Assembly: GCF_014696345.1 (NCBI RefSeq)
Contig: NZ_JACJPY010000005.1
Location: 1-64,000 of the forward strand
DNA: 64,000 nt
DNA from: Pseudanabaena cinerea FACHB-1277
GTDB taxonomy: Bacteria; Cyanobacteriota; Cyanobacteriia; Pseudanabaenales; Pseudanabaenaceae
Direction of reading: 5' to 3'
Of this stretch, positions 1 to 64,000 are shown one piece after another. The notes beneath the pieces are model-generated. The model saw only the letters and a list, made by a program, of their open reading frames with translations, searched no databases and was not told the origin of the DNA. Both the position numbers and the translations under genes were made by a program. How positions within the stretch are numbered: the first letter of the stretch is position 1; each line of letters begins with the position of its first letter.

Positions 1-80
1 TATTGAAACTAGCTCCCAATAAGTTAACCTACTATCAACGAGGTAAGAGGGCTATGCAGCTTGTCACGGCTACGTTTTAG

Positions 81-1397
81 ATGTCTTTGTCACCCCCTCA
101 GCCTCACAAGTCTAAAAAATTAGAAAAATTCCAGCAACTGATTACGACAAATCAATCCATTGCCGAAGTTGCCACCAAGCCACTATTCCTAACTTACCTT
201 TGCAATTATTTTAATAATTACGAATATATAAAAAATAATTTCTATCAGGACTTACTCAACTTACTGTTGAAGCAATGGGAACAAACTAAATGTTTGTCCA
301 CACAAACTACGCCAACCAACCAGTTTCTGTCGGTAATTCAAAAACAGGACTTGTTGTCCTATGTGGCGATCGTCTCCCTCGATCTCCATGGCTATATCTG
401 GCAAAACAACCAACTCACTGAAGATTTGCAATCTTGCCTCAGCTCCAGCCGCACTCTATCCCATTTGTCAATTGATCGCGATCACCTGTATGACATCTTT
501 AGATGGCAGCATAGCCTTTTGGTGGAATGTGCTAAAGGAGTCCATAGCATGACCCATACAGCCCTTCACAACTATCTCGCTGCTTACCGCATTGCCAACA
601 GCAACCCCACGATCGCCGAAAAATATCTCCTTGATCGAATTCATCTCAAACGTTGGCATGGAGTAATTGTGATGACGATTAGCATTTTCCCAAAAGCAGA
701 TCGGATGTTGCAGACAATGAAGCGCAAAATTGATGAGATTGTAGTCAATGATGCTCATTTGCAATCTTTTTTGACTTGGGTAAATCAACAATCTATCCAA
801 ATACAAACCCCTTACAAAGCCGTAACCATCCGAGCTTTGTATCTGGACATTGATCTTGAAAACAACCGATCCCTAGATCGCGCTCGCGCTCTGGATATCG
901 CCCATTCCCGATCCCTAGAACGCGCCCGTGTAAAATCAATGGGAATTGAAAATCAAATGGAAACTGATGTCGATATTGATTACACCATCAATCTAGCGCT
1001 CAATTTGGACTTAGCTTTATATTTTGCAAATCATCCGATTGTGGAGTTGGCCTGTGCTTTAGAGCCAGATCTCAACAAAGGTCTCCAATTTTTGCGCCAA
1101 AAGCTTCCCGATCCTTTCAAAGAAAAAGAACGCGATAAATTTGCTAAGTGGTGGCAATCTAAAGGGTTGGAATGGTCGAAAAAGTTGCGAAGTCTGATCA
1201 TGCAGCATCGTAAAGGCTCGCAGGATTGGAAATTTAGCGACAATCAACTCAAGGTTTTGCGCTCATACCATGATGCCAATAAGCTACTGGTGGAATGTCT
1301 AAATAATGCTGAATATGTGAGTCCAATTGTGAAGAGTCAAATTGAATCAACTTTGCTGTTACCTCAGGGTGAATACAGCATTTTAGGCAATCGCTAA
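81..1397 (+). CDS. NACHT-family NTPase, C-terminal half only (truncated or split gene)
   Basis: This 438-residue protein resembles the part of cyanobacterial NACHT STAND proteins that follows the ATPase core. Near residues 30-65 it has the winged-helix segment seen after the NTPase (ATKPLFLTYLCNYF, then YQDLLNLLLKQWE). In the middle are Arg/Asp/Leu-rich tetrad repeats (RSLDRARALDIA). The C-terminus has the ending of the NACHT helical domain type 2 (YHDANKLLVECLN, then ESTLLLP). No Walker A or B motif is present, so the NTPase core is missing. The reading frame is open upstream to the window edge but is closed by a TAG directly before the ATG. The upstream codons do not look like NACHT sequence. 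The gene is therefore probably a 5'-truncated remnant, or the second part of a split gene. Intact relatives act as signal-sensing, often anti-phage, switches (family knowledge). Confidence 0.6.
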   Translation: MSLSPPQPHKSKKLEKFQQLITTNQSIAEVATKPLFLTYLCNYFNNYEYIKNNFYQDLLNLLLKQWEQTKCLSTQTTPTNQFLSVIQKQDLLSYVAIVSLDLHGYIWQNNQLTEDLQSCLSSSRTLSHLSIDRDHLYDIFRWQHSLLVECAKGVHSMTHTALHNYLAAYRIANSNPTIAEKYLLDRIHLKRWHGVIVMTISIFPKADRMLQTMKRKIDEIVVNDAHLQSFLTWVNQQSIQIQTPYKAVTIRALYLDIDLENNRSLDRARALDIAHSRSLERARVKSMGIENQMETDVDIDYTINLALNLDLALYFANHPIVELACALEPDLNKGLQFLRQKLPDPFKEKERDKFAKWWQSKGLEWSKKLRSLIMQHRKGSQDWKFSDNQLKVLRSYHDANKLLVECLNNAEYVSPIVKSQIESTLLLPQGEYSILGNR

Positions 1398-1434
1398 TTT
1401 ACAAGCGCTAATTTACAAGCGCTAATTTACAAGC
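1393..1434. repeat. 3 x 14-bp perfect tandem repeat
   Basis: The unit GCTAATTTACAAGC occurs three times head to tail without a mismatch. The first copy contains the TAA stop codon of the NACHT-type gene. Every extra unit leaves the protein unchanged, so copy number could vary freely. Confidence 0.9.
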
Positions 1435-1764
1435 GCAAAGTGCTTATAAATTATTGTTGGATTGATTGTTGAATCACATTCAAAATACCCTGCAATAAAT
1501 TGTGGACTGCAAGCTAAAGCCTGTTGAAACGGGTTGAATTTTAGAATTTAGGCAGCTAAAACTAGCTTTAGTTTTGAGCCAAGAACTTTTTCAAGATAAC
1601 TTAACGTTAACTTAGTCTTGACAGTTCTTTAACCTAATCACTAGCGCCAAGCACTTATGCTTGTAAAGGGTTAGAAGAGTAGAAAGTATTACAGTAACTG
1701 TTATTGCAAAGCCCTGTAAGTTCTACCTAGCTATACTCAGAAACCACTTGAGAGGAACTAGTTC
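1435..1764. other. Intergenic region with a small hairpin
   Basis: About 330 bases with no credible ORF. A 7-bp stem (AAAACTA, loop GCTT, TAGTTTT) lies at 1558-1575 and may end the upstream transcript. The remainder is AT-rich and should hold the promoter of the giant nuclease gene. I could not pick a convincing -35/-10 pair. GAGAGGAA at 1751-1758 is the probable ribosome binding site. Confidence 0.45.
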
Positions 1765-4700
1765 ATGGCGCTGGCAGCAGGAAATATTGCATTTGTTGGA
1801 TTTAATGCGGATGGCAATGACAACCTCAGTTTTGTTGCTTTAGTTGATATCAACCCTAATGAAGTCATCATTTTTGAAGAGAATGAATGGAATGGGACTG
1901 GTTGGGTTGACACCAACGAGGGCGCATATAGCTGGACTGCCACATCCCTTGTTGCCGCAGGTACAGTGGTTAATATCGATAATATTTCGGCAGGGACTTT
2001 TGCTGCTAGTACTGGCACTGTGGCGAAGTCTGTGACTGGTCGAGGTACGAATACTAATCTTGGTGCTAGTGGTGAGGCGGTTTATGCCTATCAAGGGGAT
2101 GCAGCTAATCCAGTATTTTTAACCGCGATCGCCAATAGCGGATTTACGAGTAACACAACGGGGCTATTGACAGGCACAGGATTGACGGCGGGTGTCAATG
2201 CGATCGAGTTTACGGCGGGGCAAGATGTACTTGCTTTTAACGGTTCACGCAATAATAAATCTAGCTTTGGCGCATATTCAACTGATATCAATAATCCCAC
2301 CAATTGGATTACCCAAGATGGTAGCGGCAATCAGGATGCTGATGGGATTCCCCCTGATGTGCCGTTTAGTACGACTGCCTTCACTTTGGTAGCCGCAGGT
2401 AGCGCGGGTGTGACCCTTACCCAATCGGGCGGTTCTACGGATGTGGCTGAAGGGGGCGCGACCGATAGTTACGCTGTGGTGCTTAATACCCAACCCACCG
2501 CCAATGTGGCGATCGCCATTAATGCTGGTTCACAACTCAATGCTAATACCAATAGCCTCACCTTTACACCTGCTAATTGGAATGTGGCGCAAACGGTCAC
2601 GGTCACGGCGATCGATGATGCGATTTTTGAAGGCAATCACACAGGTACATTAGCCCATACAGTTACAAGTACTGATGCTAGTTACAATAATTTAGCCGTT
2701 GCCAATGTCGTTGCCAATATTTCTGACAATGAATCTGCAACAGCGCCCACGATTCAGATTCGTATTACTGAATATATGTATTCAGGAGCAAATGGCGAAT
2801 TTGTGGAGTTGACCAATATTGGTAATACAGCGATCGACCTCACGGGTTGGAGCTATGACGACAATTCGCGAACCCCTAATTCCTTCTCGTTAAGTGCATT
2901 TGGTACTGTCCAAGCTGGGGAATCAGTGATCTTTACGGAAGCGGCTAATGCCAGTGACTTCCGCACCGCTTGGGGATTAGCGCCATCGGTGAAAGTGATT
3001 GCAGGTTCTAATCAAGGTTTAGGACGTGGCGATGAAATCAATATTTACAACCAAAATAATCAGTTAGTCGATCGCCTCACCTATGATGATGCCACGATAG
3101 CTGGTTCCGTTCGCACCCAAAATGTAAGCGGTTGGACAGGTGTTGCCAATTTGGGATTAAATGATGCGACTAAATGGCAACTTTCGACAGTTAGTGATGC
3201 TCAAGGTTCCGTAACTTCTACGGGCAATGATATTGGTAATCCTGGGCGCTATGCGATCGGGGTTGTGCCAAGTATCGTCTTAACCCAAACGGGCGGCAAT
3301 ACTAGCGTCATTGAAGGCGGCGCAACCGATACCTATACCCTCGCCCTCACCACCACACCCACGGCTGCTGTCAATATTAATCTCACCGTCACCGATGGAC
3401 AGACCTTGGTGAGTACCGATGGCGTGATTTTTGCAACTACAGCCACCCTAAGCTTGACGGATCTCACTGCCAAAACCGTTACAGTTCGCGCTGTTGATGA
3501 TAGCGTTTTTGAGTTTAAACCCCATAGTGGTGCGATCGCCCATACTGTGACCAGCACCGATCCCACCTATGGCAGCCGTACTATTCCCAACCTCAGCGTC
3601 AGCATTGGCGACAACGACACCGCGCCTAACCCACCCGCGCTCAGGATTACGGAATATCAATATGATGGCAATGGCAGCGAATTCTTTGAATTGACCAATA
3701 CGGGTACAACGGCGATCGACCTCACGGGTTGGAGCTATGACGATGACTCAAGGATTGCGGGTACTTTCTCCCTCAGTGACTTTGGCATCGTGCAAGCGGG
3801 GGAATCGGTCATCGTTACCGAAGCGGCGGCAGATGCTTTCCGTGCTGATTGGGGACTCGCACCCACGGTCAAGGTGATCGGCGGTTTGACGGTTAATCTC
3901 GGACGTGAAGATGAGATTAACATCTTTAACAATAATGGAACCCTTGTTGATAGCTTGATCTATGGTGATAGCACCCGATTTATTGGCACGGGGCGCACTC
4001 AGAATGTCAGCGCTTGGACGACAGCCACCAATTTGGGCAAGAACGATATTACCCAATGGGCTTTGTCAACGGTTGGTGATGGTCTAAATTCTTACAATTC
4101 CCTCAGTGGCGGTACGGGCAACCCTGGCAGTTACAGCAATGCGGCTGTGCCAAGTCCTGCGATCTTAATCGCGCAGTCGGGCGGCAATACTGCCGTTACG
4201 GAAGGAGGAGCAACGGATACTTATACAGTGGTATTGAGAAGCCAGCCCACTGCTAACGTTACGGTAAATGTGGTGGCTAGTTCTCAATTGAATGTGAATA
4301 GTACAGCCCTCACTTTCACGGCGGCGAATTGGAACGTGGCGCAAACGGTGACTGTGAATGCCATTGATGACAGCCTATTTGAAGGCGCTCATTCGGGTGT
4401 AATTAGCCACAATGCTACTAGCGCCGATACCCGCTACAACGGTATCACCATTCCATCGGTGAATGTGAATATTACCGATAACGATGTGGCGGTGGGTGCT
4501 GTTCCCTCAATTACTGAAAATACCGCTTCGCCCTTAATTAATCTGGCGGCGACAGGCACAGGGGTATTGAGTGGTGTGATTGGCGATCCCACTGACCCTG
4601 CAAGTACCTTGGGCATTGACTTTACGATCGCTGATACTGACACCGCCTTAACCAATCTCGCGGTCACCGTCAGCAGCAGCAATCAAGCGGTCGTCACCAA

Positions 4701-7700
4701 TGCCAATTTGGTTTTGAGTGGCACAGGCGCAACCCGCAACCTCAAGATTACGCCCACGGGTGTGGGCTTTGCCGATATCACCGTAACGGTCAATGATGGC
4801 AATAATGTTGTCACTTACAAAATTAATTATGCCGCTTCCCTCGGTTCCGTTGCTCCCGCCACGACTCGCTTCCATACGGGAACTAGTGATGCTTCTACAG
4901 CGATCGCCATTGACGATCAATATATGTTGGTTGCCGATGATGAGGATCAACGCATTCGCCTGTACGATCGCACCAAATCGGGCGCACCAATTACCAGTTT
5001 TGATTTCGGCTCTGTTGCAGGACTAACGGGAGAAGTGGATCTCGAAGGTTCCGTAAGAATTGGCAACACGATCTACTGGATTGGCTCCCACGGTAATAAT
5101 TCTAGCGCTCAAGATGCGCCCAATCGCGAACGCCTATTTGCCACCACCGTTGCAGGTACGGGCGTAAGTACCACCCTCACCTTTGCGGGTTACTATCAAT
5201 TTTTAGAAGATGACCTGATCGCTTGGGACAATGCCAATGGTCACGGATTAGGTGCTGGATTCCTAGGGCTGGGCGCAAGTGCGGCGGCGGGTGTATCCGT
5301 CAGTGTTGCCAATGGCTTCAATATTGAAGGCTTGACCGCTTCTCCCGATGGCAATAGCCTCTATGTGGCATTCCGCACACCGCTAGAACCCACCAGCGAT
5401 CGCACCAAAGCCCTCATCGTTCCCGTTACCAACTTCGGCACGATTCTGAATACCAACGGCGGTACGACAGGAGCCGCCACCTTTGGCGTACCGATTCAGC
5501 TTGACCTCGGTGGACGCGGTATTCGCAGCATCGAGCGCAACAGCACGGGGCAATATGTAATTATCGCAGGAGCCGTGGGTGCAGCCACCAGCAGCGCCCC
5601 CAATGATTTTCGCCTTTACACATGGACAGGCAACCCTGCGGACAAACCCCTATTGCGAACCACCGATCTCACCGCGCTGAATACCAATGGCAGTTTTGAG
5701 GGCATCGTCACTGTTCCCGACAACCTCACAGGTGACAGCAAGATTCAGCTATTAGTAGATAATGGCGATACCTTCTGGTATGGCAACAGCACCGCCTCTA
5801 AGGATTTGAACCAAGATAATTTCCAGAAGTTCCGCACCGAGGAAGTCACATTAGGCACGATTAAAATCCATCAAATTCAAGGCAATGCCGCTAGTCAAAC
5901 CGCCGCCAGTGGACGCAATGACATTAGTCCGCTCAATGGGCAATCGGTGACGATTGAGGGGGTTGTGGTTGCTGACTTCCAAGCGGGTAATCAGTTGCGC
6001 GGCTTTTTCATTCAAGAAGAAGACAGCGATCGCGACAATGACAACAGCACCTCCGAAGGTATCTTCGTATTTACAGGCACAAATGCACCCCTAGATGTTC
6101 AAGAAGGTCAAATTGTCAGGGTTACAGGCACAGTCAGCGAATTCTTTGGCATGACCCAAGTTACTGCCAGCAGCGCAGGCAGTTTGGCGATCGTCAATGC
6201 TGGCAATAATCTCAATCGCATTACCCCTGCATCCATTGACCTACCGCCCACAGGCAATATCAACGCCTTCTATGAACAATATGAAGGCATGAAAGTAAAG
6301 TTTGTAGACAAACTCTATGTATCGGAATACTTTGAAGTGGCAAGGTATGGTCAGATTGTTCTCAATGCCAATCAGCGCCCTTTCCAATATTCCCATATCG
6401 ACAATACGCCCACTGTCTCAGAATATAATGCGTTTCTCGATCAACTCAGCCGCGATCGCATCATTCTCGATGACGACAACAACACCCAAAACGCACCCCT
6501 ACCCAGTGGCAAGTTCCTCTATCCACAGCCCAATGGCTTCGGTATTGGCACTCAAGGCACTAATTACTATCGCGGCGGCGACTCCGTAAGCAACCTCACG
6601 GGCGTGCTGCATTGGTCTTTTGCGGGACAAGCAGGCACAGACGCATGGCGGATTCGCCCTACTCAAAGCAATCCCGTCACCTTCACCGTGGAAAACCCTC
6701 GCCCTGAGAATCCTCCCGCCGTTGGTGGCAATGTCAAAGTGGTGAGCTTCAACGTTCTCAATTACTTCAATTCCATTGATACAATTGGTGGCAATGGCTC
6801 CCCACGCGGTGCTGATAGCGTTGATGAATTCGATCGCCAAAATCAGAAATTAATCGCCGCCCTCACCAAACTCAATGCCGATGTCTTTGGCTTAATTGAG
6901 ATTGAGAATAATGGCGATAGCGCTAATCCTGCGGTTAAGGAATTAGTCACCCGCCTCAATGCCGCCCTTGGCAGCGAAGTTTACGACTATATCCGCACTG
7001 GCAAAGTCGGAACCGACCAAATCACCAATGCCTTCATTTATAAAAAGGCAGTCCTAGCGCCTCAAGGAGCCGCCGCCATCCTCACGGCTCCCGAATTTGT
7101 CAATCCTAATAATGCCCCTGTTGATCGCAACCGTCCTGCGATCGCCCAGAATTTCAAAGTAATTGATGTTAACAATGCCGACTTTGGCGAATCCTTTAAC
7201 GTGGTGGTCAATCACCTCAAGTCTAAGGGCGGTAGCGATGCCACAGGTGCAGATATCGATCAAAATGATGGTCAAGGACAGTTCAACGATACCCGCACCA
7301 AAGCCGCTAACTATCTCGTCAATACCTGGATTCCCAGTGACCCCACCAAACAGGGCGATGCCGATTATTTGATCATCGGTGACTTGAATGCATACAAGGG
7401 TGAAACCCCCATCAGCACAATCAAAAATGCAGGTTACACCGACCTTGCCGAAAAGTTTGGTGGTGATAAAGCCTACGGCTATCTATTTAGTGGACAGCTT
7501 GGCTATCTCGATCATGCCCTCAGCAATAGCGCCCTCACCCCCCAAGTGGTCGGTACGGCGGAATGGCATATTAACGCCGATGAATCACCTGTATTTGACT
7601 ACAACAACAATGTGGATGATGGTGCGGGTGAGTCTAGCTTTGAGGCGAAGCCCACGGGTAACAATCTATTTGAACCCAATGCCTTCCGCACCTCCGATCA

Positions 7701-8781
7701 CGATCCTGTCATCGTGGGACTAGACCTCATACCTTCCACACCAAGGTTAACTAATATCGGCAACAGCAGCATCTTTGATGTATTGCGGATTAGTGGACGT
7801 GGCGATAAACAACGCCTCAAGTTTACGATCGCTGGCGTTAACTCCACCCTCGTTAACGAATTTGGCATCTTCACCGTTGATGATGCCGCAGGCAATATCA
7901 GTGGCATCGCGCCCAATGCCACAGGCTATGCACAGGCAGCCTTAGAACGCAGCAAAATTGCTTTCTCAGCGATCGCTAATAACCCCACAGGCTACAGTCC
8001 CACCAATATCTCCAGCCTATTGGAACTGAATACCGACACGAGGCTACGATTCTATTTGGTCAAAAATAGTACTGCCGATGCCGTGCGTAAAGGTTCCACA
8101 CCATTGTCAGAATTGCTCTTTGCGACCCCTAGCACATTGCAATTGAACCCAGTTACGGGAACCACTCAATTCCAACTCGCTTGGCAGGATAGCTCTGGCA
8201 CTGCCAATAATTTGGTAGTTAGAGCAGAAGCAACTGATGAAGTATTGCCTCTAGGTGCTAATCTTCAAGATAAAAATGAAGGCGAAGTACTAGATTTACG
8301 CAATGTCACGGGACAACGCAGCGCCACCTTTACCGTCAATCGTGAAGCCGCCTTCAATAACTTCATTGGCTTCTATCGCATTGCCAATGAGAAAGGCGAT
8401 ATCGACTTGGATGGTGATGGCAAAGTGGATGTATTAGCAGGTAACTCCGATAGTTACATTCGCGCCGCCCTCGACAGTCGCGTTAGGGTTGGCGGTATCG
8501 ACCTATCGGTGAACAATCAAAGTACCACTTCCTTCACAGGCACATTCCAAGGTGGTTCACTATTTGCGCCATTTATGATTGTGAATGGCAGACCCGATGC
8601 CCTCACCGATAACACCATTTCTAGCAATGATCCGAAAATCTATTTCCCCTTCCTTGGCGCAAATAGTGATGGCTTTGATCACATCAGGATGTTGAGCAGC
8701 AATGTATTTGGTTTTGAAGACTTGCCCAACGGCGGCGATCGCGACTTCAACGACATGATCGTCACCGTAAAATTTAGTTAA
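1765..8781 (+). CDS. Giant ExeM/NucH-type extracellular endonuclease with lamin-tail, DUF3616 and DUF4114 domains
   Basis: A 2338-residue modular nuclease. Approximate order: three Calx-beta-like segments (residues 216-324, 504-620, 799-909); two lamin-tail domains (330-495 and 626-790, each with DLTGWSYDD); a cadherin-like stretch; a DUF3616 propeller-like region (1033-1355); an OB-fold typical of ExeM/NucH nucleases (1376-1490); an endonuclease/exonuclease/phosphatase domain (1655-1987); and a C-terminal DUF4114-type domain ending in GGDRDFNDMIV. The catalytic signatures are present: FNVLNYF, GLIEIENNG, VVNHLKSK, IIGDLNAY and SDHDPVIVG. Family knowledge points to metal-dependent, sugar-non-specific hydrolysis of extracellular DNA for phosphate or biofilm turnover. 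There is no N-terminal signal peptide, so type I secretion is plausible. The start follows GAGAGGAA with good spacing. A strong terminator follows. Confidence 0.88.
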   Translation: MALAAGNIAFVGFNADGNDNLSFVALVDINPNEVIIFEENEWNGTGWVDTNEGAYSWTATSLVAAGTVVNIDNISAGTFAASTGTVAKSVTGRGTNTNLGASGEAVYAYQGDAANPVFLTAIANSGFTSNTTGLLTGTGLTAGVNAIEFTAGQDVLAFNGSRNNKSSFGAYSTDINNPTNWITQDGSGNQDADGIPPDVPFSTTAFTLVAAGSAGVTLTQSGGSTDVAEGGATDSYAVVLNTQPTANVAIAINAGSQLNANTNSLTFTPANWNVAQTVTVTAIDDAIFEGNHTGTLAHTVTSTDASYNNLAVANVVANISDNESATAPTIQIRITEYMYSGANGEFVELTNIGNTAIDLTGWSYDDNSRTPNSFSLSAFGTVQAGESVIFTEAANASDFRTAWGLAPSVKVIAGSNQGLGRGDEINIYNQNNQLVDRLTYDDATIAGSVRTQNVSGWTGVANLGLNDATKWQLSTVSDAQGSVTSTGNDIGNPGRYAIGVVPSIVLTQTGGNTSVIEGGATDTYTLALTTTPTAAVNINLTVTDGQTLVSTDGVIFATTATLSLTDLTAKTVTVRAVDDSVFEFKPHSGAIAHTVTSTDPTYGSRTIPNLSVSIGDNDTAPNPPALRITEYQYDGNGSEFFELTNTGTTAIDLTGWSYDDDSRIAGTFSLSDFGIVQAGESVIVTEAAADAFRADWGLAPTVKVIGGLTVNLGREDEINIFNNNGTLVDSLIYGDSTRFIGTGRTQNVSAWTTATNLGKNDITQWALSTVGDGLNSYNSLSGGTGNPGSYSNAAVPSPAILIAQSGGNTAVTEGGATDTYTVVLRSQPTANVTVNVVASSQLNVNSTALTFTAANWNVAQTVTVNAIDDSLFEGAHSGVISHNATSADTRYNGITIPSVNVNITDNDVAVGAVPSITENTASPLINLAATGTGVLSGVIGDPTDPASTLGIDFTIADTDTALTNLAVTVSSSNQAVVTNANLVLSGTGATRNLKITPTGVGFADITVTVNDGNNVVTYKINYAASLGSVAPATTRFHTGTSDASTAIAIDDQYMLVADDEDQRIRLYDRTKSGAPITSFDFGSVAGLTGEVDLEGSVRIGNTIYWIGSHGNNSSAQDAPNRERLFATTVAGTGVSTTLTFAGYYQFLEDDLIAWDNANGHGLGAGFLGLGASAAAGVSVSVANGFNIEGLTASPDGNSLYVAFRTPLEPTSDRTKALIVPVTNFGTILNTNGGTTGAATFGVPIQLDLGGRGIRSIERNSTGQYVIIAGAVGAATSSAPNDFRLYTWTGNPADKPLLRTTDLTALNTNGSFEGIVTVPDNLTGDSKIQLLVDNGDTFWYGNSTASKDLNQDNFQKFRTEEVTLGTIKIHQIQGNAASQTAASGRNDISPLNGQSVTIEGVVVADFQAGNQLRGFFIQEEDSDRDNDNSTSEGIFVFTGTNAPLDVQEGQIVRVTGTVSEFFGMTQVTASSAGSLAIVNAGNNLNRITPASIDLPPTGNINAFYEQYEGMKVKFVDKLYVSEYFEVARYGQIVLNANQRPFQYSHIDNTPTVSEYNAFLDQLSRDRIILDDDNNTQNAPLPSGKFLYPQPNGFGIGTQGTNYYRGGDSVSNLTGVLHWSFAGQAGTDAWRIRPTQSNPVTFTVENPRPENPPAVGGNVKVVSFNVLNYFNSIDTIGGNGSPRGADSVDEFDRQNQKLIAALTKLNADVFGLIEIENNGDSANPAVKELVTRLNAALGSEVYDYIRTGKVGTDQITNAFIYKKAVLAPQGAAAILTAPEFVNPNNAPVDRNRPAIAQNFKVIDVNNADFGESFNVVVNHLKSKGGSDATGADIDQNDGQGQFNDTRTKAANYLVNTWIPSDPTKQGDADYLIIGDLNAYKGETPISTIKNAGYTDLAEKFGGDKAYGYLFSGQLGYLDHALSNSALTPQVVGTAEWHINADESPVFDYNNNVDDGAGESSFEAKPTGNNLFEPNAFRTSDHDPVIVGLDLIPSTPRLTNIGNSSIFDVLRISGRGDKQRLKFTIAGVNSTLVNEFGIFTVDDAAGNISGIAPNATGYAQAALERSKIAFSAIANNPTGYSPTNISSLLELNTDTRLRFYLVKNSTADAVRKGSTPLSELLFATPSTLQLNPVTGTTQFQLAWQDSSGTANNLVVRAEATDEVLPLGANLQDKNEGEVLDLRNVTGQRSATFTVNREAAFNNFIGFYRIANEKGDIDLDGDGKVDVLAGNSDSYIRAALDSRVRVGGIDLSVNNQSTTSFTGTFQGGSLFAPFMIVNGRPDALTDNTISSNDPKIYFPFLGANSDGFDHIRMLSSNVFGFEDLPNGGDRDFNDMIVTVKFS

Positions 8782-8803
8782 CACGGTGCTTTGCACTAAA
8801 TAA

Positions 8804-8840
8804 GCATTAAAAAGCGGCGCGAAGCGCCGCTTTTTAATGC
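8804..8840. terminator. 17-bp perfect hairpin with GAA loop
   Basis: A perfect inverted repeat: arms of 17 bases (core AAAAAGCGGCGC / GCGCCGCTTTTT) around a three-base GAA loop. It lies 23 bases past the nuclease stop codon, and the T-run in the distal arm makes it a rho-independent terminator. Its core recurs in a second hairpin at 40739-40793. Confidence 0.85.
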
Positions 8841-8874
8841 TACATAAAGCCACGATAATCTGTAGATACGTGAC

Positions 8875-8929
8875 AGTTTATATAAACTATATAAACTATA
8901 TGAATTGTGTAATTTACATAGTTTATATA
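8875..8929. promoter_or_regulatory. AT-rich nested palindromes upstream of the protease gene
   Basis: AGTTTATATAAACT at 8875-8888 is a perfect 14-bp palindrome. It is followed by 12-base arms TATATAAACTAT (8888-8899) and ATAGTTTATATA (8918-8929) separated by 18 bases. TATATAAC motifs continue to about 8942. The rest of the gap to 9136 has no ORF; an AGGA ribosome binding site precedes the next start. A regulator binding site or a strongly melting promoter is possible. The function is inferred only from symmetry and position. Confidence 0.45.
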
Positions 8930-9136
8930 ACTTTTATATAACTTTATTAGACTTAAATTTTGGATTTATCATGTATTATGTAAGTGATATTGCTTGAAAG
9001 TAAAATATTAATAGTCAAAAAGCGGGATATGTACTCAGTTTCCTGATTGATTTTTAGGTTTTTGGGGAAGCGATCGCACCTTTATTTTGACAGTCCAGCA
9101 TCACAGGGTTAAACCATTACACCAACAGGAAAAACT

Positions 9137-12100
9137 ATGTCTGACAACCAAAATTTAGGCTTAAATTTTAATGCAAGCAATGACATAAATAATCCGTTTT
9201 TGCCCACCCTTCCTGATGCCTTGGGAATTGTCAAAACTAAGCTACAACAGGCAGCCAGCAACTCCGCCCTGTTTTATCAAGTTTTTGGTGACAAGGCGAA
9301 TATCCCTGAAATTCAATCAGTAAGAACTCAATGGGCGATCGGGGACTTCAGCCAGTTGCCTCAAGTACAAATCCTTTCTGCTGCCAACATGAATGGTGCA
9401 GATGGCGCGTATAGCAGTTCTACACAAAAAATCTATCTTTCTGAAGCCTTGTCTCAGTCTAATTTTGCAATAGGTGTTTTAGTCGAAGAAACTTTTCATT
9501 GGTTGGATGATCGCGTAGGGACAGACACCAAAGGTGATGAAGGTGAACTGGCAAGGGTATTAGTGCTTGGCGAATCTGTGAGCAATGCTGAACTAGCCCG
9601 TATCAAGCAAGAAGATGATCGCGGTTTTATAATTGCCGAAGGTCAGTCAATATTTGTAGAAAAATCTGGATCAAGCGTAACGATTGAATCACAAGGTAAT
9701 GGCAAACTGATCAAATCTGCAAATAACTTATTATCGGCACAGATTGGCAATGATACCCCAATCTCGATCAAGTACAACGGATTGCAGATTTATACAACCA
9801 TTTTTGCAGGATGGGAGACCGTAGCAGTCGAGAACATTGGCGGACAAAATCAACTGCTATGGAAAAGTGCCAGTACTAACTCAATATCACTATGGAATCT
9901 AGATAGCAATTGGAACTTTCTATCCTCTGCTGGTGTGTTAGCCTTAAATTCTGGAAGCACTCTTGTTCAAGAGACTAATTTTGGTCTAGATCTCAATGGT
10001 GATAGTGTTATCGGATCTGTAAATCTGGAATGGCAAGGCAATACGAAACTAGTCAAGGATGCTGCGAATCTCTTATATGCTCAAGTTGGCAGCAATACCC
10101 CGATCGCCATCAAGTACAACGGATCGCAGATTTATACAACTATCTTTGCAGGGTGGGAAACCGTAGCCGTTGAGAACCTTGGCGGACAAAATCAACTGCT
10201 ATGGAAGAGTGCTGTTACTAACTCGATATCACTATGGAATCTAGATAGCAATTGGAACTTTCTATCCTCTGCTGGTGTAATACCATTAAATTCTGGTAGC
10301 GCTCTTGCCCAAGGCACTAACTTTGGCATAGATCTCAATAGTAATAACTATATTGGAGCTACTCCTGTTAGTATCGAATCGCAAGGTAGCACCAAACTAG
10401 TTAAAGACGGCGCTAAACTCTTATATGCCCAGATTGGCAATAACACCCCGATCGCGATCAAGTACAACGGATCGCAGATTTATACAACCATCTTTGCAGG
10501 ATGGGAAACCGTAGCAGTCGAGAACATTGGCGGACAAAATCAACTGCTATGGAAAAGTGCTAGTACTAACTCGATATCAGTATGGAATCTAGATAGCAAT
10601 TGGAACTTTCTATCCTCTGCTGGTGTAATAGCATTAAATTCTGGTAGCGCTCTGATTCAGGAGACTAATTTTAGTCTCGATCTCAATGGTGATAGCTTTA
10701 TCGGAGCCGTAAATCTGGAATGGCAAGGCAATACCAAGCTAGTCAAAGATGCTGCACATCTCTTATATGCTCAAGTTGGCAGCAATACCCCGATCGCCAT
10801 CAAGTATAACGGATCTCAGGTTTACACAACCATCTTTGCAGGATGGGAGACCGTAGCCGTTGAGAACATTGGCGGACAAAATCAACTGCTATGGAAAAGT
10901 GCTAGTACTAACTCGATATCAGTATGGAGTCTAGATAGCAATTGGAACTTTCTATCCTCTTCTGGTGTAATAGCCCTAAATTCTGGTAGCGCTCTGATTC
11001 AAGAGACTAATTTTGGTTTAGATCTCAATGGCGATAGTGTTGTCGGACCTGTAAATCTGGAATTGCAAGGCAATACGAAACTAGTCAAGGATGCTACTAA
11101 CCTCTTATACGCCCAAGTTGGTAGCAATACCCCGATCGCGATCAAGTACAACGGATCGCAGATTTATACAACCATTTTTGCAGGATGGGAGACCGTAGCA
11201 GTCGAGAACATTGGCGGACAAAATCAACTGCTATGGAAAAGTGCTAGTACTAACTCAATATCACTATGGAATCTAGATAGCAATTGGAACTTCCTATCTT
11301 CTGCTGGTGTAATACCATTAAATTCTGGCAGTACTCTTATTCAAGAGACTAATTTTGGTTTAGATCTCAATGGCGATGGCTTTGTGGGACAGTCTGTCTC
11401 TGTTGTCACTGTTGCGGCAACAGACAATGTGGCGGCGGAAACTATTAGCGGTCAGACTATCAATAACGGTACTTTTACGCTAACTCGAACTGGCACTAAT
11501 ACAGCGATCGCGGTTAATTACACATTAAGCGGTACGGCAGCAAATGGTACAGATTACATCACCTTAAATGGTGTGGCTAATTTTGCGGTGGGTGCTGCTA
11601 CGGCGATCGTGTCGGTTTCACCAATTGATGACGCTTTGTTTGAAGGAAATGAGACTGTTATTTTGACTTTGGCATCGGGTAGTGGTTACACGCTGGGAGC
11701 GCTTAATACTTCCACAATTACTATTAACGATAACGATCTGCCGATAATTGCGATCTCGGCAAATGATGCCAGTGCGGGTGAAGTGGCAGCAGGGCAAACC
11801 CAAAATTCTGGACAGTTTACTTTGACGAGGACTGGCAATACGGCTGCGGCTTTGGCAGTTGGTTATACGGTTAGCGGCACTGCGACTAATGGTGTTGATT
11901 ACAGTTCTTTGAATGGAAGTGTCACTTTTGCGGCGGGTGCTAGTACGGCTTTTGTGAATGTGAATGTCACCGATGATTTAGCTGTTGAAGGAAGTGAAAC
12001 GGTTGTTCTGACTCTCAACACCAATGCTTCTATTTATAGTTTGGGCGCTAATAATATTGCTATGGTGAATATTACTGATGATGATCCTGCTTATCAAAGT

Positions 12101-15100
12101 AATGAGTTATTAATCAAGATTCCTGTAGGAGGAACTAATGCTCAATTGCTCAATTTTGCTCAGAGTTATGGTGCTGTTAGCGTAGAAAACTTTGTACAGT
12201 CAACTCAAGCATTAGGTTCTACTTTATCTCAATGGAGGATTGTCAATTTTGCTGCTGGTTCAGATATTCAAGCTGCAAAAAACGCATTTGGTCAATTAGG
12301 TAATTTTGATGCAGTGGAATTTAACTATACATTAAATTTAAACTGGACTCCTAATGATTCACAATTTAGCCAACTTTGGGGTTTAAATAATATAAGTCAA
12401 ACAGGTGGGACTACAGATGCAGATATTGATGCTGTGGAAGCTTGGGATATACAAAAGGGTAATCGTTCTGTAGTTGTTGCTGTAATAGATACAGGCGTTG
12501 ATTACACACATCAAGATTTAGCCGCTAATATGTGGAAAAATCCCGGTGAAATAGTTGGTAATGGTCTGGATGATGATGGTAATGGTTTTATTGATGATAT
12601 CTATGGTTACGACTTTATCAATAAAGATAGTAACCCAATGGATGATCATTCTCATGGTACTCATGTAGCTGGAACTATTGGAGCAGTTGGTAATAATAAT
12701 CTGGGAGTAATTGGTGTTAGCCCCAATGTTAGTATTATGGGGTTAAAGTTCTTAGGAGCTAATGGTTCTGGTAATACGGTTAATGCTGCTAGGGCAGTTG
12801 ATTATGCAGTGTCTAAGGGTGCTAAAATTATTAATGCTAGTTTTGGTGGTGGTCCATATAGCCAATTGATGTTTGATGCCCTTAGTCGTGCTAATAATGT
12901 AGGGGTACTTTTCATAGCAGCCGCTGGGAATGATTATGGGAATAACAATGATACTAACCCTCGCTACCCGTCAAATTATGATCTTCCTAATGTCATATCG
13001 GTAGCGGCTACAGATCATAGAGATCAACTTGCTTTCTTTTCTAATTATGGTGCAAATACTGTTGATTTAGGAGCGCCTGGGGTAAATATTCTGAGTACAA
13101 TCCCAAATAATGGTTATGATTTCTATGATGGTACTTCAATGGCAACACCCCATGTTGCTGGTGCTGCGGCTTTATTATTAGCGGCAAATTCTAACCTGAA
13201 CGTAACACAAATCAGACAAACCCTGATGAATACTACTGATCAGATGTCCTCTTTACAAGGTAAAACGGTAACTGGAGGACGTTTGAATTTAAATAAAGCC
13301 ATTTCCTCTGTTAGCTTGCCTAGCCTCACAATTAATGATGTAACGATCGCTGAAGGTAACAGTGGTACGAGCAATGCAGTATTCACTGTCACCCGCACAG
13401 GTAATGCGACTCAATCCATTACTGTAAACTATGCAACTGCCAATAATACGGCAACAGCAGGTAGTGACTACACTGGCACTTCTGGAATTTTGACTTTCGC
13501 AACCAACGAAACCAGCAAAACAATCACTGTTCCCGTCATTGGTGATACGGCAGTTGAAGGAAATGAGACTTTCTTTGTCAATCTCAGTAATGCAGTCAAT
13601 GCAACTATTGTTGATAATCAAGGTTTAGGAACGATTATTAATGATGATTTGCCTAGCCTCACAATTAATGATGTAACGATCGCTGAAGGTAACAGTGGTA
13701 CGAGCAATGCAGTATTCACTGTCACCCGCACAGGTAATGCGACTCAATCCATTACTGTAAACTATGCAACTGCCAATAATACGGCAACAGCAGGTAGTGA
13801 CTACACTGGCACTTCTGGAACTTTGACTTTTGCTACCAATGAAACCACAAAAACATTCACTGTTCCTATCATTGGTGATACGACAGTTGAAGGTAATGAG
13901 ACTTTCTTTGTCAATCTCAGTAATGCAGTTAATGCGACTATTATTGATAGTCAAGGTTTAGGAACTATTACTAATGATGATTTGCCAACGCTTGCAATTA
14001 ATGATGTAACAATTGTTGAAGGCAACAGTGGCACAAGCAATGCTGTATTTACGGTTACTCGTACGGGTAATGCGACCCAATCTATCACTGTCAACTATGC
14101 AACTGCCAATAATTCAGCAACAGCAGGTAGTGACTACACTGGCACTTCTGGAAGCTTAACTTTCGCAACCAACGAAACAAGCAAAACAATTCTTGTTCCT
14201 ATCATTGGTGATACGACAGTTGAAGGTAATGAGACTTTCTTTGTCAATCTCAGCAATGCAGTTAATGCAACTATTGCTGATAGTCAAGGCTTAGGGACAA
14301 TTACTAATGATGACATTGAAATAATTCCTACATCCCCATTTACATCAATTGATGTTGGTCTAATAGGTGTTTACGGTAAAAATGTAAATTGGGGTGATTA
14401 TGATAGTGATGGAGACTTAGATATTCTACTCACTGGCGGTATTGGTTCAATCAACAATAATATCTCTAAGGTTTATCGTAATGATGGAGGAAGTTTTATC
14501 GATATTAATGCTCCTCTGCTTGGGGTTGAAGGTGATTCAGCGTGGGGAGATTATGATAACGATGGTGATCTTGATATTTTGTTAACTGGTTCTGGTTTCT
14601 CCAAGATTTACCGCAATGATGGGGGGACATTTACTGATATTAATGCCTCCTTAATAGGAGTAAGTGTTAGTTCTGTAGACTGGGGTGACTATGATAATGA
14701 TGGCGATTTGGATATATTGCTGATTGGGAACTCGCCACATACTATTCCTTTCCAGAGTTATTATGTTTCCAAGGTCTATCGAAACGATAATAATAATTTC
14801 ATTGATATTAACGCTTCAATAATTGGTGCTGCATTTGGTTCAGCAAGTTGGGGAGATTATGATAAAGATGGAGATTTAGATATCTTAGTAACTGGATATA
14901 CTAACTCAAATGTGTTTACATCCAAGGTATATCGAAATGACAATGGTAACTTCACTGATATTGCTGCTCCTTTGACTAGTATCTATGGCGAGTCAGCATG
15001 GGGAGATTACGACAATGATGGTGACTTAGATATTCTACTTTCTGGCAGGACTACTAATGATATTTCTTTAAATCGAAAAACCCTAATTTACCGCAATAAT

Positions 15101-16510
15101 GGAGGAGCTTTTACAGATATTGGTATTGTCTTGGATAGTAGGGATGGTATTGGTGGATGGGGTGATTATGACAATGACGGCGATTTAGATATTCTGTTCA
15201 CAGGTTCTTACAGTAGTGGAGGAAATCCTTTCCTATATCGAAATGACAATGGTAATTTCACTTATCTTTTTGTTTCTACTTATGTTGCTGGTGATCAAGT
15301 AACAGGTAGTTCTGGCGTTTGGGGAGACTATGATAATGACGGTGATTTGGATATTCTAGCCACTGGAAATATATCCCCAACCTATTCAGCATTAGCCACT
15401 CGTATTTATCGAAACAATGCTACAAATTCAAACACATCTCCATCAGCGCCTACATCTCTTTCTGCTTCTACTAATGCTAGTTCTGTAACTCTTTCATGGA
15501 ATAAAGCAACCGATTCCCGAACACCACAAAATGGATTAACTTATAACTTAAGAGTGGGGACTACATCAGGTGGGTCTAATATTATATCCCCGATGTCTAA
15601 TAGTAATGGTTATCGAAAAGTTGCAGAAGCTGGCAATGCTAATCAAGCAACTAACTGGACTCTGAAAAATTTAGCGCCTGGAACTTATTATTGGAGTGTG
15701 CAAGCTATTGATACAGCCTTTGCGGGGTCAACTTTTGCGACAGAAGGTAGTTTTACAATTTTACCTAGCATAGTCACGATCGCCGCATCAGATCCTGATG
15801 CCTCAGAAACTACTACTGGTCAAACTGCCAATAATGGGCAATTTACATTAGTTCGCTCAGGCGATGTAACCTCAGCATTGACTGTTAATTACAGCATCAC
15901 AGGTACAGCCACTAACGGCGTTGACTATAACACACTCTCCCAGAGCGTCACTTTTGCTGCTGGTTCAAGCACTGCCACTGTTTCAGTCATTCCCGAAGAT
16001 CAATTTAGAACTGATTTTGCTTTTGAAGGAAATGAAACAGTTATACTTACCTTGAGCAGTGGTGCGGGTTATACAATCGGTTCGTCTAACACTGCAACCG
16101 TAGCGATCGCAGACAATGAAACTGATACAGTTAGCAACTCAATAACTGGAGCAAAATCAGTAGGTGGCGGAACGCAATCATTTTCTGACTTTATTGATGT
16201 TAATGACGAAGACTGGTATCTAATTCCCCTTGCCTCCGCCACAGCAAGCTCCATTACTTTCACATATGGTTTAAATAATCTCAGTCATGATGCGTTAGTA
16301 GAGCTAAGAAATAGTAATGGAACAGTTTTATCCTCCACGGGACTGTCTTTCCCAAGTGGATCAATATATCCATCTACTCAATCTGCACCTTCTAGAACTG
16401 TAACCTTAGCTGGAGGCTCAAATTATTATCTCCGAGTCATATCAACTAGCATTTGGGGTACAGCTTATAACCTTGTCACTACAAGACCTGGTATATCTGC
16501 TGGAGGTTAA
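9137..16510 (+). CDS. Giant subtilisin-like (S8) serine protease with adhesin-type repeats
   Basis: A 2457-residue protein. Order: an N-terminal domain like those of large cyanobacterial adhesins (EETFHWLD, GDEGELARVL); five Trp-rich repeats of about 114 residues (182-752); two Calx-beta domains; a propeptide-like stretch (988-1068); an S8 peptidase domain (1078-1392); three near-identical 111-residue Calx-beta repeats (1395-1725); seven FG-GAP/VCBS-like repeats with the signature WGDYDNDGDLDIL; an Fn3-like domain; another Calx-beta; and a C-terminal PPC domain. The catalytic triad is visible: Asp1118 (VIDTGVD), His1173 (SHGTHVAG) and Ser1334 (GTSMATPHVAG). The DxDxDxD-type loops should bind calcium. 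No N-terminal signal peptide or RTX nonapeptides are seen, so the export route is open, with type I secretion most likely. The start follows CAGGAAAAACT. Likely surface-bound or released, acting in adhesion or protein degradation. Confidence 0.88.
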   Translation: MSDNQNLGLNFNASNDINNPFLPTLPDALGIVKTKLQQAASNSALFYQVFGDKANIPEIQSVRTQWAIGDFSQLPQVQILSAANMNGADGAYSSSTQKIYLSEALSQSNFAIGVLVEETFHWLDDRVGTDTKGDEGELARVLVLGESVSNAELARIKQEDDRGFIIAEGQSIFVEKSGSSVTIESQGNGKLIKSANNLLSAQIGNDTPISIKYNGLQIYTTIFAGWETVAVENIGGQNQLLWKSASTNSISLWNLDSNWNFLSSAGVLALNSGSTLVQETNFGLDLNGDSVIGSVNLEWQGNTKLVKDAANLLYAQVGSNTPIAIKYNGSQIYTTIFAGWETVAVENLGGQNQLLWKSAVTNSISLWNLDSNWNFLSSAGVIPLNSGSALAQGTNFGIDLNSNNYIGATPVSIESQGSTKLVKDGAKLLYAQIGNNTPIAIKYNGSQIYTTIFAGWETVAVENIGGQNQLLWKSASTNSISVWNLDSNWNFLSSAGVIALNSGSALIQETNFSLDLNGDSFIGAVNLEWQGNTKLVKDAAHLLYAQVGSNTPIAIKYNGSQVYTTIFAGWETVAVENIGGQNQLLWKSASTNSISVWSLDSNWNFLSSSGVIALNSGSALIQETNFGLDLNGDSVVGPVNLELQGNTKLVKDATNLLYAQVGSNTPIAIKYNGSQIYTTIFAGWETVAVENIGGQNQLLWKSASTNSISLWNLDSNWNFLSSAGVIPLNSGSTLIQETNFGLDLNGDGFVGQSVSVVTVAATDNVAAETISGQTINNGTFTLTRTGTNTAIAVNYTLSGTAANGTDYITLNGVANFAVGAATAIVSVSPIDDALFEGNETVILTLASGSGYTLGALNTSTITINDNDLPIIAISANDASAGEVAAGQTQNSGQFTLTRTGNTAAALAVGYTVSGTATNGVDYSSLNGSVTFAAGASTAFVNVNVTDDLAVEGSETVVLTLNTNASIYSLGANNIAMVNITDDDPAYQSNELLIKIPVGGTNAQLLNFAQSYGAVSVENFVQSTQALGSTLSQWRIVNFAAGSDIQAAKNAFGQLGNFDAVEFNYTLNLNWTPNDSQFSQLWGLNNISQTGGTTDADIDAVEAWDIQKGNRSVVVAVIDTGVDYTHQDLAANMWKNPGEIVGNGLDDDGNGFIDDIYGYDFINKDSNPMDDHSHGTHVAGTIGAVGNNNLGVIGVSPNVSIMGLKFLGANGSGNTVNAARAVDYAVSKGAKIINASFGGGPYSQLMFDALSRANNVGVLFIAAAGNDYGNNNDTNPRYPSNYDLPNVISVAATDHRDQLAFFSNYGANTVDLGAPGVNILSTIPNNGYDFYDGTSMATPHVAGAAALLLAANSNLNVTQIRQTLMNTTDQMSSLQGKTVTGGRLNLNKAISSVSLPSLTINDVTIAEGNSGTSNAVFTVTRTGNATQSITVNYATANNTATAGSDYTGTSGILTFATNETSKTITVPVIGDTAVEGNETFFVNLSNAVNATIVDNQGLGTIINDDLPSLTINDVTIAEGNSGTSNAVFTVTRTGNATQSITVNYATANNTATAGSDYTGTSGTLTFATNETTKTFTVPIIGDTTVEGNETFFVNLSNAVNATIIDSQGLGTITNDDLPTLAINDVTIVEGNSGTSNAVFTVTRTGNATQSITVNYATANNSATAGSDYTGTSGSLTFATNETSKTILVPIIGDTTVEGNETFFVNLSNAVNATIADSQGLGTITNDDIEIIPTSPFTSIDVGLIGVYGKNVNWGDYDSDGDLDILLTGGIGSINNNISKVYRNDGGSFIDINAPLLGVEGDSAWGDYDNDGDLDILLTGSGFSKIYRNDGGTFTDINASLIGVSVSSVDWGDYDNDGDLDILLIGNSPHTIPFQSYYVSKVYRNDNNNFIDINASIIGAAFGSASWGDYDKDGDLDILVTGYTNSNVFTSKVYRNDNGNFTDIAAPLTSIYGESAWGDYDNDGDLDILLSGRTTNDISLNRKTLIYRNNGGAFTDIGIVLDSRDGIGGWGDYDNDGDLDILFTGSYSSGGNPFLYRNDNGNFTYLFVSTYVAGDQVTGSSGVWGDYDNDGDLDILATGNISPTYSALATRIYRNNATNSNTSPSAPTSLSASTNASSVTLSWNKATDSRTPQNGLTYNLRVGTTSGGSNIISPMSNSNGYRKVAEAGNANQATNWTLKNLAPGTYYWSVQAIDTAFAGSTFATEGSFTILPSIVTIAASDPDASETTTGQTANNGQFTLVRSGDVTSALTVNYSITGTATNGVDYNTLSQSVTFAAGSSTATVSVIPEDQFRTDFAFEGNETVILTLSSGAGYTIGSSNTATVAIADNETDTVSNSITGAKSVGGGTQSFSDFIDVNDEDWYLIPLASATASSITFTYGLNNLSHDALVELRNSNGTVLSSTGLSFPSGSIYPSTQSAPSRTVTLAGGSNYYLRVISTSIWGTAYNLVTTRPGISAGG
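9680..11390 (+). repeat. Five tandem ~342-bp coding repeats
   Basis: Five in-frame copies of a 114-116-codon unit. Each carries GGQNQLLWKSA and LDSNWNFLSS-type segments and ends in LDLNGDxxxG. DNA identity is very high in the core of each unit, which indicates recent duplication or ongoing gene conversion. Confidence 0.85.
13321..14319 (+). repeat. Three 333-bp Calx-beta coding repeats
   Basis: Units begin near 13321, 13654 and 13987, exactly 333 bp (111 codons) apart. The first two are almost identical over their first 150 bases. They encode consecutive Calx-beta domains of the protease. Confidence 0.85.
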
Positions 16511-16600
16511 TGAAGATTGAATATATGCAACTATCTCTATTGGATTTAAGGTTAAGTAGAGATAGTTAGATTGGGAATTATTGCTTGATTTTTGTCGATT

Positions 16601-16730
16601 GGCGATCGCTGGTTTGGGTGAGAGGGGGCGATCGCTGGTTTGTGGGGTGATGTGGCGATCGCGTTTTGATGAGGTGAAGTAGCGATCGTTGGTTTGGGGA
16701 TTGAGTGGGTGAATTGGCGATCGCTTTTAT
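16601..16730 (+). repeat. HIP1-centred degenerate repeat array 1
   Basis: Five units of GCGATCGC or a one-base variant spaced 22-40 bases apart. Most are followed by TGGTTTG(G/T)GG and a GA-rich spacer, reading on the plus strand. It fills most of the gap between the protease gene and the DUF6883 gene. Confidence 0.8.
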
Positions 16731-16782
16731 AAAACAATCAAACATGGCAAAATAAAAACGATTGTTACAGTCATAGCTAGAT

Positions 16783-17115
16783 ATGCTAATTCCCAACACC
16801 AACAACGCCATTGTTGATATTCGTAAATTACGGGATTACTGTCTTAATCTAGAACATGATGACGGTAAACATAAAGCCAGACTGTTTTCCTCAATCCTTG
16901 GCATGAAAGCAGAAAATGCTGAAGAATTAAGGCTGATTCTGCTAGAAGTTATCAAAACCCATGAAGCTAAATTAGGAAGATCTGATAGATTTAGGCAACG
17001 ATACACTGTGGATTGTGAGATTACATGGCAAAATAGAAATGCAACCCTGCGGAGTGGATGGATTATTGAACATAGTTCAAATATTCCAAAATTAACGACT
17101 TGCTACCCTATATAG
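16783..17115 (+). CDS. DUF6883 domain protein
   Basis: A 110-residue protein that matches the DUF6883 pattern from memory: IPNTNNAIVDIRKLRDYCLN at the start, then HKARLFSSILGM and AEELRLILLE. The function is not known. The domain occurs in small stand-alone genes and, as I recall, at the ends of some toxin-like proteins. The next gene (DUF4926) begins within about 20 bases, so the two are probably co-transcribed. Their spacing and size resemble a toxin-antitoxin or toxin-immunity pair, but that is inference. The ribosome binding site is weak. The gene sits between two HIP1 repeat arrays in an island rich in toxin-antitoxin modules. Confidence 0.7.
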   Translation: MLIPNTNNAIVDIRKLRDYCLNLEHDDGKHKARLFSSILGMKAENAEELRLILLEVIKTHEAKLGRSDRFRQRYTVDCEITWQNRNATLRSGWIIEHSSNIPKLTTCYPI

Positions 17116-17133
17116 ACATTGGAGATGATAAAT

Positions 17134-17382
17134 ATGTTAACAAGTTCAGTAAAACTGCTAGATGTCGTAGCTCTAACTATCGATCTTCCCCAAGATAATT
17201 TATGGCGCGGACAGGTTGGTACAGTTGTTGAGATACTTGCCAATGGTCAAGCCTTTGAAGTCGAATTTAGCGATCGCAATGGTCGCACATACGAATCTCT
17301 AGGATTAACTCCAGAAGAATTTATGATTCTACATTTCGAGCCAGCATTACCTAATCCAAAATCTCAATTAGTTACAGCATGA
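17134..17382 (+). CDS. DUF4926 domain protein
   Basis: An 82-residue protein of the DUF4926 family, a small SH3-like beta fold. The family pattern is visible: LLDVVALTIDLP, then WRGQVGTVVEIL and FEVEFSDRNGRTY. I chose ATG 17134 because GGAG at 17121-17124 lies nine bases upstream. Longer versions begin at TTG 17119 or ATG 17125. It follows the DUF6883 gene closely and is probably its partner, perhaps as antidote; the function is not established. Confidence 0.72.
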   Translation: MLTSSVKLLDVVALTIDLPQDNLWRGQVGTVVEILANGQAFEVEFSDRNGRTYESLGLTPEEFMILHFEPALPNPKSQLVTA

Positions 17383-17411
17383 TCTGAGTTTAAATGTTTT
17401 TTCATAGCTGC

Positions 17412-17676
17412 GGCGATCGCTGGTTATGGGAGTTGAGAGGGCGATCGCTGGTTTGTGGAATGAGGGGCAATCGCTTTGAACATTTATAGTGTCTGGGGAA
17501 ATAGGCGATCGCTGTTTGATTTGAGGTGAGTTGCGATCGCTGGTTTGTGGAATGAGAGGGCGATCGTTGGTTGTGGATGATGTGGCGATCGCTGTTTGTG
17601 GGATGAAGGGGCGATCGCTGGTTTGTGAGGTTGAAGTGGCGATCGTTGGTTTGTGGGTTGATGTGGCGATCTCTTG
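17412..17676 (+). repeat. HIP1-centred degenerate repeat array 2
   Basis: About ten units of GCGATCGC, GCGATCGT or near variants. Each is followed by (T)GGTTTGTGG or TGTTTG and a GA-rich spacer; the typical period is 25-30 bases. It fills most of the gap between DUF4926 and the first toxin-antitoxin pair, with the same orientation as array 1. Confidence 0.82.
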
Positions 17677-17733
17677 ACCCCATGTTAAGATTTAACAAAG
17701 TAAACATACTGGTATTCACATATTAATTCTCCT

Positions 17734-17955
17734 ATGAACACTCTAGTAGAGATTAAAACAGCGATCGCTAGATTGTCTGATGACGAAACTTCGACCTTAT
17801 TGTCGTGGCTACAAGAACGCTCAGAAGATGACTGGGATAAGCAAATAAAGAAAGACTCAGAGCAAGGTAAATTAAACAAAGTCATTCAACGAGCGAAAGC
17901 TCATATTGTCAACAATCGCGTAATGAAACTGGATGAAGTCATTAACAACTCCTGA
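17734..17955 (+). CDS. Putative antitoxin of a ParE/RelE-type module
   Basis: A 73-residue acidic then basic helical protein (SDDETSTLLSWLQERSEDDW; ending in AHIVNNRVMKLDEVINNS). Its size and position directly before a RelE/ParE-like toxin identify it as the probable antitoxin, although I do not recognise a named DNA-binding family. Its end overlaps the next gene by 23 bases, implying coupled translation. No clear Shine-Dalgarno precedes the ATG. Confidence 0.65.
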   Translation: MNTLVEIKTAIARLSDDETSTLLSWLQERSEDDWDKQIKKDSEQGKLNKVIQRAKAHIVNNRVMKLDEVINNS

Positions 17956-18196
17956 TTTTTGGGAAGCTTACGCAGCATTGCCACCAGCCATCAAAGCACA
18001 AGCTCAAAAAACTTATCAAATTTGGATAAGCGATCGCTTCTATCCATCCCTACACTTTAAAAAAGTCAATCAAAATTTGTGGTCTATTCGCATCAATAGA
18101 GAATATCGAGCTTTAGCTTTAAAAGAAGGAGATGATTATTACTGGTTTTGGATCGGTTTGCATGACGAATACGACAGATTAATTGATGGAAGTTGA
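17933..18196 (+). CDS. RelE/ParE-superfamily toxin
   Basis: An 87-residue protein with the pattern of RelE/ParE-type toxins: an N-terminal helical pair (PDFWEAYAALPPAIKAQAQKT), then beta-strand segments with basic residues (LWSIRINREYRALAL), an aromatic strand (DDYYWFWIGLHDEYDRLI) and the end. The family cleaves mRNA on the ribosome or poisons gyrase; the sequence alone does not say which. It overlaps its antitoxin gene by 23 bases. The reading frame is intact. Confidence 0.75.
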   Translation: MKSLTTPDFWEAYAALPPAIKAQAQKTYQIWISDRFYPSLHFKKVNQNLWSIRINREYRALALKEGDDYYWFWIGLHDEYDRLIDGS

Positions 18197-18205
18197 TCTT
18201 AAGAA

Positions 18206-18270
18206 GGCAATCGCTGTTTGATTTTTGTGGAGAGGCGATCGTTGGTTTGGGTGAGAAGGGGCGATCGCCC
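18206..18270 (+). repeat. HIP1-centred degenerate repeat array 3
   Basis: Three units (GCAATCGCTGTTTG, GCGATCGTTGGTTTGGG, GCGATCGC) between the ParE-like toxin and the convergent DUF5615 gene. It keeps the plus-strand orientation although the next gene is on the minus strand. Confidence 0.75.
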
Positions 18271-18322
18271 TTCGAGTTTAAAACTTGAGGGGTAATTTTT
18301 TTGAGATACAATCTCAGCTCTC

Positions 18323-18658
18323 TTACAAATATTCAAGATGCTTCATCATTTCATCCACTGGAAGCACCTGCCAAATCAAAACTAAACCCTGGACAATCTC
18401 CCCAATAGACTTACTTTTCTGTTGACAGTAAGCAATACCATAATGAGAAACATCTTGCTGCTGAAGCCTTAGAAAATCAGTATCTTGAGTAAAAATCACT
18501 CGTTTTTGAGATACAGCAAAAGTCAACTGTTCTTCATCCAATTTACCAATTAGATTCTCCTCTGGAGTCGTTGTTACATCAATTCCTCTTCTTCTCAAGC
18601 CATTAGCGATCGCCTGACTCATATTTTCGTCTAAATGAAACCTGATTCTATCTTTCAT
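18323..18658 (-). CDS. DUF5615 PIN-like toxin
   Basis: A 111-residue PIN-like protein of the DUF5615 family. Hallmarks are FHLDENMSQAIANGLRRRGI near the start, with the Asp/Glu pair of the PIN active site, then VIFTQDTDFLRL with the second Asp cluster. The family is predicted to be an RNase toxin. The gene lies downstream of, and overlaps by 11 bases, the DUF433 gene, the usual antitoxin partner. The reading frame is intact. Confidence 0.8.
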   Translation of the reverse strand: MKDRIRFHLDENMSQAIANGLRRRGIDVTTTPEENLIGKLDEEQLTFAVSQKRVIFTQDTDFLRLQQQDVSHYGIAYCQQKSKSIGEIVQGLVLIWQVLPVDEMMKHLEYL

Positions 18659-18968
18659 GCTGATTTCTCAACTTTTGCTGCACAAGAGAAACCGTATTTT
18701 TCTTCATTGCCAAAGCAAACAATTCATCATCTTCAATTTGCTTCCTAATCTCTTCTTGATGATCATAATAATATGCTAAAGCTGCGTAGATATCTGACAA
18801 ATTGATACTAGGATAATGCAGCAAAATTTCATCAGGAGACATCCCCATTTGCTCGTACCACACCGCGATATTTTGTACCGTAATTCTATGTCCAGCAATA
18901 CGCGGCTTCCCACCACATACTCCGAGCGTCATCTCAATGTGTTCCTTAATCACAGCAACAGTTGACAT
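18648..18968 (-). CDS. DUF433 antitoxin
   Basis: A 106-residue DUF433 protein with the winged-helix signature GGKPRIAGHRITVQNIAVWY, then SPDEILLHYP and LSDIYAALAYYYDH. I chose ATG 18968 because the domain begins soon after it and AGAGAA precedes it; the frame continues upstream to 19010. It pairs with the DUF5615 toxin in a type II-like module and probably represses its own promoter (family inference). Confidence 0.82.
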   Translation of the reverse strand: MSTVAVIKEHIEMTLGVCGGKPRIAGHRITVQNIAVWYEQMGMSPDEILLHYPSINLSDIYAALAYYYDHQEEIRKQIEDDELFALAMKKNTVSLVQQKLRNQHER

Positions 18969-19021
18969 TGTAATTTCTCTTACACAACATAGTCCGTCAA
19001 TTATAACCATTTTCTCCCACA

Positions 19022-19330
19022 GGCGATCGCCATTTCAGTTCAAAACTTGAGAGGCGATCGCTTTTTGATTGAGGTTATGTTGGGGCGATCGCTGTTTTTT
19101 GTGAAGGGGCGATCGTTAGTTTATAGGATAAAGGGGCGATCGCGGGTTTATGGGTTGAAGGGGCGATCGTTGTTTGGTGTGGGAAATAGGCGATCGCTGG
19201 TTTGTGGAATGAGAGGGCGATCGCTGGTTGAGAGAGATGAAGGGGCGATCGCGGTTTGGGTAGGGAAGGTGTGATCGCGGTTTGGGATGGAGGATCGATC
19301 GCTGGTTGGTTGTGTGAAGTGGCGATCGCA
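19022..19330 (+). repeat. HIP1-centred degenerate repeat array 4 (longest)
   Basis: About twelve HIP1 octamers or one-base variants within 310 bases. They are followed by (T)GGTTTG, TGTTT or GGGTTTA and a GGATGAAGGG-like spacer. It fills most of the gap between the divergent DUF433 and antitoxin genes. It translates into spurious repetitive peptides in several frames. Confidence 0.85.
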
Positions 19331-19402
19331 TTTCTCCAAAAATTAGTTATAATCTGTGTAAATCTAATTAATTAAACTAAGAGAGCTAAAGTCATAAAAG
19401 CT

Positions 19403-19624
19403 ATGGTGACATTAGAAGAAGCTATTTCAACCGTTAATCAACTTCCAATTGAACAAAGAGAAATGTTATTGGAAATAGTTAAAAACCAAATGATTGAAGC
19501 TCAACGAGAAGAAATTGCTAAAGATGCTAAGGAAGCGATCGCTGCATTTCGTCGTGGAGATTTAAAACCTCAACCTATAGAAAATATTATTTCTGAATTG
19601 CAAGCAACTTTAACCGAAGACTAA
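19403..19624 (+). CDS. Antitoxin of a RelE/YafQ-like pair
   Basis: A 73-residue helical protein (TLEEAISTVNQLPIEQREML, then EEIAKDAKEAIAAFRRGDL and IISELQ) of the small cyanobacterial antitoxin type with a C-terminal toxin-binding stretch. Its TAA overlaps the toxin ATG (TAATG), a classical coupling arrangement. The gene looks intact while its partner toxin is frameshifted. Confidence 0.72.
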   Translation: MVTLEEAISTVNQLPIEQREMLLEIVKNQMIEAQREEIAKDAKEAIAAFRRGDLKPQPIENIISELQATLTED

Positions 19625-19904
19625 TGAGAGAGCTAGTTTTAACGCCAAAATTCAAACGCTCGTTTAAAAAATTCGTCAAACAGAATTCTTCACTTGAGGC
19701 AAAAATCATCCAAATATTACAATTGATGAAGGAAGACGTTTTTGCGACTCAATTAAGCACTCACTCACTACAAGGCAAGTTATCAGGATTAAAAGCCTGT
19801 TCTTGTGGCTACGATTGTAGGATTTATTTACTGTAGAAACTTCTCAAGAGCAGACAGAAGTAATAGTTCTCCTTGATATTGGTACTCATAGCGAAGTTTA
19901 TTAG
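19624..19904 (+). pseudogene. RelE/YafQ-type toxin with a frameshift near its C-terminus
   Basis: The frame from the ATG encodes 70 residues (RELVLTPKFKRSFKKFVKQN up to SGLKACSCGYDCRIYLL) and stops at 19836. The family continues after the CGYDCRI motif with a conserved tail. That tail is present in another frame, starting near 19833: VETSQEQTEVIVLLDIGTHS followed by EVY and a stop at 19904. Adding one T in the run at about 19822-19824 would restore a continuous protein of about 93 residues. This is a recent single-base deletion, a sequencing error in a homopolymer, or less likely programmed slippage. The toxin is probably inactive as written, since the last strand and conserved end residues are lost. 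Confidence 0.8.
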
Positions 19905-19910
19905 TGAGAT

Positions 19911-19950
19911 GGCGATCGCTGTTTTATGGGAGTGATGTGGCGATCGCGAG
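19911..19950 (+). repeat. HIP1-centred repeat pair 5
   Basis: Two units (GGCGATCGCTGTTTTATGGG and GGCGATCGCGAGTTTT) directly after the restored end of the frameshifted toxin, in the same orientation as the other arrays. Confidence 0.7.
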
Positions 19951-20007
19951 TTTTCAGATCTGCTAAAATACTGCTGAGCCATAGTTCCCATAAATAAATA
20001 GTTAACC

Positions 20008-21003
20008 ATGTTTTATCCACATCATAGCGGCGATCGCTATATCAACCCACTCACAGACTTTGGCTTTAAGCGACTATTTGGAACAGAGCCAAACAAAAAT
20101 CTGTTGATTGATTTCCTTAATGTCATATTACCCACCCAACATCGAGTCAAAGATCTCACCTATCACAGCACCGAAAATCTTGGTAATACTCCAAGCGATC
20201 GCAAAGCAGTCTTCGATCTTTACTGCCAAAGCGAAAAGGGCGAGAAATTTATTGTCGAAATGCAAAAGGCTAAACATAATTACTTTAAAGATAGGAGCAT
20301 TTACTACGCCTCTTTTCCCATTCAAGAACAAGCACCAAAAGGAGATTGGAACTACAAACTTGCTTCAGTTTATACGATCGGCATTTTAGATTTTGTTTTT
20401 GATGAAGATAAAAATGATGATACTTTCTTACATATCGTCGAACTCAAAGATCAAGATTGTAAAGTTTTTTATGAGAAGCTGAAATTTATTTATCTAGAAT
20501 TGCCAAAATTCAAAAAAACAATCGATCAACTAAACGACCATTTTGATAAGTGGTTATTTTTGCTAAAACACCTACCCGACCTAGAAGAGCCACCTTTACC
20601 GTTGCAAGAAAATGTATTTATGCAACTGTTTGAAGTCGCCCAGATTGCTAGTTTTTCTCAAGCCGAAAGAGAGGCTTATGAAAACAGCTTAAAGTACTAT
20701 CGAGACATGAATGGTGTCATCGAAACAGCACGAGAAGAAGGTATTCAGGAAGGTATGCAAAAAGGTATTCAGGAAGGTATGCAAAAAGGTATTCAGGAAG
20801 GCAAAGCCCAAGGTGTGCAAGAGGGGAAAAGCTTGCTGTTGCTAACACTGCTTTCTCGAAAACTAGGAGCCATACCTGATGAAATTAAAGTTCTATTGCA
20901 TCAGTTAGCGCCAGAAGTACTAGATGTATTGAGTGAAGATTTGTTTGATTTGGAAAATTTGGAAGACTTACATAATTGGCTCGAAAATATTAACGACCAG
21001 TGA
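20008..21003 (+). CDS. Rpn family recombination-promoting nuclease / PD-(D/E)XK transposase-like protein
   Basis: A 331-residue protein of the PDDEXK_2 (Rpn/YhgA-like) family. It begins with the typical NPLTDFGFKRLFGTEPNK. The nuclease core follows: KAVFDLYC with the catalytic Asp, and KFIVEMQKA with the E-x-Q variant of the ExK motif. The C-terminus has a run of QEGMQKGIQEG repeats, from a 24-bp DNA repeat, and a leucine-rich end. Rpn proteins are DNA endonucleases implicated in RecA-independent recombination and, in some cases, phage defence. The frame is complete. It lies alone between HIP1 arrays, typical of the high-copy mobile behaviour of this family. Confidence 0.85.
   Translation: MFYPHHSGDRYINPLTDFGFKRLFGTEPNKNLLIDFLNVILPTQHRVKDLTYHSTENLGNTPSDRKAVFDLYCQSEKGEKFIVEMQKAKHNYFKDRSIYYASFPIQEQAPKGDWNYKLASVYTIGILDFVFDEDKNDDTFLHIVELKDQDCKVFYEKLKFIYLELPKFKKTIDQLNDHFDKWLFLLKHLPDLEEPPLPLQENVFMQLFEVAQIASFSQAEREAYENSLKYYRDMNGVIETAREEGIQEGMQKGIQEGMQKGIQEGKAQGVQEGKSLLLLTLLSRKLGAIPDEIKVLLHQLAPEVLDVLSEDLFDLENLEDLHNWLENINDQ
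20735..20814 (+). repeat. 24-bp tandem repeat in the Rpn C-terminal tail
   Basis: GGTATTCAGGAAGGTATGCA and following bases recur with a 24-bp period, about three copies, encoding (G-I-Q-E-G-M-Q-K) repeats. The in-frame period lets the tail lengthen or shorten without breaking the frame. Confidence 0.8.
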
Positions 21004-21046
21004 TAAGTGCGATTGTAGAAAGATATCTGTTTGGCTTGAGATGAGA

Positions 21047-21110
21047 GGCGATTGCCTTTTGATGAGTTGATGTGGCGATCGTGGGTTAGGGGGGGGAAGG
21101 GGCGATCGCT
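21047..21110 (+). repeat. HIP1-centred degenerate repeat array 6
   Basis: Three units (GCGATTGCCTTTTGATG, GCGATCGTGGGTTAGG, GCGATCGCTAATG) between the Rpn and DUF29 genes, again on the plus strand. Confidence 0.7.
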
Positions 21111-21148
21111 AATGTTGTAGAATGACATTCTAGATAAGAGGTAATAAT

Positions 21149-21628
21149 ATGCATATATTAAATACAGAAACACTTGAGAAATCAGAAAGCCTTAACTATT
21201 CATCTCTCTATGATCAAGACTTTATGCTTTGGATTGAGAATACAGTGCAATTACTCAGAAATCAGCGTCTAACAGAACTAGATTTAGAGAACTTGATTGA
21301 TGAAGTTGAGGATATGGGTAAAAATCAAAAACACGCACTAGAAAGTAATCTAACCATACTTTTAATGCATTTATTAAAGTGGCAATACCAATCTGTAAAG
21401 CGAAGCAATAGCTGGAAATATACAATTCGTGAACATCGACAACGTTTACAAAAAGCTTTTCGTGACAGCCCTAGCCTTAAACGTTATTGCGATCAAGTAT
21501 TTCATGATTGCTATCATGATGCAAGAAGCTTAGCAGCAGACGAAGCAGGACTTGAAATAAATTTGTTTCCAATTGAATCACCTTATTCACTCATCGAAAC
21601 TTTAGATCAAGACTTTCTACCAACTTAG
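21149..21628 (+). CDS. DUF29 family protein
   Basis: A 159-residue DUF29 protein. The family pattern is clear: LYDQDFMLWIENTVQLLRNQ, then LDLENLIDEVEDMGKNQKHA, LMHLLKWQYQ, SWKYTIREHR, and the end INLFPIESPYSLIETLDQDF. The function is unknown. The family is greatly expanded in cyanobacteria and often found in accessory regions. GAGGT upstream of the ATG is a fair ribosome binding site. A decayed relative lies at 48242-48406. Confidence 0.85.
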   Translation: MHILNTETLEKSESLNYSSLYDQDFMLWIENTVQLLRNQRLTELDLENLIDEVEDMGKNQKHALESNLTILLMHLLKWQYQSVKRSNSWKYTIREHRQRLQKAFRDSPSLKRYCDQVFHDCYHDARSLAADEAGLEINLFPIESPYSLIETLDQDFLPT

Positions 21629-21655
21629 AATTTATATTTTGATTTAGGATTCTTG

Positions 21656-21716
21656 ACGATCATTGGTTGTGGTTGAGTGGAGTTCGTTGTTTGATGAGGT
21701 GAAGGGGCGATCGCTA
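21656..21716 (+). repeat. HIP1-centred repeat array 7 (decayed)
   Basis: Degenerate units (ACGATCATTGGTTGTGG, GTTCGTTGTTTGATG, GCGATCGCTAATGG) after the DUF29 gene. It marks the downstream edge of the repeat-rich island before the carboxysome cluster. Confidence 0.6.
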
Positions 21717-21769
21717 ATGGAACTATAGAGACATTCCTCACAATGCATAAGTTATTTATTTCTTATCCC

Positions 21770-22429
21770 TTAAGGGAAAATACTTTTAATGTAGCGACTG
21801 ATTTGTTGTTTAGCGTGAGCCTTTGCCTGCACTGAACTAGCAATCATCAAAGCTTCAATATCTTTAGTTACTGAGGCGATCACACTGGCATCATCCTGCA
21901 ACACTTCAGCCGATTCTGGCTCGGCTGGTGTGGCGATCGCCGCGCTATTACTTTCTGGAGCATGATCTTCTAGCACATTATTTGCTAACGGCAGCGCAAA
22001 TTCCTCAGATAGATCATTGGGCAGTTTGATCTCAGTCGTTTCATCACCCTGAATTAATGCTTCTAAATCATTTAGCCCATTAATTAGCGAGCATGGCGGC
22101 ACGATCTGCCCTTGATGAATGACTGCACGCACAATCGAACTCGAAGCGCCAACACAAGCCCCCTCCCCAATTTTGCTATTGCCATAAACCAAAACCCCAG
22201 CCCCCAAATTTGCCCCAGCCCCAATTTCTAAAACGCCATTTTGAGCATGGATCACAGTTCCCATACCGATACATACCCCTGCGGCGATCGTAATACGACT
22301 GCCTTCATCAGCCTGAATGAGTACCCCTGCGGCGATCGCTGCCGTTTCATCGATAACCACATCCCCACAGACGTAGGATCGAAAATTTCCGATCGGTTCT
22401 AAAGGTGGTAAGTGCTTCGATTGAATCAT
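21770..22429 (-). CDS. ccmN: CcmN, carboxysome adaptor protein
   Basis: A 219-residue protein with an N-terminal left-handed beta-helix of hexapeptide repeats (about residues 15-120), a Ser/Glu/Ala-rich linker, and a C-terminal amphipathic helix (IEALMIASSVQAKAHAKQQI, then SRYIKSIFP). That helix is the encapsulation peptide that binds shell protein CcmK. CcmN links the CcmM-Rubisco core to the shell of the beta-carboxysome. It is the last gene of the minus-strand ccm cluster. The 178-base gap from ccmM contains two strong hairpins. Confidence 0.92.
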   Translation of the reverse strand: MIQSKHLPPLEPIGNFRSYVCGDVVIDETAAIAAGVLIQADEGSRITIAAGVCIGMGTVIHAQNGVLEIGAGANLGAGVLVYGNSKIGEGACVGASSSIVRAVIHQGQIVPPCSLINGLNDLEALIQGDETTEIKLPNDLSEEFALPLANNVLEDHAPESNSAAIATPAEPESAEVLQDDASVIASVTKDIEALMIASSVQAKAHAKQQISRYIKSIFP

Positions 22430-22453
22430 TTTGTTATCTCTGTATTAGGCTTT

Positions 22454-22490
22454 TCAAAGCACAAAATAGATATGCCATTTTGTGCTTTGA
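22454..22490. other. 14-bp perfect hairpin upstream of ccmN
   Basis: Arms TCAAAGCACAAAAT and ATTTTGTGCTTTGA with a 9-base loop, 25 bases before the ccmN start. It may stabilise or process the transcript. Nearly the same arm sequence forms the hairpin at 37614-37650. Confidence 0.75.
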
Positions 22491-22570
22491 CATGGCTCAA
22501 ACTATAGCGATTCACAAAAGCATGAGCGCACTTTCGTGAATTAAAGTCGAACCCAGTGAAAAGGTTTTTT

Positions 22571-22603
22571 AGATCAAAAAATGGCAAAACCATTTTTTGA
22601 TCT
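22571..22603. terminator. 14-bp perfect hairpin after ccmM
   Basis: Arms AGATCAAAAAATGG and CCATTTTTTGATCT around a 5-base loop, four bases past the ccmM stop. On the minus strand the distal arm ends without a pure T-run, so partial termination or RNA processing that lowers ccmN relative to ccmM is likely. Confidence 0.7.
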
Positions 22604-22607
22604 GGTC

Positions 22608-24647
22608 TTACTTCACAGGGCGTTGAATGATCCCTTCATAAACACGGCGCTTTGCCTTGATATCAATGCCCAACAAACGCACATACTCATTGCCATGCTC
22701 CGCCAAGCAATCTTCCAAAGCCCGAATTACTTCAGACTCATTGGACGCAGCGATCGGTGAGCAACTATGCCAAGAGCTAGTGCGGAAGTGGCGCTCATCG
22801 GCATGTTCCGTACCAATGCGATAGCCCTGCGCCAATAGTTGACGGATTCTTGCCAACATATCCGCGCTGATTTTGCCAAGACCACCACCATAGGAACCAT
22901 TAGCTGTGTTGTTGACCTTAACCGCAACACGGGGAGCCGCAGCGATCGCTTGCCCATGAGGACGATGCACCAACAGTTCTAGAACACGGCGTTTTGCCTT
23001 CGGATCGACACCCACGAGACGCACATATTCATCGCTATATTCAGCAATGTAATTTTCTAAAGTGGCGATCGCCGATGCTGCATTATTTGCATCAAGGGCA
23101 GGCAGGGTTTGCCAAGAAGTAGTACGGAAATGGCGTTCATCAGCATGTTCCACACTGATGCGATTGCCCTGAGCCAACAACTGACGCACAGTAGCACTCA
23201 CATCCGCCGCACTACCATTGGCACGAGCAGCACCATTGCTTACAGTTGCATTAGCATTGCCAGACGTCGCGCCAATACTGATAGCCTTATCATCCGCACG
23301 CTGAATAATCACCTCAGCAACCCGTCGCTTTGCCTTGGGATCAACACCCACCAAGCGCACATATTCACCTTCATGCTCTGCCAAAATACTATTTAAAGCC
23401 GCAATTACAGTGGACTCGTGCGAACCTTCGATCGCAGGTCCCGTTTGCCAAGCCGCCGAGCGAAACCTTCTGGCATCAGCATATTCTGTACTAATACGAT
23501 AGCCCTGAGCTAGTAATTGGCGGACTTGACCCGCCACATTAACATCGTTAGGAGAGGCAGAGACAGCAACGGCACTATTAGCACTGTGACCACTGGAACC
23601 ATTGCCAGAAAAGGCAGGACTAGCGACATTGCTGATAGTTGCAGGCTTATCACTAGGACGTTGAATGATCGTCTCGGTTAGACGACGCTTTGCCTTAGGA
23701 TCAACTCCAAACAGGCGCACATATTCACCTTCGTTTTCCACAAGTGCAGCTTGCACTGCGCCAATGACAATACCTGCATCAGTGGTATGTGGAATTGCCA
23801 AAGATTGCCAAGAGCCAGTGCGAAAGCGACGCTCATCAGCATACTCAGCCGCCACATGATAGCCCTGAGCTAAAAGTTGTCGTATTTGCTGCGCTAAATC
23901 CCCATTCATAGAGCCATTCCTCGGTGCTGGTGTATTTGTATGATTTTGATTAACTTGATTAATATCTTGGGATTGATTATTAAATTTGTCGGCAGAAACA
24001 GGTTCTGGCCTTGAAGATTTATCGAGATCCTTGCGAATCGGCGTAATGCAAGCAATGTCAGATGCACAGCGATAGCCTTGGCGCAAAGATTGGTTGATGC
24101 CAATTACATGATCGGCAAACTGCTGGTCAGACTCGCGCACATTTGGTAGTAGGTCGGCTTGCTGTTGGGTAATAATCACTGCGCCCGCAGACACATATTT
24201 ACCCGCAGAGATCTCCACGTCTTGGACAAGCGCGTGGGAGGATATGATGCAACCATTGCCGACTCTGGCATTGAACACAGTCGAGCGAAAGCCGACAAAG
24301 CAGTTATTGCCCACATAGGCAGGACCATGAATCAGTGCCATGTGAGTGATAGATGTGCTATTGCCAATCCAAACTGAGTACTCCTTGCCATCATCGCCAA
24401 TCACACGACCTTTTTCGAGACCATGAATGACAACACCATCTTGAACGTTCGTGCTATCTCCAATATGAAAAGGATTGCCCTCATCAGCACGGATCGACGT
24501 ACCAGGAGCAATCAAAACATTAGCGCCGATATAAACGTCACCAATTAAATTAGAAAAAGAATGAACGTAGGCAGATGGATCGATTTTGGGTTCTGCCAAA
24601 TCCCTAGACCAGGGTGTAGGGGGGGCAGCAAAACTACGAACTACCAT
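22608..24647 (-). CDS. ccmM: CcmM, gamma-carbonic anhydrase/Rubisco-clustering scaffold
   Basis: A 679-residue protein. Residues 1-210 are a gamma-carbonic anhydrase domain. It has probable zinc ligands His75, His102 and His107, an acidic RADEG segment, and the Cys194/Cys200 pair (CASDIAC) that in other CcmM proteins forms an activity-controlling disulfide. After a linker come four RbcS-like (SSUL) modules, each with RQLLAQG, FRT/FRS-x-x-W and EYVRLxGxDxKAKRR. The modules bind Rubisco and condense it in the beta-carboxysome. Only module 4 carries the Cys pair (SWHSC and LEDCLAEH). Met247 follows a strong internal ribosome binding site, so a short SSUL-only form of 433 residues is expected. 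Confidence 0.95.
23907..23922 (-). promoter_or_regulatory. Internal ribosome binding site and start for short CcmM
   Basis: On the minus strand GAGGAA (23922-23917) is followed by seven bases and an in-frame ATG (23909-23907, codon 247). This start lies just before the first SSUL module ([16 protein letters not shown]). In other cyanobacteria a short CcmM (M35) arises by internal initiation at the same domain boundary. Confidence 0.7.
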
Positions 24648-24747
24648 AGTGAACCAGCGCTGCTATTTGATCAACTAGGGTTTAGTTGCTTGCTTACTAA
24701 CTACTCCAACTAGCCTCACAAACTAGAAACGCACCTCCAGATAAAAT

Positions 24748-25056
24748 TTATTGGATTCTCTCGTTATATTTTTTACTGTAGAGCAGGCGATCGCTTAGAG
24801 ATACTGTATCGATGATGGCAATTACTGCCGCATCCACAGGACGTTCTAGGCTGTCTCGCACCTGCCTTGCCGCACTGCCCCGACTAAAGAGAACCCATTC
24901 ACCTATGCCTGCACCCACATTGTCAGCCGCCACCTCATATTCTGGAATTAGCTCGCCTTGCAGATCAACGCGCTGCAATAGAAGAAACTTGATGCCTGAG
25001 AGGTTAGACTCTTTGTAGGTACTGACGACCGTACCGCAAACGACTGCTATCTGCAT
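24748..25056 (-). CDS. ccmL: CcmL, carboxysome vertex protein
   Basis: A 102-residue pentameric shell-vertex protein (CcmL/EutN family). It begins MQIAVVCGTVVST and contains LQRVDLQGE, DNVGAGIGEWVLFSRGSAAR and DAAVIAIIDTV. Five subunits cap the twelve vertices of the icosahedral shell. It lies between ccmK1 and ccmM in the standard order. A hairpin occupies the gap from ccmK1. Confidence 0.95.
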   Translation of the reverse strand: MQIAVVCGTVVSTYKESNLSGIKFLLLQRVDLQGELIPEYEVAADNVGAGIGEWVLFSRGSAARQVRDSLERPVDAAVIAIIDTVSLSDRLLYSKKYNERIQ

Positions 25057-25118
25057 ATTGTTTTGAGTACGAATGAATTGGAAACGTTAGTTGGTCAGTA
25101 TTTTGATGTTGATTACCT

Positions 25119-25153
25119 TTGTTAAAAGTACTGTTGTGCAGCACTTTTAACAA
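25119..25153. other. 15-bp hairpin between ccmK1 and ccmL
   Basis: Arms TTGTTAAAAGTACTG and CAGCACTTTTAACAA (one mismatch) with loop TTGTG. It probably marks partial termination or mRNA processing that makes CcmK more abundant than CcmL, as shell stoichiometry requires (inference). Confidence 0.65.
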
Positions 25154-25195
25154 AAACTTTGGCTTTACATGATTGTAAAGTCACTTATCTAAATA

Positions 25196-25537
25196 CTATG
25201 GACGGTTCATAGGACGGATGGAGTTAACATTGTCACGGAACTGCTCGACTTCTTCGGTGTAGCGGATAGGCAGAACGTACTCGAGGTTTTCGTGAGGACG
25301 CGCAATGATGTGGGTAGAAAGAACTTGTCCACCGTTGACACGCTTTACAGAGTCAGTACCTGCGGCAACTGAAGCTTGTACTTCAGATACATCGCCACGG
25401 ACGATAACGGTAACACGACCACTACCAATCTTTTCGTAACCAACTAAAGTAACGCGAGCTGCCTTAACCATCGCATCGGCTGCTTCGACAACGGCTGGGA
25501 AACCAAGGGTTTCAATCATTCCAACTGCGATCGCCAT
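25196..25537 (-). CDS. ccmK1: CcmK1, carboxysome shell hexamer
   Basis: A 113-residue single-BMC-domain shell protein ([39 protein letters not shown], then TRPHENLEY-type end). KIGSGR lines the central pore. Assigned as K1 because it is second in the cluster and has the longer C-terminal tail ([13 protein letters not shown]). Hexamers tile the shell facets with CcmK2. It is very similar to the preceding gene, suggesting tandem duplication. Confidence 0.92.
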
Positions 25538-25682
25538 AATTTATGTACTCCTAAAACAATTAATGAAAATAGTGAAAATGTACTTTTACGATACTTTTTT
25601 GAAAAAATCTTTTTGAGACAATCACAAAATAGCAAACAGTAATTTAGAAGCTTTGCCCAGAGAGCTAGCCAAAATAGTCAAC

Positions 25683-25991
25683 TTAAAATGCAAACTGTTC
25701 TACTTCTCGCGTATAGCGAATTGGTAAAACGTATTCTAGGTTTTCCTGTGGTCGAGCAATGGTGTGGGTCGAAACGACTTCGCCTCCATTAACCCTCTTT
25801 GCGCCCTCAACGCCAGCAGCGATAGATGCTGTCACCTCAGAGATGTCACCCCTGATAATGACCGTTACTCTGCCACTGCCGATTTTTTCATAACCCACAA
25901 GGGTGACGCGGGCAGCTTTGACCATAGCATCAGCCGCTTCTACAACTGCGGGGAAACCTCTGGTTTCGATCATTCCAATAGCGATCGGCAT
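25683..25991 (-). CDS. ccmK2: CcmK2, carboxysome shell hexamer
   Basis: A 102-residue single-BMC-domain shell protein ([47 protein letters not shown]). It is the first gene of the K2-K1-L-M-N series. AAGGA lies about 15 bases before the ATG. Most of the protein is identical to CcmK1; the differences lie in the C-terminal tail. It is the main facet protein of the beta-carboxysome. Confidence 0.92.
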
Positions 25992-26518
25992 AATTTAAGC
26001 CAGTATCCTTACGAATCTCTAAAAAACTGAAGTTCTCGCGTTTGTATCCGTTGAATGATTATTGGTCGATCAACTAGATATAGATGCACGAGCGCAACTA
26101 TTGATCTTAGCTACGATCGGTTCGCTTAGAACATCAAATTTCTAATTTTTAATGCAATCAAAAATGAGGAGATGACGCTTGGGGCTAATTTGGCTATCTA
26201 GGACAACCAAATTTTCGCAGCTAATTGTCGGCAACAATTCTTTGATTAACGTCCTTCAATCATGCAAATGAATTATTTGGCAAAAACCAATAAATCATTC
26301 ATAACTGATATCAGCAATTATTAAATCATTCCGATCCATCAGAGAAAGTGAATAGTTTTAGTTTATTCAAATCTATCTTTATATATACGATAACGAGTGG
26401 CGGTACATTTGACAATACGAACCGCGATGATAAATCTAAATAATGCCTATAAACTCGGCTTATTGGGCTGGTTTTTGATAGTGCAGCTTCACTCAGTCAC
26501 CAAAAAATCTTAGAGGTT
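25992..26518. other. Intergenic region between ccmO and ccmK2
   Basis: 527 bases without a credible ORF, AT-rich. It should hold the ccmK2 promoter on the minus strand. TTGTCA near 26392 and TATATA-like bases near 26383-26377 (minus strand) are possible but poorly spaced. The length argues that ccmO and ccmK2-N are separate transcription units. Confidence 0.5.
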
Positions 26519-27262
26519 TTAGCGATCGCCAATGGTTATCGTTTCCATTTCGGCAATTTCTAGGTTTGGTAATTCCACAAATTCGCGCTGTTCTTCCTGT
26601 AAAGCTAGCATGGGGATATTGACTGGGGTAGGGGTTTCGATCCAATAATCGGCGGTAGGCAAGGTTTCTTCTAAATCTTCAAGAGGTCGGGGGATGATCA
26701 TCAAAGTATGGAATTCGCCAATGCGTTCGGCTTCATTCATCCCTGCTTCAATGGCGATCGCCACATCCGCCACATTGCCCCGAATAATTGCTGTGCATAG
26801 TCCCGCCCCGATCGTCTCATAACCCGCTAAATGTACATCTGCTGATTTCAGCATCATGTCAGCCGCCCCCACCATCGCAGGAAATCCCCTTGTTTCTAAA
26901 AGCCCGATCGCCTGATTGCTCAGACGGCTATACTGCCCACTGGTTAGCTGACTAAGCCTACTGCTAATGGGTAAAATCGCTTCGAGATTAGGATATGGAC
27001 GCGCAATGACAATCGTGGATACGAGCTGTCCAAACTCTTTAGCGGTTTCTGCACCTGCCTCGACTGCCATACGCACATCGGTAATTTGCCCCCGCACGAT
27101 CGCCGTACAGAAGCCATTGCCGACTTTTTCGTAACCGACTAGGCGCACCGTTGCCGATTTGAGCATCATGTCCGCAGTGCCAACGATCGCGGGGAAGCTA
27201 ATGGTGGAAACCATGCCTAGAGAGCTGCCTGAAAGACTATGGCTAGATGAAGAATTGGACAT
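26519..27262 (-). CDS. ccmO: CcmO, tandem-BMC carboxysome shell protein
   Basis: A 247-residue protein with two BMC domains. The first starts near residue 17 (GMVSTISFPAIVGTADMML) with pore segment KVGNGFC. The second starts near residue 117 (AIGLLETRGFPAMVGAADMM) with TIGAGLC. It forms pseudohexameric trimers in the carboxysome facet and is essential for shell formation in model strains. Here it lies upstream of ccmK2 on the same strand, whereas in many genomes it is downstream of ccmN or elsewhere. Confidence 0.92.
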   Translation of the reverse strand: MSNSSSSHSLSGSSLGMVSTISFPAIVGTADMMLKSATVRLVGYEKVGNGFCTAIVRGQITDVRMAVEAGAETAKEFGQLVSTIVIARPYPNLEAILPISSRLSQLTSGQYSRLSNQAIGLLETRGFPAMVGAADMMLKSADVHLAGYETIGAGLCTAIIRGNVADVAIAIEAGMNEAERIGEFHTLMIIPRPLEDLEETLPTADYWIETPTPVNIPMLALQEEQREFVELPNLEIAEMETITIGDR

Positions 27263-27408
27263 TAGCTGACCCAGGGAGATATGTAAATTCTATTTACAGA
27301 CTAGTTAAAGTTTTGGTAATTATTAAACTTCAAAATTACTGTAAGCATTATAGTGTTTTTCTAGAGTTTCGAGACAAATCACTATAGCTATAAAATATTA
27401 AGAGAGCC

Positions 27409-27618
27409 ATGCAAAATCTTGAACAAAATCTTGAACAAAATCTTGATAGTGAGGATGAATTTACTTGGACGAGCGAAGCCAAAGCCAAGTTTAAAAATAT
27501 TCCTTACTTTGTGCGATCTCAGGCACGTCAGCGTATTGAGCAGTTAGCACAGGCTGATAGGAGTGATCGGATCACAGTAGAGATTGTGGAAAAAGCTAGA
27601 CTAGAATTTGGACAGTAA
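27409..27618 (+). CDS. PCP_red domain protein (protochlorophyllide reductase subunit-like)
   Basis: A 69-residue protein whose main part matches the PCP_red domain: [20 protein letters not shown], then RQRIEQLAQ and [14 protein letters not shown]. The same domain forms the C-terminus of ChlB, the subunit of light-independent protochlorophyllide reductase. As a free small protein its function is unknown. The start is preceded by AGAGAG; the N-terminus repeats QNLEQNL from a short DNA duplication. Its stop overlaps a possible upstream start of murQ. Confidence 0.8.
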
Positions 27619-27679
27619 TGGGAGCAAAAGTGGGAGCAAGGATTTGGGTAATAGTTTAGGCAACAGTTTAGGTAGTGAT

Positions 27680-28603
27680 GTGCGTGGGCAATTGGCTGGT
27701 GGCGATCGCGGCTATTTGCTGACTGAGCAGCCCAATCCCCATAGTCAAAATTTAGACCAACTGAGTGCTTTAGAAATTGCCGAGCTGTTTAATCAGGAGG
27801 ATCTCAAGGCGGTTGCTGCCGTGGGGCGCGAGAATGCTGCGATCGCTTTGGCGATCGATCTAACGGCGGCGGCGATCGCCAATGGGGGCAGATTGTTTTA
27901 CATTGGCGCAGGCACGAGTGGACGATTGGGCGTATTGGATGCTGCCGAATGTCCACCCACCTTTTGCAGTGATCCTGAATTGATTCAGGGAATTTTGGCG
28001 GGGGGGATGGCAGCAATGGTCAGAAGCTCGGAGGCGCTAGAGGATCGGGCAGAGGATGGGGCGGCAATCATTGCCCAAAATCAGATTGGCGATCGGGATG
28101 TGGTATTTGGCATTACGGCGGGCGGCACAACCCCCTATGTGCATGGGGCATTGCAAGCTGCAAGGCAGCGCGGTGCTAAAACAATTTTCTTTTGCTGTGT
28201 CCCACCCGAACAGTTGCCTATGCAGTACGATATCGAAATCCGTCCCCTTGTGGGGGCCGAGGTTTTGACTGGTTCCACCCGTCTCAAGGCTGGTACAGCC
28301 ACCAAACTAGTACTCAATACCATTTCTACGGGGATAATGGTAAAGCTGGGCAAGGTCTATGGCAATCGGATGATCGATGTGTCCGTGACCAATAGCAAGT
28401 TACAAGATCGGGCAGTGCGGATTATTTGTGACCTCACAGGCTTGGATCGCCATGCCGCCGCAGAGTTGTTAGAAGAATCAGGCGATCGCGTCAAGGTCGC
28501 ATTATTAATGCATTGGCGGCATCTCGATGCCCATCAAGCGATCGCCTTACTTGCTGATCATCAAGGACATTTGGGGAAGGTGATGCAAACAGTTGAAACT
28601 TAA
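27680..28603 (+). CDS. murQ: MurQ, N-acetylmuramic acid 6-phosphate etherase
   Basis: A sugar isomerase (SIS)-fold etherase that splits the lactyl ether of MurNAc-6-phosphate to GlcNAc-6-phosphate and lactate in cell-wall recycling. Signatures: LLTEQPNPHSQNLDQLS, YIGAGTSGRLGVLDAAECPP, ILAGGMAAMVRSSEALEDR, GITAGGTTPYVHGAL and KLGKVYGNRMIDVS. I chose GTG 27680, which gives 307 residues, the usual family length. The frame also opens at TTG 27608, which would add a low-complexity GNSLGNSLG segment and overlap the PCP_red gene. The start is the uncertain part; the product is not. Confidence 0.9.
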   Translation: MRGQLAGGDRGYLLTEQPNPHSQNLDQLSALEIAELFNQEDLKAVAAVGRENAAIALAIDLTAAAIANGGRLFYIGAGTSGRLGVLDAAECPPTFCSDPELIQGILAGGMAAMVRSSEALEDRAEDGAAIIAQNQIGDRDVVFGITAGGTTPYVHGALQAARQRGAKTIFFCCVPPEQLPMQYDIEIRPLVGAEVLTGSTRLKAGTATKLVLNTISTGIMVKLGKVYGNRMIDVSVTNSKLQDRAVRIICDLTGLDRHAAAELLEESGDRVKVALLMHWRHLDAHQAIALLADHQGHLGKVMQTVET

Positions 28604-28666
28604 ATTGCCAAGTAAGCCATCCCTAAGCTGGGCAAGGCTGTAAAATCAATATAAACATTAAAAATT

Positions 28667-28981
28667 ATGACAGGTGCAGAACTCCGCCAAGCGATCGTCG
28701 ATAAATGGCAATATTCCTACGATGTGCAGTTACGTAATATTCGTGGCAAGATCTTTTTGCAAGTAATGTGGCGGTATCAGGAACAGCAATCTTTTGTTAT
28801 GAATACTTTAGAATTTGAGCAGCACCTAGATCGGATCGCATCTTATCTAGGGGATTGGGGAGTCGTGGAGCAGGTGAAACAATTCATTGCCAACACCGAT
28901 GAACGCCCCCGTGTCGGTAAAGCCGTCAGTGTACCGCTTCAAATTGGTGAGCGATCGCTGGAATGGATTATTGAAAGCTGA
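28667..28981 (+). CDS. DUF3067 family protein
   Basis: A 104-residue protein conserved in cyanobacteria and plastids: TGAELRQAIVDKWQYSYDVQ, KIFLQVMWRYQEQ, then HLDRIASYLGDWG and ERPRVGKAVSVPL. Its molecular function is unknown. It lies 63 bases after murQ on the same strand and may be co-transcribed with it. Confidence 0.82.
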   Translation: MTGAELRQAIVDKWQYSYDVQLRNIRGKIFLQVMWRYQEQQSFVMNTLEFEQHLDRIASYLGDWGVVEQVKQFIANTDERPRVGKAVSVPLQIGERSLEWIIES

Positions 28982-29173
28982 AGATCACTCAACAATTTGC
29001 TAGTAATCAATGAGCAATTACAGTCATATTGCGGTAAAGAATGCTATAAAAGTTGATAAAAGTATGACGTATTGCTGACTTAATCGATTGAAAGCTGTAG
29101 AATCTACAGGATCAATTAGCTTTTAAAATGCGCCGCTAACCATAATTTAAGTCAAAACCGCAAAGGCAAAAGT

Positions 29174-31954
29174 ATGAGTCAAGCAGGAACAAACCCATGG
29201 GATCGCCAATTTGTTAATCTTGGGCGAATCATGCAGTTCTTGCGTGATGAAGATGACATCGATAATTTGGTAACTGCCACCCTCGATTATCTAAGGGATA
29301 ATTTCGAGTACAAGCTCGTGTGGGTTGCCCTCTATGATCAAGACAATCATCGCCTCACAGGCAAAGGCGGAACCACCCCAGCAGGGGAAATCAAATTTTT
29401 AAAGGAAAGATTTGCGCTGAATGCAGGGGATCTACTTGACCAAGTAATTTTGCAACGTAAACCACTGCCGATCGCTGATTTACGGATGGAAAAACGTAGC
29501 GGTGAATGGCAAAAATTAGCACAAAAATTTGACATCCAAGGCACTTTGCTATGGCCAATTTACCACCGCGATCGCAGTTTTGGGTTGGTATTACTTGGCT
29601 CTAATCTTTGGAATGTAACCCCCCGCAACGAAGAACGCGCCAGATTATCCGTAGTCCTAGGCTCCCTCGGTGCAACCCTCAGCCGTTTAGATGCTGAATG
29701 GCGCTATCAAAACTCCAAGCGCCCCGATGAGCCACTATTACAAATTCTCACCAAAATCCGCAATATTCCCACGCTTACCGAACGCTTAGAGGAAATCGTA
29801 CAGGAGACTCATGGCTTTGTGATGCCAGACCATACCAATGTCTATTGGTTTGAGCGTGAACATCAATATTTTTGGCGGCGCATCGCCAATCGCCAACCAG
29901 GGCCAAAGAGCAAACAGGCTGTCGATAATACCGCAGGGATTACGATGCAGAATGCCCCTGGGCTATATCAGGCACTAAGCAAAGATCAGTTAGTGGTAGT
30001 TGTAGATGCTAAATCTATGACTAGGGGGGAAGTTAGCAATCGGGTTATGGAGCAGTTTGGAGCAGTCTCCATCATTATTGCGCCCATATTTTTTCAGTCA
30101 GAATTGCTAGGCTTTTTGTCGGTGGAGGGTTCAGAGGCAAGGCTATGGAGTGATGATGAATTAAACTTCGTCCGAGGTGCAGCACAACTTGCGGCAATTA
30201 CTGCGCCCTTAGAAGAAATGGAAGCAACCCTCGATCGCATTGCCTCCGATCAAATTCTCACCGCAGGAATCGCCAGAGCCATCTATTCCGATTTGGACTG
30301 GCAAAACGCCTTAGAGCAGGCTGCCGAACAATTGTGTCAGAGATTAGGTCTGGAGCGCTTCTGGGTGGCTTCCTACGATAAGGACAATGATATTTTTAAG
30401 ATTGATTATCAGTATCACCCCAAAAACCGCCGCCCTATCCCGAATATGTTGCCAGGACTCGCCCCTGTCGATATGCAGATGCTAGAAAATTCCCCTGATG
30501 CCGCCACGGTCGAAAATCTCGACAGTGATTTTAAGTTTTTAGCATGGCGCAATTCCCTATTGGAACTAGACGTGCGATCGATGATCGTTAGCAGTACATC
30601 TCTTAGCAAGTCCCTAGAGGGCATTTTGGCGGTGGCCCACGAAGCACCACGCACATGGGCTAAGCCAGAGCGGGAAATGGTACAGGCAGTGGCACAGCAG
30701 ATCGGACTGATTGTGCATCAAAATGAATTGCAGCGTGTATCCGATGAGCGTCAAAAATCCTATCAATCGGTACAATTTGGTCTAGTGGCATTACAACAGG
30801 CAAATACCCTAGAGAAGTTGCACCATACTGCCACACAGCTCATGGCACAGGTTACACAATCCCCCCTTGCGGTATTAGTGATCTGGTTGCCAGGTCGTCA
30901 GGGTGGACAGATTGCCTCCGTGTTTGCCAGCCGAGAAGATTATCAATTAACGATTAGCGAAACATTAATTGCGATCGAAGAGGATCAACTAGTACAGTGG
31001 GCAAACCAAACTGAGGGGATTCTGCCCTTGAGCGCTCATGATTTACCTGAGTCTACTAAAGCATGGCTCAATGCTCCTGCGCTCGGACAGATCATGGTGA
31101 CAGCGCTCAGGACTACCCCAGAGCATCAACCAACGGGGATGATCCTCGTTGCCGATCGCGCGGGTCGGCGCTGGATTGACCGTCATCTTCAAGCCTTTAA
31201 TATGCTGACCAATCAATTGTCTTGGTCACGCCGTCACCTGTTGCTTGTCGATCATCTCAAGCACAATCGTCAAGAACTAGAGCGCCTCAACTGGTATAAA
31301 CATCGCCGCCTTGAGGATATTTATCGTACTGTTAGCAGTGGGGTACAGCGCTTGCTGGATGCCGATGCCAGAGCCAATGGCTCTGGGGGGATCAATAATG
31401 TCACTTTGCAGAGTTCGCTCAAACAGTTACAGGGTTCGCTGTCACCTTTACCACAGATTATCCGCAAGGAGCAATGGCGCTTGCGTCCCAACTATGAAGC
31501 AGCTCCCTTGGCAGGGATGATCAAACGTGCCCTCGAACGGGTGGATTCACTAGTGAAGCAAAGGCAACTTTGGTCACAGGTTCACAATCAAGCCAATGTG
31601 GTGATTGGGGGCGACATTGCCAAGATCGAAATGATTTTGAATGAGTTGCTATTATTTGCCTGTGGCAGATCCGAGGTAGGCGGTCGGGTGGATTTGTGGT
31701 GTCGCCAAATTGACGATAGGCTATTAGAGCTATCGATTACCGATTACGGGGTTGTCGATGCCACCCTGCTGCAAGAGTTACATCAAGGTCGGGAGATCGA
31801 TCCCCTATCCCCTTCACTATTGGATCAACCTCCCGGCTTGCACCTTGCTATTTGTCAAAGCCTGATGCTAGAGGCTGGTGGCGAGTTATCTCTATATCAA
31901 TTAGAGGATAATCGCATTCTTAGCCGTTTGATTTTGCCCATTTCTAGCTCTTAA
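29174..31954 (+). CDS. Multi-GAF sensor protein with degenerate histidine-kinase-like end
   Basis: A 926-residue soluble protein with about four GAF-type domains (near 20-175, 190-350, 365-520, 535-690). A helical stretch ([20 protein letters not shown]) and a C-terminal HATPase-like domain (about 790-926) follow. The ATPase motifs are weak. The N-box is [10 protein letters not shown], the G1 box is DYGVVD rather than DxGxG, and [18 protein letters not shown] fits G2. The His in KHRRLED could be a phospho-acceptor but the H-box is atypical. No bilin-binding Cys motif is obvious. It probably integrates small-ligand or light signals; an active kinase is not certain. It is followed closely by radC. 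Confidence 0.75.
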
Positions 31955-32012
31955 CCTTTTGCTGTTGGGTCGCACAGCCTCCAACAGCATTATCCCCATC
32001 CAGACTATTTCT

Positions 32013-32747
32013 ATGACCTATTCCCTCAGAATCGTAGATATGGCTGAAAGCGATCGCCCCCGTGAACGATTGCTTAGCCAAGGCGTAAAAAGTTTATCTA
32101 ATTCCGAACTAATTGCCATTTTGCTAGGAACAGGGCAGGGACAGGGCAAATTATCGGCGGTGGGCTTAGGGCAGTTGATTTTGCAAACCATTGGGCGCGA
32201 TCGCACGGCTGATCCTGTGGCGGCTTTGCAAAGTGTATCGGCTGAAGAATTAATGCAAATCGAAGGTGTGGGGCCTGCCAAGGCAACAGCAATTTTAGCG
32301 GCGATCGAACTTGGTAAGCGGGCGCTCTATGCCAAGCTGCCCGACCTCACCGAAGTAACCGATCCGTCAGTGGCGGCGGCAGCCCTCAGTCGCGATTTGA
32401 TGTGGCAATCACAGGAGCGCTTAGCCGTAGTGATGTTGGACAACAAAAATCGCATCATTGCCCAGCGCATTATTACCATTGGTACTGCCACCGAAACCAT
32501 TGCCCATCCCCGCGATATTTTTCGAGAGGTGCTGAAGAGTGGCGCAGTGCGCGTGATTATTGCCCACAACCATCCTTCAGGCAATACGAACCCCAGCCCC
32601 GAAGATATAAACCTAACCCGCCAATTATTAGAAGGTGCAAGAATGCTATGTATTCCTTTACTTGACCATTTAATTTTGGGTAACGGCACATTTTCCAGCA
32701 TTCGCGAACTGTCAACCCTATGGCAAGAGATTCCGCAGGCGGAATGA
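32013..32747 (+). CDS. radC: RadC family JAB-domain protein
   Basis: A 244-residue RadC-type protein. The N-terminal part has a helix-hairpin-helix ([20 protein letters not shown]). The C-terminal part is a JAB/MPN metalloprotein domain with the motif [15 protein letters not shown] chose ATG 32013 ([20 protein letters not shown]), which matches the family start; the frame opens earlier at 31959. The family is historically linked to DNA repair, but its biochemical role is unproven. It converges on the DUF177 gene with a gap of only a few bases. Confidence 0.88.
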
Positions 32748-33248
32748 TTATTCTGGCAACTGCAAAGAGCTAAGAATTTGCCAGCGCTTATCGACAGTAA
32801 CAGACTCGCTATCTGGCTCTTGATCGACAAAATCTAATGCTGGCGCATCGGGGGCGATTTTAGGATAGGGGATGGCAAGGGTTAATTGTTCATATAGCCA
32901 TATTTCAGGATCGAAATAACCATTGGGCGATAGTGACTCCACCAGATCGCCCGTCTCAATTTCTCTTTCCTTGGGATAGTCACTCTCTGGCAATGGCTCC
33001 GCCAACCAAATCATTTCTGAATTATCGATCGCCAATCGATAATTAAACTGTACAAGGGTGCGATCGCAAGTAAGGGTAATGATTGTATGCGCCTGAGCCG
33101 ATACCTCTAAGAATGATCCTAAATGGCGGATCGTGATTACTCCCTGTACTGGGGTTAAAGTTTCTAACCCTGCAATTAATTCCTTAAATTCAAAGCTCTC
33201 GGTGGCATCGATCGCCCTAGCAATCTGTGGTATGAAGATCTTTTCCAT
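32748..33248 (-). CDS. YceD/DUF177 family protein
   Basis: A 166-residue DUF177 protein (EKIFIPQIARAIDATESFEF, GVITIRHLGSFLEVSAQ, TLTCDRTLVQFNYRL, NGYFDPEIWLYEQLTLAIP). The family is linked to ribosomal RNA processing or 23S rRNA accumulation in plants and bacteria. The usual Cys motifs of bacterial members are reduced to one Cys here. It overlaps jag by 32 bases and ends the rpmH operon, converging with radC. Confidence 0.82.
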   Translation of the reverse strand: MEKIFIPQIARAIDATESFEFKELIAGLETLTPVQGVITIRHLGSFLEVSAQAHTIITLTCDRTLVQFNYRLAIDNSEMIWLAEPLPESDYPKEREIETGDLVESLSPNGYFDPEIWLYEQLTLAIPYPKIAPDAPALDFVDQEPDSESVTVDKRWQILSSLQLPE

Positions 33249-33873
33249 TACTTGTCACCAACTTAACAATCAAATAACGATGTGGCTCCCGCCCCTGACT
33301 GAAATTTTCGATATCGGTACAACTATCGAGCAAATGATGCACATAGCGGCGATCGGCTGCCGATAAATTTTTGATCACAAATTCTATACCCGTATCCCGA
33401 ACCTGCTGTAATGCCTGTTCGGTAAGTGCTTGCAAACTAGCTAAATGCGATGAACGGTAATTATTTATTTCAACCGTATAAAAACTATGACCATGGCGAT
33501 GATCGTGGTGATAATCGCGATCATCAGATTGAGCTTGCATCGCCGAGCCTACATGGTGGTTAAGACTCACATTTGCCAAATATTGGATTGCATCAATTAC
33601 AGAGCCATCTTGACCAATGATATTGGCAATTTGCGATTGTTGTAAGTCTGCGTGATTAATCTCTAGCCAATAGTTTGGATTTTCTGGTTGATTTTCTGGT
33701 TGATTTTTTGATTGACTTTCTGATTGACCCTCAGAAGCACCTTGAGAGGTTTCTTCTGCATCGTGATTGGTTTTGGAAAATGCTTCCGCAGCGACTTGCT
33801 GCACTGAAGTTGTATAACCCATCAATTGCAACAACTCTTTTACCCAATCTGCACCTGCCGAAGCAATTTCCAT
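33217..33873 (-). CDS. jag: Jag/KhpB-like KH-R3H RNA-binding protein
   Basis: A 218-residue protein. The N-terminal Jag-like part (DWVKELLQLMGYTTSVQ) is followed by a Gln/Asn/Ser/Glu-rich linker with short repeats. A KH-like segment follows (IIGQDGSVIDAIQYLANVSL) and then an R3H domain (LSAADRRYVHHLLDSCTDIE, REPHRYLIVK). It binds RNA and is encoded next to yidC in many bacteria. It begins 15 bases after yidC and overlaps DUF177, so all are co-translated. The linker repeat (ENQPENQP) varies between strains (inference). Confidence 0.85.
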   Translation of the reverse strand: MEIASAGADWVKELLQLMGYTTSVQQVAAEAFSKTNHDAEETSQGASEGQSESQSKNQPENQPENPNYWLEINHADLQQSQIANIIGQDGSVIDAIQYLANVSLNHHVGSAMQAQSDDRDYHHDHRHGHSFYTVEINNYRSSHLASLQALTEQALQQVRDTGIEFVIKNLSAADRRYVHHLLDSCTDIENFSQGREPHRYLIVKLVTSNGKDLHTTDC

Positions 33874-33888
33874 ACCAATCTCTCCAAA

Positions 33889-35184
33889 CTAGTTTTTCTT
33901 TTTCTTCTTAGAAGAATTTGGCTCAAAGGGGATTGCCGACTTGGTTGGTGTATTACCATCCTTATCTTCAACGACAGTTACTTTGTTGTTAGTCTTGGCA
34001 TCATTTGCCTTAGGGTTTGCCGTTTTGGGGTTGGCATTGGTACTAGCTGGCTTAACCTCAGCTTTGGCAGTGGTTTTGACATTACCAACAGAAGCGGTGG
34101 CTAACTTTTGCAGATTTTCGGGCAGTGGCTCTTTAGCCACAATGAAGGCTTGCAGGGTTTGAAATATATTGGCAATCAACATATACAACATGACACCTGA
34201 GGGCAAGGGAAAAAATAGAAACATACCCGAAAAGATAATCGGGGTTAGCTTATTCATTGTTTCCTGCTGACTAGACTCTGGGGTAGGGTTGTCAGCCTTA
34301 GGTGTGGAATTGCCAGAAATCGTCTGGTTAGCATAAAGGCTAAGTCCGAAGCCAAATACCATAACCACAATATCCCAGTTGATACTACCATCGGCATTAG
34401 TCACGCCAGTTTTGCCAAGTGCCTTAATAAATAAGAAGCCCTTGTTAGATGCCAGACCAGGCACTGTAACTTGCACCGTAACATCGCCTGCTTGCTTGGC
34501 AATGATCGTGCCGTCATCTAATATTTCAGCTAGTTCTTGTCCCTTAGTAATTTTGCTAACGGCTACAAGATCGGTGTCTGGGTAGTCTTTGGCGATTGTG
34601 TGGAAATCCTGACCTTGAGATGATTGCAGGACAATCTTTGACTTTTCGCCGATCGCCAGACTATTACCATTCACCGCAGTTGCCAAGATCGGGAAGTGGA
34701 CGCGATCGGCAAAATACACGTTTTGGCTGGCAGTTGTGAATGGTTGGTGGGTTTGCGTTGCCACACTTTCGGGGGTGATCTGGAAATTAATGCTGTAATT
34801 GATGTCGGCAAAGGGCGACCCTCTGAGGGTGGCAAAGAGAGCAAAGAGAATGGGCAACTGAACTATGGCAGGCAGACAGCCAGACAAGGGGTTGCCAAAC
34901 TCCTTAAAGTTGGCTGAGTTGACCTTAGCTAGTTCTTCTTGCTGTTTGGCTGGATCGCTTTTATATCGTTCCTGAACTTCCTTAATCCTTTGCTGCATAA
35001 TCGGGTTAGCGATTTTCATGCGGCGCATACTGCGAAGCTGGTTGGCGCTAACAGGAAATAACGCAAAACGAACAACCAACGTTAAGGCAATGATTGCCAT
35101 TCCATAGTTCGGCACGATGCCGTAGAAAAAATCTAGGAAGGGCAACATTATGTTGTTGGAAAGAAAACCTACACCGAAATCCAT
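33889..35184 (-). CDS. yidC: YidC membrane protein insertase
   Basis: A 431-residue YidC/Oxa1/Alb3 family insertase. It begins with a membrane-spanning N-terminus (LDFFYGIVPNYGMAIIALTL) and the conserved GxxxxR-type helix (RFALFPVSANQLRSMRRMK). A long periplasmic or lumenal insertion between the second and third segments is typical of cyanobacteria. GCLPAIVQLPILFALFATLR and GVMLYMLIANIFQTLQAF are membrane helices. The tail is basic and Lys-rich (KKKKKN). It inserts proteins into plasma and thylakoid membranes. It lies in the conserved rpmH-rnpA-PH-yidC-jag order. Confidence 0.93.
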   Translation of the reverse strand: MDFGVGFLSNNIMLPFLDFFYGIVPNYGMAIIALTLVVRFALFPVSANQLRSMRRMKIANPIMQQRIKEVQERYKSDPAKQQEELAKVNSANFKEFGNPLSGCLPAIVQLPILFALFATLRGSPFADINYSINFQITPESVATQTHQPFTTASQNVYFADRVHFPILATAVNGNSLAIGEKSKIVLQSSQGQDFHTIAKDYPDTDLVAVSKITKGQELAEILDDGTIIAKQAGDVTVQVTVPGLASNKGFLFIKALGKTGVTNADGSINWDIVVMVFGFGLSLYANQTISGNSTPKADNPTPESSQQETMNKLTPIIFSGMFLFFPLPSGVMLYMLIANIFQTLQAFIVAKEPLPENLQKLATASVGNVKTTAKAEVKPASTNANPKTANPKANDAKTNNKVTVVEDKDGNTPTKSAIPFEPNSSKKKKKN

Positions 35185-35327
35185 TGTCTAATTTACTGTT
35201 GTGTTTGCATCAGAACGAGCGAAGTCACTCATCAAAAAAGCGATCGCCCCAGCGATTTTAGCGCGAGGACAATCTGCTGCCATCTTAAACCTTTTTAAGC
35301 AATGCTGCCAATTGCGTTTAAGGGTAT

Positions 35328-35726
35328 TTAAGCGTTGCCGCTAATTGCACCACTAACTTCTTGCGCTTTCAAGCTTAGCTTTGACTCTATATATTCATAG
35401 GTTTTGCGGAAGTTAGGAACTGATTTCAACTCTAGACGCGAACCATCTCTCAAGGTCAGCACCATGTCGCCCCAGCTACCAAGTCCACGGGGTACGGTCA
35501 CAATCTTAATAATTTCGCCATAAATCACATCGGTGCGTGTCTGCCCCATCCAGCCGCCCGTGACAGTAATGCGGCGATTGGTGATCCTATAGCGCAACCA
35601 CAAGGCTCTGGCGATCGCTGCTACGCCAAAGGGAATCGTAATCACAAAAATGCTCATTAATAAGCTAATGATTAAATCACCAATGTGGGGTGCGCCTTCG
35701 TAATAAACTTCCTCGTTAACTGCCAT
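35328..35726 (-). CDS. PH-domain membrane protein of the rnpA-yidC cluster
   Basis: A 132-residue protein with one hydrophobic pair (LIISLLMSIFVITIPFGVAA) followed by a bacterial PH-like domain (YRITNRRITVTGGWMGQTRT, then IIKIVTVPRGLGSWGDMVLT). Its start overlaps rnpA by 11 bases. The gene is conserved in this place in cyanobacteria, but its function is not established; a membrane-associated partner of YidC is a guess. Confidence 0.8.
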   Translation of the reverse strand: MAVNEEVYYEGAPHIGDLIISLLMSIFVITIPFGVAAIARALWLRYRITNRRITVTGGWMGQTRTDVIYGEIIKIVTVPRGLGSWGDMVLTLRDGSRLELKSVPNFRKTYEYIESKLSLKAQEVSGAISGNA

Positions 35727-36078
35727 TTTGCCAGACCTTTGCTTTTTTTAATAAAATCATCAAATCATCACAAAGTTGTTGATAATTCGGTTGACCTTGA
35801 GTTGTCACCGTTACCACAATTTGCAATCCACTTTTCAACTGTGATCTCAATTGTGACAGAACTTGACGAAAAATGGCACGCAGTTGTCGTTTAAATCGGT
35901 TACGGCTTACCGCCAGCTTACTAACTTTTTTGCTGACCACGATGCCGATTTTGATGTCAGGCTCTGCTTGGGTTACTAAAACGCGCAGCATCAGATGGCT
36001 ACCTCGGAAGCGATCGCCATTGGCATACACTTTTGCGAAATCTTCGCGCCGCCGCAGGCGATTTTGACTAGGAAGCAC
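35716..36078 (-). CDS. rnpA: RnpA, ribonuclease P protein component
   Basis: A 120-residue basic protein. It starts LPSQNRLRRREDFAKVYANG and contains the RNR motif (SKLAVSRNRFKRQLRAIF) and IGIVVSKKVSK. It binds the catalytic RNase P RNA and helps mature tRNA 5' ends. It lies after rpmH and overlaps the PH-domain gene. Confidence 0.93.
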   Translation of the reverse strand: MLPSQNRLRRREDFAKVYANGDRFRGSHLMLRVLVTQAEPDIKIGIVVSKKVSKLAVSRNRFKRQLRAIFRQVLSQLRSQLKSGLQIVVTVTTQGQPNYQQLCDDLMILLKKAKVWQNGS

Positions 36079-36161
36079 TGGTAAATTAAGGAGGACTTAA
36101 AATTAGAGATTAACTTTGATTTAGCGCTGACGATCTGACTATGGCGATCTGACTATACTGA

Positions 36162-36302
36162 CTATACAGTAGTCAAGCGAACTCGACCTCTACTACGGCG
36201 AGCTTTAATGACGCGGCGACCAGTGGGGGATTCCATTCTGGCGCGAAACCCAGAGGTGCGCTTCTTTTTGCGGACACTACCGCGTAGAGTACGTTTGGTC
36301 AT
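36162..36302 (-). CDS. rpmH: Ribosomal protein L34
   Basis: A 46-residue protein decoded on the minus strand: [20 protein letters not shown], then [20 protein letters not shown] and VRLTTV. This is the standard L34 pattern with the RxGFRARMxTxxGRxVIxxRRxxGR core. It heads the rpmH-rnpA-PH-yidC-jag-DUF177 operon. The gene is too short for many ORF filters. Confidence 0.95.
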
Positions 36303-36505
36303 GACTGTTACTGCTCCGTTATTCGCTTAGTTTCAAAGGGTTAATTTTTTACAGGCTCCTGATCATAGCACTTGTATTTAGACTCTGTACAGATTTTGAT
36401 TTCTAAACTTAAAGAAATTTGCAAAAATTTTTCCAAATTTCTTTGGCTTTGTCTTTTGTGATTATTAGTAAAGATTGGGTAAGATGGAATTTAACTTTGC
36501 CCCTT

Positions 36506-37594
36506 ATGTTTATGCTTACTGATACTGTTGCTACTACCTCCACCAAAGATTTGCCACTATTGGGGCGATCGCTGTCGGAATTGACGGAGTGGGTGGAGTT
36601 GCAGGGACAGCCACGCTATCGGGGTAAGCAGTTGCATGACTGGCTTTATAACAAGGGAGCGCAAAGTCTGGAGGAAATTACAGTATTTCCTAAGGCATGG
36701 CGGGAGGAGATGGTTGCCAGTTCAGCGATTAAGATTGGGCGATCGCAGGTACATTTACATAAACAAACCCGCGATGGCACAGAAAAGTTTTTATTAAAGC
36801 TTGCCGATGGTGAAATCGTGGAAACCGTGGGTATCCCCACGAGCAAGCGGTTGACGGTATGCGTATCCACTCAGGTGGGCTGTCCGATGGCTTGTGATTT
36901 TTGTGCCACTGGCAAGGGGGGCTTTCGGCGCAACTTGGCAAAGCATGAAATTATTGACCAAGTGCTAACGGTGCAGGAAACCATGCAACAGCGTGTGAGC
37001 CACATTGTATTTATGGGCATGGGGGAGCCGTTGCTAAACTATGAAAACCTCGTGGGGGCGATCGCAGCGATCAATAAAGACATTGGCATCGGACAACGTA
37101 ATATCACGGTTTCCACCGTGGGCATCCCCAATCAGATCCCCAGATTTGCCAAGGAACATTTGCAAGTAACGCTGGCGGTCAGTCTCCATGCCCCCACGCA
37201 GCAGGTACGTGCCCAAGTGATCCCATCCGCCGATCGCTATCCCTTAACCGCGTTGATGGATGATTGCCGCGCCTATGTCGAGATCACAGGGCGCAGAATT
37301 AGTTTTGAATATACGCTGTTGGCGGGGGTAAATGATGATCCCGAACAGGCAGAAGAACTTGCCTACTTAATTCGTGGCTTTCAAAGCCATGTGAATTTGA
37401 TCCCATACAACCCCGTCAGCGATGCCGACTATCAGCGCCCCACGGAAAGAGCCATTCAAACCTTTGTGCGGGTTCTAGAGGATTATAAAATTGCTGTAAG
37501 TGTGCGCCGTACTAGGGGGCTGGATGCGGATGCCGCCTGTGGACAGTTGCGCGGTCAGCATCAAAAGGCTGTAGAGCGCAACTTGTTAGGATAA
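36506..37594 (+). CDS. rlmN: RlmN, 23S rRNA (adenine2503-C2)-methyltransferase
   Basis: A radical-SAM methyltransferase of about 362 residues. The cluster motif CPMACDFC gives Cys126, Cys130 and Cys133. Other signatures are [38 protein letters not shown] and the C-terminal [10 protein letters not shown] with the catalytic Cys. It modifies A2503 of 23S rRNA and also tRNA A37. I chose ATG 36506 for family length. The frame opens at TTG 36419, and ATG 36512 is equally possible. It is divergent from rpmH. Confidence 0.92.
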
Positions 37595-37613
37595 AATCAC
37601 GTCATCCATAGCA

Positions 37614-37650
37614 CCAAAGCACAAAATGGCAGCGCTGTTTTGTGCTTTGG
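37614..37650. terminator. Hairpin after rlmN
   Basis: Arms CCAAAGCACAAAATGGC and GCTGTTTTGTGCTTTGG with an AGC loop and two mismatches. The arm core CAAAGCACAAAA is the same as in the hairpin before ccmN at 22454-22490. Confidence 0.7.
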
Positions 37651-37686
37651 TATTATGGGATAGCTTATTTACAGGAGTGCTTTAGG

Positions 37687-38871
37687 GTGTTTGGTTTACA
37701 TTTGCATCGTGGCGCAGATCTGCTATTTGCAACTTGGGTTGGGTTGATTTGTGCAGTGCCACCCTGCTATATGCAGACGGATTTTCAGTTGCCAGCTCAG
37801 GCGGCGGAGCTAAAGTCGGCGAAAGCGATCCTGCCGATCGCCCCCCTTGCGGTTAATCCACTTACTGCTGACCTGACCGATGACCTACTAGAGCAGGATC
37901 GTCCCAACTTATTACAGGCGATCGATCACAGTCTGCAATATATCCGCACCGCCACCGCCGAGAAACGTTACCCCGTTGCTGGCATCACCCGCGATCGCAT
38001 GGAACGCAGCTTGGTGAGGTTTCGCCGCTTGGTACAAATATCCCGTAGCGCCTGGGATCTGCAACAGGCTGTAAGTCGCGAGTTTGACCTATATCGCTCT
38101 GTTGGGCGTGATGGTGATGGCAATGTGCAGTTTACGGGCTATTACGAAGGTGTCTATACCGCTAGTCGTACCCGCACCGATAAGTTTAAATATCCGCTTT
38201 ACCGCTTGCCCCCTGATTTTGGTTCATGGCGATCGCCCCATCCCACCCGCGCTATGCTCGAAGGCAGTCAACGTTTAGCAGGTTTAGAAATTGCTTGGCT
38301 CAGCGATCGCTTTCAAGCCTTTTTAGTTCATGTACAGGGTTCAACCCAGTTGCAGCTAACCGATGGCAGTATATTAACGGTGGGCTATGCAGGTAAAACC
38401 GATCAGCCCTATCGCTCTGTGGGAGCCGAACTAGTCAGGGATGGCAAAATGAAACTGGAAGATGTCACCCTGCAAACGTTAATTGCCTATTTTCAAAAGC
38501 ATCCTCAAGAATTGGGGATCTATCTCAACCGCAATCCTAGTTTTGTATTTTTCCGTGAAACCAATGGCAGACCTGCTTCAGGCAGTATTGGTGTACCTGT
38601 GACCAGCGAACGTTCGATTGCCACTGACAAAAGCATTTTCCCCTCTGGCGGCATTGCCCTGATTCGCACCGAAATCCCCTTTACCAATCCTGTGACGGGG
38701 CAGTTAGAACTGCGTCCAATCCAGCGATTTGTTTTGGATCAAGATACGGGTGGTGCAATTCGTGGCGCAGGACGGGTGGATATTTTCATGGGTACAGGCG
38801 ATCGCGCCAAGCAAAGGGCGGGACTGATCAAAGGTGATGGCGAATTATATTATTTAGTCCTAAAGAACTAA
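37687..38871 (+). CDS. MltA-family lytic transglycosylase
   Basis: A 394-residue periplasmic enzyme. It has a probable signal peptide (LLFATWVGLICAVPPC near residues 12-28), an MltA domain (GYYEGVYTASRTRTDKFKYP, then PSFVFFRE) and a C-terminal 3D-type domain with three Asp (LDQDTGGAIRGAGRVDIFMG). It cleaves peptidoglycan to anhydro-muropeptides, fitting with murQ in wall recycling. I chose GTG 37687 because AGGAG at 37673-37677 lies nine bases upstream. The longer frame from GTG 37642 would start inside the preceding hairpin. Confidence 0.87.
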   Translation: MFGLHLHRGADLLFATWVGLICAVPPCYMQTDFQLPAQAAELKSAKAILPIAPLAVNPLTADLTDDLLEQDRPNLLQAIDHSLQYIRTATAEKRYPVAGITRDRMERSLVRFRRLVQISRSAWDLQQAVSREFDLYRSVGRDGDGNVQFTGYYEGVYTASRTRTDKFKYPLYRLPPDFGSWRSPHPTRAMLEGSQRLAGLEIAWLSDRFQAFLVHVQGSTQLQLTDGSILTVGYAGKTDQPYRSVGAELVRDGKMKLEDVTLQTLIAYFQKHPQELGIYLNRNPSFVFFRETNGRPASGSIGVPVTSERSIATDKSIFPSGGIALIRTEIPFTNPVTGQLELRPIQRFVLDQDTGGAIRGAGRVDIFMGTGDRAKQRAGLIKGDGELYYLVLKN

Positions 38872-38911
38872 AAGAGAGTAGTGGCAACACTTTGCGTTGC
38901 CACTCTCTTTT
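38870..38911. terminator. Bidirectional terminator between convergent genes
   Basis: Arms AAAAGAGAG-TA-GTGGCAAC and GTTGCCACTCTCTTTT, with a small bulge and loop ACTTTGC-like. It overlaps the mltA-family stop and ends at the Nudix stop, so it serves both strands. Confidence 0.75.
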
Positions 38912-39353
38912 AGTTGATGGGTGGGCGAATACCATAGGTACGATAGCGCCAATAGTCCTGCAAAATTTGGGCGTGATCAAAACATAATGCAGATGGCATT
39001 TCCCAAGCTGTAAATATGCCAACTGCCTTGGCATCATCATCAGCCTGTGGCTCTCCCACAGCCTCAGCCATATAGACCGCGCTAATTGTATGCAAACGGT
39101 GATCGCGGCTAGGATCAGAGTAGATACCTAACAAATCAATCAATTGTACCTGTAGCCCCGTTTCTTCGATAGCCTCGCGCCTTGCGGCATCTTCTAAGCG
39201 TTCGCCATAATCGACAAAACCACCCGCGATCGCCCAACCATGGGGAGGGTTTTTGCGCTCGATCAAGACGATCGGCTGATGGGGGCGATCGCAAAGGGCA
39301 ATGATGATATCAACCGTGGGAACAGGATTGCGATAGTTATTAGAACTTGTCAT
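38910..39353 (-). CDS. Nudix hydrolase
   Basis: A 147-residue protein with a complete Nudix box ([20 protein letters not shown] followed by ETGL), which binds the metal and catalyses pyrophosphate hydrolysis of nucleoside-diphosphate-linked substrates. [17 protein letters not shown] and the downstream [16 protein letters not shown] resemble ADP-ribose pyrophosphatase-like members, but the substrate cannot be read from sequence. Divergent from the response regulator with a 46-base gap. Confidence 0.87.
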
Positions 39354-39399
39354 AGGATGAGGGTAATTACAGCTACAAAATTTATGCTATTACTGGGCT

Positions 39400-40254
39400 A
39401 TGATCCAATCTCATCATCCGAGGGCTATAGGCACGACTCGGCAGGAGAGTATTTCTTTGATTCCGATCAGTATAGAAATTGTAGAAGGTAATCCGAATCT
39501 TGCCTCTCTCTTGGGTTGGCACTTACAGCAGATTGGCTATTCGGTATTTCAGGCAATGAGTTGTCAACAGGCAAAACTGGTGTTTCAAAAGCAGCAGCCT
39601 AGTCTAGTTGTCCTAAGCACTGAGCTGCCAGATGGTGATGGCATGGATCTATGCCGTTGGTTACACAAACAAAAAAGCTGCTTGATTTTCATCATTTCTT
39701 CACGTATCGGTGAAGCAGATATTGTTGAAGGTCTGAAAGCGGGAGCCGATGATTATTTAACAAAACCCTTTGGAATGCAGGAATTTTTGGCAAGGGTAGA
39801 AGCATTGACACGCCGATTACGAACCTCTGCCCCTCCTGCCTGTTTGGATTATGGGGTATTAAAAATTGATCTAGTCCAACGTCAGGTAAGGCTCAAAGGC
39901 AGCGCGATCGATCTTACCCCTCAAGAATTTAGTTTGCTCTATGTCCTTGCCCAGTCTGAAGGTTTGGCTCTGAGTCGCACTGATTTGTTGCAACGCGCTT
40001 GGCCAGATGAAATTAATAACCCACGTACTGTTGATACCCATGTTTTATCCTTACGCAAAAAGCTAGAGGTTGATCCCCAACAACCCAATCTCATTCAAAC
40101 TGTGCGTAATATCGGCTATCGGTTTAATCCTGAAGCTTTGACGCGATCGCCAAACCGCAACAATCCACAGGCTTCACCAAGCGGATCTAGTAGCTCTAGC
40201 GATCGCCCACCACAATTTACGGCTCCTCCAAGCCGAACCTTTGCAAAGTATTAA
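39400..40254 (+). CDS. OmpR-type response regulator lacking the phospho-acceptor Asp
   Basis: A 284-residue protein. The receiver domain is near 24-140. The OmpR/PhoB winged-helix DNA-binding domain is near 145-245 (LTPQEFSLLYVLAQSEGLAL, then TVDTHVLSLRKKLEVDP and VRNIGYRF). A Ser/Pro-rich tail follows. In the receiver the expected Asp after VVL is Ser73 (VVLSTELPDGDG), and the acidic pair is Glu29-Gly30. Lys122 (LTKPF) and the switch Ser remain. It is therefore probably an atypical regulator that works without phosphorylation. No kinase gene is adjacent. Confidence 0.85.
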   Translation: MIQSHHPRAIGTTRQESISLIPISIEIVEGNPNLASLLGWHLQQIGYSVFQAMSCQQAKLVFQKQQPSLVVLSTELPDGDGMDLCRWLHKQKSCLIFIISSRIGEADIVEGLKAGADDYLTKPFGMQEFLARVEALTRRLRTSAPPACLDYGVLKIDLVQRQVRLKGSAIDLTPQEFSLLYVLAQSEGLALSRTDLLQRAWPDEINNPRTVDTHVLSLRKKLEVDPQQPNLIQTVRNIGYRFNPEALTRSPNRNNPQASPSGSSSSSDRPPQFTAPPSRTFAKY

Positions 40255-40375
40255 ATTTAATAAAAATACGGCATTTGGCTGTAGCGGAATTTAAAATAAT
40301 TAAAAAATTGTTATCTACGATGCTTAATCTTGTGGCAAGATTGTGCATTATGGAAATACAAGCTTAACGGTAAGA

Positions 40376-40618
40376 ATGTCTATGTTGTTGCAAAAGCACA
40401 AAAGTATTCTGCCAGCTTTAGTTGCTATCATCGGGGGGATGATATGCGTTGTTGGTCAATCACAGTTCAATTTTGTAACTAGTCAAGATAATCAGAATCT
40501 TGCCTTTACCCCAACTGAGCGTCCTAAGCCACAGCGCACTCAAGGCGGAGGTTCACGCAACCATGAAGCTCCTTTTGAAACTTTTAAGTTCAATACCTTG
40601 AACGCATTCGACTCCTAA
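40376..40618 (+). CDS. Small secreted protein, hypothetical (possible DUF928 remnant)
   Basis: 80 residues from ATG 40376 (the frame opens at GTG 40343). It has a basic start (LLQKHK) and a hydrophobic stretch (ILPALVAIIGGMICVVG) that looks like a signal peptide. A Gln/Asn-rich part is followed by ERPKPQRTQGGGSRN. That last segment resembles the beginning of DUF928 proteins, which often neighbour CHASE2 genes; a CHASE2 gene follows 345 bases downstream. The rest of DUF928 is absent. Function unknown. Confidence 0.5.
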   Translation: MSMLLQKHKSILPALVAIIGGMICVVGQSQFNFVTSQDNQNLAFTPTERPKPQRTQGGGSRNHEAPFETFKFNTLNAFDS

Positions 40619-40738
40619 GCTGGTAGCTATCATAAATAATTTATTTCGCCTAACCTGCTGGTCTGATTGTATTTGGGGCTGTATGTGGGCAACTACAAAT
40701 ATTTACAGGCAATTAAAGCACCTTGCATTTGTTTAAAA

Positions 40739-40793
40739 CCCATAGATATTTTAAAAAGCGGCGCAAAGCGCCGCTTTTTAAAATATCTATGGG
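40739..40793. terminator. 26-bp near-perfect hairpin with AAA loop
   Basis: One of the longest palindromes in the window. It runs from CCCATAGATATTTTAAAAAG through the AAA loop in GCGCAAAGCGC to a full complement ending in ATCTATGGG. It shares the core AAAAAGCGGCGC / GCGCCGCTTTTT with the hairpin at 8804-8840. The gap 40619-40963 contains nothing else recognisable; ORFs crossing the palindrome are spurious. Confidence 0.8.
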
Positions 40794-40963
40794 ATATTCA
40801 AAGTCTTTATAGAATGGCAACAAAGGCAAATGCTGTGAGTGACTATGCTAATTTTCAATTTGGCATAAAATTTTTTAAATATTAAGACAAAGCGCTTGCA
40901 GACATTCCAGATAGAGTTTGCTAGGATACAGTCACCTCAATTTCAGATTTACTGAAAAAGCCG

Positions 40964-43579
40964 ATGATCCAAAAGAGCGTTCAAAAACATCTAATGTCTC
41001 GCTGGGACAGACTACCTCGTGGAGTTCAGAAGCTTGGTGGTTTTTTGCTTTCTAGTAGCAGTATTTATCTGCTGATTTTCGGGCTGCGTTGGCTAGGATG
41101 GCTACAACCAAGTGAGTGGGCAGCCTTCGATTTATTTATACAACTGCGTCCCGAAGAGCCTGTTGACGAAAGGGTGATCATTGTCGGGGTGCAGGAATCG
41201 GACATTCGCTATCTGGGCAAGTGGCCCGCCTCCGATCGCATCCTTGCCAAGACATTGCGTAAAATTAGCGCTCAAAAACCAAGGGTAATAGGTTTAGATT
41301 TATATCGTGATATTCCTGTGGATCAAGGGTATAGCGAACTGGAACAGGTCTTCAAAAGTACGCCTAATTTATTGGGGATCGAAAAAAGTATAGGCGATCG
41401 CTTCAATGCCACGATCGCACCACCACCAGCATTAAAGGCATTAGGACAGGTGGCGGCGAATGATGTAATTGTTGATCCCGATGGGCGATTGCGTCGCGCC
41501 CTGCTTTATCCTATGCCCGAAGGTAATAGAGGCTTACCCAGCCTTGGTTTGGCATTGGCACTGGCTTATCTCAAGGATCAAGGGATCACCCCCCAGACAT
41601 CTGCCTCTGGGAATTTGCAGTTGGGGAATGTTGAATTTATTCCTTTTGAGAGCAATGACGGGGGCTATATCCGCGCTGATTCAGGGGGACACCAAATTCT
41701 GATGAATTATCACGGTGCTTCGCAAAAATTTCGCCATGTGTCCTTAGAAGATGTATTGGAAGACAGATTACCTGCTAATTTGATGCGCGATCGCATTGTG
41801 TTGATTGGGGCTAAAGCCGCCAGTCTCAACGACGTTTTTTATACCCCCTACAGCAGTAATTTCAGCAATTCGCCGACACAGATTTCTGGGGTTGAATTTC
41901 AGGCAAATATTGTCAAGTTGGTGTTGGGATCAGTCTTTGAGCAACGCCCATTATTTAAAGTGTGGCCAGACTTAGGGGAAGAAATTTGGATTGCGGTTTG
42001 GGCGGTTATGGGAGCCGCCATTGTTGGCATATCTGGCAATAGACGTTTGCTATGGCTAGGGATCATGGTATTGGGGGCTAGTGGCGCATTGATCGCCGTG
42101 AGCTATTGTCTATTTCTCGGTGGTTGGTGGATACCGATCACCCCGCCATTACTTGCCTATTTCAGTGCCATGCTAGTGATGCAGAGTTATATCTATGTAT
42201 CCCGCTTACGCGAACTTAACTCGGCGCTCTCCCATTCGATCGAGTTACTTGCCCATGATGCTTCCCATGATGCGCTCACAGGTTTACCCAATCGCAGTTT
42301 ATTTATGGATCGGGTCGAACACGCGATCGAGTATCGCAAACGTCACCCTAGCTATATGTTTGCCATCTTCTTTTTGGATCTAGATCGCTTCAAGATGATC
42401 AACGACAGTTTTGGGCATCATATTGGTGATTTATTTTTGCAGGCGATCGCCGATATATTGCGGGGATGCTTGCGCTCTATTGATATTGTGGCGCGTTTGG
42501 GTGGTGATGAATTTACAATTTTAGTGGATGACATTCAAGATGCGAGTGAGGCGCTGATAGTGGCTGACCGCATTCTGCAACGATTTTTTACACCTATCGA
42601 GATCAACGGCGAATCGGTATTTCCTAGTGCCAGTATTGGCATTGTCATCAGTACTTGCGAGTATAAAAATTGCGGCGATATTCTTAGGGATGCGGATATT
42701 GCTATGTATCGGGCAAAGTCAGAAGGAAAAGGGCGCTATGTTCTTTTTGATCAGGAAATGTATGAACAAACTCTGCGACTGACACAGTTGGAAAGTGAAT
42801 TGCGCCATGCTTTGGAGCATCAAGAATTTGAATTATATTACCAACCGATTGTTTTGCTAGAAAATTATCAGCTTTCGGGATTTGAAGCTTTAATCCGTTG
42901 GAAAAATCCGAAGCGGGGTTTTATCTCACCCATTGAGTTTATTCCTTTGGCTGAAGATACAGGGTTAATTGTGGCGATCGGCGATTGGGTACTAAAGGAA
43001 GCTTGTCAACAACTTAAGTCTTGGCAAAATCAATTTGGGGAGGCGACAAATCTAAAAATGAGCATTAATCTTTCTAGTCATCAGATTCAGAAAGCGGACT
43101 TGATTGACAAATTGGATCTAGTGCTTGCGGAGACAGGTGTCAATGGTAATGCGATCCGTTTAGAAATTACAGAAAGTACACTTATGGATCAGGGGGAGCT
43201 AACGATCGCCAAGTTGTCGCAACTGAGAGCCAGAAATATTCAATTAAGCATTGATGATTTTGGTCAAGGCTATTCTTCCCTGAGCTACCTACACCGCTTT
43301 CCCATTAACATTCTCAAGATTGATCGCGCCTTTGTAGAGCAGATGACTGAGGGCAATGAGCATATTGAAATTGTCCGCACGATCACCATGTTGGCACATA
43401 CGTTAAATATGAGTGTGGTGGCTGAAGGCGTGGAAACACAGCACCAAGTTGACATTTTGAAGAGTTTAGGTTGTGAGTTTGGGCAGGGATATTTATTTTC
43501 GCATCCGTTAAGTGCGATCGCCGCCGAACAAACGATCGCGGCTTCGCTGTTGCCGATCCCCGTGAAGGCAATGTCATGA
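40964..43579 (+). CDS. CHASE2-GGDEF-EAL cyclic di-GMP protein
   Basis: An 871-residue membrane protein. One N-terminal membrane helix is followed by an extracytoplasmic CHASE2 domain (to about 335) and a membrane block (about 340-410). A GGDEF domain (425-590) and an EAL domain (605-860) follow. GGDEF is intact at about 512-516, with an inhibitory RxxD site (RSID) five residues before it. The EAL domain keeps EALIRW, NLSSHQIQ, EITES, DDFGQGYSSL and AEGVET. Both synthesis and breakdown of c-di-GMP look possible. An unknown external signal is sensed by CHASE2. It probably affects motility, aggregation or phototaxis. Confidence 0.92.
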   Translation: MIQKSVQKHLMSRWDRLPRGVQKLGGFLLSSSSIYLLIFGLRWLGWLQPSEWAAFDLFIQLRPEEPVDERVIIVGVQESDIRYLGKWPASDRILAKTLRKISAQKPRVIGLDLYRDIPVDQGYSELEQVFKSTPNLLGIEKSIGDRFNATIAPPPALKALGQVAANDVIVDPDGRLRRALLYPMPEGNRGLPSLGLALALAYLKDQGITPQTSASGNLQLGNVEFIPFESNDGGYIRADSGGHQILMNYHGASQKFRHVSLEDVLEDRLPANLMRDRIVLIGAKAASLNDVFYTPYSSNFSNSPTQISGVEFQANIVKLVLGSVFEQRPLFKVWPDLGEEIWIAVWAVMGAAIVGISGNRRLLWLGIMVLGASGALIAVSYCLFLGGWWIPITPPLLAYFSAMLVMQSYIYVSRLRELNSALSHSIELLAHDASHDALTGLPNRSLFMDRVEHAIEYRKRHPSYMFAIFFLDLDRFKMINDSFGHHIGDLFLQAIADILRGCLRSIDIVARLGGDEFTILVDDIQDASEALIVADRILQRFFTPIEINGESVFPSASIGIVISTCEYKNCGDILRDADIAMYRAKSEGKGRYVLFDQEMYEQTLRLTQLESELRHALEHQEFELYYQPIVLLENYQLSGFEALIRWKNPKRGFISPIEFIPLAEDTGLIVAIGDWVLKEACQQLKSWQNQFGEATNLKMSINLSSHQIQKADLIDKLDLVLAETGVNGNAIRLEITESTLMDQGELTIAKLSQLRARNIQLSIDDFGQGYSSLSYLHRFPINILKIDRAFVEQMTEGNEHIEIVRTITMLAHTLNMSVVAEGVETQHQVDILKSLGCEFGQGYLFSHPLSAIAAEQTIAASLLPIPVKAMS

Positions 43580-43731
43580 TCCAAGAAATGATCCAAAAGT
43601 ATTTTTGCTTATCGGTGTGAGTCGTAATGGCAAGCGACAATATTTCTAGTTTTTAAGTCAGCACAAAGCGCTGTATCGCTGTAATATTTGTTATTGATAC
43701 AAAAATTAATCTAAATAATCATTCTGATAAT

Positions 43732-44301
43732 ATGATATTTTCACGATTAGCAATAAATAACTTCGCGGCTAGAGTAACTGGTAAGGTAATTGGCAAGGTA
43801 ATTGGTAAATTAATGAGCATGGTTTTATTCATAACTATGCTGCTAGTCCCCTTAGCGATCGCAACGAGCCCAGCCCAAGCAGCCAGCTCCTCTAGTGTCA
43901 CAAAATCAATCCTGAATGAAGCTGGTGGTAAGAGTTTTGCAGGTCAAGACTTAATTAGAGCCGAATTTAATAGCACCACATTTAAAGGAACTGATTTTAG
44001 CAATGCGGATATGCGGGGAGCATTATTTAATGGGGTATTGCTAGATAATGCCAATTTGCATGGGATTGACTTTAGCTCAGGTATTGCCTATGTATCTAGA
44101 TTCAAAAATACTGATCTTAGTGACGCAATCTTAGAGGATGCAAATATGCTGCGCTCTAGTTTTGATAATGTGAATGTCACCAACGCTGACTTCACCGGTG
44201 CATTATTGGATTTTGCTCAAGTTAAAAAGCTATGCCGCACTGCTTCGGGTGTCAACCCCAAAACAGGGGCAGATACTCGCGAATCTCTCGGTTGTGATTA
44301 A
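43732..44301 (+). CDS. Exported pentapeptide-repeat protein (lumenal type)
   Basis: A 189-residue protein. The signal peptide ([15 protein letters not shown], cleavage after AQA near residue 54) is preceded by a basic N-terminus. About 18 pentapeptide repeats of the A(D/N)LXX type follow ([29 protein letters not shown]), then a C-terminal Cys-containing segment ([16 protein letters not shown]). Similar proteins lie in the thylakoid lumen; their function is unknown. The N-terminus contains short direct repeats ([10 protein letters not shown]). A second exported protein, thioredoxin-like, starts 20 bases after the stop, so the two are probably co-transcribed. Confidence 0.82.
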
Positions 44302-44320
44302 TTATGCATCGGTAAAAGTC

Positions 44321-44752
44321 ATGAACAAGGTTATGAATTTCTCTGGTTTTACATTCATTGGTGTCGCACTGTCGTTTTTAGTTGGGGGGGCAACAGTTAG
44401 CTGGCAAACCAATCATGATGTGGCGATCGCGCAATCAATGCCTGCGGTGACAACTCGATCCACCGCCCAAACCGTTGCTCTCGCCAAACACCTTAATAAA
44501 ATCAACGCAAAAGTTTATGTCGCCTATTGGTGTCCTTATTGCCACAGACAACTAAATAGCTTTGGCAGGCAGGCAGTTAGCTATTTAAACGTAATTGAAT
44601 GCGATCGCCGTGCTGTTAATCATCAAAACCGTCTTTGCGTTGCCAAAGGGATCAGTAGCTTCCCCACATGGGAAATCAATGGCAGACTTTACAAAGGCAT
44701 GAGACCCCTTAATAGCCTTGCGGAAATCTCCAATTATCGTGGGTCAAACTAA
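44321..44752 (+). CDS. Exported thioredoxin-like protein
   Basis: 143 residues from ATG 44321. A signal-like hydrophobic segment (FTFIGVALSFLVGGATVSW) is followed by a thioredoxin-like domain with active-site WCPYC (YWCPYCHRQLNSFG) and the cis-Pro loop (SSFPTWEINGRLYKGMRPL). This resembles the thioredoxin domain that in plants and many cyanobacteria is fused to VKOR in disulfide-forming LTO1-like proteins, but no VKOR part is present. The open frame extends upstream to 44174, overlapping the pentapeptide gene, and that extension is rejected. It may act on the Cys residues of the adjacent protein (inference). Confidence 0.8.
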   Translation: MNKVMNFSGFTFIGVALSFLVGGATVSWQTNHDVAIAQSMPAVTTRSTAQTVALAKHLNKINAKVYVAYWCPYCHRQLNSFGRQAVSYLNVIECDRRAVNHQNRLCVAKGISSFPTWEINGRLYKGMRPLNSLAEISNYRGSN

Positions 44753-45053
44753 AAACATTAAAAATACATTAAAAATATAGTGAAGCATGGGAACATAGAG
44801 ATTTTCCCATGTCTAGAGTCAATCTGTAGCCAATTTTGCCAGAAGCATTGTATATAGGATATACAGAGATGACTCAGGCGACCTTGTTACGTTTGAGCCA
44901 TAGGACTCATCCCAAATAAGCAAGCGGCGTAGCCCTTGCCTTATTGGAAAACCCATACTGGGTTTGGTTTTCAAATCACAAAATTGTTGTAACACTTTCG
45001 TGATTTGGTAGCAAATCTCATTATTTTGATCATCGCGAACCTTGCAGGCTAAT
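44753..45053. other. Intergenic region before topA with two hairpins
   Basis: A hairpin at 44786-44811 (CATGGGAA / TTCCCATG) may end the upstream transcript. A second, imperfect one near 44916-44946 (AATAAGCAAGCGGC, GTA, GCCCTTGCCTTATT) resembles the other GGC-loop hairpins of the window. A minus-strand ORF here is not convincing. The topA promoter should be inside, but no clear box was chosen. Confidence 0.45.
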
Positions 45054-47840
45054 ATGTCCACCCTTGTCATTGTCGAATCGCCAACTAAGGCGCGTACCAT
45101 TCGTAACTTTTTGCCCTCAGAATATCGAGTTGAGGCATCAATGGGTCATGTGCGCGACTTGCCACAATCGGCTAGTGACATTCCTGCGGAGTTGAAAAAC
45201 TTTGAATGGGCTAAGTTGGGCGTGAATGTTGATGCAGACTTCGAGCCACTGTACATCGTGCCTGACGACAAAAAAAAGATTGTGCGTGAGCTTAAGGCGG
45301 CGCTAAAAGGAGCTAAGGAAGTCATCCTTGCCACTGACGAAGACCGCGAAGGGGAGAGTATTTCTTGGCATTTGTTGCAAATTTTGCAGCCGAAAGTGCC
45401 GATTAAGCGTATGGTTTTCCATGAAATCACCTCAGAGGCAATTAAGGGGGCGTTAAAAAATTGTCGTCAGATCGACGATCGCCTTGTCCATGCCCAAGAA
45501 ACTCGCCGCATTTTAGATCGCCTCGTGGGTTATACCCTGTCACCCTTGCTATGGAAAAAAATTGCTTGGGGGCTGTCGGCGGGGCGGGTGCAGTCGGTGG
45601 CGGTGCGTCTAATCGTCAATCGGGAGCGGGAGCGCCGTGCTTTTAAGTCAGGAAGCTATTGGGATTTAAAGGCAAATCTCTATGTACCTAAACAGGAATT
45701 TCCTGTGCAGCTAGTTTCGGTCGGTGGCGTAAATGTGGCGACGGGCAAGGACTTTGATGAGGCAACGGGAAAAATTGCCAAGGGGCGTAAGGTGTTGCTG
45801 TTGGACGAAGCGGCGGCGATCGCCTTAAAAAACAAGCTCAATGGCAAGGTCTGGACTGTGACCAACCTCGATGAGCGTCCCAATACCCGCAAGCCTTCGC
45901 CCCCCTTCACCACCTCCACAATGCAGCAGGAGGCAAACCGCAAATTGCGGATGTCGGCGCGGGATGCGATGCGGGTGGCACAGGCTTTATATGAGCAGGG
46001 CTTTATCACCTATATGCGGACGGACTCAGTACATCTATCGCAACAGGCGATCACCGCCGCCAGGCAATGCGTTTCCACCATGTATGGCAGCAACTTTTTG
46101 AGTAAGGAGCCGCGCCAATATGTGACCAAATCTAAAGGCGCACAGGAAGCCCACGAAGCGATCCGCCCTGCGGGTGAAACCTTCCGCACCCCCCAAGCCA
46201 CAGGACTATCGGGGCGAGAGTTGGCGCTCTATGACTTGATCTGGAAGCGCACCGTGGCTTCCCAGATGGCGGATGCTCAATTGACCATGCTCAGCGTACA
46301 GCTAACGGTGGAAGATGCGATTTTTAGAGCTGCGGGTAAGCGCATCGATTTTGCGGGCTTTTTTAGAGCCTATGTCGAAGGTTCCGATGATCCTGATGCC
46401 GCATTGGAGGAAAAGGAAATTACCTTACCGATTCTCAAATTGGGCGATCAACCTGCTTGCCGTGAATTAAACACGGTCGGTCACGAAACTCAGCCCCCTG
46501 CTCGATATACCGAAGCGGCGCTGGTAAAAATGCTAGAGAGTGAGGGCATCGGTCGCCCTAGTACCTATGCCAGCATTATCGGTACGATCTGCGATCGCGG
46601 CTATGTGCAGTTGATTAATAATGCTCTCATTCCCACCTTTACCGCCTTTGCGGTCACGAGTTTATTAGAAGAACATTTTCCGAACTTGGTCGATCCTAGT
46701 TTCACCTCAAAAATGGAGCAGACCCTTGATGATATCTCCACGGGGAGCGTGGAATGGTTGCCCTATCTCAAAAAATTCTATTCAGGGGAGCAGGGCTTGA
46801 GTGAGCAGGTCAAGTCTCGCGATAGCCTTATTGATGGCGAAGCGGCGCGAACGGTGCATCTAGAAGGTCTCGATGATGTCAAAGTAAAAATTGGTAAATT
46901 TGGGGCATATATCCAAGTGGGAGAGGGCGATCGCACCGTCAATTCTTCGATCCCCACCAATCTCACCCCCGCCGACCTAGATCCCGAAAAGATCGAACAG
47001 TTACTAAAGCAAAAACTAGAAGGTCCCGATCAAGTGGGCATTCACCCAGAGGCAAATGAACCGATCTTTATGATGGTGGGGCAGTATGGTCCCTATGTGC
47101 AGTTAGGACAGATTACGGAAGCAGTGCCTAAGCCCAAACGCGCCTCACTGCCCAAGGGAATGCAGCCTGAGCAAGTCACCCTTGATATTGCGGTCAAGTT
47201 ATTGGCATTGCCGCGCACCTTGGGCGAACATCCCGACACGGGTCATCGGGTATTTGTAAATACGGGCAGATTTGGCCCCTATGTTTGCCATGTCAAGGGT
47301 AATGGTGATAAGGATGACAACCGATCACTCAAATCAACTGACGATCCCTACACAATTACCCTTGAACGCGCCCTAGAGTTATTGGCACAGCCCAAAGTGT
47401 TGCGCGGGGCGGCGGCGGCTAAGGTGCTGAAGTCCTTGGGCAAGCATCCCGATGATCAGGAGGCGATCGAGATCCTTGACGGCAAGTATGGCGCTTATGT
47501 CAAACATGGCAAGGTGAATGTATCGCTCACTAAGGAACAGACAGTGGAAGGTTTGACCGTTGAGGAAGCGGTGGCGATGTTGGCGGCTAAGGCGAAGACG
47601 ACTAAGGGGGCTGGTAAGGGGGCTAAGGCTGGTACGGCTAAGAAGGCTCCAAAAGCTGCGGCTACGAAAACGGCGACTACGAAAACGGCGACTACGAAAA
47701 CGGCGACTACGAAAACGGCTAAAGCCGCGACTACGAAAACTACCACCGCGAAATCGGCTAAGGCAACTACGAAGACCGCAGCAAAATCTACAGCCACTAA
47801 ATCTACAGCTAAGTCGACTGCTGCTAAGTCAACTAAGTAG
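45054..47840 (+). CDS. topA: DNA topoisomerase I with Lys/Ala/Thr-rich tail
   Basis: 928 residues from ATG 45054 (MSTLVIVESPTKARTIRNFL); a TTG start upstream is rejected. It is a type IA topoisomerase. The Toprim acidic motif is DEDREGESISWHL, and the catalytic tyrosine is Tyr320 (GFITYMRTDSVHLS). The C-terminal region has the repeated cyanobacterial-type modules (KIGKFGAYIQVGEGD, GQYGPYVQLG, NTGRFGPYVCH, DGKYGAYVKHGK) instead of four-Cys zinc fingers. The last 70 residues are a histone-H1-like TKTATTKTA/AKSTA tail encoded by 15-bp repeats. It relaxes negative supercoils. The tail probably adds non-specific DNA binding. Confidence 0.93.
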   Translation: MSTLVIVESPTKARTIRNFLPSEYRVEASMGHVRDLPQSASDIPAELKNFEWAKLGVNVDADFEPLYIVPDDKKKIVRELKAALKGAKEVILATDEDREGESISWHLLQILQPKVPIKRMVFHEITSEAIKGALKNCRQIDDRLVHAQETRRILDRLVGYTLSPLLWKKIAWGLSAGRVQSVAVRLIVNRERERRAFKSGSYWDLKANLYVPKQEFPVQLVSVGGVNVATGKDFDEATGKIAKGRKVLLLDEAAAIALKNKLNGKVWTVTNLDERPNTRKPSPPFTTSTMQQEANRKLRMSARDAMRVAQALYEQGFITYMRTDSVHLSQQAITAARQCVSTMYGSNFLSKEPRQYVTKSKGAQEAHEAIRPAGETFRTPQATGLSGRELALYDLIWKRTVASQMADAQLTMLSVQLTVEDAIFRAAGKRIDFAGFFRAYVEGSDDPDAALEEKEITLPILKLGDQPACRELNTVGHETQPPARYTEAALVKMLESEGIGRPSTYASIIGTICDRGYVQLINNALIPTFTAFAVTSLLEEHFPNLVDPSFTSKMEQTLDDISTGSVEWLPYLKKFYSGEQGLSEQVKSRDSLIDGEAARTVHLEGLDDVKVKIGKFGAYIQVGEGDRTVNSSIPTNLTPADLDPEKIEQLLKQKLEGPDQVGIHPEANEPIFMMVGQYGPYVQLGQITEAVPKPKRASLPKGMQPEQVTLDIAVKLLALPRTLGEHPDTGHRVFVNTGRFGPYVCHVKGNGDKDDNRSLKSTDDPYTITLERALELLAQPKVLRGAAAAKVLKSLGKHPDDQEAIEILDGKYGAYVKHGKVNVSLTKEQTVEGLTVEEAVAMLAAKAKTTKGAGKGAKAGTAKKAPKAAATKTATTKTATTKTATTKTAKAATTKTTTAKSAKATTKTAAKSTATKSTAKSTAAKSTK
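47665..47830 (+). repeat. 15-bp and shorter tandem repeats in topA tail
   Basis: ACGAAAACGGCGACT recurs about four times, followed by irregular AAATCTACAGCT-like units. The DNA repeats encode the Lys/Thr/Ala tail and probably vary in number between strains. Confidence 0.8.
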
Positions 47841-47891
47841 GTTGCTGTAGCTAAAGCAATTATCGATCAAGCGAACCGCAGGAAAAATTTT

Positions 47892-47916
47892 AAAAGCCTT
47901 GTTAAGCAGGGCTTTT
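47892..47916 (+). terminator. topA terminator
   Basis: Arms AAAAGCCTTG and CAGGGCTTTT with loop TTAAG, about 50 bases after the topA stop. It may also serve the convergent minus-strand hypothetical gene. Confidence 0.65.
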
Positions 47917-47928
47917 GAATTAAGGCGA

Positions 47929-48249
47929 CTAAATTTTGATGAAGGTGACGGCGCAGGTGTTGGTATCTTTGCCTATGCCTTCATGATAAAAGATTAATTT
48001 ATAGTTGGGAAACTTTTGTGATTTCTGCACCATATTTGCAGCAACCAATAGTAAATGCCGATCGCTGGCGGGTCGATGCCATAAGCCCCGTTTAACACCT
48101 GTGGCAATACCATCGGCAATGGCATTGCTCAAATCAGTAATCATCTGATCTAATTGGTGGCGATCAATTATGATTTCTTCGACTTGCTCTTCTTCAGGTG
48201 CAGAGTTAATCGATTCAGGCGGTAATTCGGAATTAGGGGTGTTAGGCAT
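47929..48249 (-). CDS. Conserved-looking hypothetical protein
   Basis: 106 residues from ATG 48249 (MPNTPNSELPPESINSAPEE); the frame extends upstream to 48282. An acidic N-terminus is followed by a helical segment (DQMITDLSNAIADGIATGVK), RGLWHRP and a beta-rich end (NYKLIFYHEGIGKDTNTCAV). I do not recognise a family. The ATG overlaps the last codons of a DUF29 relic (ATGCCTAA), showing that it was once translationally coupled behind a DUF29 gene. Confidence 0.6.
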   Translation of the reverse strand: MPNTPNSELPPESINSAPEEEQVEEIIIDRHQLDQMITDLSNAIADGIATGVKRGLWHRPASDRHLLLVAANMVQKSQKFPNYKLIFYHEGIGKDTNTCAVTFIKI

Positions 48250-48406
48250 AAAAATTATCCGCGAGGATTTGCTGGATTTCATAGGGACAGGTATCTGGAA
48301 ATAGATTTAGGCCTGTTTTGCGCTCAGCGTAATTACGGCAATCCGATAGATTTTATCCTTGATTTTGCATCCATGCGTAAAAGTCGCGATCGTGGGCAAT
48401 GGTCAT
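48242..48406 (-). pseudogene. DUF29 relic with internal deletion and stop
   Basis: One reading frame on the minus strand starts MTIAHDRDFYAWMQNQG. It hits TAA at 48355-48353 and continues in the same frame as DCRNYAERKTGLNLFPDTCP, then YEIQQILADNFYA and a stop at 48242. The first part matches the start of DUF29 proteins and the second part their end. About 80-100 central residues are missing compared with the intact 159-residue copy at 21149. The gene is clearly dead. Confidence 0.8.
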
Positions 48407-48534
48407 AGCAATTTCTTTGCCTTATTTGAGTCGCTAGAAGTTTTCTGCACCCCTAAGATAGCGGTGTCACGATTCATACTAAAATTAATTCTAGTAAAAA
48501 TTCAATATTTCTTAATAATTTGTCAAAAAATCCT

Positions 48535-50751
48535 ATGGTCGCCACCACTGAGACTACAAGCAATGCCACCTTTATCGATGACTTTCGCGAAGGGATTCAA
48601 TATTTTGGTGAACCGTTGGCGGGGTTCGATGAATTGGGGCGATCGCCAGTGCTTAGCCCAGACAAAGCGGGGGTGACTGACCCTAGCGATCGCGCTGCCG
48701 TGTTCCAAACCCTCCTTGCTGCCGATGCCCTGCGTTACCTCACCTTGCAAGTCACTGCCAGCAAAGCGTCGGGACATCCAGGGGGCTTTGCTAGTAGTGC
48801 CGAAGCCGTTGCCGCTTTCTATATGCTCGGTCACAAGAATATGCCCACCGAGGTCGGACACCATGCCCCTGGTTACTACAGCGCCATGTTTCTTGATCGT
48901 TCTCTTGAGGACATGGGCATCAACACCGTCACCCAAATGCGCGATCGCTACCGCGAAACCCACGGACTTTTAGGACACTTGTCTGGCTATATTCCCGGCA
49001 TTCTCGCCCCCGCAGGTCCCCTCGGACAGGGACAGCATTTTGCCATGGCGGCGGCATTACTGCACCGCGATAAATTATTTCCTGTCACCATCGGCGATGG
49101 CGGCTTAGGCGAACCCTACCCCATTAGTTCCATTGCCCACTTCCATACCGCCTATCCTGAAGTGACCAATTTTGTGCCGATTTTGGTATGGAATGGCTAT
49201 AGCCAAGAACATCACAGCATGGTTTCCACCAAGACCAATGCCGAAATGATTGCCTTTTGGCAGGGGAATGGATTTGTCGAAGTGATTTTGGTGGATGCGA
49301 AGGAATTTGACGATCGCGATCAAGCGGGGGCATATGTCGACAGCACGGCTTTTTCCTTAGAACAACGTCTTGCCTTTACTCAGGCAGTTTTAACAGGAGC
49401 CGATAAAGCTGCTAAGCTTGCCTTTAGCGGCAAATTGACCGTATTTATTATCAAGCAACTTAAGGGCGCAGGGGTTCATGCCCGTGGTGCAAAATCCCAT
49501 AACCTCTATGCTCACCACACCCTTGATAATCCTGATGTCGTAGCAGGCTTAAAATCCCGCGCCCTCAATCCTGAAGCTTGGGAAACTGTGCGGGCTAACC
49601 TGCAATGGGCTGGCGGTGGTTCTTCTTCTAAGACGGCAGTAACAGAATCCGTATTACCATTAACGGACTTGGGAATCTTGCCCCTCGAAGAATATGCGAT
49701 CGCTGAGGCAAAGGTGGCAACTACTGCCATGGGTCGCCTCGTGGGTTATGTGGGACAGACCGACAAGCGTTATATCGTCACCAATGCCGATGGTAACGAA
49801 GCTTCAGGCATTGCCAATATCAACCAAGCCCTGAAAATCAATCACCCCACCACCGACGATCTTTATAACCAAGCGCCTGGAGGACAGGTCTATGAGCCAT
49901 TGAGCGAAGATGCCTGTGCAGGTTTGGCGGTTGGTTTGGCGCTGATGGGTAGCCGCACCCTCTGGTGTTCCTACGAATCTTTTGCCATTAATGGACTGCC
50001 CATTTGGCAAACCGTCACCCAAGCGATGGCAGAGTTACGCCGTCCTACCCCTGCCACCGTATGCCTATTCACCGCAGGCGCTCTAGAGCAGGGTCGCAAT
50101 GGTTGGACACACCAACGCCCCGAAATCGAAGGTTATTTTGCTTCGATGATGCGAAACGGTAATGTTTTCCCATTATTCCCCACCGATGCCAATGGCATTC
50201 AAGTTTGCTATGACTGGGCGCTGAAGGCGGTTAATAAAGGCGTGGTAATTACGGCGAGCAAGTCACCTTTACCAATCCGTACTACCCTTGCTCAAACCCA
50301 ACAAGCGCTTGACAATGGCGCGATCGCTTTGCAGGAAATCGCAGGAGATAAAAAGGTCGTATTCGCCGTCATCGGCGACATGATGCTAATTCCTGTTTAT
50401 GAAGCCGCCCAGAAATTAGCCGAACAGGGTATCGGCTCAAAAGTTGTCTCCATCGTTAGCCCCCGCCGCCTCTATCGCCCCAGCGATGTCGCTTGGGAAA
50501 CCTGCTCAGAGCCTGATGGTCAATTCTTGAGTGATGCTGATTTTGAGGCACTATTTGCGGGTGACGCTTTGGTGGGTGTAGTTGGTGGAGCCGCCGCGAT
50601 GCTGGAACCTGTGATGCTGCGGAGCAGTTGCCGCCGCGATGTCTTCGCTTGGAAGCGCGGTGAAACCACGGCTTCCGCAGGTCAGCTATTTGCTTTCAAT
50701 GGCATGGATGCAACAGCGATCGCTAATCGCGCCATACAGTTAGTAAATTAA
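48535..50751 (+). CDS. Transketolase/phosphoketolase-like TPP enzyme
   Basis: 738 residues from ATG 48535; a TTG at 48520 is less likely. The N-terminal half is a TPP-binding domain with ASKASGHPGGFASSAEAVAA, APAGPLGQGQHFAMAAALLH and the GDG-x-N motif (IGDGGLGEP to VWNGYSQEHH). The second half is a pyrimidine-binding domain (EPLSEDACAGLAVGLALMGS) followed by a C-terminal domain. It mixes features of transketolase and phosphoketolase, so it could transfer a two-carbon unit or split xylulose-5-phosphate to acetyl-phosphate. It is smaller than standard phosphoketolase (about 800). The sugar substrate is unknown. The aldolase/dehydrogenase fusion follows on the same strand. Confidence 0.78.
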   Translation: MVATTETTSNATFIDDFREGIQYFGEPLAGFDELGRSPVLSPDKAGVTDPSDRAAVFQTLLAADALRYLTLQVTASKASGHPGGFASSAEAVAAFYMLGHKNMPTEVGHHAPGYYSAMFLDRSLEDMGINTVTQMRDRYRETHGLLGHLSGYIPGILAPAGPLGQGQHFAMAAALLHRDKLFPVTIGDGGLGEPYPISSIAHFHTAYPEVTNFVPILVWNGYSQEHHSMVSTKTNAEMIAFWQGNGFVEVILVDAKEFDDRDQAGAYVDSTAFSLEQRLAFTQAVLTGADKAAKLAFSGKLTVFIIKQLKGAGVHARGAKSHNLYAHHTLDNPDVVAGLKSRALNPEAWETVRANLQWAGGGSSSKTAVTESVLPLTDLGILPLEEYAIAEAKVATTAMGRLVGYVGQTDKRYIVTNADGNEASGIANINQALKINHPTTDDLYNQAPGGQVYEPLSEDACAGLAVGLALMGSRTLWCSYESFAINGLPIWQTVTQAMAELRRPTPATVCLFTAGALEQGRNGWTHQRPEIEGYFASMMRNGNVFPLFPTDANGIQVCYDWALKAVNKGVVITASKSPLPIRTTLAQTQQALDNGAIALQEIAGDKKVVFAVIGDMMLIPVYEAAQKLAEQGIGSKVVSIVSPRRLYRPSDVAWETCSEPDGQFLSDADFEALFAGDALVGVVGGAAAMLEPVMLRSSCRRDVFAWKRGETTASAGQLFAFNGMDATAIANRAIQLVN

Positions 50752-50850
50752 GAACCTTTAGGACTGACGCAAAATAGTCAAAATATAGAGGCAATTTATA
50801 AATTGCCCCGCCCACAGAATATGGGTCGCCAGTCCTCTTAATCAAGTCCT

Positions 50851-50901
50851 AACATCAAAGATCAAGAGCCTTGCAAAGCGCGGCTTTTCATCTTTGATGT
50901 T
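50851..50901. terminator. Imperfect 20-bp hairpin between TPP enzyme and aldolase genes
   Basis: Arms AACATCAAAGATCAAGAGCC and GGCTTTTCATCTTTGATGTT enclose TTGCAAAGCGC. It probably ends transcription of the TPP enzyme gene or shapes read-through to the aldolase gene 40 bases later. Confidence 0.6.
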
Positions 50902-50940
50902 GAGACAAATGAAGAAATCAGCGATTTAGGAATTTTAAGA

Positions 50941-52914
50941 ATGAAAAGTTTGTGGAACGATGGCGAAGCATCGGCATATACAACTGACTTAGGCTTAAGA
51001 GTATATACATCAAGACTATTGGGACGCGATCGCTCATTAGTTTTGCATGGAGGCGGCAATACTTCGGTCAAGATTATTGAAAACAACTTACTTGGGAAAT
51101 CAGAAGATATCCTCTATGTCAAGGGCAGTGGTTGGGACTTAGAGACGATCGCTGAAGCGGGGTTTGCACCTGTAAGAATGGCGCATTTATTGAAATTAGC
51201 AAACCTTTCAGTTCTATCGGATTCGCAAATGGTGAATGAACTGAAAACCCATATGACAAAGGCAAATGCACCTGCGCCATCAGTGGAGACGATTCTCCAT
51301 GCAATCCTGCCCTATAAATTTGTCGATCATACCCATGCTGATGCCGTAATTTCGGTAACGAATACAGCCAATGGTTGGGAACGGATTCAAGAAATCTATG
51401 GCGAAGATGTGGTGATCATTCCCTATGTGATGCCAGGTTTTGATTTGGCGCGGGTCTGTGCAGAAAAGTTTTTGCAAGAGAAAAGCGATCGCACCATTGG
51501 CATGGTGCTAATGAATCACGGTATTTTCTCCTTTGGCGGGACCGCTCAAGAATCCTATGAACTGATGATTGAACTCGTCGATCGCGCTGAAGTCTATTTA
51601 CAAAAGCATGATGCTTGGGAAGTTTTGCCACCAAATTCGCTGATGCGAGAAAGGGAATCACGATTAGAGATTGCTAAACTGCGTACAGAAGTTGCCCAGA
51701 TTGCCAAATCCCCTGTCATCCTCAGTTCCCATGCTAACGCTCAAAGTTTGGCATTTGCCCAAAGAGAAGATGTAAATATCATTTCTCAACAGGGCTGTGC
51801 CACACCCGACCATGTAATCCGCACTAAGCGCTTGCCATTGGTTGGACGCGATGTCAAGGCATATGCCAAAGCTTACTGCGATTATTTTGCCGCCGAATCG
51901 CCTCAGTCCGCGCAACCTGTGACCATGCTCGATCCTGCGCCCCGTGTGATTCTCGATCGCCAATTAGGACTTGTCAGCATTGGCAAATCAGCGCAGGATG
52001 CCCAGATTGTTGCCGATATTTATGAGCATACGATGGAAATTATCCAGCGATCACAACTGCTCGGCGGCTATCAAGCCTTATCTGCTAGTGACATTTTCGC
52101 GGTGGAATATTGGGAATTGGAACAGGCAAAATTGAAAAAGGGTGGTTCTATTCCCGCTTTTACGGGGGAGATTGCCCTAGTGACAGGAGCCGCTTCGGGC
52201 ATTGGCAAAGCTTGCGTAGATTCATTGTTGAAACGTGGCGCGGCAGTCGTGGGATTAGACATCAATCCCGAAATTGAGAGCTTGTATAATCGTTCTGATT
52301 TTGTCGGTGTGACTTGCGATGTCAGTGATGAGGCGGCGATCGCCCATGCCCTCGATCAAGCGGTGACAGCCTTTGGCGGCTTAGATATATTGATTCTCAA
52401 TGCAGGGATTTTCCCTTCAGGTTGCCGCATTGAAAATCTCGATACTGCCACATGGCAAAAAGTGATGCAGATTAATCTAGAAGCGAACTTGGTGCTAATG
52501 CGAGAATGTTACCCATTGCTGAAACTTGCACCTAAGGGCGGTCGGGTGGTGGCGATCGGTTCTAAAAATGTGCCTGCTCCAGGTCCTGCGGCGGCGGCAT
52601 ATTCTGCATCCAAGGCAGCATTAACCCAGTTGATGCGGGTGGCGGCTCTCGAATGGAGTGGCGATCGCATTCGGGTTAACACCTTACATCCCAATGCTGT
52701 CTTTGATACAGGCATTTGGACTGAGGAAGTTTTAAATTCCCGTGCCAAGCATTACGGGCTGTCGGTTGAGGAATATAAAACCAATAATTTGCTCAAGGTG
52801 GAAGTAACGAGCCACCATGTTGCTGAACTTGCAGCAGAAATGTGTGGCTCCCTCTTTGCCTGTACGACGGCGGCGCAGGTTCCCGTTGATGGTGGCAACG
52901 ATCGCGTGATTTAG
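50941..52914 (+). CDS. Class II aldolase / short-chain dehydrogenase fusion
   Basis: A 657-residue two-domain enzyme. Residues 1-390 are a class II aldolase/adducin domain (LVLHGGGNTSVK, zinc-type DHTHADAVISVTNT, MNHGIFSFGG). Residues 400-657 are an NAD(P)-binding SDR with VTGAASGIGKACV, LNAGIFPSG and the catalytic YSASK. This layout is the bacterial rhamnulose-1-phosphate aldolase/dehydrogenase type, which splits a ketose phosphate to a C2/C3 aldehyde and oxidises or reduces the product. The real substrate is not readable. Its neighbour is a transketolase/phosphoketolase-like enzyme, suggesting a common sugar-phosphate pathway. Confidence 0.83.
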   Translation: MKSLWNDGEASAYTTDLGLRVYTSRLLGRDRSLVLHGGGNTSVKIIENNLLGKSEDILYVKGSGWDLETIAEAGFAPVRMAHLLKLANLSVLSDSQMVNELKTHMTKANAPAPSVETILHAILPYKFVDHTHADAVISVTNTANGWERIQEIYGEDVVIIPYVMPGFDLARVCAEKFLQEKSDRTIGMVLMNHGIFSFGGTAQESYELMIELVDRAEVYLQKHDAWEVLPPNSLMRERESRLEIAKLRTEVAQIAKSPVILSSHANAQSLAFAQREDVNIISQQGCATPDHVIRTKRLPLVGRDVKAYAKAYCDYFAAESPQSAQPVTMLDPAPRVILDRQLGLVSIGKSAQDAQIVADIYEHTMEIIQRSQLLGGYQALSASDIFAVEYWELEQAKLKKGGSIPAFTGEIALVTGAASGIGKACVDSLLKRGAAVVGLDINPEIESLYNRSDFVGVTCDVSDEAAIAHALDQAVTAFGGLDILILNAGIFPSGCRIENLDTATWQKVMQINLEANLVLMRECYPLLKLAPKGGRVVAIGSKNVPAPGPAAAAYSASKAALTQLMRVAALEWSGDRIRVNTLHPNAVFDTGIWTEEVLNSRAKHYGLSVEEYKTNNLLKVEVTSHHVAELAAEMCGSLFACTTAAQVPVDGGNDRVI

Positions 52915-53030
52915 GGGGGCGGCCTTGATACAATAGACCTGTTGGGAATCAAAAGCAAAGCACAGAGCAGATTTTACTCTTTCTATTTGTCCGTATCAAG
53001 GTGAAACCCGCGATAGGTCTAATAATTTGA

Positions 53031-53789
53031 TTAATTGCGATCAACCCAAACAAGGGTGCGTGGTACAACCCCATTGTTTTTAAGAACATTCGCGATCGCC
53101 ATACTCACATCCCGATCTAGCCCCAAATTCCAACGATCCTGAAAAGCTTGATAGGACAATGAATAACTTTGGCTATTGGTATCAGTGTAATAGATTACCT
53201 GACGAGATCGATCCACCCCTGTTACCGTTATCCAATGCAAATAGGGAATCGTCCCAACATAACTAACCTTAAGCCCACCCACACGCACCAGCGCGATCGC
53301 AGGTTTACCAGACTGCACAATTTTAATTAACTGCTCAAAACTAGTGTGGGGCGATCGCTTTACATATTTGCCCTCCCAACGCTGCATCACCCTTTGTAAA
53401 GTTTGTGGCGGCGTACCTGTCCGTACTTCAACCCATTGATTGGTAAAAGGGTTTCGCATCCTTTGGGGCAGAAATAATTTCTGCTCCGTGGCATCACGCA
53501 CCGTATTGTAATCAACCTGATGACCGTAATAGCGCAATACCCTTGCCGCCGAGTTAGGACCACAACTCCAACCATCGTCTTGAGCGCCTGTATCGGGCAG
53601 TAAGATTGGTGCTTGGTTGGTTGGGCTACTTGCCACCAAAAGGCGATGGGGCTTACCTAACCTAGCGATCGCCGCATTTTCAGGCAACAATGTCACTGCA
53701 AGCGCGACCGATGCGACCATAGTTGCAAGATTTTTAGGTGTAAAATTTTTGAGTGTAAAATTTTTAAATGTAGAATTTTTGATTAACAC
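53031..53789 (-). CDS. Secreted C39-like cysteine peptidase domain protein
   Basis: 252 residues as opened. A papain-like C39-type fold is indicated by the Cys motif DGWSCGPNSAARVLRYYG, the His motif YLHWITVTGVD and YYTDTN with the third residue. A signal peptide is present (MVASVALAVTLLPENAAIA). ATG 53720, just before it, may be the true start. The 23 codons upstream come from 15-bp AT-rich direct repeats and look like promoter DNA. It is exported to the periplasm and probably cleaves a peptide or peptidoglycan stem. Divergent from the livH-type gene, 30 bases from the longer start. Confidence 0.75.
   Translation of the reverse strand: MLIKNSTFKNFTLKNFTPKNLATMVASVALAVTLLPENAAIARLGKPHRLLVASSPTNQAPILLPDTGAQDDGWSCGPNSAARVLRYYGHQVDYNTVRDATEQKLFLPQRMRNPFTNQWVEVRTGTPPQTLQRVMQRWEGKYVKRSPHTSFEQLIKIVQSGKPAIALVRVGGLKVSYVGTIPYLHWITVTGVDRSRQVIYYTDTNSQSYSLSYQAFQDRWNLGLDRDVSMAIANVLKNNGVVPRTLVWVDRN
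53727..53786. repeat. 15-bp AT-rich direct repeats
   Basis: Four units of about 15 bases (AAAATTTTTGAGTGT, AAAATTTTTAAATGT and variants). They lie in the first codons of the longer C39-like frame, or in its promoter if translation starts at 53720. They also lie just upstream of the divergent permease gene. Confidence 0.7.
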
Positions 53790-53819
53790 ATTCTTAAACC
53801 CGCTTCATTAAACTTTCTC

Positions 53820-54776
53820 ATGGACTTTTCCATAGTTTTACAACAAGTCTTAAATGGATTATCCATTGGCAGTGTCTATGCCATCTTTGCCCTTGGTTAT
53901 ACCCTCGTATTTTCGATTTTAGGCATCATTAACTTTGCTCACGGAGCCGTATTTACCCTAGGAGCCTATTTTACCTATGTATTATGCGGTGGTGCATTTG
54001 GGTTCAATGGTATTCTAGCGAATCTCGCACTGCCTAAAGTAATACATCTGCCCTTTGGGGTTGCCATATTCTTAAGCAGCATTCTTACAGGCTTAGTCAG
54101 CGTGGCGATCGAACGCATTGCCTTTCGCCCCCTGCGCGATCGCCATGCCGACCCTCTGCTCACCCTCGTCTCTAGCCTTGGCATTGCGGTGGCGATCGTG
54201 AATACGATCCAATACCTCGTTGGGGCAGAAAGCTACAACTTCCCCGCCAATATCTACGGCAGCCTTCCCGCCGCAATTAATTTTGGAACTATTGACAAAC
54301 CGATCGCCATCCGTACTGTGCAGATCGTCATTTTTGGCGTATCTGCGATTATCCTCGCGATTTTAACCTATGGCATTAATTTCACTAAACTTGGCAAAGC
54401 CATGAAAGCAGTTGCCGAAGATGCTACTACCGCCAGCCTACTTGGCATTAATACTGACCTATTCATTTTACTTACCTTCTTTGTGTCAGGATTTCTCGCA
54501 GGTATTGCTGGGACATTAGTTGGCTCTAGCGTCAGTATTGCGGGTCCCTATTTTGGCATCAGCTTTGGATTAAAAGGACTAGCGGTAATTGTCTTGGGTG
54601 GACTGGGCAATATCCCTGGAGCCGTAGTTGGCGGATTAGTCCTTGGCTTAGCCGAGTCCTTTGTCCCTGCTGAACAGTCGGCTTACAAGGAGGCAGTTGC
54701 CTTTGCTTTACTGTTTGTGGTGCTGCTATTTCGCCCTCAAGGAATTTTGGGTAAAGCCTTTGTTCAGAAAGTATAA
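53820..54776 (+). CDS. livH: Branched-chain amino acid ABC transporter permease (LivH family)
   Basis: A 318-residue membrane permease with about eight helices: LNGLSIGSVYAIFALGYTLV, GIINFAHGAVFTLGAYF, the EAA-like loop LGKAMKAVAEDATTASLLGI, and VIVLGGLGNIPGAVVGGLVL. In cyanobacteria LivH-type subunits work in neutral amino acid (NatD) or related uptake systems. The partner permease, ATPases and binding protein are not in this window, so the substrate remains open. It is followed by a terminator-like hairpin. Confidence 0.88.
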   Translation: MDFSIVLQQVLNGLSIGSVYAIFALGYTLVFSILGIINFAHGAVFTLGAYFTYVLCGGAFGFNGILANLALPKVIHLPFGVAIFLSSILTGLVSVAIERIAFRPLRDRHADPLLTLVSSLGIAVAIVNTIQYLVGAESYNFPANIYGSLPAAINFGTIDKPIAIRTVQIVIFGVSAIILAILTYGINFTKLGKAMKAVAEDATTASLLGINTDLFILLTFFVSGFLAGIAGTLVGSSVSIAGPYFGISFGLKGLAVIVLGGLGNIPGAVVGGLVLGLAESFVPAEQSAYKEAVAFALLFVVLLFRPQGILGKAFVQKV

Positions 54777-54780
54777 CTAA

Positions 54781-54823
54781 GCAATGACTAAATGGGTGGC
54801 GAAGCCATCTATTTAGTCATTGC
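54781..54823. terminator. 20-bp hairpin with GAA loop after livH
   Basis: Arms GCAATGACTAAATGGGTGGC and GCCATCTATTTAGTCATTGC around GAA; the two non-Watson-Crick positions are G-U pairs in RNA. It has no following T-run, so it may be an RNA-processing or stability element. Confidence 0.7.
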
Positions 54824-54850
54824 CGATCAATATCCCATAGGAGTTAGCAA

Positions 54851-55648
54851 TTGCTCACCAGTACCAAAAACCCTTTAGTCAAACAATTACGCGCCTTAGG
54901 TGATAGTGCCAAGGAGCGCAGGGAGCAAGGCTTATTTTTAGTAGAGGGAACCCATGCACTGACGGAAGCGATCGCCTCCGACTATCCACTATCGATCGCC
55001 TGCTGCACCGAGAAATGGATGGCTAATCATCCTGACCTATATGCCCGAATGGTAGATGCTACGGCAATAATTGAGCGCTTAGAGGTGGTTTCTGAAGAAG
55101 TATTACAGGCGATCGCCACTACCAAAAATCCTGATGGGGCGATCGCGGCGGCAATATTGCCATCTGCCAACAATACAGGGGCTAACCCTATCAAAACCCT
55201 CGGCTTAGTACTGGAAACCCTGCAAGATCCCGCCAACCTTGGCGCGATCATTAGGACATCGGTTGCCGCCGAGATTGACGGTCTGCTCATTAGTAGTGAT
55301 AGCGTTGATCTGACTAATCCCAAAATTATTCGAGCAACGGCGGGGCAGTGGTTTCGCTGTGCCATGCAAACTTCGAGCGATATCGCGGCAGAGGTGCAGA
55401 AATTGCAAGCTCAAGGCATCAAGGCGATCGCCACAGTTGCCAACGCGCCGCAAAGTTATTGGGATTATGACTTTAGACAGCCGACTGTAATTTTGTTAGG
55501 TAATGAGGGCAATGGCTTATCCGATAAGTTAATCGCGCTCGCCGATGAGTCAGTATCCATCCCCCAAAGCGATCGCGTGGAATCTTTGAATGTGGCAATT
55601 TGTGCTTCGCTGTTGCTCTATGAGGCATTGAGGCAAAGGCGCAAATAA
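54851..55648 (+). CDS. TrmH/SpoU-family RNA 2'-O-methyltransferase
   Basis: A 265-residue SpoU-type methyltransferase. It has the N-terminal substrate-binding part (STKNPLVKQLRALGDSAKER, GLFLVEGTHALTEAI) and a knotted SAM-binding core with three motifs: LETLQDPANLGAIIRTSVAA, VILLGNEGNGLSDKLIALAD and SIPQSDRVESLNVAICASLL. It methylates a ribose in rRNA or tRNA; the site is not readable. TTG 54851 is the start, since AGGAG at 54839-54843 lies seven bases upstream. Confidence 0.9.
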   Translation: MLTSTKNPLVKQLRALGDSAKERREQGLFLVEGTHALTEAIASDYPLSIACCTEKWMANHPDLYARMVDATAIIERLEVVSEEVLQAIATTKNPDGAIAAAILPSANNTGANPIKTLGLVLETLQDPANLGAIIRTSVAAEIDGLLISSDSVDLTNPKIIRATAGQWFRCAMQTSSDIAAEVQKLQAQGIKAIATVANAPQSYWDYDFRQPTVILLGNEGNGLSDKLIALADESVSIPQSDRVESLNVAICASLLLYEALRQRRK

Positions 55649-55660
55649 AAGTTTGCAATC

Positions 55661-58600
55661 TCAAGCTTTTACTTGCTGATTTTCCCGATAGTCAGCGATC
55701 CATGTATTTGCCATTTCCAAGAGATTCTGCAATCTTAAATTCCAAAGGATCACATCACTATTGGCATCTACAGAGCCGAGAATTTCACTACTGGGGCTGA
55801 ACATCACCATATTCACGGCAGCTCTATGTCCTTCCAAGGTCATTAGTTCCTTACCATCGAGGCTCCATATTTTGATCTGACCATCGCTGCCTCCAGAGGC
55901 GATCGCATTGCCATCAGGACTAAAGCAAACCGACCGAACTTCGGCAGTATGCTCATTCAAGGACTTTAAGAGCTTGCGCTCTAGATTCCATAGCTTTATG
56001 CTGCCATCTTTGCTAGCACTGGCGATCGTCTGATTGTCTGGACTAAAACTCACCCCATAAACCTCACCCGTATGCCCAACCAATGTACCGATTAAAGTGC
56101 CATCCCAATGCCATATTTTGACAGTTTTATCTTGACTGGCGGTTGCCAACATATTGCCATCGGGGCTAAAGCAAACTTGGTGAATCATATTGGCATGACC
56201 CGTTAAAGTATGTACCCATTCCCCATCTTTATTCCATAATTTCACCAAACAATCGCTACTGGCAGTGGCAAAGATTTCGCCATCACCACGATAGGCAATG
56301 CTATTGATCGCAGATTCATGTTCGTTATAAATAGATTTAATTAAGCTTCCTTTAAAACTCCAAATTTTGATTGCGCGATCGCTGCCCACCGATAGAATAT
56401 TGCTGTCATCGGGGCTAAAACAGACGCTATTTACCGAATCCTTATGTCCATTCAAAACGCGGACTAGTTTACCCTCCATAGTCCAAATCTTGACCGCAAG
56501 ATCCGCACTAGCAGTTACGACAAAACACCCATTCTTACTAAAAGCGATGCTATTCACTTCATCAGTATGTTCTGTCAATCGTAATGGCTGATATCCCATA
56601 GTACGCCAAAACTTAACAGTCGTATCTTGACTACCTGTGATGAACATTTTGCCGTTACCACCAAAACAAAGGCTATGGATTGCGCCTTTATGTCCGCGAC
56701 AGGTATGGATTACATTTCCCTGCAAATCCCAAAACTTGATCGAGCGATCTCTACTTGCCGAGGCTAAATAATGCCCACTCGGATGAAACCTTACTACTGA
56801 AATTCTATCCGTATGTCCTTCGAGCATCGCCACTAAATTGCCCTGTATATTCCAGAGCTTAATATTGCGCCCACGACTGGCGGTGGCAATTAATTTTCCC
56901 GAAGGAGAGATATCCAAATCTTCGATAAAGTTATCATCGGCGATAAATTTTTTAATCAGTGTGCCATTGACATTCCAGATAATTACTGAGCTATCAGCGC
57001 TACCTGTGACGATTTTTTCACCATCACTACTAAAGCGCAAGCAAGTAATCCATTTAAGATGTCCACCTGCAAAGGTATTAAAGAGAGTGCCATCATCGCG
57101 CCATAGTCGAATTTTGACATCTTCACCGCAGGAGGCAAAAATGGCATCGGTAGGACTAAACTGCAAGGCAAGTACTGGCGCTTGATGATCCTTAAGAATC
57201 TGCGCTGGCTGATCGATAAACTGTTTGGTCAATCGGTTGAGCTTCCATAACCGAATTGTGCCATCTCGACTACCTGAAGCGAGAATCTGTCCATTGCTAT
57301 TAAAACTCAAACAGGTAATCCAATTAGTATGCCCCACGAGAACTTGAAGCAGCTTTCCTTTACTATCCCAAATTTTGATGGTGCGATCGCTGCTACCTGT
57401 TGCAATTAAGCGATCGCCATTCTGGAGCGCAATACAGGTGACTCTATCTAAATGAGCCGCTAAGCGATTGTACTCGTTAACATTATAAACCGCTTGATGC
57501 AGAGCCGTAATCCCATGCATCCGCAATTTGACGCGCTCGGCGATATTATTTTCTAGATCTAATAACTGCTGCGCCGCTTCCATCGACTCTAGTAAAGAAT
57601 CAAAATGTTGATTTAAAATAAAAGTTGCTTTTGCAGAGGCACTTTTGAGGACTACCTCCGCTTCCATTAAACTGGCATAGAGTTTTTGCTGCATCTCCAC
57701 TAGGCGAACTTTGGCATCTCGTTCTGCCATTAGGGTCTGTTCCAGACGGCTTTTAGCTGCCGACAAAACTTGGTTAGCTTCCTCTTGGGCAACTAATGCT
57801 AATTCTATTTCTTTCTTTTCACATTCTTGGCTTGCCGAGAAGAACTGATAGTCTTGATTGCTTAAGTTCTTATCCGCCGCCCATTGCAGCGCATCCTGTA
57901 AGGCGCGTCCCCTTAAAAGCCTTGACTCATCTTGATAACCAGAATCAACCCAAGCTTTAAATGCTTCACTATAGGGACGTAAATTAGCAAGCGCTTGATT
58001 TACCCATTGCTGATTAAAAATGGCAGCGTAAATTGGATTATAAACCTTGAGGCGACCATTGCGCTTAACCACTAGCCCCGTCATACGTAGTTCTGTTTGT
58101 TCTTGACTATCATCGGCAATAATGCCCTCCTCTAGCTTAGGAACAGTCGCATCTGGATCTTGATCTGCGTTTTGATTGCGATAATTAGCATGACTTTGAG
58201 CATATATTTCTGATTGTAAAATCTGTTGATATAGCCCCAGCAACTTTCCTTGCCGATTTTCACTACTCCAAAGAATGCGATCGCGAATTGTTTTGAAATG
58301 TTCTGGTTGATCCCGCGCTTCCCAATTTTCCACTAACTGCGATCGCACCAAATTACTCACCCAGACCAACTCATGGTTGAGAGGAATCTGCTCGCAGGAA
58401 TTGAGAACCATTTTGCAAAGTTTCTGAGTTAAAAAAGGTTGCCCCCCTGTATAAGCAATAATTGCTTTTAGTACCGCTACAGGGTTTTTAGACTTGGTTA
58501 ATATCCCTCTGAGCAAAGGTTTAGCTTCTTTGAGTTGAAAGCCACGCAACTCGATCGCTCGACCAATATTAAAGGGAGTACGCTGACGATCATGAATGAG

Positions 58601-59179
58601 ATCCCCAGGGGTAGCTACACCAAAAATGGCAAAGGTTAGTCTTCTATAGGAAATGCGATCAGCTCTACGGTTAAAGGCTTCGCGAATTAAGGCAAAAAAA
58701 TCATCCACAGGAAATCCTAAACTGAGGATGCTATCAATTTCATCAATAAACAAGACAATGGGGGAGGAAATATGTTTGAGCAGCCCTTCATCTAGGAATT
58801 TGCCAAAACGCTGCACAGGCGAAATTAATCGATGCTGTTCCCACCATGCTTCTAAATCAAAAACATCATATAGATTAAGGCTGCTGACAATGCTATCAAT
58901 CAATCCTGCATACCATTGATCGGGACTAATATCAGAAGTACCGATCGCCGTAATGTCGACAGCCGCACAGGTATAACCTTCTTCAACGAGTCGCTTCATC
59001 GTGCGTACCCTAAGGCTAGACTTGCCCATTTGCCGAGAATTGAGGATATAGCAAAATTCCCCTTGCTTTAAGCTCTCATATAAATCCGTGTCAGCCTGCC
59101 GCTCCACATAGGTCTGTGAGTCTAGCGTCAAGCTGCCACCAACTTGATATAAGTTGTGGATTTGGTTTCCTAAAGTCAT
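55661..59179 (-). CDS. AAA-like STAND ATPase with 14 WD40 repeats
   Basis: A 1172-residue protein. Residues 1-330 are an AAA-like (STAND-type) ATPase with P-loop NSRQMGKSSL (47-56) and Walker B IVLFIDEIDS (141-150). A winged-helix and linker follow, then an Ala/Gln/Glu-rich coiled coil (about 450-560). A helical stretch leads into fourteen WD40 repeats (about 580-1150), enough for two seven-bladed propellers; most units end in KIW or KLW. The second gene of a two-gene operon: its start is 32 bases after the kinase stop. It probably senses a ligand through the propellers and switches via ATP; the output is unknown. Confidence 0.88.
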   Translation of the reverse strand: MTLGNQIHNLYQVGGSLTLDSQTYVERQADTDLYESLKQGEFCYILNSRQMGKSSLRVRTMKRLVEEGYTCAAVDITAIGTSDISPDQWYAGLIDSIVSSLNLYDVFDLEAWWEQHRLISPVQRFGKFLDEGLLKHISSPIVLFIDEIDSILSLGFPVDDFFALIREAFNRRADRISYRRLTFAIFGVATPGDLIHDRQRTPFNIGRAIELRGFQLKEAKPLLRGILTKSKNPVAVLKAIIAYTGGQPFLTQKLCKMVLNSCEQIPLNHELVWVSNLVRSQLVENWEARDQPEHFKTIRDRILWSSENRQGKLLGLYQQILQSEIYAQSHANYRNQNADQDPDATVPKLEEGIIADDSQEQTELRMTGLVVKRNGRLKVYNPIYAAIFNQQWVNQALANLRPYSEAFKAWVDSGYQDESRLLRGRALQDALQWAADKNLSNQDYQFFSASQECEKKEIELALVAQEEANQVLSAAKSRLEQTLMAERDAKVRLVEMQQKLYASLMEAEVVLKSASAKATFILNQHFDSLLESMEAAQQLLDLENNIAERVKLRMHGITALHQAVYNVNEYNRLAAHLDRVTCIALQNGDRLIATGSSDRTIKIWDSKGKLLQVLVGHTNWITCLSFNSNGQILASGSRDGTIRLWKLNRLTKQFIDQPAQILKDHQAPVLALQFSPTDAIFASCGEDVKIRLWRDDGTLFNTFAGGHLKWITCLRFSSDGEKIVTGSADSSVIIWNVNGTLIKKFIADDNFIEDLDISPSGKLIATASRGRNIKLWNIQGNLVAMLEGHTDRISVVRFHPSGHYLASASRDRSIKFWDLQGNVIHTCRGHKGAIHSLCFGGNGKMFITGSQDTTVKFWRTMGYQPLRLTEHTDEVNSIAFSKNGCFVVTASADLAVKIWTMEGKLVRVLNGHKDSVNSVCFSPDDSNILSVGSDRAIKIWSFKGSLIKSIYNEHESAINSIAYRGDGEIFATASSDCLVKLWNKDGEWVHTLTGHANMIHQVCFSPDGNMLATASQDKTVKIWHWDGTLIGTLVGHTGEVYGVSFSPDNQTIASASKDGSIKLWNLERKLLKSLNEHTAEVRSVCFSPDGNAIASGGSDGQIKIWSLDGKELMTLEGHRAAVNMVMFSPSSEILGSVDANSDVILWNLRLQNLLEMANTWIADYRENQQVKA

Positions 59180-59211
59180 GTCTTTATCAGTTTTAACGGA
59201 TAATCTCTCGG

Positions 59212-61140
59212 CTAAATCCTTAAACTCTGACGGAAGTATTCATAATATAGCTCACACATCGGCACAACTTGGTTGCCCAGAAACTTAACTAAGCCAATAC
59301 TCCGCAACTTAAAAGCCAGACGGCTATCTAACTGTAATGGGCGATCGCTGATTAATAATTCTCTAAATGCTTCTAACAACTCCTGATCCTCCTTAAGATT
59401 TCCCAATTGACGACGTAGGTGATCGCCATAAATCCCTTCTTCCGTTGATGCAGATTGTATTAACTGCGCCCAATTTAAGCGCCCTCTTGCAATTTGATAA
59501 AGAGCCTGCCGCACTAAATAGGGCTGTCCCCCTGTAAGCTGCATCAGTTGATCGATATCAGATGTCTGCCAATTCAATTGGTGGCGGCTCACCAAATCAC
59601 GCACCTGCTCATAGTTAAACTCAGGTAACTCGATTGGTAAACCCACATTAAAGGGAGATTGATTGATATTCAAAGGAATATAAACCTCCTTAGAATGCAC
59701 AATTACGAGCCTAAGCTTTTTCCATATTTCTTCATTCTTTGCCTTCTCATGCCAAGCTCGCAGCAATCCAAAAAAATCTGAGGCAATTTTAGGATATTGG
59801 AATATTAAGTCTAGATCATCCAAACCCAACACAATCGGCGTATCAAAGGCGGCTAATAAATAGCGTTGAAAATATTTAGTACATTTATTCTTGCTACCTA
59901 AAACACCTTGCCAATAAGTATCAATATTTTCTTCAAGATTTAACTCCGCCGCCACACTCGCACAAAACCATTTCAAAAACAGATCCAAATCTGCAAAAAC
60001 ATCACTATCTGCTTGCTGAAAATAAAGGTGTGCCACTTGACAACCCTTGTATTTAGCATAGGCAAGAGTCCGCATCAATAATGAAGATTTGCCCATCTGG
60101 CGCGGTGCTTTGATCCTGATTAAAGCTCCTGATCGCAAAATCGTCTCACAACAGTCTTGCTCAATGGGCGATCGCATCGTATAAAACTTTGAGCTGATCG
60201 CAATTTGTCCCTCAGGCTCCTCCAACTCAAAGGTCTGGGTAAGGTCTGGGCTGGGAGGGGTAGGGATGATTTTGGTATTAGTGGCAATGGAATTTAGAAA
60301 ATCATTTAAGGTCTGCAATGTCTCCCCAGCATCTCTAAACCTTTGGCGATAGTCATAGCACACCATTTTGTCGATGATTGCCGCCAATTTTAAATTAATC
60401 TGTATGCCCACCTTTGCCGTCGCGAGGGTACATAGATATTCATTGTTTTGGCTATCCTTGGGTAGTTGATCGTGGGTCAATCCCGTTAGCCCTTGGAGGC
60501 AGACAATTCCTAGAGCATAAATATCACTAGAGAATTTGGGCTGTCCTGCTAACTGCTCACTAGGCATATAAAGTAGCGAACCCACTACGACCGTTTTGGC
60601 TTCGCGCTCCGATTGCATCTCATCAATCGCAATGTTGCTAATCGCCTTGACCGCCCCAAAGTCGATCAGGCAGATCTGGCGATCGCTCTGGCGGCGAATT
60701 AGGTTAGCAGGTTTGATATCCCGATGGATCACATTTGACTGATGCACAAAGGCGAGAACTTGCAGAATATTTCGCAATGAAAGAATTAACTCCGCTTGCG
60801 TCCATTTATGACCGCTCGCAAACTCAGCCTTAATCGTATTTCCATCTACAAATTCCTGTACCAAATAAAACTTGCCCCCCTGCTCAAAATGGGCAAATAA
60901 GCGCGGAATTTGTGGATGATTGCCAAGCTCATGCAAGGTTTGCGCCTCTCGATCAAATAGCCGCTTGGCGATCGCCAGTTCTTGTTCTTTCTGCAATTTA
61001 GGGTTCAACTGCTTTACCACACAGTAAGGCGAGTTGGGCAACTGTAAATCTTTTGACAAAAAAGTTCTCCCAAAACCACCACTGACAAGAGGTTTAAGAA
61101 TCTGATAGCGCCCTGCAAGGATAATCGGCTTGGTGGTCAT
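59212..61140 (-). CDS. Ser/Thr protein kinase fused to AAA-like STAND ATPase
   Basis: A 642-residue protein. The kinase domain (10-285) has the glycine loop VSGGFGRTF, Lys43, Glu65, the catalytic loop HRDIKPAN (His139, Asp141, Asn146) and DFG (Asp160), so it should be active. The second part (315-640) is an ATPase of the same AAA-like class as the next gene, with P-loop KAPRQMGKSSLL (345-354) and IVLGLDDLDLI as Walker B. There is no membrane segment. It leads an operon with the WD40 ATPase. The shared ATPase type suggests that the two co-assemble and that the kinase is either the effector or the regulator. Confidence 0.9.
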   Translation of the reverse strand: MTTKPIILAGRYQILKPLVSGGFGRTFLSKDLQLPNSPYCVVKQLNPKLQKEQELAIAKRLFDREAQTLHELGNHPQIPRLFAHFEQGGKFYLVQEFVDGNTIKAEFASGHKWTQAELILSLRNILQVLAFVHQSNVIHRDIKPANLIRRQSDRQICLIDFGAVKAISNIAIDEMQSEREAKTVVVGSLLYMPSEQLAGQPKFSSDIYALGIVCLQGLTGLTHDQLPKDSQNNEYLCTLATAKVGIQINLKLAAIIDKMVCYDYRQRFRDAGETLQTLNDFLNSIATNTKIIPTPPSPDLTQTFELEEPEGQIAISSKFYTMRSPIEQDCCETILRSGALIRIKAPRQMGKSSLLMRTLAYAKYKGCQVAHLYFQQADSDVFADLDLFLKWFCASVAAELNLEENIDTYWQGVLGSKNKCTKYFQRYLLAAFDTPIVLGLDDLDLIFQYPKIASDFFGLLRAWHEKAKNEEIWKKLRLVIVHSKEVYIPLNINQSPFNVGLPIELPEFNYEQVRDLVSRHQLNWQTSDIDQLMQLTGGQPYLVRQALYQIARGRLNWAQLIQSASTEEGIYGDHLRRQLGNLKEDQELLEAFRELLISDRPLQLDSRLAFKLRSIGLVKFLGNQVVPMCELYYEYFRQSLRI

Positions 61141-61507
61141 GGATATAAATAGTGGTCATCCTTTCATAAATTGATCTTAAGAATGATCAGAGTTAATTTT
61201 GTGAACTAACAATGAATTTATAAAGAGCTGCAAAAAATATTAATTCTCAGTCCGCTTCTTGATGTTTTGAGTAGTGTAGAAAAATTTTGAAAGCAAGCCT
61301 TCCAAAAACTCCTTACATTTTAAGTCAGCGCAAACTGGTGTAATTGATCGATAGTATCCTAAAGTCCAAATTTCTATAATTTTAATAATCGGTATTGTCA
61401 ATTTTGGATTTCTCGATTATATTCATCTATAGGCAAATTAAAACTTTAACTTATACGTTATCTTAAAGCTTGAAAGCCTAAGTAAACATTATTAAACATT
61501 TAGACAG
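61141..61507. other. Intergenic region between the kinase gene and the small ORF
   Basis: About 370 AT-rich bases with no credible ORF. It must contain the minus-strand promoter of the kinase operon and the plus-strand promoter of the small transcript. TAAACATTATTAAACAT near 61483-61500 could include a -10 box, with low certainty. Confidence 0.4.
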
Positions 61508-61522
61508 AAGGAGGTGATGCCC

Positions 61523-61597
61523 ATGCAGTCAGATAGTAGTAACGGTAAATGTGTGGGTCTTCAGGTTTCCGAGCTGTGCGCTGGGGCTGTTCTCTAA
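61523..61597 (+). CDS. 24-residue small ORF with very strong Shine-Dalgarno
   Basis: ATG 61523 is preceded by AAGGAGGTGAT (61508-61518), which can pair with the full anti-Shine-Dalgarno end of 16S rRNA at ideal spacing. It encodes MQSDSSNGKCVGLQVSELCA followed by GAVL and TAA. It has two Cys and no membrane segment. A strong terminator follows 54 bases later, so the transcript would be about 200 bases. It could be a small protein, a peptide pheromone or precursor, or a leader on an sRNA. I do not recognise it. Confidence 0.55.
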   Translation: MQSDSSNGKCVGLQVSELCAGAVL

Positions 61598-61650
61598 ATA
61601 AGATCCTTCCAGCAGTTGTCTGTAACCTCAAGATCCTATAGATTTCCCAT

Positions 61651-61691
61651 AAAGCAAAAGCACCTAGCCAATGGCTAGGTGCTTTTGCTTT
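61651..61691. terminator. 19-bp perfect hairpin terminator
   Basis: Arms AAAGCAAAAGCACCTAGCC and GGCTAGGTGCTTTTGCTTT around AAT. It ends the small plus-strand transcript. The T-run inside the distal arm resembles a rho-independent terminator on both strands. Confidence 0.85.
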
Positions 61692-61701
61692 GGCAAAAAA
61701 C

Positions 61702-61732
61702 TAGTGTGGTAGCGCATTGCGCCACCACACTA
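61702..61732. terminator. Hairpin overlapping the mutS2 stop codon
   Basis: Arms AGTGTGGTAGCGCA and TGCGCCACCACACT with one mismatch. It includes the TAG of mutS2 on the minus strand, so together with the hairpin at 61651 it separates mutS2 from the small ORF. Confidence 0.6.
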
Positions 61733-63787
61733 ACTAATCTTTTCAATATCCGCCAGATTAACGGTTAACTTCATGTGACCAAGGCGCACCGAAAACTCTC
61801 CCGAACTATTGGGAGCCGTGATGGCTTGGGCAACCTTGCCAAATTTAGGGATGCGTACCCGATCGCCGATTTTAACTAGCACCTCCACCTTCTGCTCGAT
61901 AACTTCAGGCATATGCCGCTTGGTCAACTCCTCAATGCGTTGCTCTGTGCGCTGTACTGCCGCAATCTGTTCGTCGGACTGTTCGCCCTTTTGCAGTTTG
62001 CGAATGACGCGCCCCACTTCTTTTTGGGCTTGGGCGATCGCGGCTGCCACTTCCTTTTCTTGCTTCTCCCGCAATTCCTTTGCCTGCGATCGCATCTTTT
62101 CCGCCCGTTCCAAAATCTCACTATGCAGTCGTTCTGTTTCTGCTAATAAATGGGCGGCGGCGGTCGTTTTTTGGGTTTGCTCGCGGCGCTGTGCCTCCAG
62201 TTCGGCAATCACCTCATTCATTTCCGCCGAACCAATGCCCACACGGGTTTGGGCAGCATCGATAATATCCTGCGGTAAGCCCAAACGACCAGCGATCGCT
62301 AAGGCATTGGAGCGCCCTGGAATCCCCCATAGCAAATGATAGGTAGGCGCTAGGGATGCGTCATCAAACTCCACCGAGGCATTCTCAAATTTAGGATTTT
62401 GATATTTCAAAGCCTTGAGTTCGCCGAAATGGGTGGTGGCAATGGTCAGGCTTGTATGTTCGCCGAGATATTCCAATAATGCCGTAGCGATCGCACTGCC
62501 CTCTGAAGGGTCAGTACCCGCACCCACCTCATCGAGCAGCACTAACGATTGATCGGAAAGGGCATCCAGAATGCGCCCAATGCGGCGAATATGTCCTGAA
62601 AAGGTCGATAAATTTTGCTGTAGGGATTGCTCATCGCCAATATCCGCCAACACCAGATCGAACCAAGGCATTTCCACAGGCTCTCTAGCAGGGATATACA
62701 TTCCCGCCTTTGCCATCAGCGCCGCTAGTCCAAAGGTTTTTAGAGTCGCGGTTTTGCCGCCCGTATTCGGGCCTGTGATTACCACCACCGCAATATCTGG
62801 GGACACTAAAATATCCACAGGAACCACCGATCGCCCCTCTTCATTACGCTCTTGCCACACCAAAAGCGGATGGCGTAACTGGCGCAACACGATCGCCTGA
62901 TGTTCTTGCCTTTGACTAAAATAGGGCGGATTTGCCCCCAACCAATAGGCATAACGCGCCTTTGCCACTGCCAGATCAATTTTGGTGACAATAATTAACA
63001 GCCTTTGCAAATCCTCCGCAATATCCGTCACCTTGGCACTCAGCGCCGCCAGAATGATCTCAATTTGGGTCTGCTCCATCTTTTGCAATTGCCGCAAGCG
63101 ATTATTGGATTGCACAATGGAGTTCGGCTCCACAAATAGGGTCATGCCCGTACTAGAAGTATCATGCACTACCCCAGGGATGCGATCGCGTTGGGGCGAC
63201 TTCACCGACAACACATAGCGATCGCTGCGTTGGGTAATAATCTGCTCCTGTAAGGAATTAGCGTTGCGCTGCATAATATTTTGCAGCTTAGTAATAATTT
63301 GATCGCGTACCGCAGTTAGCTCATCCCGAATCTCTCCCAACCTTGCCGAAGCACGATCCAACACATTGCCGCCCTCATCTATGCAGCGATAGATCTCCTG
63401 CTCCACATCAGGGTATGTCCGCAAATCGCTAGTCAAAATCTGTAAATTGGGGCAGCAGTCGGCATTATCGATCTGGCGGCGCAAATTCCTTGCCCCTGCT
63501 AGAGTGGTTGCCACTGCCCATAGTTCCGATGCTGACAGATTGCCCTGTTTCTCTGCCCTCAGCACCGCCTCCGTAATATCCTGAATCCCATCAAGGGATA
63601 CCCCCGCATTTCTCTCCTCAAGGGCATAGGCTTCTTTAGTTTGGGTGAGCAGTTCCCATGTTTGCTCGTAGCGATCGGGGATCGGCAATCTTGTCGAGGC
63701 GATCGCACCCAGCTTTGTCGTTGTAAATGTGGATAAATGCTGACATAACCGATTCCATTCCAACAGTTCTAACGTCTCAGCTTGCAT
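61730..63787 (-). CDS. mutS2: MutS2 family ATPase without Smr domain
   Basis: A 685-residue MutS2 protein. It has an N-terminal MutS-like core (LEWNRLCQHLSTFTTTKLGA), a lever region (SSTGMTLFVEPNSIVQSNNR) and an ATPase domain: Walker A GPNTGGKTATLKTFGLAALM, Walker B LVLLDEVGAGTDPSEGSA and the switch motif IATTHFGELKAL. A long coiled coil (EMNEVIAELEAQRREQTQKT onwards) and a C-terminal KOW-like strand region (GDRVRIPKFGKV) follow. Typical MutS2 is near 780-800 residues and ends in an Smr endonuclease domain; this one stops before it. MutS2 acts on collided ribosomes or suppresses recombination. Without Smr it can bind and use ATP but should not nick. Confidence 0.92.
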   Translation of the reverse strand: MQAETLELLEWNRLCQHLSTFTTTKLGAIASTRLPIPDRYEQTWELLTQTKEAYALEERNAGVSLDGIQDITEAVLRAEKQGNLSASELWAVATTLAGARNLRRQIDNADCCPNLQILTSDLRTYPDVEQEIYRCIDEGGNVLDRASARLGEIRDELTAVRDQIITKLQNIMQRNANSLQEQIITQRSDRYVLSVKSPQRDRIPGVVHDTSSTGMTLFVEPNSIVQSNNRLRQLQKMEQTQIEIILAALSAKVTDIAEDLQRLLIIVTKIDLAVAKARYAYWLGANPPYFSQRQEHQAIVLRQLRHPLLVWQERNEEGRSVVPVDILVSPDIAVVVITGPNTGGKTATLKTFGLAALMAKAGMYIPAREPVEMPWFDLVLADIGDEQSLQQNLSTFSGHIRRIGRILDALSDQSLVLLDEVGAGTDPSEGSAIATALLEYLGEHTSLTIATTHFGELKALKYQNPKFENASVEFDDASLAPTYHLLWGIPGRSNALAIAGRLGLPQDIIDAAQTRVGIGSAEMNEVIAELEAQRREQTQKTTAAAHLLAETERLHSEILERAEKMRSQAKELREKQEKEVAAAIAQAQKEVGRVIRKLQKGEQSDEQIAAVQRTEQRIEELTKRHMPEVIEQKVEVLVKIGDRVRIPKFGKVAQAITAPNSSGEFSVRLGHMKLTVNLADIEKIS

Positions 63788-63867
63788 GACACCTCAAAAT
63801 AGACTTATTTGCATAGCAAATTACCGCGCTTAGCGTGGTAACTCGCTTATTGTCTATTGTGCCAAAA

Positions 63868-63892
63868 AAAAGACTTCCTGTGGTGAAGTCTT
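63868..63892 (-). terminator. Terminator for the gene entering from the right edge
   Basis: On the minus strand, AAAGACTTC, a seven-base loop and GAAGTCTTT are followed by further T residues: a textbook rho-independent terminator eight bases after the stop at 63900. A weaker hairpin (TTACCGCGC / GCGTGGTAA) lies near 63820. Confidence 0.75.
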
Positions 63893-63899
63893 TGGGGTT

Positions 63900-64000
63900 C
63901 TAGAGGCGGGATGCTAATCTTTCAAAGTCAGCTTGGGTGCTACATAGCATTTGACTACGGCTGTCATGGGTCCGATCGCCACTCAAATTAGGGACGAGGT
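63900..64000 (-). CDS. 3' end of an unidentified gene (partial)
   Basis: The minus-strand frame reads LVPNLSGDRTHDSRSQMLCS, then TQADFERLASRL and TAG (63902-63900). It is open to the window edge, and a strong terminator follows, which supports a real gene end. 33 residues are too few to name a family. Confidence 0.5.
   Translation of the reverse strand, partial: LVPNLSGDRTHDSRSQMLCSTQADFERLASRL

What the first reader, a model, noticed from the sequence alone, without database searches (positions are those of the whole stretch)
16783..17382. DUF6883/DUF4926 as a candidate two-gene toxin-antidote unit
Two small genes of unknown families, 18 bases apart, lie in an island where every other pair is a toxin-antitoxin module. 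The second has the only good ribosome binding site (GGAG, nine bases before ATG), which suits higher antidote production.
Basis: inference. Interest (0 to 1): 0.5.

Follow-up and report, generated by a model that had tools for sequence, protein, structure and literature searches.

The report
Paired bacterial RNA-cutting toxin and antidote
Two small neighbouring genes of unknown function in a cyanobacterium very probably form a toxin-antidote pair, because the first is predicted to fold like known bacterial RNA-cutting toxins and is almost never found intact without the second.

Summary
DUF6883 (16783-17115) and DUF4926 (ATG 17134-17382) lie 18 bases apart, and only the second has a ribosome-binding site (GGAG, 9 bases). 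The reading as a toxin-antidote unit is supported by several independent lines. (1) Pairing: in 146 cyanobacterial genomes, 76 of 81 full-length DUF6883 genes are directly followed by DUF4926, never preceded by it; 4 of the other 5 have a divergent DUF4926-like gene there. In 151 Chloroflexota genomes it is 12 of 12. (2) Asymmetry: all 29 intact copies of close relatives keep an open DUF4926; 3 of 4 broken copies still have it. (3) DUF6883 also sits at the tips of phage MuF capsid proteins, an effector-like protein and a repeat-linked orphan cassette, several followed by DUF4926. (4) AlphaFold2 (pLDDT 93.7) gives DUF6883 the BECR fold; the best match is the tRNA-cutting toxin CdiA-CT of Klebsiella 342 (Z 11.2). 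Its invariant Lys15, Tyr19 and Thr/Ser106 fall where the published Lys-Tyr-Thr triad should lie. DUF4926 is a small SH3/KOW-like barrel. I infer a standalone BECR tRNase-type toxin with a blocking antitoxin. Toxicity, substrate and binding are untested. I found no paper describing the pair.

The parts
16783..17115 (+). DUF6883 gene, 110 aa: predicted BECR-fold ribonuclease toxin; Lys15, Tyr19, Thr106 are the candidate catalytic residues
   Evidence: Pfam PF21814 E 1.7e-26; AF2 pLDDT 93.7; 6cp9 Z 11.2; K15 77/77, Y19 76/77, T or S106 75/77
17134..17382 (+). DUF4926 gene, 82 aa from the ATG at 17134 (87 aa from the TTG at 17119): predicted SH3/KOW-like beta-barrel antitoxin or immunity protein
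   Evidence: Pfam PF16277 E 3.6e-26; AF2 pLDDT 84.7; SH3/KOW-like folds
17121..17124 (+). GGAG ribosome-binding site of DUF4926, 9 bases before the ATG
   Evidence: SD motif conserved in 19 of 21 loci
16716..16782 (+). conserved leader of the cassette (about 67 bases), presumably holding the promoter; no sigma-70-like site found here above chance
   Evidence: 91-92% identity block to two relatives begins at 16716; promoter scan at chance level
17734..18196 (+). neighbouring toxin-antitoxin-like pair (73 aa partner, ParE_like toxin); context only
   Evidence: PF24732 E 5.6e-10
18323..19010 (-). neighbouring pair DUF433 (18648-19010) and DUF5615 PIN-like (18323-18658); context only
   Evidence: PF04255 E 5e-21, PF18480 E 1.3e-15
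19403..19836 (+). neighbouring pair with a YafQ-like second gene; context only
   Evidence: PF15738 E 1.1e-5, 26 bits against a cut-off of 30

Best explanation
The two genes are a mobile toxin-antitoxin cassette. DUF6883 is a BECR-fold ribonuclease, most likely a tRNase using a Lys-Tyr-Thr active site like the contact-dependent-inhibition toxins CdiA-CT of Klebsiella 342 and E. coli 3006, and it would stop growth by cutting tRNA. DUF4926 is a small SH3/KOW-like barrel, made from a stronger ribosome-binding site, that would bind the toxin and block it. The same toxin domain, with the same antidote, also serves as the tip of delivered toxins (phage MuF capsid proteins and effector-like proteins); the window copy is the free-standing, undelivered form. 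Shown here: pairing, gene order, asymmetric loss, SD contrast, predicted fold, residue conservation, tip architectures. Inferred: toxicity, RNase or tRNase activity, and the binding of DUF4926 to the active site.
For: Pairing: 76/81 full-length DUF6883 directly upstream of DUF4926 in 146 cyanobacterial genomes, 0 in reverse order; 4 of the 5 others have a DUF4926-like ORF directly downstream and the fifth lies at a contig end; 12/12 in 151 Chloroflexota genomes; also on plasmids of Rubrobacter, Nitrosococcus, Stanieria, Gloeothece, Meiothermus and Nostoc. Own genome: 7 DUF6883, 6 followed by DUF4926, the seventh at a contig end. Asymmetric loss: 29/29 intact DUF6883 with an open DUF4926, 3/4 broken ones with DUF4926 still open. 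Toxin tips: MuF minor head protein in a phage contig followed by a DUF4926-like gene; MuF in an Anoxybacillus prophage; 371-aa effector-like protein followed by DUF4926 E 8.8e-23, its middle 70.8% identical over 48 residues to a stretch annotated as an Hcp-family T6SS effector (listing only); cassette after a thrice-repeated linker followed by DUF4926; cyanobacterial protein of at least 333 aa followed by a DUF4926-like ORF; Streptomyces protein facing a SUKH immunity gene. Structure: pLDDT 93.7, three helices then four strands; best PDB match 6cp9 E 4e-4 and Z 11.2, then 6cp8 Z 8.3, then BrnT and RelE toxins; BFVD top hits are phage minor capsid proteins, TM 0.90 and 0.83. Active site: K15 77/77, Y19 76/77, T or S106 75/77, R or K103 59/77; the review PMC9086364 (Table 1 passages and one section read) gives K157, Y160, H170, R252, T255 for Kp342 and K204, Y208, H256, R260, T330 for EC3006, with a Lys-Tyr-Thr triad. 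The aligned ranges (9-110 on 151-259; 5-110 on 194-334) put K15 on K157 and K204, Y19 on Y208, and T106 on T255 and T330 if no gap falls near the ends.
Against: No activity was measured. No sequence-level match to any solved toxin was found. The residue equivalence rests on range ends; the aligner printed no residue pairs, and Y19 would land one residue off Y160 of Kp342. The His is not conserved as such (H25 in 43 of 77), and K31 (67 of 77) has no assigned counterpart. 34 of 115 DUF4926 genes have no DUF6883 detected nearby, and only 3 of 28 orphans inspected show remnants, so DUF4926 may have other partners or roles. Rhizobium etli has a DUF6883 after a restriction endonuclease gene with no DUF4926 annotated. 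The Anoxybacillus MuF gene is followed by a 56-aa ORF that is not DUF4926. DUF4926 shows no recognised DNA-binding domain, unlike many type II antitoxins. The window copy has Arg at position 71.
Confidence: 0.78

Rival explanations
1. Toxin-antidote pair, but the toxin cuts mRNA or rRNA or acts on another target (as RelE, ColE3-like or ParE relatives of the same fold do), not tRNA.
For: BECR relatives differ in target; BrnT and RelE toxins appear lower in the same list (Z 6.3 and 5.5); fold alone does not fix the substrate.
Against: The closest matches by a clear margin are the two Lys-Tyr-Thr tRNases (Z 11.2 and 8.3), and the invariant residues fit that triad.
Confidence: 0.3
2. The free-standing pair is not a suicide module but a leftover or reserve of delivered toxin cassettes: DUF4926 is kept as immunity against incoming DUF6883 effectors, and DUF6883 is decaying cargo.
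For: Orphan DUF4926 genes are common (34 of 115); broken DUF6883 beside open DUF4926 (3 of 4 broken copies); a Bartonella DUF4926 next to an Imm7 immunity gene; the window copy has Arg at position 71.
Against: Most DUF6883 copies are full length (81 of 109 matches full and stop-free) with candidate catalytic residues kept across phyla, and the pair recurs in multiple copies per genome, which suggests selection for the toxin too.
Confidence: 0.2
3. An obligate two-subunit enzyme or complex that is not a toxin.
For: Very tight, ordered pairing.
Against: DUF4926 is often alone; DUF6883 works as a tip on unrelated phage and effector-like proteins, and one such protein faces a different immunity family, SUKH.
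Confidence: 0.04
4. An antiphage defence unit in which DUF6883 is the abortive effector held by DUF4926 until infection.
For: Sits in a TA-rich island; DUF6883 follows a restriction endonuclease gene in Rhizobium etli, and DEAD/DEAH helicase genes lie next to it in Meiothermus and nearby in Methylobacterium.
Against: No significant PADLOC match, no consistent sensor gene next to the pair; context evidence is thin.
Confidence: 0.15

Closest known systems
CdiA-CT/CdiI of Klebsiella pneumoniae 342 (PDB 6CP9), BECR tRNase toxin and immunity protein
   Same: Best structural match (Z 11.2, 100 residues, 2.5 A); Lys, Tyr, Thr at matching ends of the domain; antidote gene next to it; the published CdiI is mostly beta-strand (PMC9086364, passages)
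   Different: About 15% identity, no sequence-level match; part of a large secreted CdiA protein, whereas the window gene is free-standing; DUF4926 is a short SH3/KOW-like barrel; EF-Tu dependence unknown here
CdiA-CT of E. coli 3006 (PDB 6CP8, 6VEK)
   Same: Second best structural match (Z 8.3 and 8.0); K-x3-Y spacing as in DUF6883; triad Lys-Tyr-Thr (PMC9086364)
   Different: Longer aligned span in the toxin (194-334 for 95 aligned residues); CdiI fully helical (PMC9086364); CDI-delivered
RelE/ParE-superfamily type II toxin-antitoxin modules (RelBE, HigBA, BrnTA)
   Same: Two small genes, BECR-fold toxin, free-standing, in TA-rich islands, multiple copies per genome; toxin first, as in HigBA (recalled)
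   Different: Closer in structure to CDI tRNases than to RelE; antitoxin without a recognised DNA-binding domain; not named in the passages read of PMC11980606
MuF polymorphic toxins of temperate phages (PMC5576092, passages read)
   Same: DUF6883 is the C-terminal domain of MuF-type minor head proteins followed by a small gene
   Different: The window copy has no MuF or other delivery domain; DUF6883 was not named in the passages seen
Rhs orphan tips acting as TA modules (PMC7043789, title and abstract start only)
   Same: Precedent for a delivered toxin tip plus immunity gene acting as an internal TA module
   Different: Rhs proteins in Salmonella; unrelated delivery system and not tested for homology here

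Membership tests
Pfam DUF6883 (PF21814) | Profile match above the curated cut-off | tested here: met
   93.1 bits against 27
Pfam DUF4926 (PF16277) | Profile match above the curated cut-off | tested here: met
   90.8 bits against 29.1
BECR-fold ribonuclease toxins | Helices followed by a four-stranded antiparallel sheet, structural match to known members | tested here: met
   Predicted model pLDDT 93.7; 6cp9 Z 11.2, 6cp8 Z 8.3
BECR-fold ribonuclease toxins | Conserved Lys, Tyr and Thr/Ser of a catalytic triad (Kp342/EC3006 type) | tested here: met
   K15 77/77, Y19 76/77, T or S106 75/77; equivalence inferred from aligned range ends, not from printed residue pairs
BECR-fold ribonuclease toxins | Additional catalytic His and Arg of Kp342/EC3006 | tested here: inconclusive
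   H25 in 43/77, K31 in 67/77, R or K103 in 59/77; no residue-level structural map
BECR-fold ribonuclease toxins | RNA cleavage | not testable with these tools
   needs biochemistry
Type II toxin-antitoxin module | Two small co-directional adjacent genes, conserved as a pair | tested here: met
   76/81 and 12/12
Type II toxin-antitoxin module | First protein toxic, second neutralises it | not testable with these tools
   only indirect: 29/29 intact DUF6883 with open DUF4926, 3/4 broken with open DUF4926
Type II toxin-antitoxin module | Antitoxin with a DNA-binding domain (frequent, not universal) | tested here: inconclusive
   only DUF4926 found in Pfam; model is SH3/KOW-like
Polymorphic toxin/immunity system | Same C-terminal toxin domain on different delivery proteins, immunity gene next to it | tested here: met
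   For the family: MuF, effector-like protein, linker cassette, with DUF4926 or DUF4926-like genes downstream
Polymorphic toxin/immunity system | Delivery or trafficking domain on the toxin itself | tested here: not met
   Window protein is 110 aa, covered from residue 3 to 109 by DUF6883 alone: so the window copy is not filed as a polymorphic toxin

The most novel reading that the evidence does not exclude
DUF6883/DUF4926 is a widespread, undescribed family in which one tRNase domain with a CDI-type Lys-Tyr-Thr active site and one SH3/KOW-like antidote serve interchangeably as an internal genomic toxin-antitoxin module, a phage capsid-borne toxin and a delivered effector tip, so that orphan DUF4926 genes in many cyanobacteria give immunity against incoming DUF6883 weapons.
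Probability: 0.4. Interest if true: 0.65.

Novelty: new member of a known kind. Interest (0 to 1): 0.52.

Why it matters
Two domains of unknown function, found in 40 and 45 of the 146 cyanobacterial genomes sampled, would gain a concrete, testable function: a ribonuclease toxin with named catalytic residues and its antidote. It would also join two fields, since the same toxin-antidote pair appears as a genomic TA module, at the tip of phage capsid proteins and at the end of an effector-like protein, which makes the exchange between internal addiction modules and delivered weapons directly testable.

Tried and rejected
Sequence searches of the PDB with single proteins and with profiles of 17 and 43 DUF6883 sequences found no toxin; the similarity is seen only by fold. 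PDB hits of DUF4926 (best profile hit 2ehb, E 9e-4 over 35 positions) are short local matches and were not used. The DUF2442 hit of the toxin (E 0.085) and the PADLOC REase_II hit (E 0.014) are noise level; PHROGs gave nothing for the toxin. Phage records of INPHARED gave no match to the window DUF6883; IMG/VR gave few and none for the Anoxybacillus query. E. coli complete genomes gave no DNA match to the effector tip. Promoter and terminator scans were at chance level. DUF4926 structure matches are a common small-barrel arrangement (Z 7-9 with many unrelated proteins), so I draw only the fold class from them. The idea that all orphan DUF4926 sit beside toxin remnants was rejected: 3 of 28 inspected (a fourth hit there, L079, is the intact DUF6883 of the neighbouring pair), though 12 of 115 lie next to detectable fragments. 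Literature: DUF6883 in no held paper, DUF4926 in one, as a passing annotation in a cyanophage paper (passage read); six further searches listed no paper that by its title or abstract start describes the pair; most subscription papers are not held, so absence in print is not proven.

Rows dropped before counts: one search counts as full-length only stop-free matches covering at least 85 of 110 profile positions (81 of 109); one search used 12 of 15 Chloroflexota matches by the same rule. The SD comparison used 21 of 34 sequences (window plus 33 loci); the other 13 had a broken or offset start, or were not in the automatic DUF4926 motif list; the DUF4926 start codons were my choice. The AF2 alignments used 24 of the 33 loci plus 3 phage-contig loci and the window, and 12 of 33 plus 3 and the window.

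Full report
OBSERVATION. The likely DUF4926 start is the ATG at 17134, 18 bases after the first stop; GGAG at 17121-17124 is 9 bases before it. Family assignments are firm (E 1.7e-26 and 3.6e-26). Three further toxin-antitoxin-like pairs follow within 2.5 kb. The genome is a Pseudanabaena-like cyanobacterium, judging from its closest loci at 92-94% protein identity. It has 7 DUF6883 matches, 6 of them with DUF4926 immediately downstream; the seventh, on contig C69, lies at a contig end.

PAIRING ACROSS GENOMES. In 146 genomes of the phylum, DUF6883 occurs in 40 and DUF4926 in 45. Of 109 DUF6883 matches, 81 are full length and free of stops; 76 of these have a DUF4926 match on the same strand within 300 bases downstream (gaps between matched parts 21-106 bases) and none has one upstream. 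Of the five exceptions, four have a small ORF directly downstream with the DUF4926 pattern that falls below the threshold, and one lies at a contig end. In 151 Chloroflexota genomes, 12 of 12 full-length copies are paired. Annotated plasmids of Rubrobacter, Nitrosococcus, Stanieria, Gloeothece, Meiothermus and Nostoc show the same order. With a few copies per multi-megabase genome, chance would give such an arrangement about once in ten thousand copies (my estimate).

ASYMMETRY. DUF4926 can be alone: of 115 stop-free matches over the cut-off, 69 are next to a full DUF6883, 12 next to a fragment and 34 next to none detected. Intact DUF6883 is hardly ever alone. Among the 33 close loci, 29 intact DUF6883 genes all have an open DUF4926, while of 4 broken ones 3 still have an open DUF4926. 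This is what a toxin and its antidote should show, and not what an obligate complex should show. The broken sample is small and not corrected for relatedness. Translation signals differ too: an SD motif precedes DUF4926 in 19 of 21 loci and DUF6883 in 2 of 21.

TOXIN TIPS. DUF6883 is also the last domain of larger proteins. In a phage contig (L057) it ends a 479-aa MuF-type minor head protein (DUF6883 E 5.9e-24, Phage_Mu_F E 2.9e-15), and the next ORF, 65 aa, is DUF4926-like (E 1e-3; 3.6e-5; below the curated cut-off). An Anoxybacillus prophage has the same architecture, but its next ORF is not DUF4926. In a Subdoligranulum plasmid and two IMG/VR contigs the domain follows, in the plasmid in frame, a 110-base linker present three times downstream of or inside a long gene, and DUF4926 follows; this is the layout of displaced polymorphic-toxin tips. 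A 371-aa protein of a contig whose DUF6883 matches a Rahnella plasmid at 100% ends in DUF6883 and is followed by DUF4926; 48 residues of its middle are 70.8% identical to a stretch annotated as a type VI Hcp-family effector (seen only in the listing). A cyanobacterial protein of at least 333 aa and a Streptomyces protein that faces a SUKH immunity gene complete the picture. A Foldseek search of predicted viral proteins independently found phage minor capsid proteins as its two best matches (TM 0.90 and 0.83). Published work describes MuF proteins as toxins with a small gene downstream in 89.4% of cases (PMC5576092, passages).

STRUCTURE AND ACTIVE SITE. The AlphaFold2 model of DUF6883 (28 sequences) has mean pLDDT 93.7 and pTM 0.85, with three helices followed by four strands. 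Its best solved match is the toxin-immunity complex of Klebsiella 342 (6cp9: Foldseek E 4e-4; Z 11.2, 2.5 A over 100 residues), followed by E. coli 3006 (6cp8 Z 8.3, 6vek 8.0), a Salmonella toxin-antitoxin complex (6.7), BrnT (6.3) and RelE (5.5). The upper part of that list is mostly BECR-fold toxins. In an alignment of 77 diverse DUF6883 sequences, Lys15 and Trp93 are invariant, Tyr19 is kept in 76, Gly40 in 76, Thr or Ser106 in 75, Gly71 in 75 and Lys31 in 67. A review (PMC9086364, Table 1 passages and the section on activities) reports that Kp342 and EC3006 cut uncharged tRNA-Ile and use a Lys-Tyr-Thr triad plus a His and Arg: K157, Y160, H170, R252, T255 and K204, Y208, H256, R260, T330. 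From the aligned ranges printed, K15 falls on K157 and on K204, Y19 on Y208 (and one residue off Y160), T106 on T255 and on T330, and position 103 (R or K in 59 of 77) on R252. This assumes no gaps near the ends; the aligner did not print residue pairs. No sequence search reaches these toxins. The DUF4926 model (pLDDT 84.7, weak at both ends) is a five-stranded small barrel like SH3 and KOW domains. That fold is common and by itself gives no function.

MECHANISM. Most likely DUF6883 is a BECR ribonuclease that cuts tRNA and halts translation, and DUF4926 binds and blocks it. The steps shown are pairing, order, asymmetric loss, SD contrast, tip architectures, predicted fold and conserved residues. 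The steps inferred are toxicity, RNase activity, tRNA as the substrate and direct blocking. The unit behaves as a cassette: the DNA block shared with two Pseudanabaena relatives begins at 16716 and ends at 17372 or 17453, with no alignment of the flanks.

COUNTER-EVIDENCE AND LIMITS. DUF4926 without DUF6883 is common. In Rhizobium etli a DUF6883 gene follows a restriction endonuclease gene with no DUF4926 annotated. The catalytic His is not conserved in position. The window copy carries Arg at position 71 (codon AGG at 16993-16995; the four relatives compared have GGG), where 75 of 77 sequences have Gly, so it may be impaired. A literature search found DUF6883 in no held paper and DUF4926 in one, in passing.

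VERDICT.

Noticed in passing
window 16993-16995: The window's DUF6883 has Arg (AGG) at position 71, where 75 of 77 aligned sequences have Gly and the four relatives compared at codon level have GGG; this copy may be weakened.
   Followed up: partly
window 16716-17372: Cassette-like conservation: 91-92% identical DNA block in two Pseudanabaena relatives (L018, L019) with unaligned flanks, so the pair seems to move as a unit.
   Followed up: partly
L112:2932-3312: Rhizobium etli DUF6883 directly after a BPTD_3080-family restriction endonuclease gene and without DUF4926: a possible defence-linked use of the same domain.
   Followed up: no
L051:2209-4548: Streptomyces 495-aa protein with DUF6883 at residues 270-371, convergent with a SUKH (SMI1/KNR4) immunity-type gene instead of DUF4926.
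   Followed up: partly
L087:547-1371: In an unnamed cyanobacterium the DUF6883 frame is open through an upstream folK-like (HPPK, recognised by eye) sequence, giving a 274-aa fused frame followed by a DUF4926-like ORF.
   Followed up: no
L091:827-1153: A 108-aa frame joins the start of a DUF4926-like sequence to a DUF6883 fragment: a chimeric relic next to a small toxin-antitoxin-like pair.
   Followed up: no
L108:3385-4195: Bartonella plasmid with a DUF4926 gene next to an Imm7-family immunity gene, possibly a small bank of orphan immunity genes.
   Followed up: no
window 17402-17719 and 19047-19339: Intergenic stretches full of repeats around GCGATCGC (HIP1, name recalled) with GGTTTGTGG spacers; similar repeats flank the pair in L017.
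   Followed up: no

Follow-up and report, generated by a model that had tools for sequence, protein, structure and literature searches.

A short unit of Pseudanabaena cinerea FACHB-1277 is selected on the same bases both as a reading frame and as one arm of an RNA hairpin. Most of a 24-codon ORF is held in this long covarying hairpin, which was overlooked in the preliminary description of the DNA, and the unit is both larger and older than it appeared there. Since the constraint on folding and the constraint on translation are superimposed, it would qualify neither as an ordinary peptide gene nor as a simple sRNA. The interpretation favoured here, at a little under even confidence, is that of a translated hairpin RNA, i.e. 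an autonomous, attenuator-like small RNA whose 3′ arm would be released by translation of the ORF.

Organization of the unit

The window, which is the whole stretch of 64,000 nt that was analysed, contains the following features of the unit:

61395..61400, + strand: predicted −35 box TTGTCA, assigned by eye and consensus, aligning with TTGTCA upstream in nearly all other Pseudanabaena
61418..61423, + strand: predicted −10 box TATATT after a 17-nt spacer, at the position of TATATT in the congeners
61430..61507, + strand: putative 5′ untranslated region, its start estimated from the −10 box and its 3′ end formed by the conserved ACATTTAGACA
61508..61518, + strand: extended Shine-Dalgarno sequence (SD) AAGGAGGTGAT, within the GGAGGTGATGCCCATG box
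61523..61597, + strand: 24-codon ORF with ATG at 61523 and TAA at 61595-61597, product MQSDSSNGKCVGLQVSELCAGAVL, frame under selection
61544..61594, + strand: 5′ arm of the long hairpin, inside the ORF (window MFE fold, genus consensus fold, covariation in 89 homologues)
61600..61649, + strand: 3′ arm pairing with the ORF, C/U-rich, GATCCTTCCAGCAG and AACCTCAAGATCC (folds and covariation)
61651..61691, + strand: intrinsic terminator with a 19-bp stem, a 3-nt loop and a T-rich 3′ side; the terminator hairpins of homologues covary

SD, 24-codon frame from ATG to TAA and terminator all lie where the preliminary description had placed them. The flanking genes, named from the sequence without family search, are kinase-like (59212-61140, − strand) and mutS2-like (61730-63787, − strand). 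Two adjacent large genes at 55661-61140 (− strand) were judged by eye to be a fusion of an ATPase-like domain with WD repeats and a fusion of a Ser/Thr kinase with a similar ATPase-like domain.

Distribution and nucleotide conservation

Of 97 related genomes, 69 were matched by the DNA query; the closest whole genomes are members of the same genus. The strongest block of the alignments began upstream of the SD and ended exactly at the stop codon; chance can therefore be excluded. The frame is thus conserved in close relatives, a condition on which the preliminary description had made its proposal depend. The exact DNA pattern of the box followed by GAYAGTAGTAA was found in at least 114 stretches in a set of 84,980 species genomes, and the titles seen among the matches listed were cyanobacterial, including Thermosynechococcus, Fischerella, Moorena, Nostoc and Picosynechococcus. 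With a model built from sequence only, 386 genomes of the phylum were screened, and 122 of them contained the gene, each as a single copy; this model and the DNA query combined, about 37 cyanobacterial family labels carry it. The genomes without a match, among those listed, belonged mostly to one family (f2), probably the Cyanobiaceae (marine picocyanobacteria), and a query with one f2 locus revealed a diverged version in 61 of 101 genomes. The candidate family extends over most cyanobacteria, with one copy in each genome.

The f2 loci (L205-L224) encode a 17-codon peptide of the form (v/m)-S-x-S-C-x-x-Q-G-L-L-I-A-E-N-A-G; their TGA is part of the stem, and the nucleotides GGGTCTGCTGATCGCGGAGAA are almost invariant among them. 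Basal relatives of Pseudanabaena (L031-L037, L068) retain the box and the DSSK start and differ in their 3′ halves; in some of them a short arm after the stop is directly followed by the terminator.

The 16-nt box GGAGGTGATGCCCATG hardly varies among 108 distinct 23-codon homologues, and GA-AGT-AGT-AAA and GGGTC are likewise nearly invariant as nucleotides. Variation at third codon positions is no greater than at the other two (information of 1.45, 1.32 and 1.30 bits for the three positions). A second conserved block, CCUYCCGGCAGUCUGGUUUCAA-CUGA-GACCCGCUANACCGCUC, is located on the 3′ side and followed by the terminator; a few lineages (L077, L084, L099, L117) have lost part of its CCUYCC motif.

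Reading frame

Homologues were chosen by their start region and not by their frame, which gave 178 loci with ORFs of 17-30 codons (one of them cut by a contig end). In-frame stops occurred in none of the 108 sequences, as compared to a mean of 14.9 and a minimum of 6 in 2000 column shuffles, which ignore the relatedness of the sequences and are supporting rather than exact; the other two frames contained stops in 72 and 108 of the 108 sequences, respectively. The ORF segment measured 90 nt in 88 of 89 homologues and 93 nt in the remaining one, and the partner arm varied between 37 and 44 nt in single-base steps. All three stop codons are used (TAA 57, TAG 50, TGA 1 in the 108 homologues). In f2 the start alternates between ATG and GTG, and a TGA stop follows after 17 codons in all loci listed. 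The ORF likewise ends at 17 codons in the Thermosynechococcus-like family f26, while codon 18 of one f12 locus (L193) is TGA, yet the downstream pairing GCCGGAA:UUCCGGC persists there. Early stops with the pairing kept, together with the exchanges of start and stop codons, therefore suggest that being translated is selected and that the C-terminal residues are not.

The reading frame proposed in the preliminary description is thus probably a real, translated one, and on evolutionary evidence the unit resembles a dual-function sRNA in carrying a translated short ORF. A purely non-coding sRNA in which the ORF is accidental would account for the strong conservation at the RNA level and the weak amino acid constraint, but is very improbable in view of the lack of in-frame stops, the restriction of length changes to multiples of three, and the exchange of stop codons and of ATG with GTG.

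RNA fold

In an alignment of 89 homologues (A1), ORF codons 8-21 were tested for pairing with the 3′ block. Of all pair cells 95.6% were formed, a value biased upward by the fact that the structure was read from those same sequences. Double, i.e. compensatory, changes were present at 20 of 37 pairs; compensatory cells numbered 205, as compared to 51 in shuffles, and none of 500 shuffles was as good on any measure. These compensatory counts are not easily explained by the reading of the structure from the same sequences. When the 3′ arm was slid by one base, pairing dropped to about 50%. Unguided folding with RNAalifold yielded identical helices, extended to the end of the ORF by CUCU:GGAG. The comparison of homologues demonstrates that the predicted hairpin, in which the ORF pairs from codon 8 to the stop with the 3′ arm, is under selection.

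The window copy folds alike (MFE, z of −3.85) with a shortened apical linker, as does the consensus of the genus Pseudanabaena. The layout in f2 is alike as well, with GGGUCUGC pairing with GCGGACCC, and CGCGGA with UCCGCG; the stem includes the stop codon. In single-sequence folds, the versions of basal Pseudanabaenaceae-like members are altered or weaker. At window positions 61598-61604 the linker from the stop to the 3′ arm comprises about 7 nt, versus about 55 nt in congeners, and this genome lacks the apical hairpin.

The peptide

The ratio omega was 0.69, a value that is difficult to read, as pairing also constrains the synonymous sites. Codons 7 and 14, which the model leaves unpaired, admit 14 and 16 different residues, respectively, and never a stop. 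Gly20 is replaced by Glu exactly where the partner base changes (GCCGAG with CUCGGC, GCCGAA with UUCGGC). The amino acids thus appear to be only weakly constrained. Of the two Cys pointed out in the preliminary description, the first is not conserved (Arg in congeners), and about one fifth of the homologues have Arg, Ser or Trp in place of the second.

A small mRNA, of which the peptide of 17-24 residues is the functional product and in which the hairpin merely tunes translation or stability, would agree with the conserved frame, start and stop and with the wide recurrence of M-x-D-S-S-K and L-C-A-G-A-V-L, or of xGLLIAENAG in the f2 peptides. This explanation is considered unlikely, since omega is about 0.7, very diverse residues are tolerated at unpaired codons, residues change along with their pairing partners, and the C-terminal six residues are missing in the 17-codon f26 and in f12, where the pairing is kept or rebuilt. 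The new small protein suggested in the preliminary description is therefore not supported as stated, because besides the omega value most of the apparent peptide conservation follows from the pairing of the ORF arm. Codons 3-6 (GAT AGT AGT AAA, encoding DSSK; 61532-61543 in the window and the equivalents elsewhere) are nearly invariant including their third positions, though unpaired in the model; this third-position invariance is not explained by a translated hairpin. A peptide role for the N-terminal M-x-D-S-S-K is conceivable.

Strength of the Shine-Dalgarno sequence

AAGGAGGTGAT at 61508-61518 on the + strand is the sole exact match within the 64-kb window, and three sites were found when one mismatch was allowed, versus 1.2 expected. 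Its duplex with the standard anti-SD AUCACCUCCUUU reaches −19.1 kcal/mol, versus −9.9 kcal/mol for the best of the 29 window ORFs of at least 150 aa, which bears out the earlier view of an exceptional site among weak ones. Pairing with this anti-SD was assumed from general knowledge, because the 16S 3′-end pattern GGATCACCTCCTTT was not found in the organism's own genome and ten relatives, where the rRNA stretches are probably incomplete. Accessibility of the SD is moderate, with a mean unpaired value (RNAfold) of 0.44 in the window and 0.35 outside the genus. In two genomes of family f5 (L191, L192) the extended SD is lost (GGGAGGTTCCTGCGGATG), and GGAGG, ATG, the ORF MPDSSSCKGRQVGFSRLCAGAVL, the hairpin and the terminator are retained; the f2 version carries AGGAGGAGGTG at this site.

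An RNA acting through its SD had been proposed earlier in the form of an sRNA competing for the anti-SD. As a decoy, the extended SD and the start codon would bind 30S subunits and compete with mRNAs, and the 11-nt SD with its −19.1 kcal/mol, the near invariance of the box and a stem beginning about 23 nt past the start codon, where it would hinder elongation, are in line with such a role. The idea has been weakened and now seems quite improbable: the extended complementarity is absent from the two f5 genomes and f2 deviates from it, and a pure decoy does not need an open frame and a stop codon, yet the start and stop codons appear to be selected as such.

Promoter and genomic context

Pseudanabaena genomes share a conserved TTGTCA-N17-TATATT some 85 nt upstream of the SD. 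Outside the genus, TGTGYTANN(N)T is located upstream in 71 of 88 homologues, at a median distance of 77 nt before the SD, versus 0.7 occurrences expected from shuffles. TACGTTATCTTA at 61454-61465 was initially regarded as a promoter and was dropped, as the congeners align with TTGTCA-N17-TATATT upstream of it. With a predicted promoter and a terminator of its own the unit would therefore be autonomous, and the changing neighbours likewise agree with the short autonomous transcription unit described before.

Outside the genus the unit is often flanked by psbD-like and PCD-like genes, the latter with a porin gene behind it (psbD 19 and PCD 48 of about 80-94 loci). Of the 94 named non-Pseudanabaena loci, 48 have a PCD-like gene on the same strand as their next gene; in 11 it is porin-like, and in 13 it is convergent. 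In Pseudanabaena the unit adjoins ychF, or mutS2 as in the window. Because the neighbours change between genomes, the RNA is not tied to one downstream gene. The frequency of PCD-like and porin-like genes on the same strand would fit a cis-acting leader or attenuator of a downstream gene, ancestrally PCD and porin. Such a leader is, however, hardly to be expected where the next gene is convergent, as in the window, most congeners and 13 of the 94 other loci, and where a strong conserved terminator closes the unit; moreover, consensus folding gave one main fold, and inspection by eye revealed no alternative antiterminator helix. This explanation is accordingly given a low probability.

Comparison with known RNAs

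Close parallels are the attenuator leaders of amino acid operons and the RNAs released from them, for example trpL of Sinorhizobium meliloti, in which an SD, a short ORF, a hairpin overlapping the ORF and a terminator are likewise combined in one short transcript, and of which the attenuator leader RNA and peptide (rnTrpL, peTrpL) can act in trans (PMC7298713). In contrast to trpL-type leaders, the window unit lacks a regulated downstream gene and a detected pair of mutually exclusive terminator and antiterminator helices, and its family occurs throughout the phylum at changing locations. Codons for a sensed amino acid were not recognized either, AGT AGT being the only repetition of a codon for one amino acid. 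The dual-function sRNAs SgrS/SgrT, SR1/SR1P and RNAIII (for a cyanobacterial discussion see PMC5126843, PMC2518516) share the combination of an ORF and a conserved RNA structure on one small transcript; there the peptide is conserved and usually encoded apart from the pairing region, whereas here the ORF is the hairpin arm and the peptide is weakly constrained.

Among cyanobacterial sRNAs, Yfr6 and Yfr9 of Prochlorococcus possibly contain short ORFs of 33 and 44 codons (PMC1242208, PMC2518516). Judged by their descriptions they differ in lengths, ORFs and distribution, and the peptide of Yfr6 is related to a family of proteins; an identity of the unit with Yfr6 was considered and set aside. 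SyR1 (PsrR1), SyR2, Yfr1 and Yfr2 are similarly widespread single-gene RNAs with terminators, but they are located at other loci, have other lengths (~130-140 nt, 80 nt) and no described ORF (PMC2662882), and the primer sequences printed for them are unlike the window RNA (PMC2662882).

Rfam 15 gave no match above the gathering score in the window region, and for 16 homologous loci no family match and four weak unrelated hits only. ARAGORN detected no tRNA or tmRNA in the window, and hence no tRNA-like domain as in tmRNA. In the freely accessible papers covered by a literature search, neither the AGAVL peptide of cyanobacteria nor the DNA box was found, nor an sRNA associated with PCD. The RNA family is absent from Rfam and the searched literature; the unit may already figure elsewhere as an unnamed transcript.

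Proposed mode of action and significance

In the translated hairpin RNA, the C/U-rich 3′ arm (CCUYCCGGCAGUCUGG..., partly complementary to the SD) would at rest be locked against the ORF. Ribosomes would load at the strong SD and run through the 5′ arm, and a translating ribosome would open the hairpin up to the stop codon, so that the 3′ arm would be free until termination. The freed arm, which resembles an antisense seed, could then pair with other RNAs as putative targets or, alternatively, with its own SD as a feedback, and the activity of the RNA would thereby be coupled to translation. A cis-acting anti-SD role of the paired CCUYCC was treated as a side idea only, the motif being not consistently kept. 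In a wider form, which is less likely than not, the RNA would be a phylum-wide regulator as old as the cyanobacteria, for which translation itself is the input and the peptide is irrelevant, and whose trans-acting 3′ arm would report translational activity to mRNAs.

The retention of the unit once per genome from deep-branching lineages to f2, yet without an entry in Rfam or the searched literature, points to a basic, overlooked function. A clean double selection of frame and fold on the same bases, with hardly any on the residues, is rare among described bacterial sRNAs, and as the unit occurs in genetically tractable cyanobacteria, its function is directly testable.
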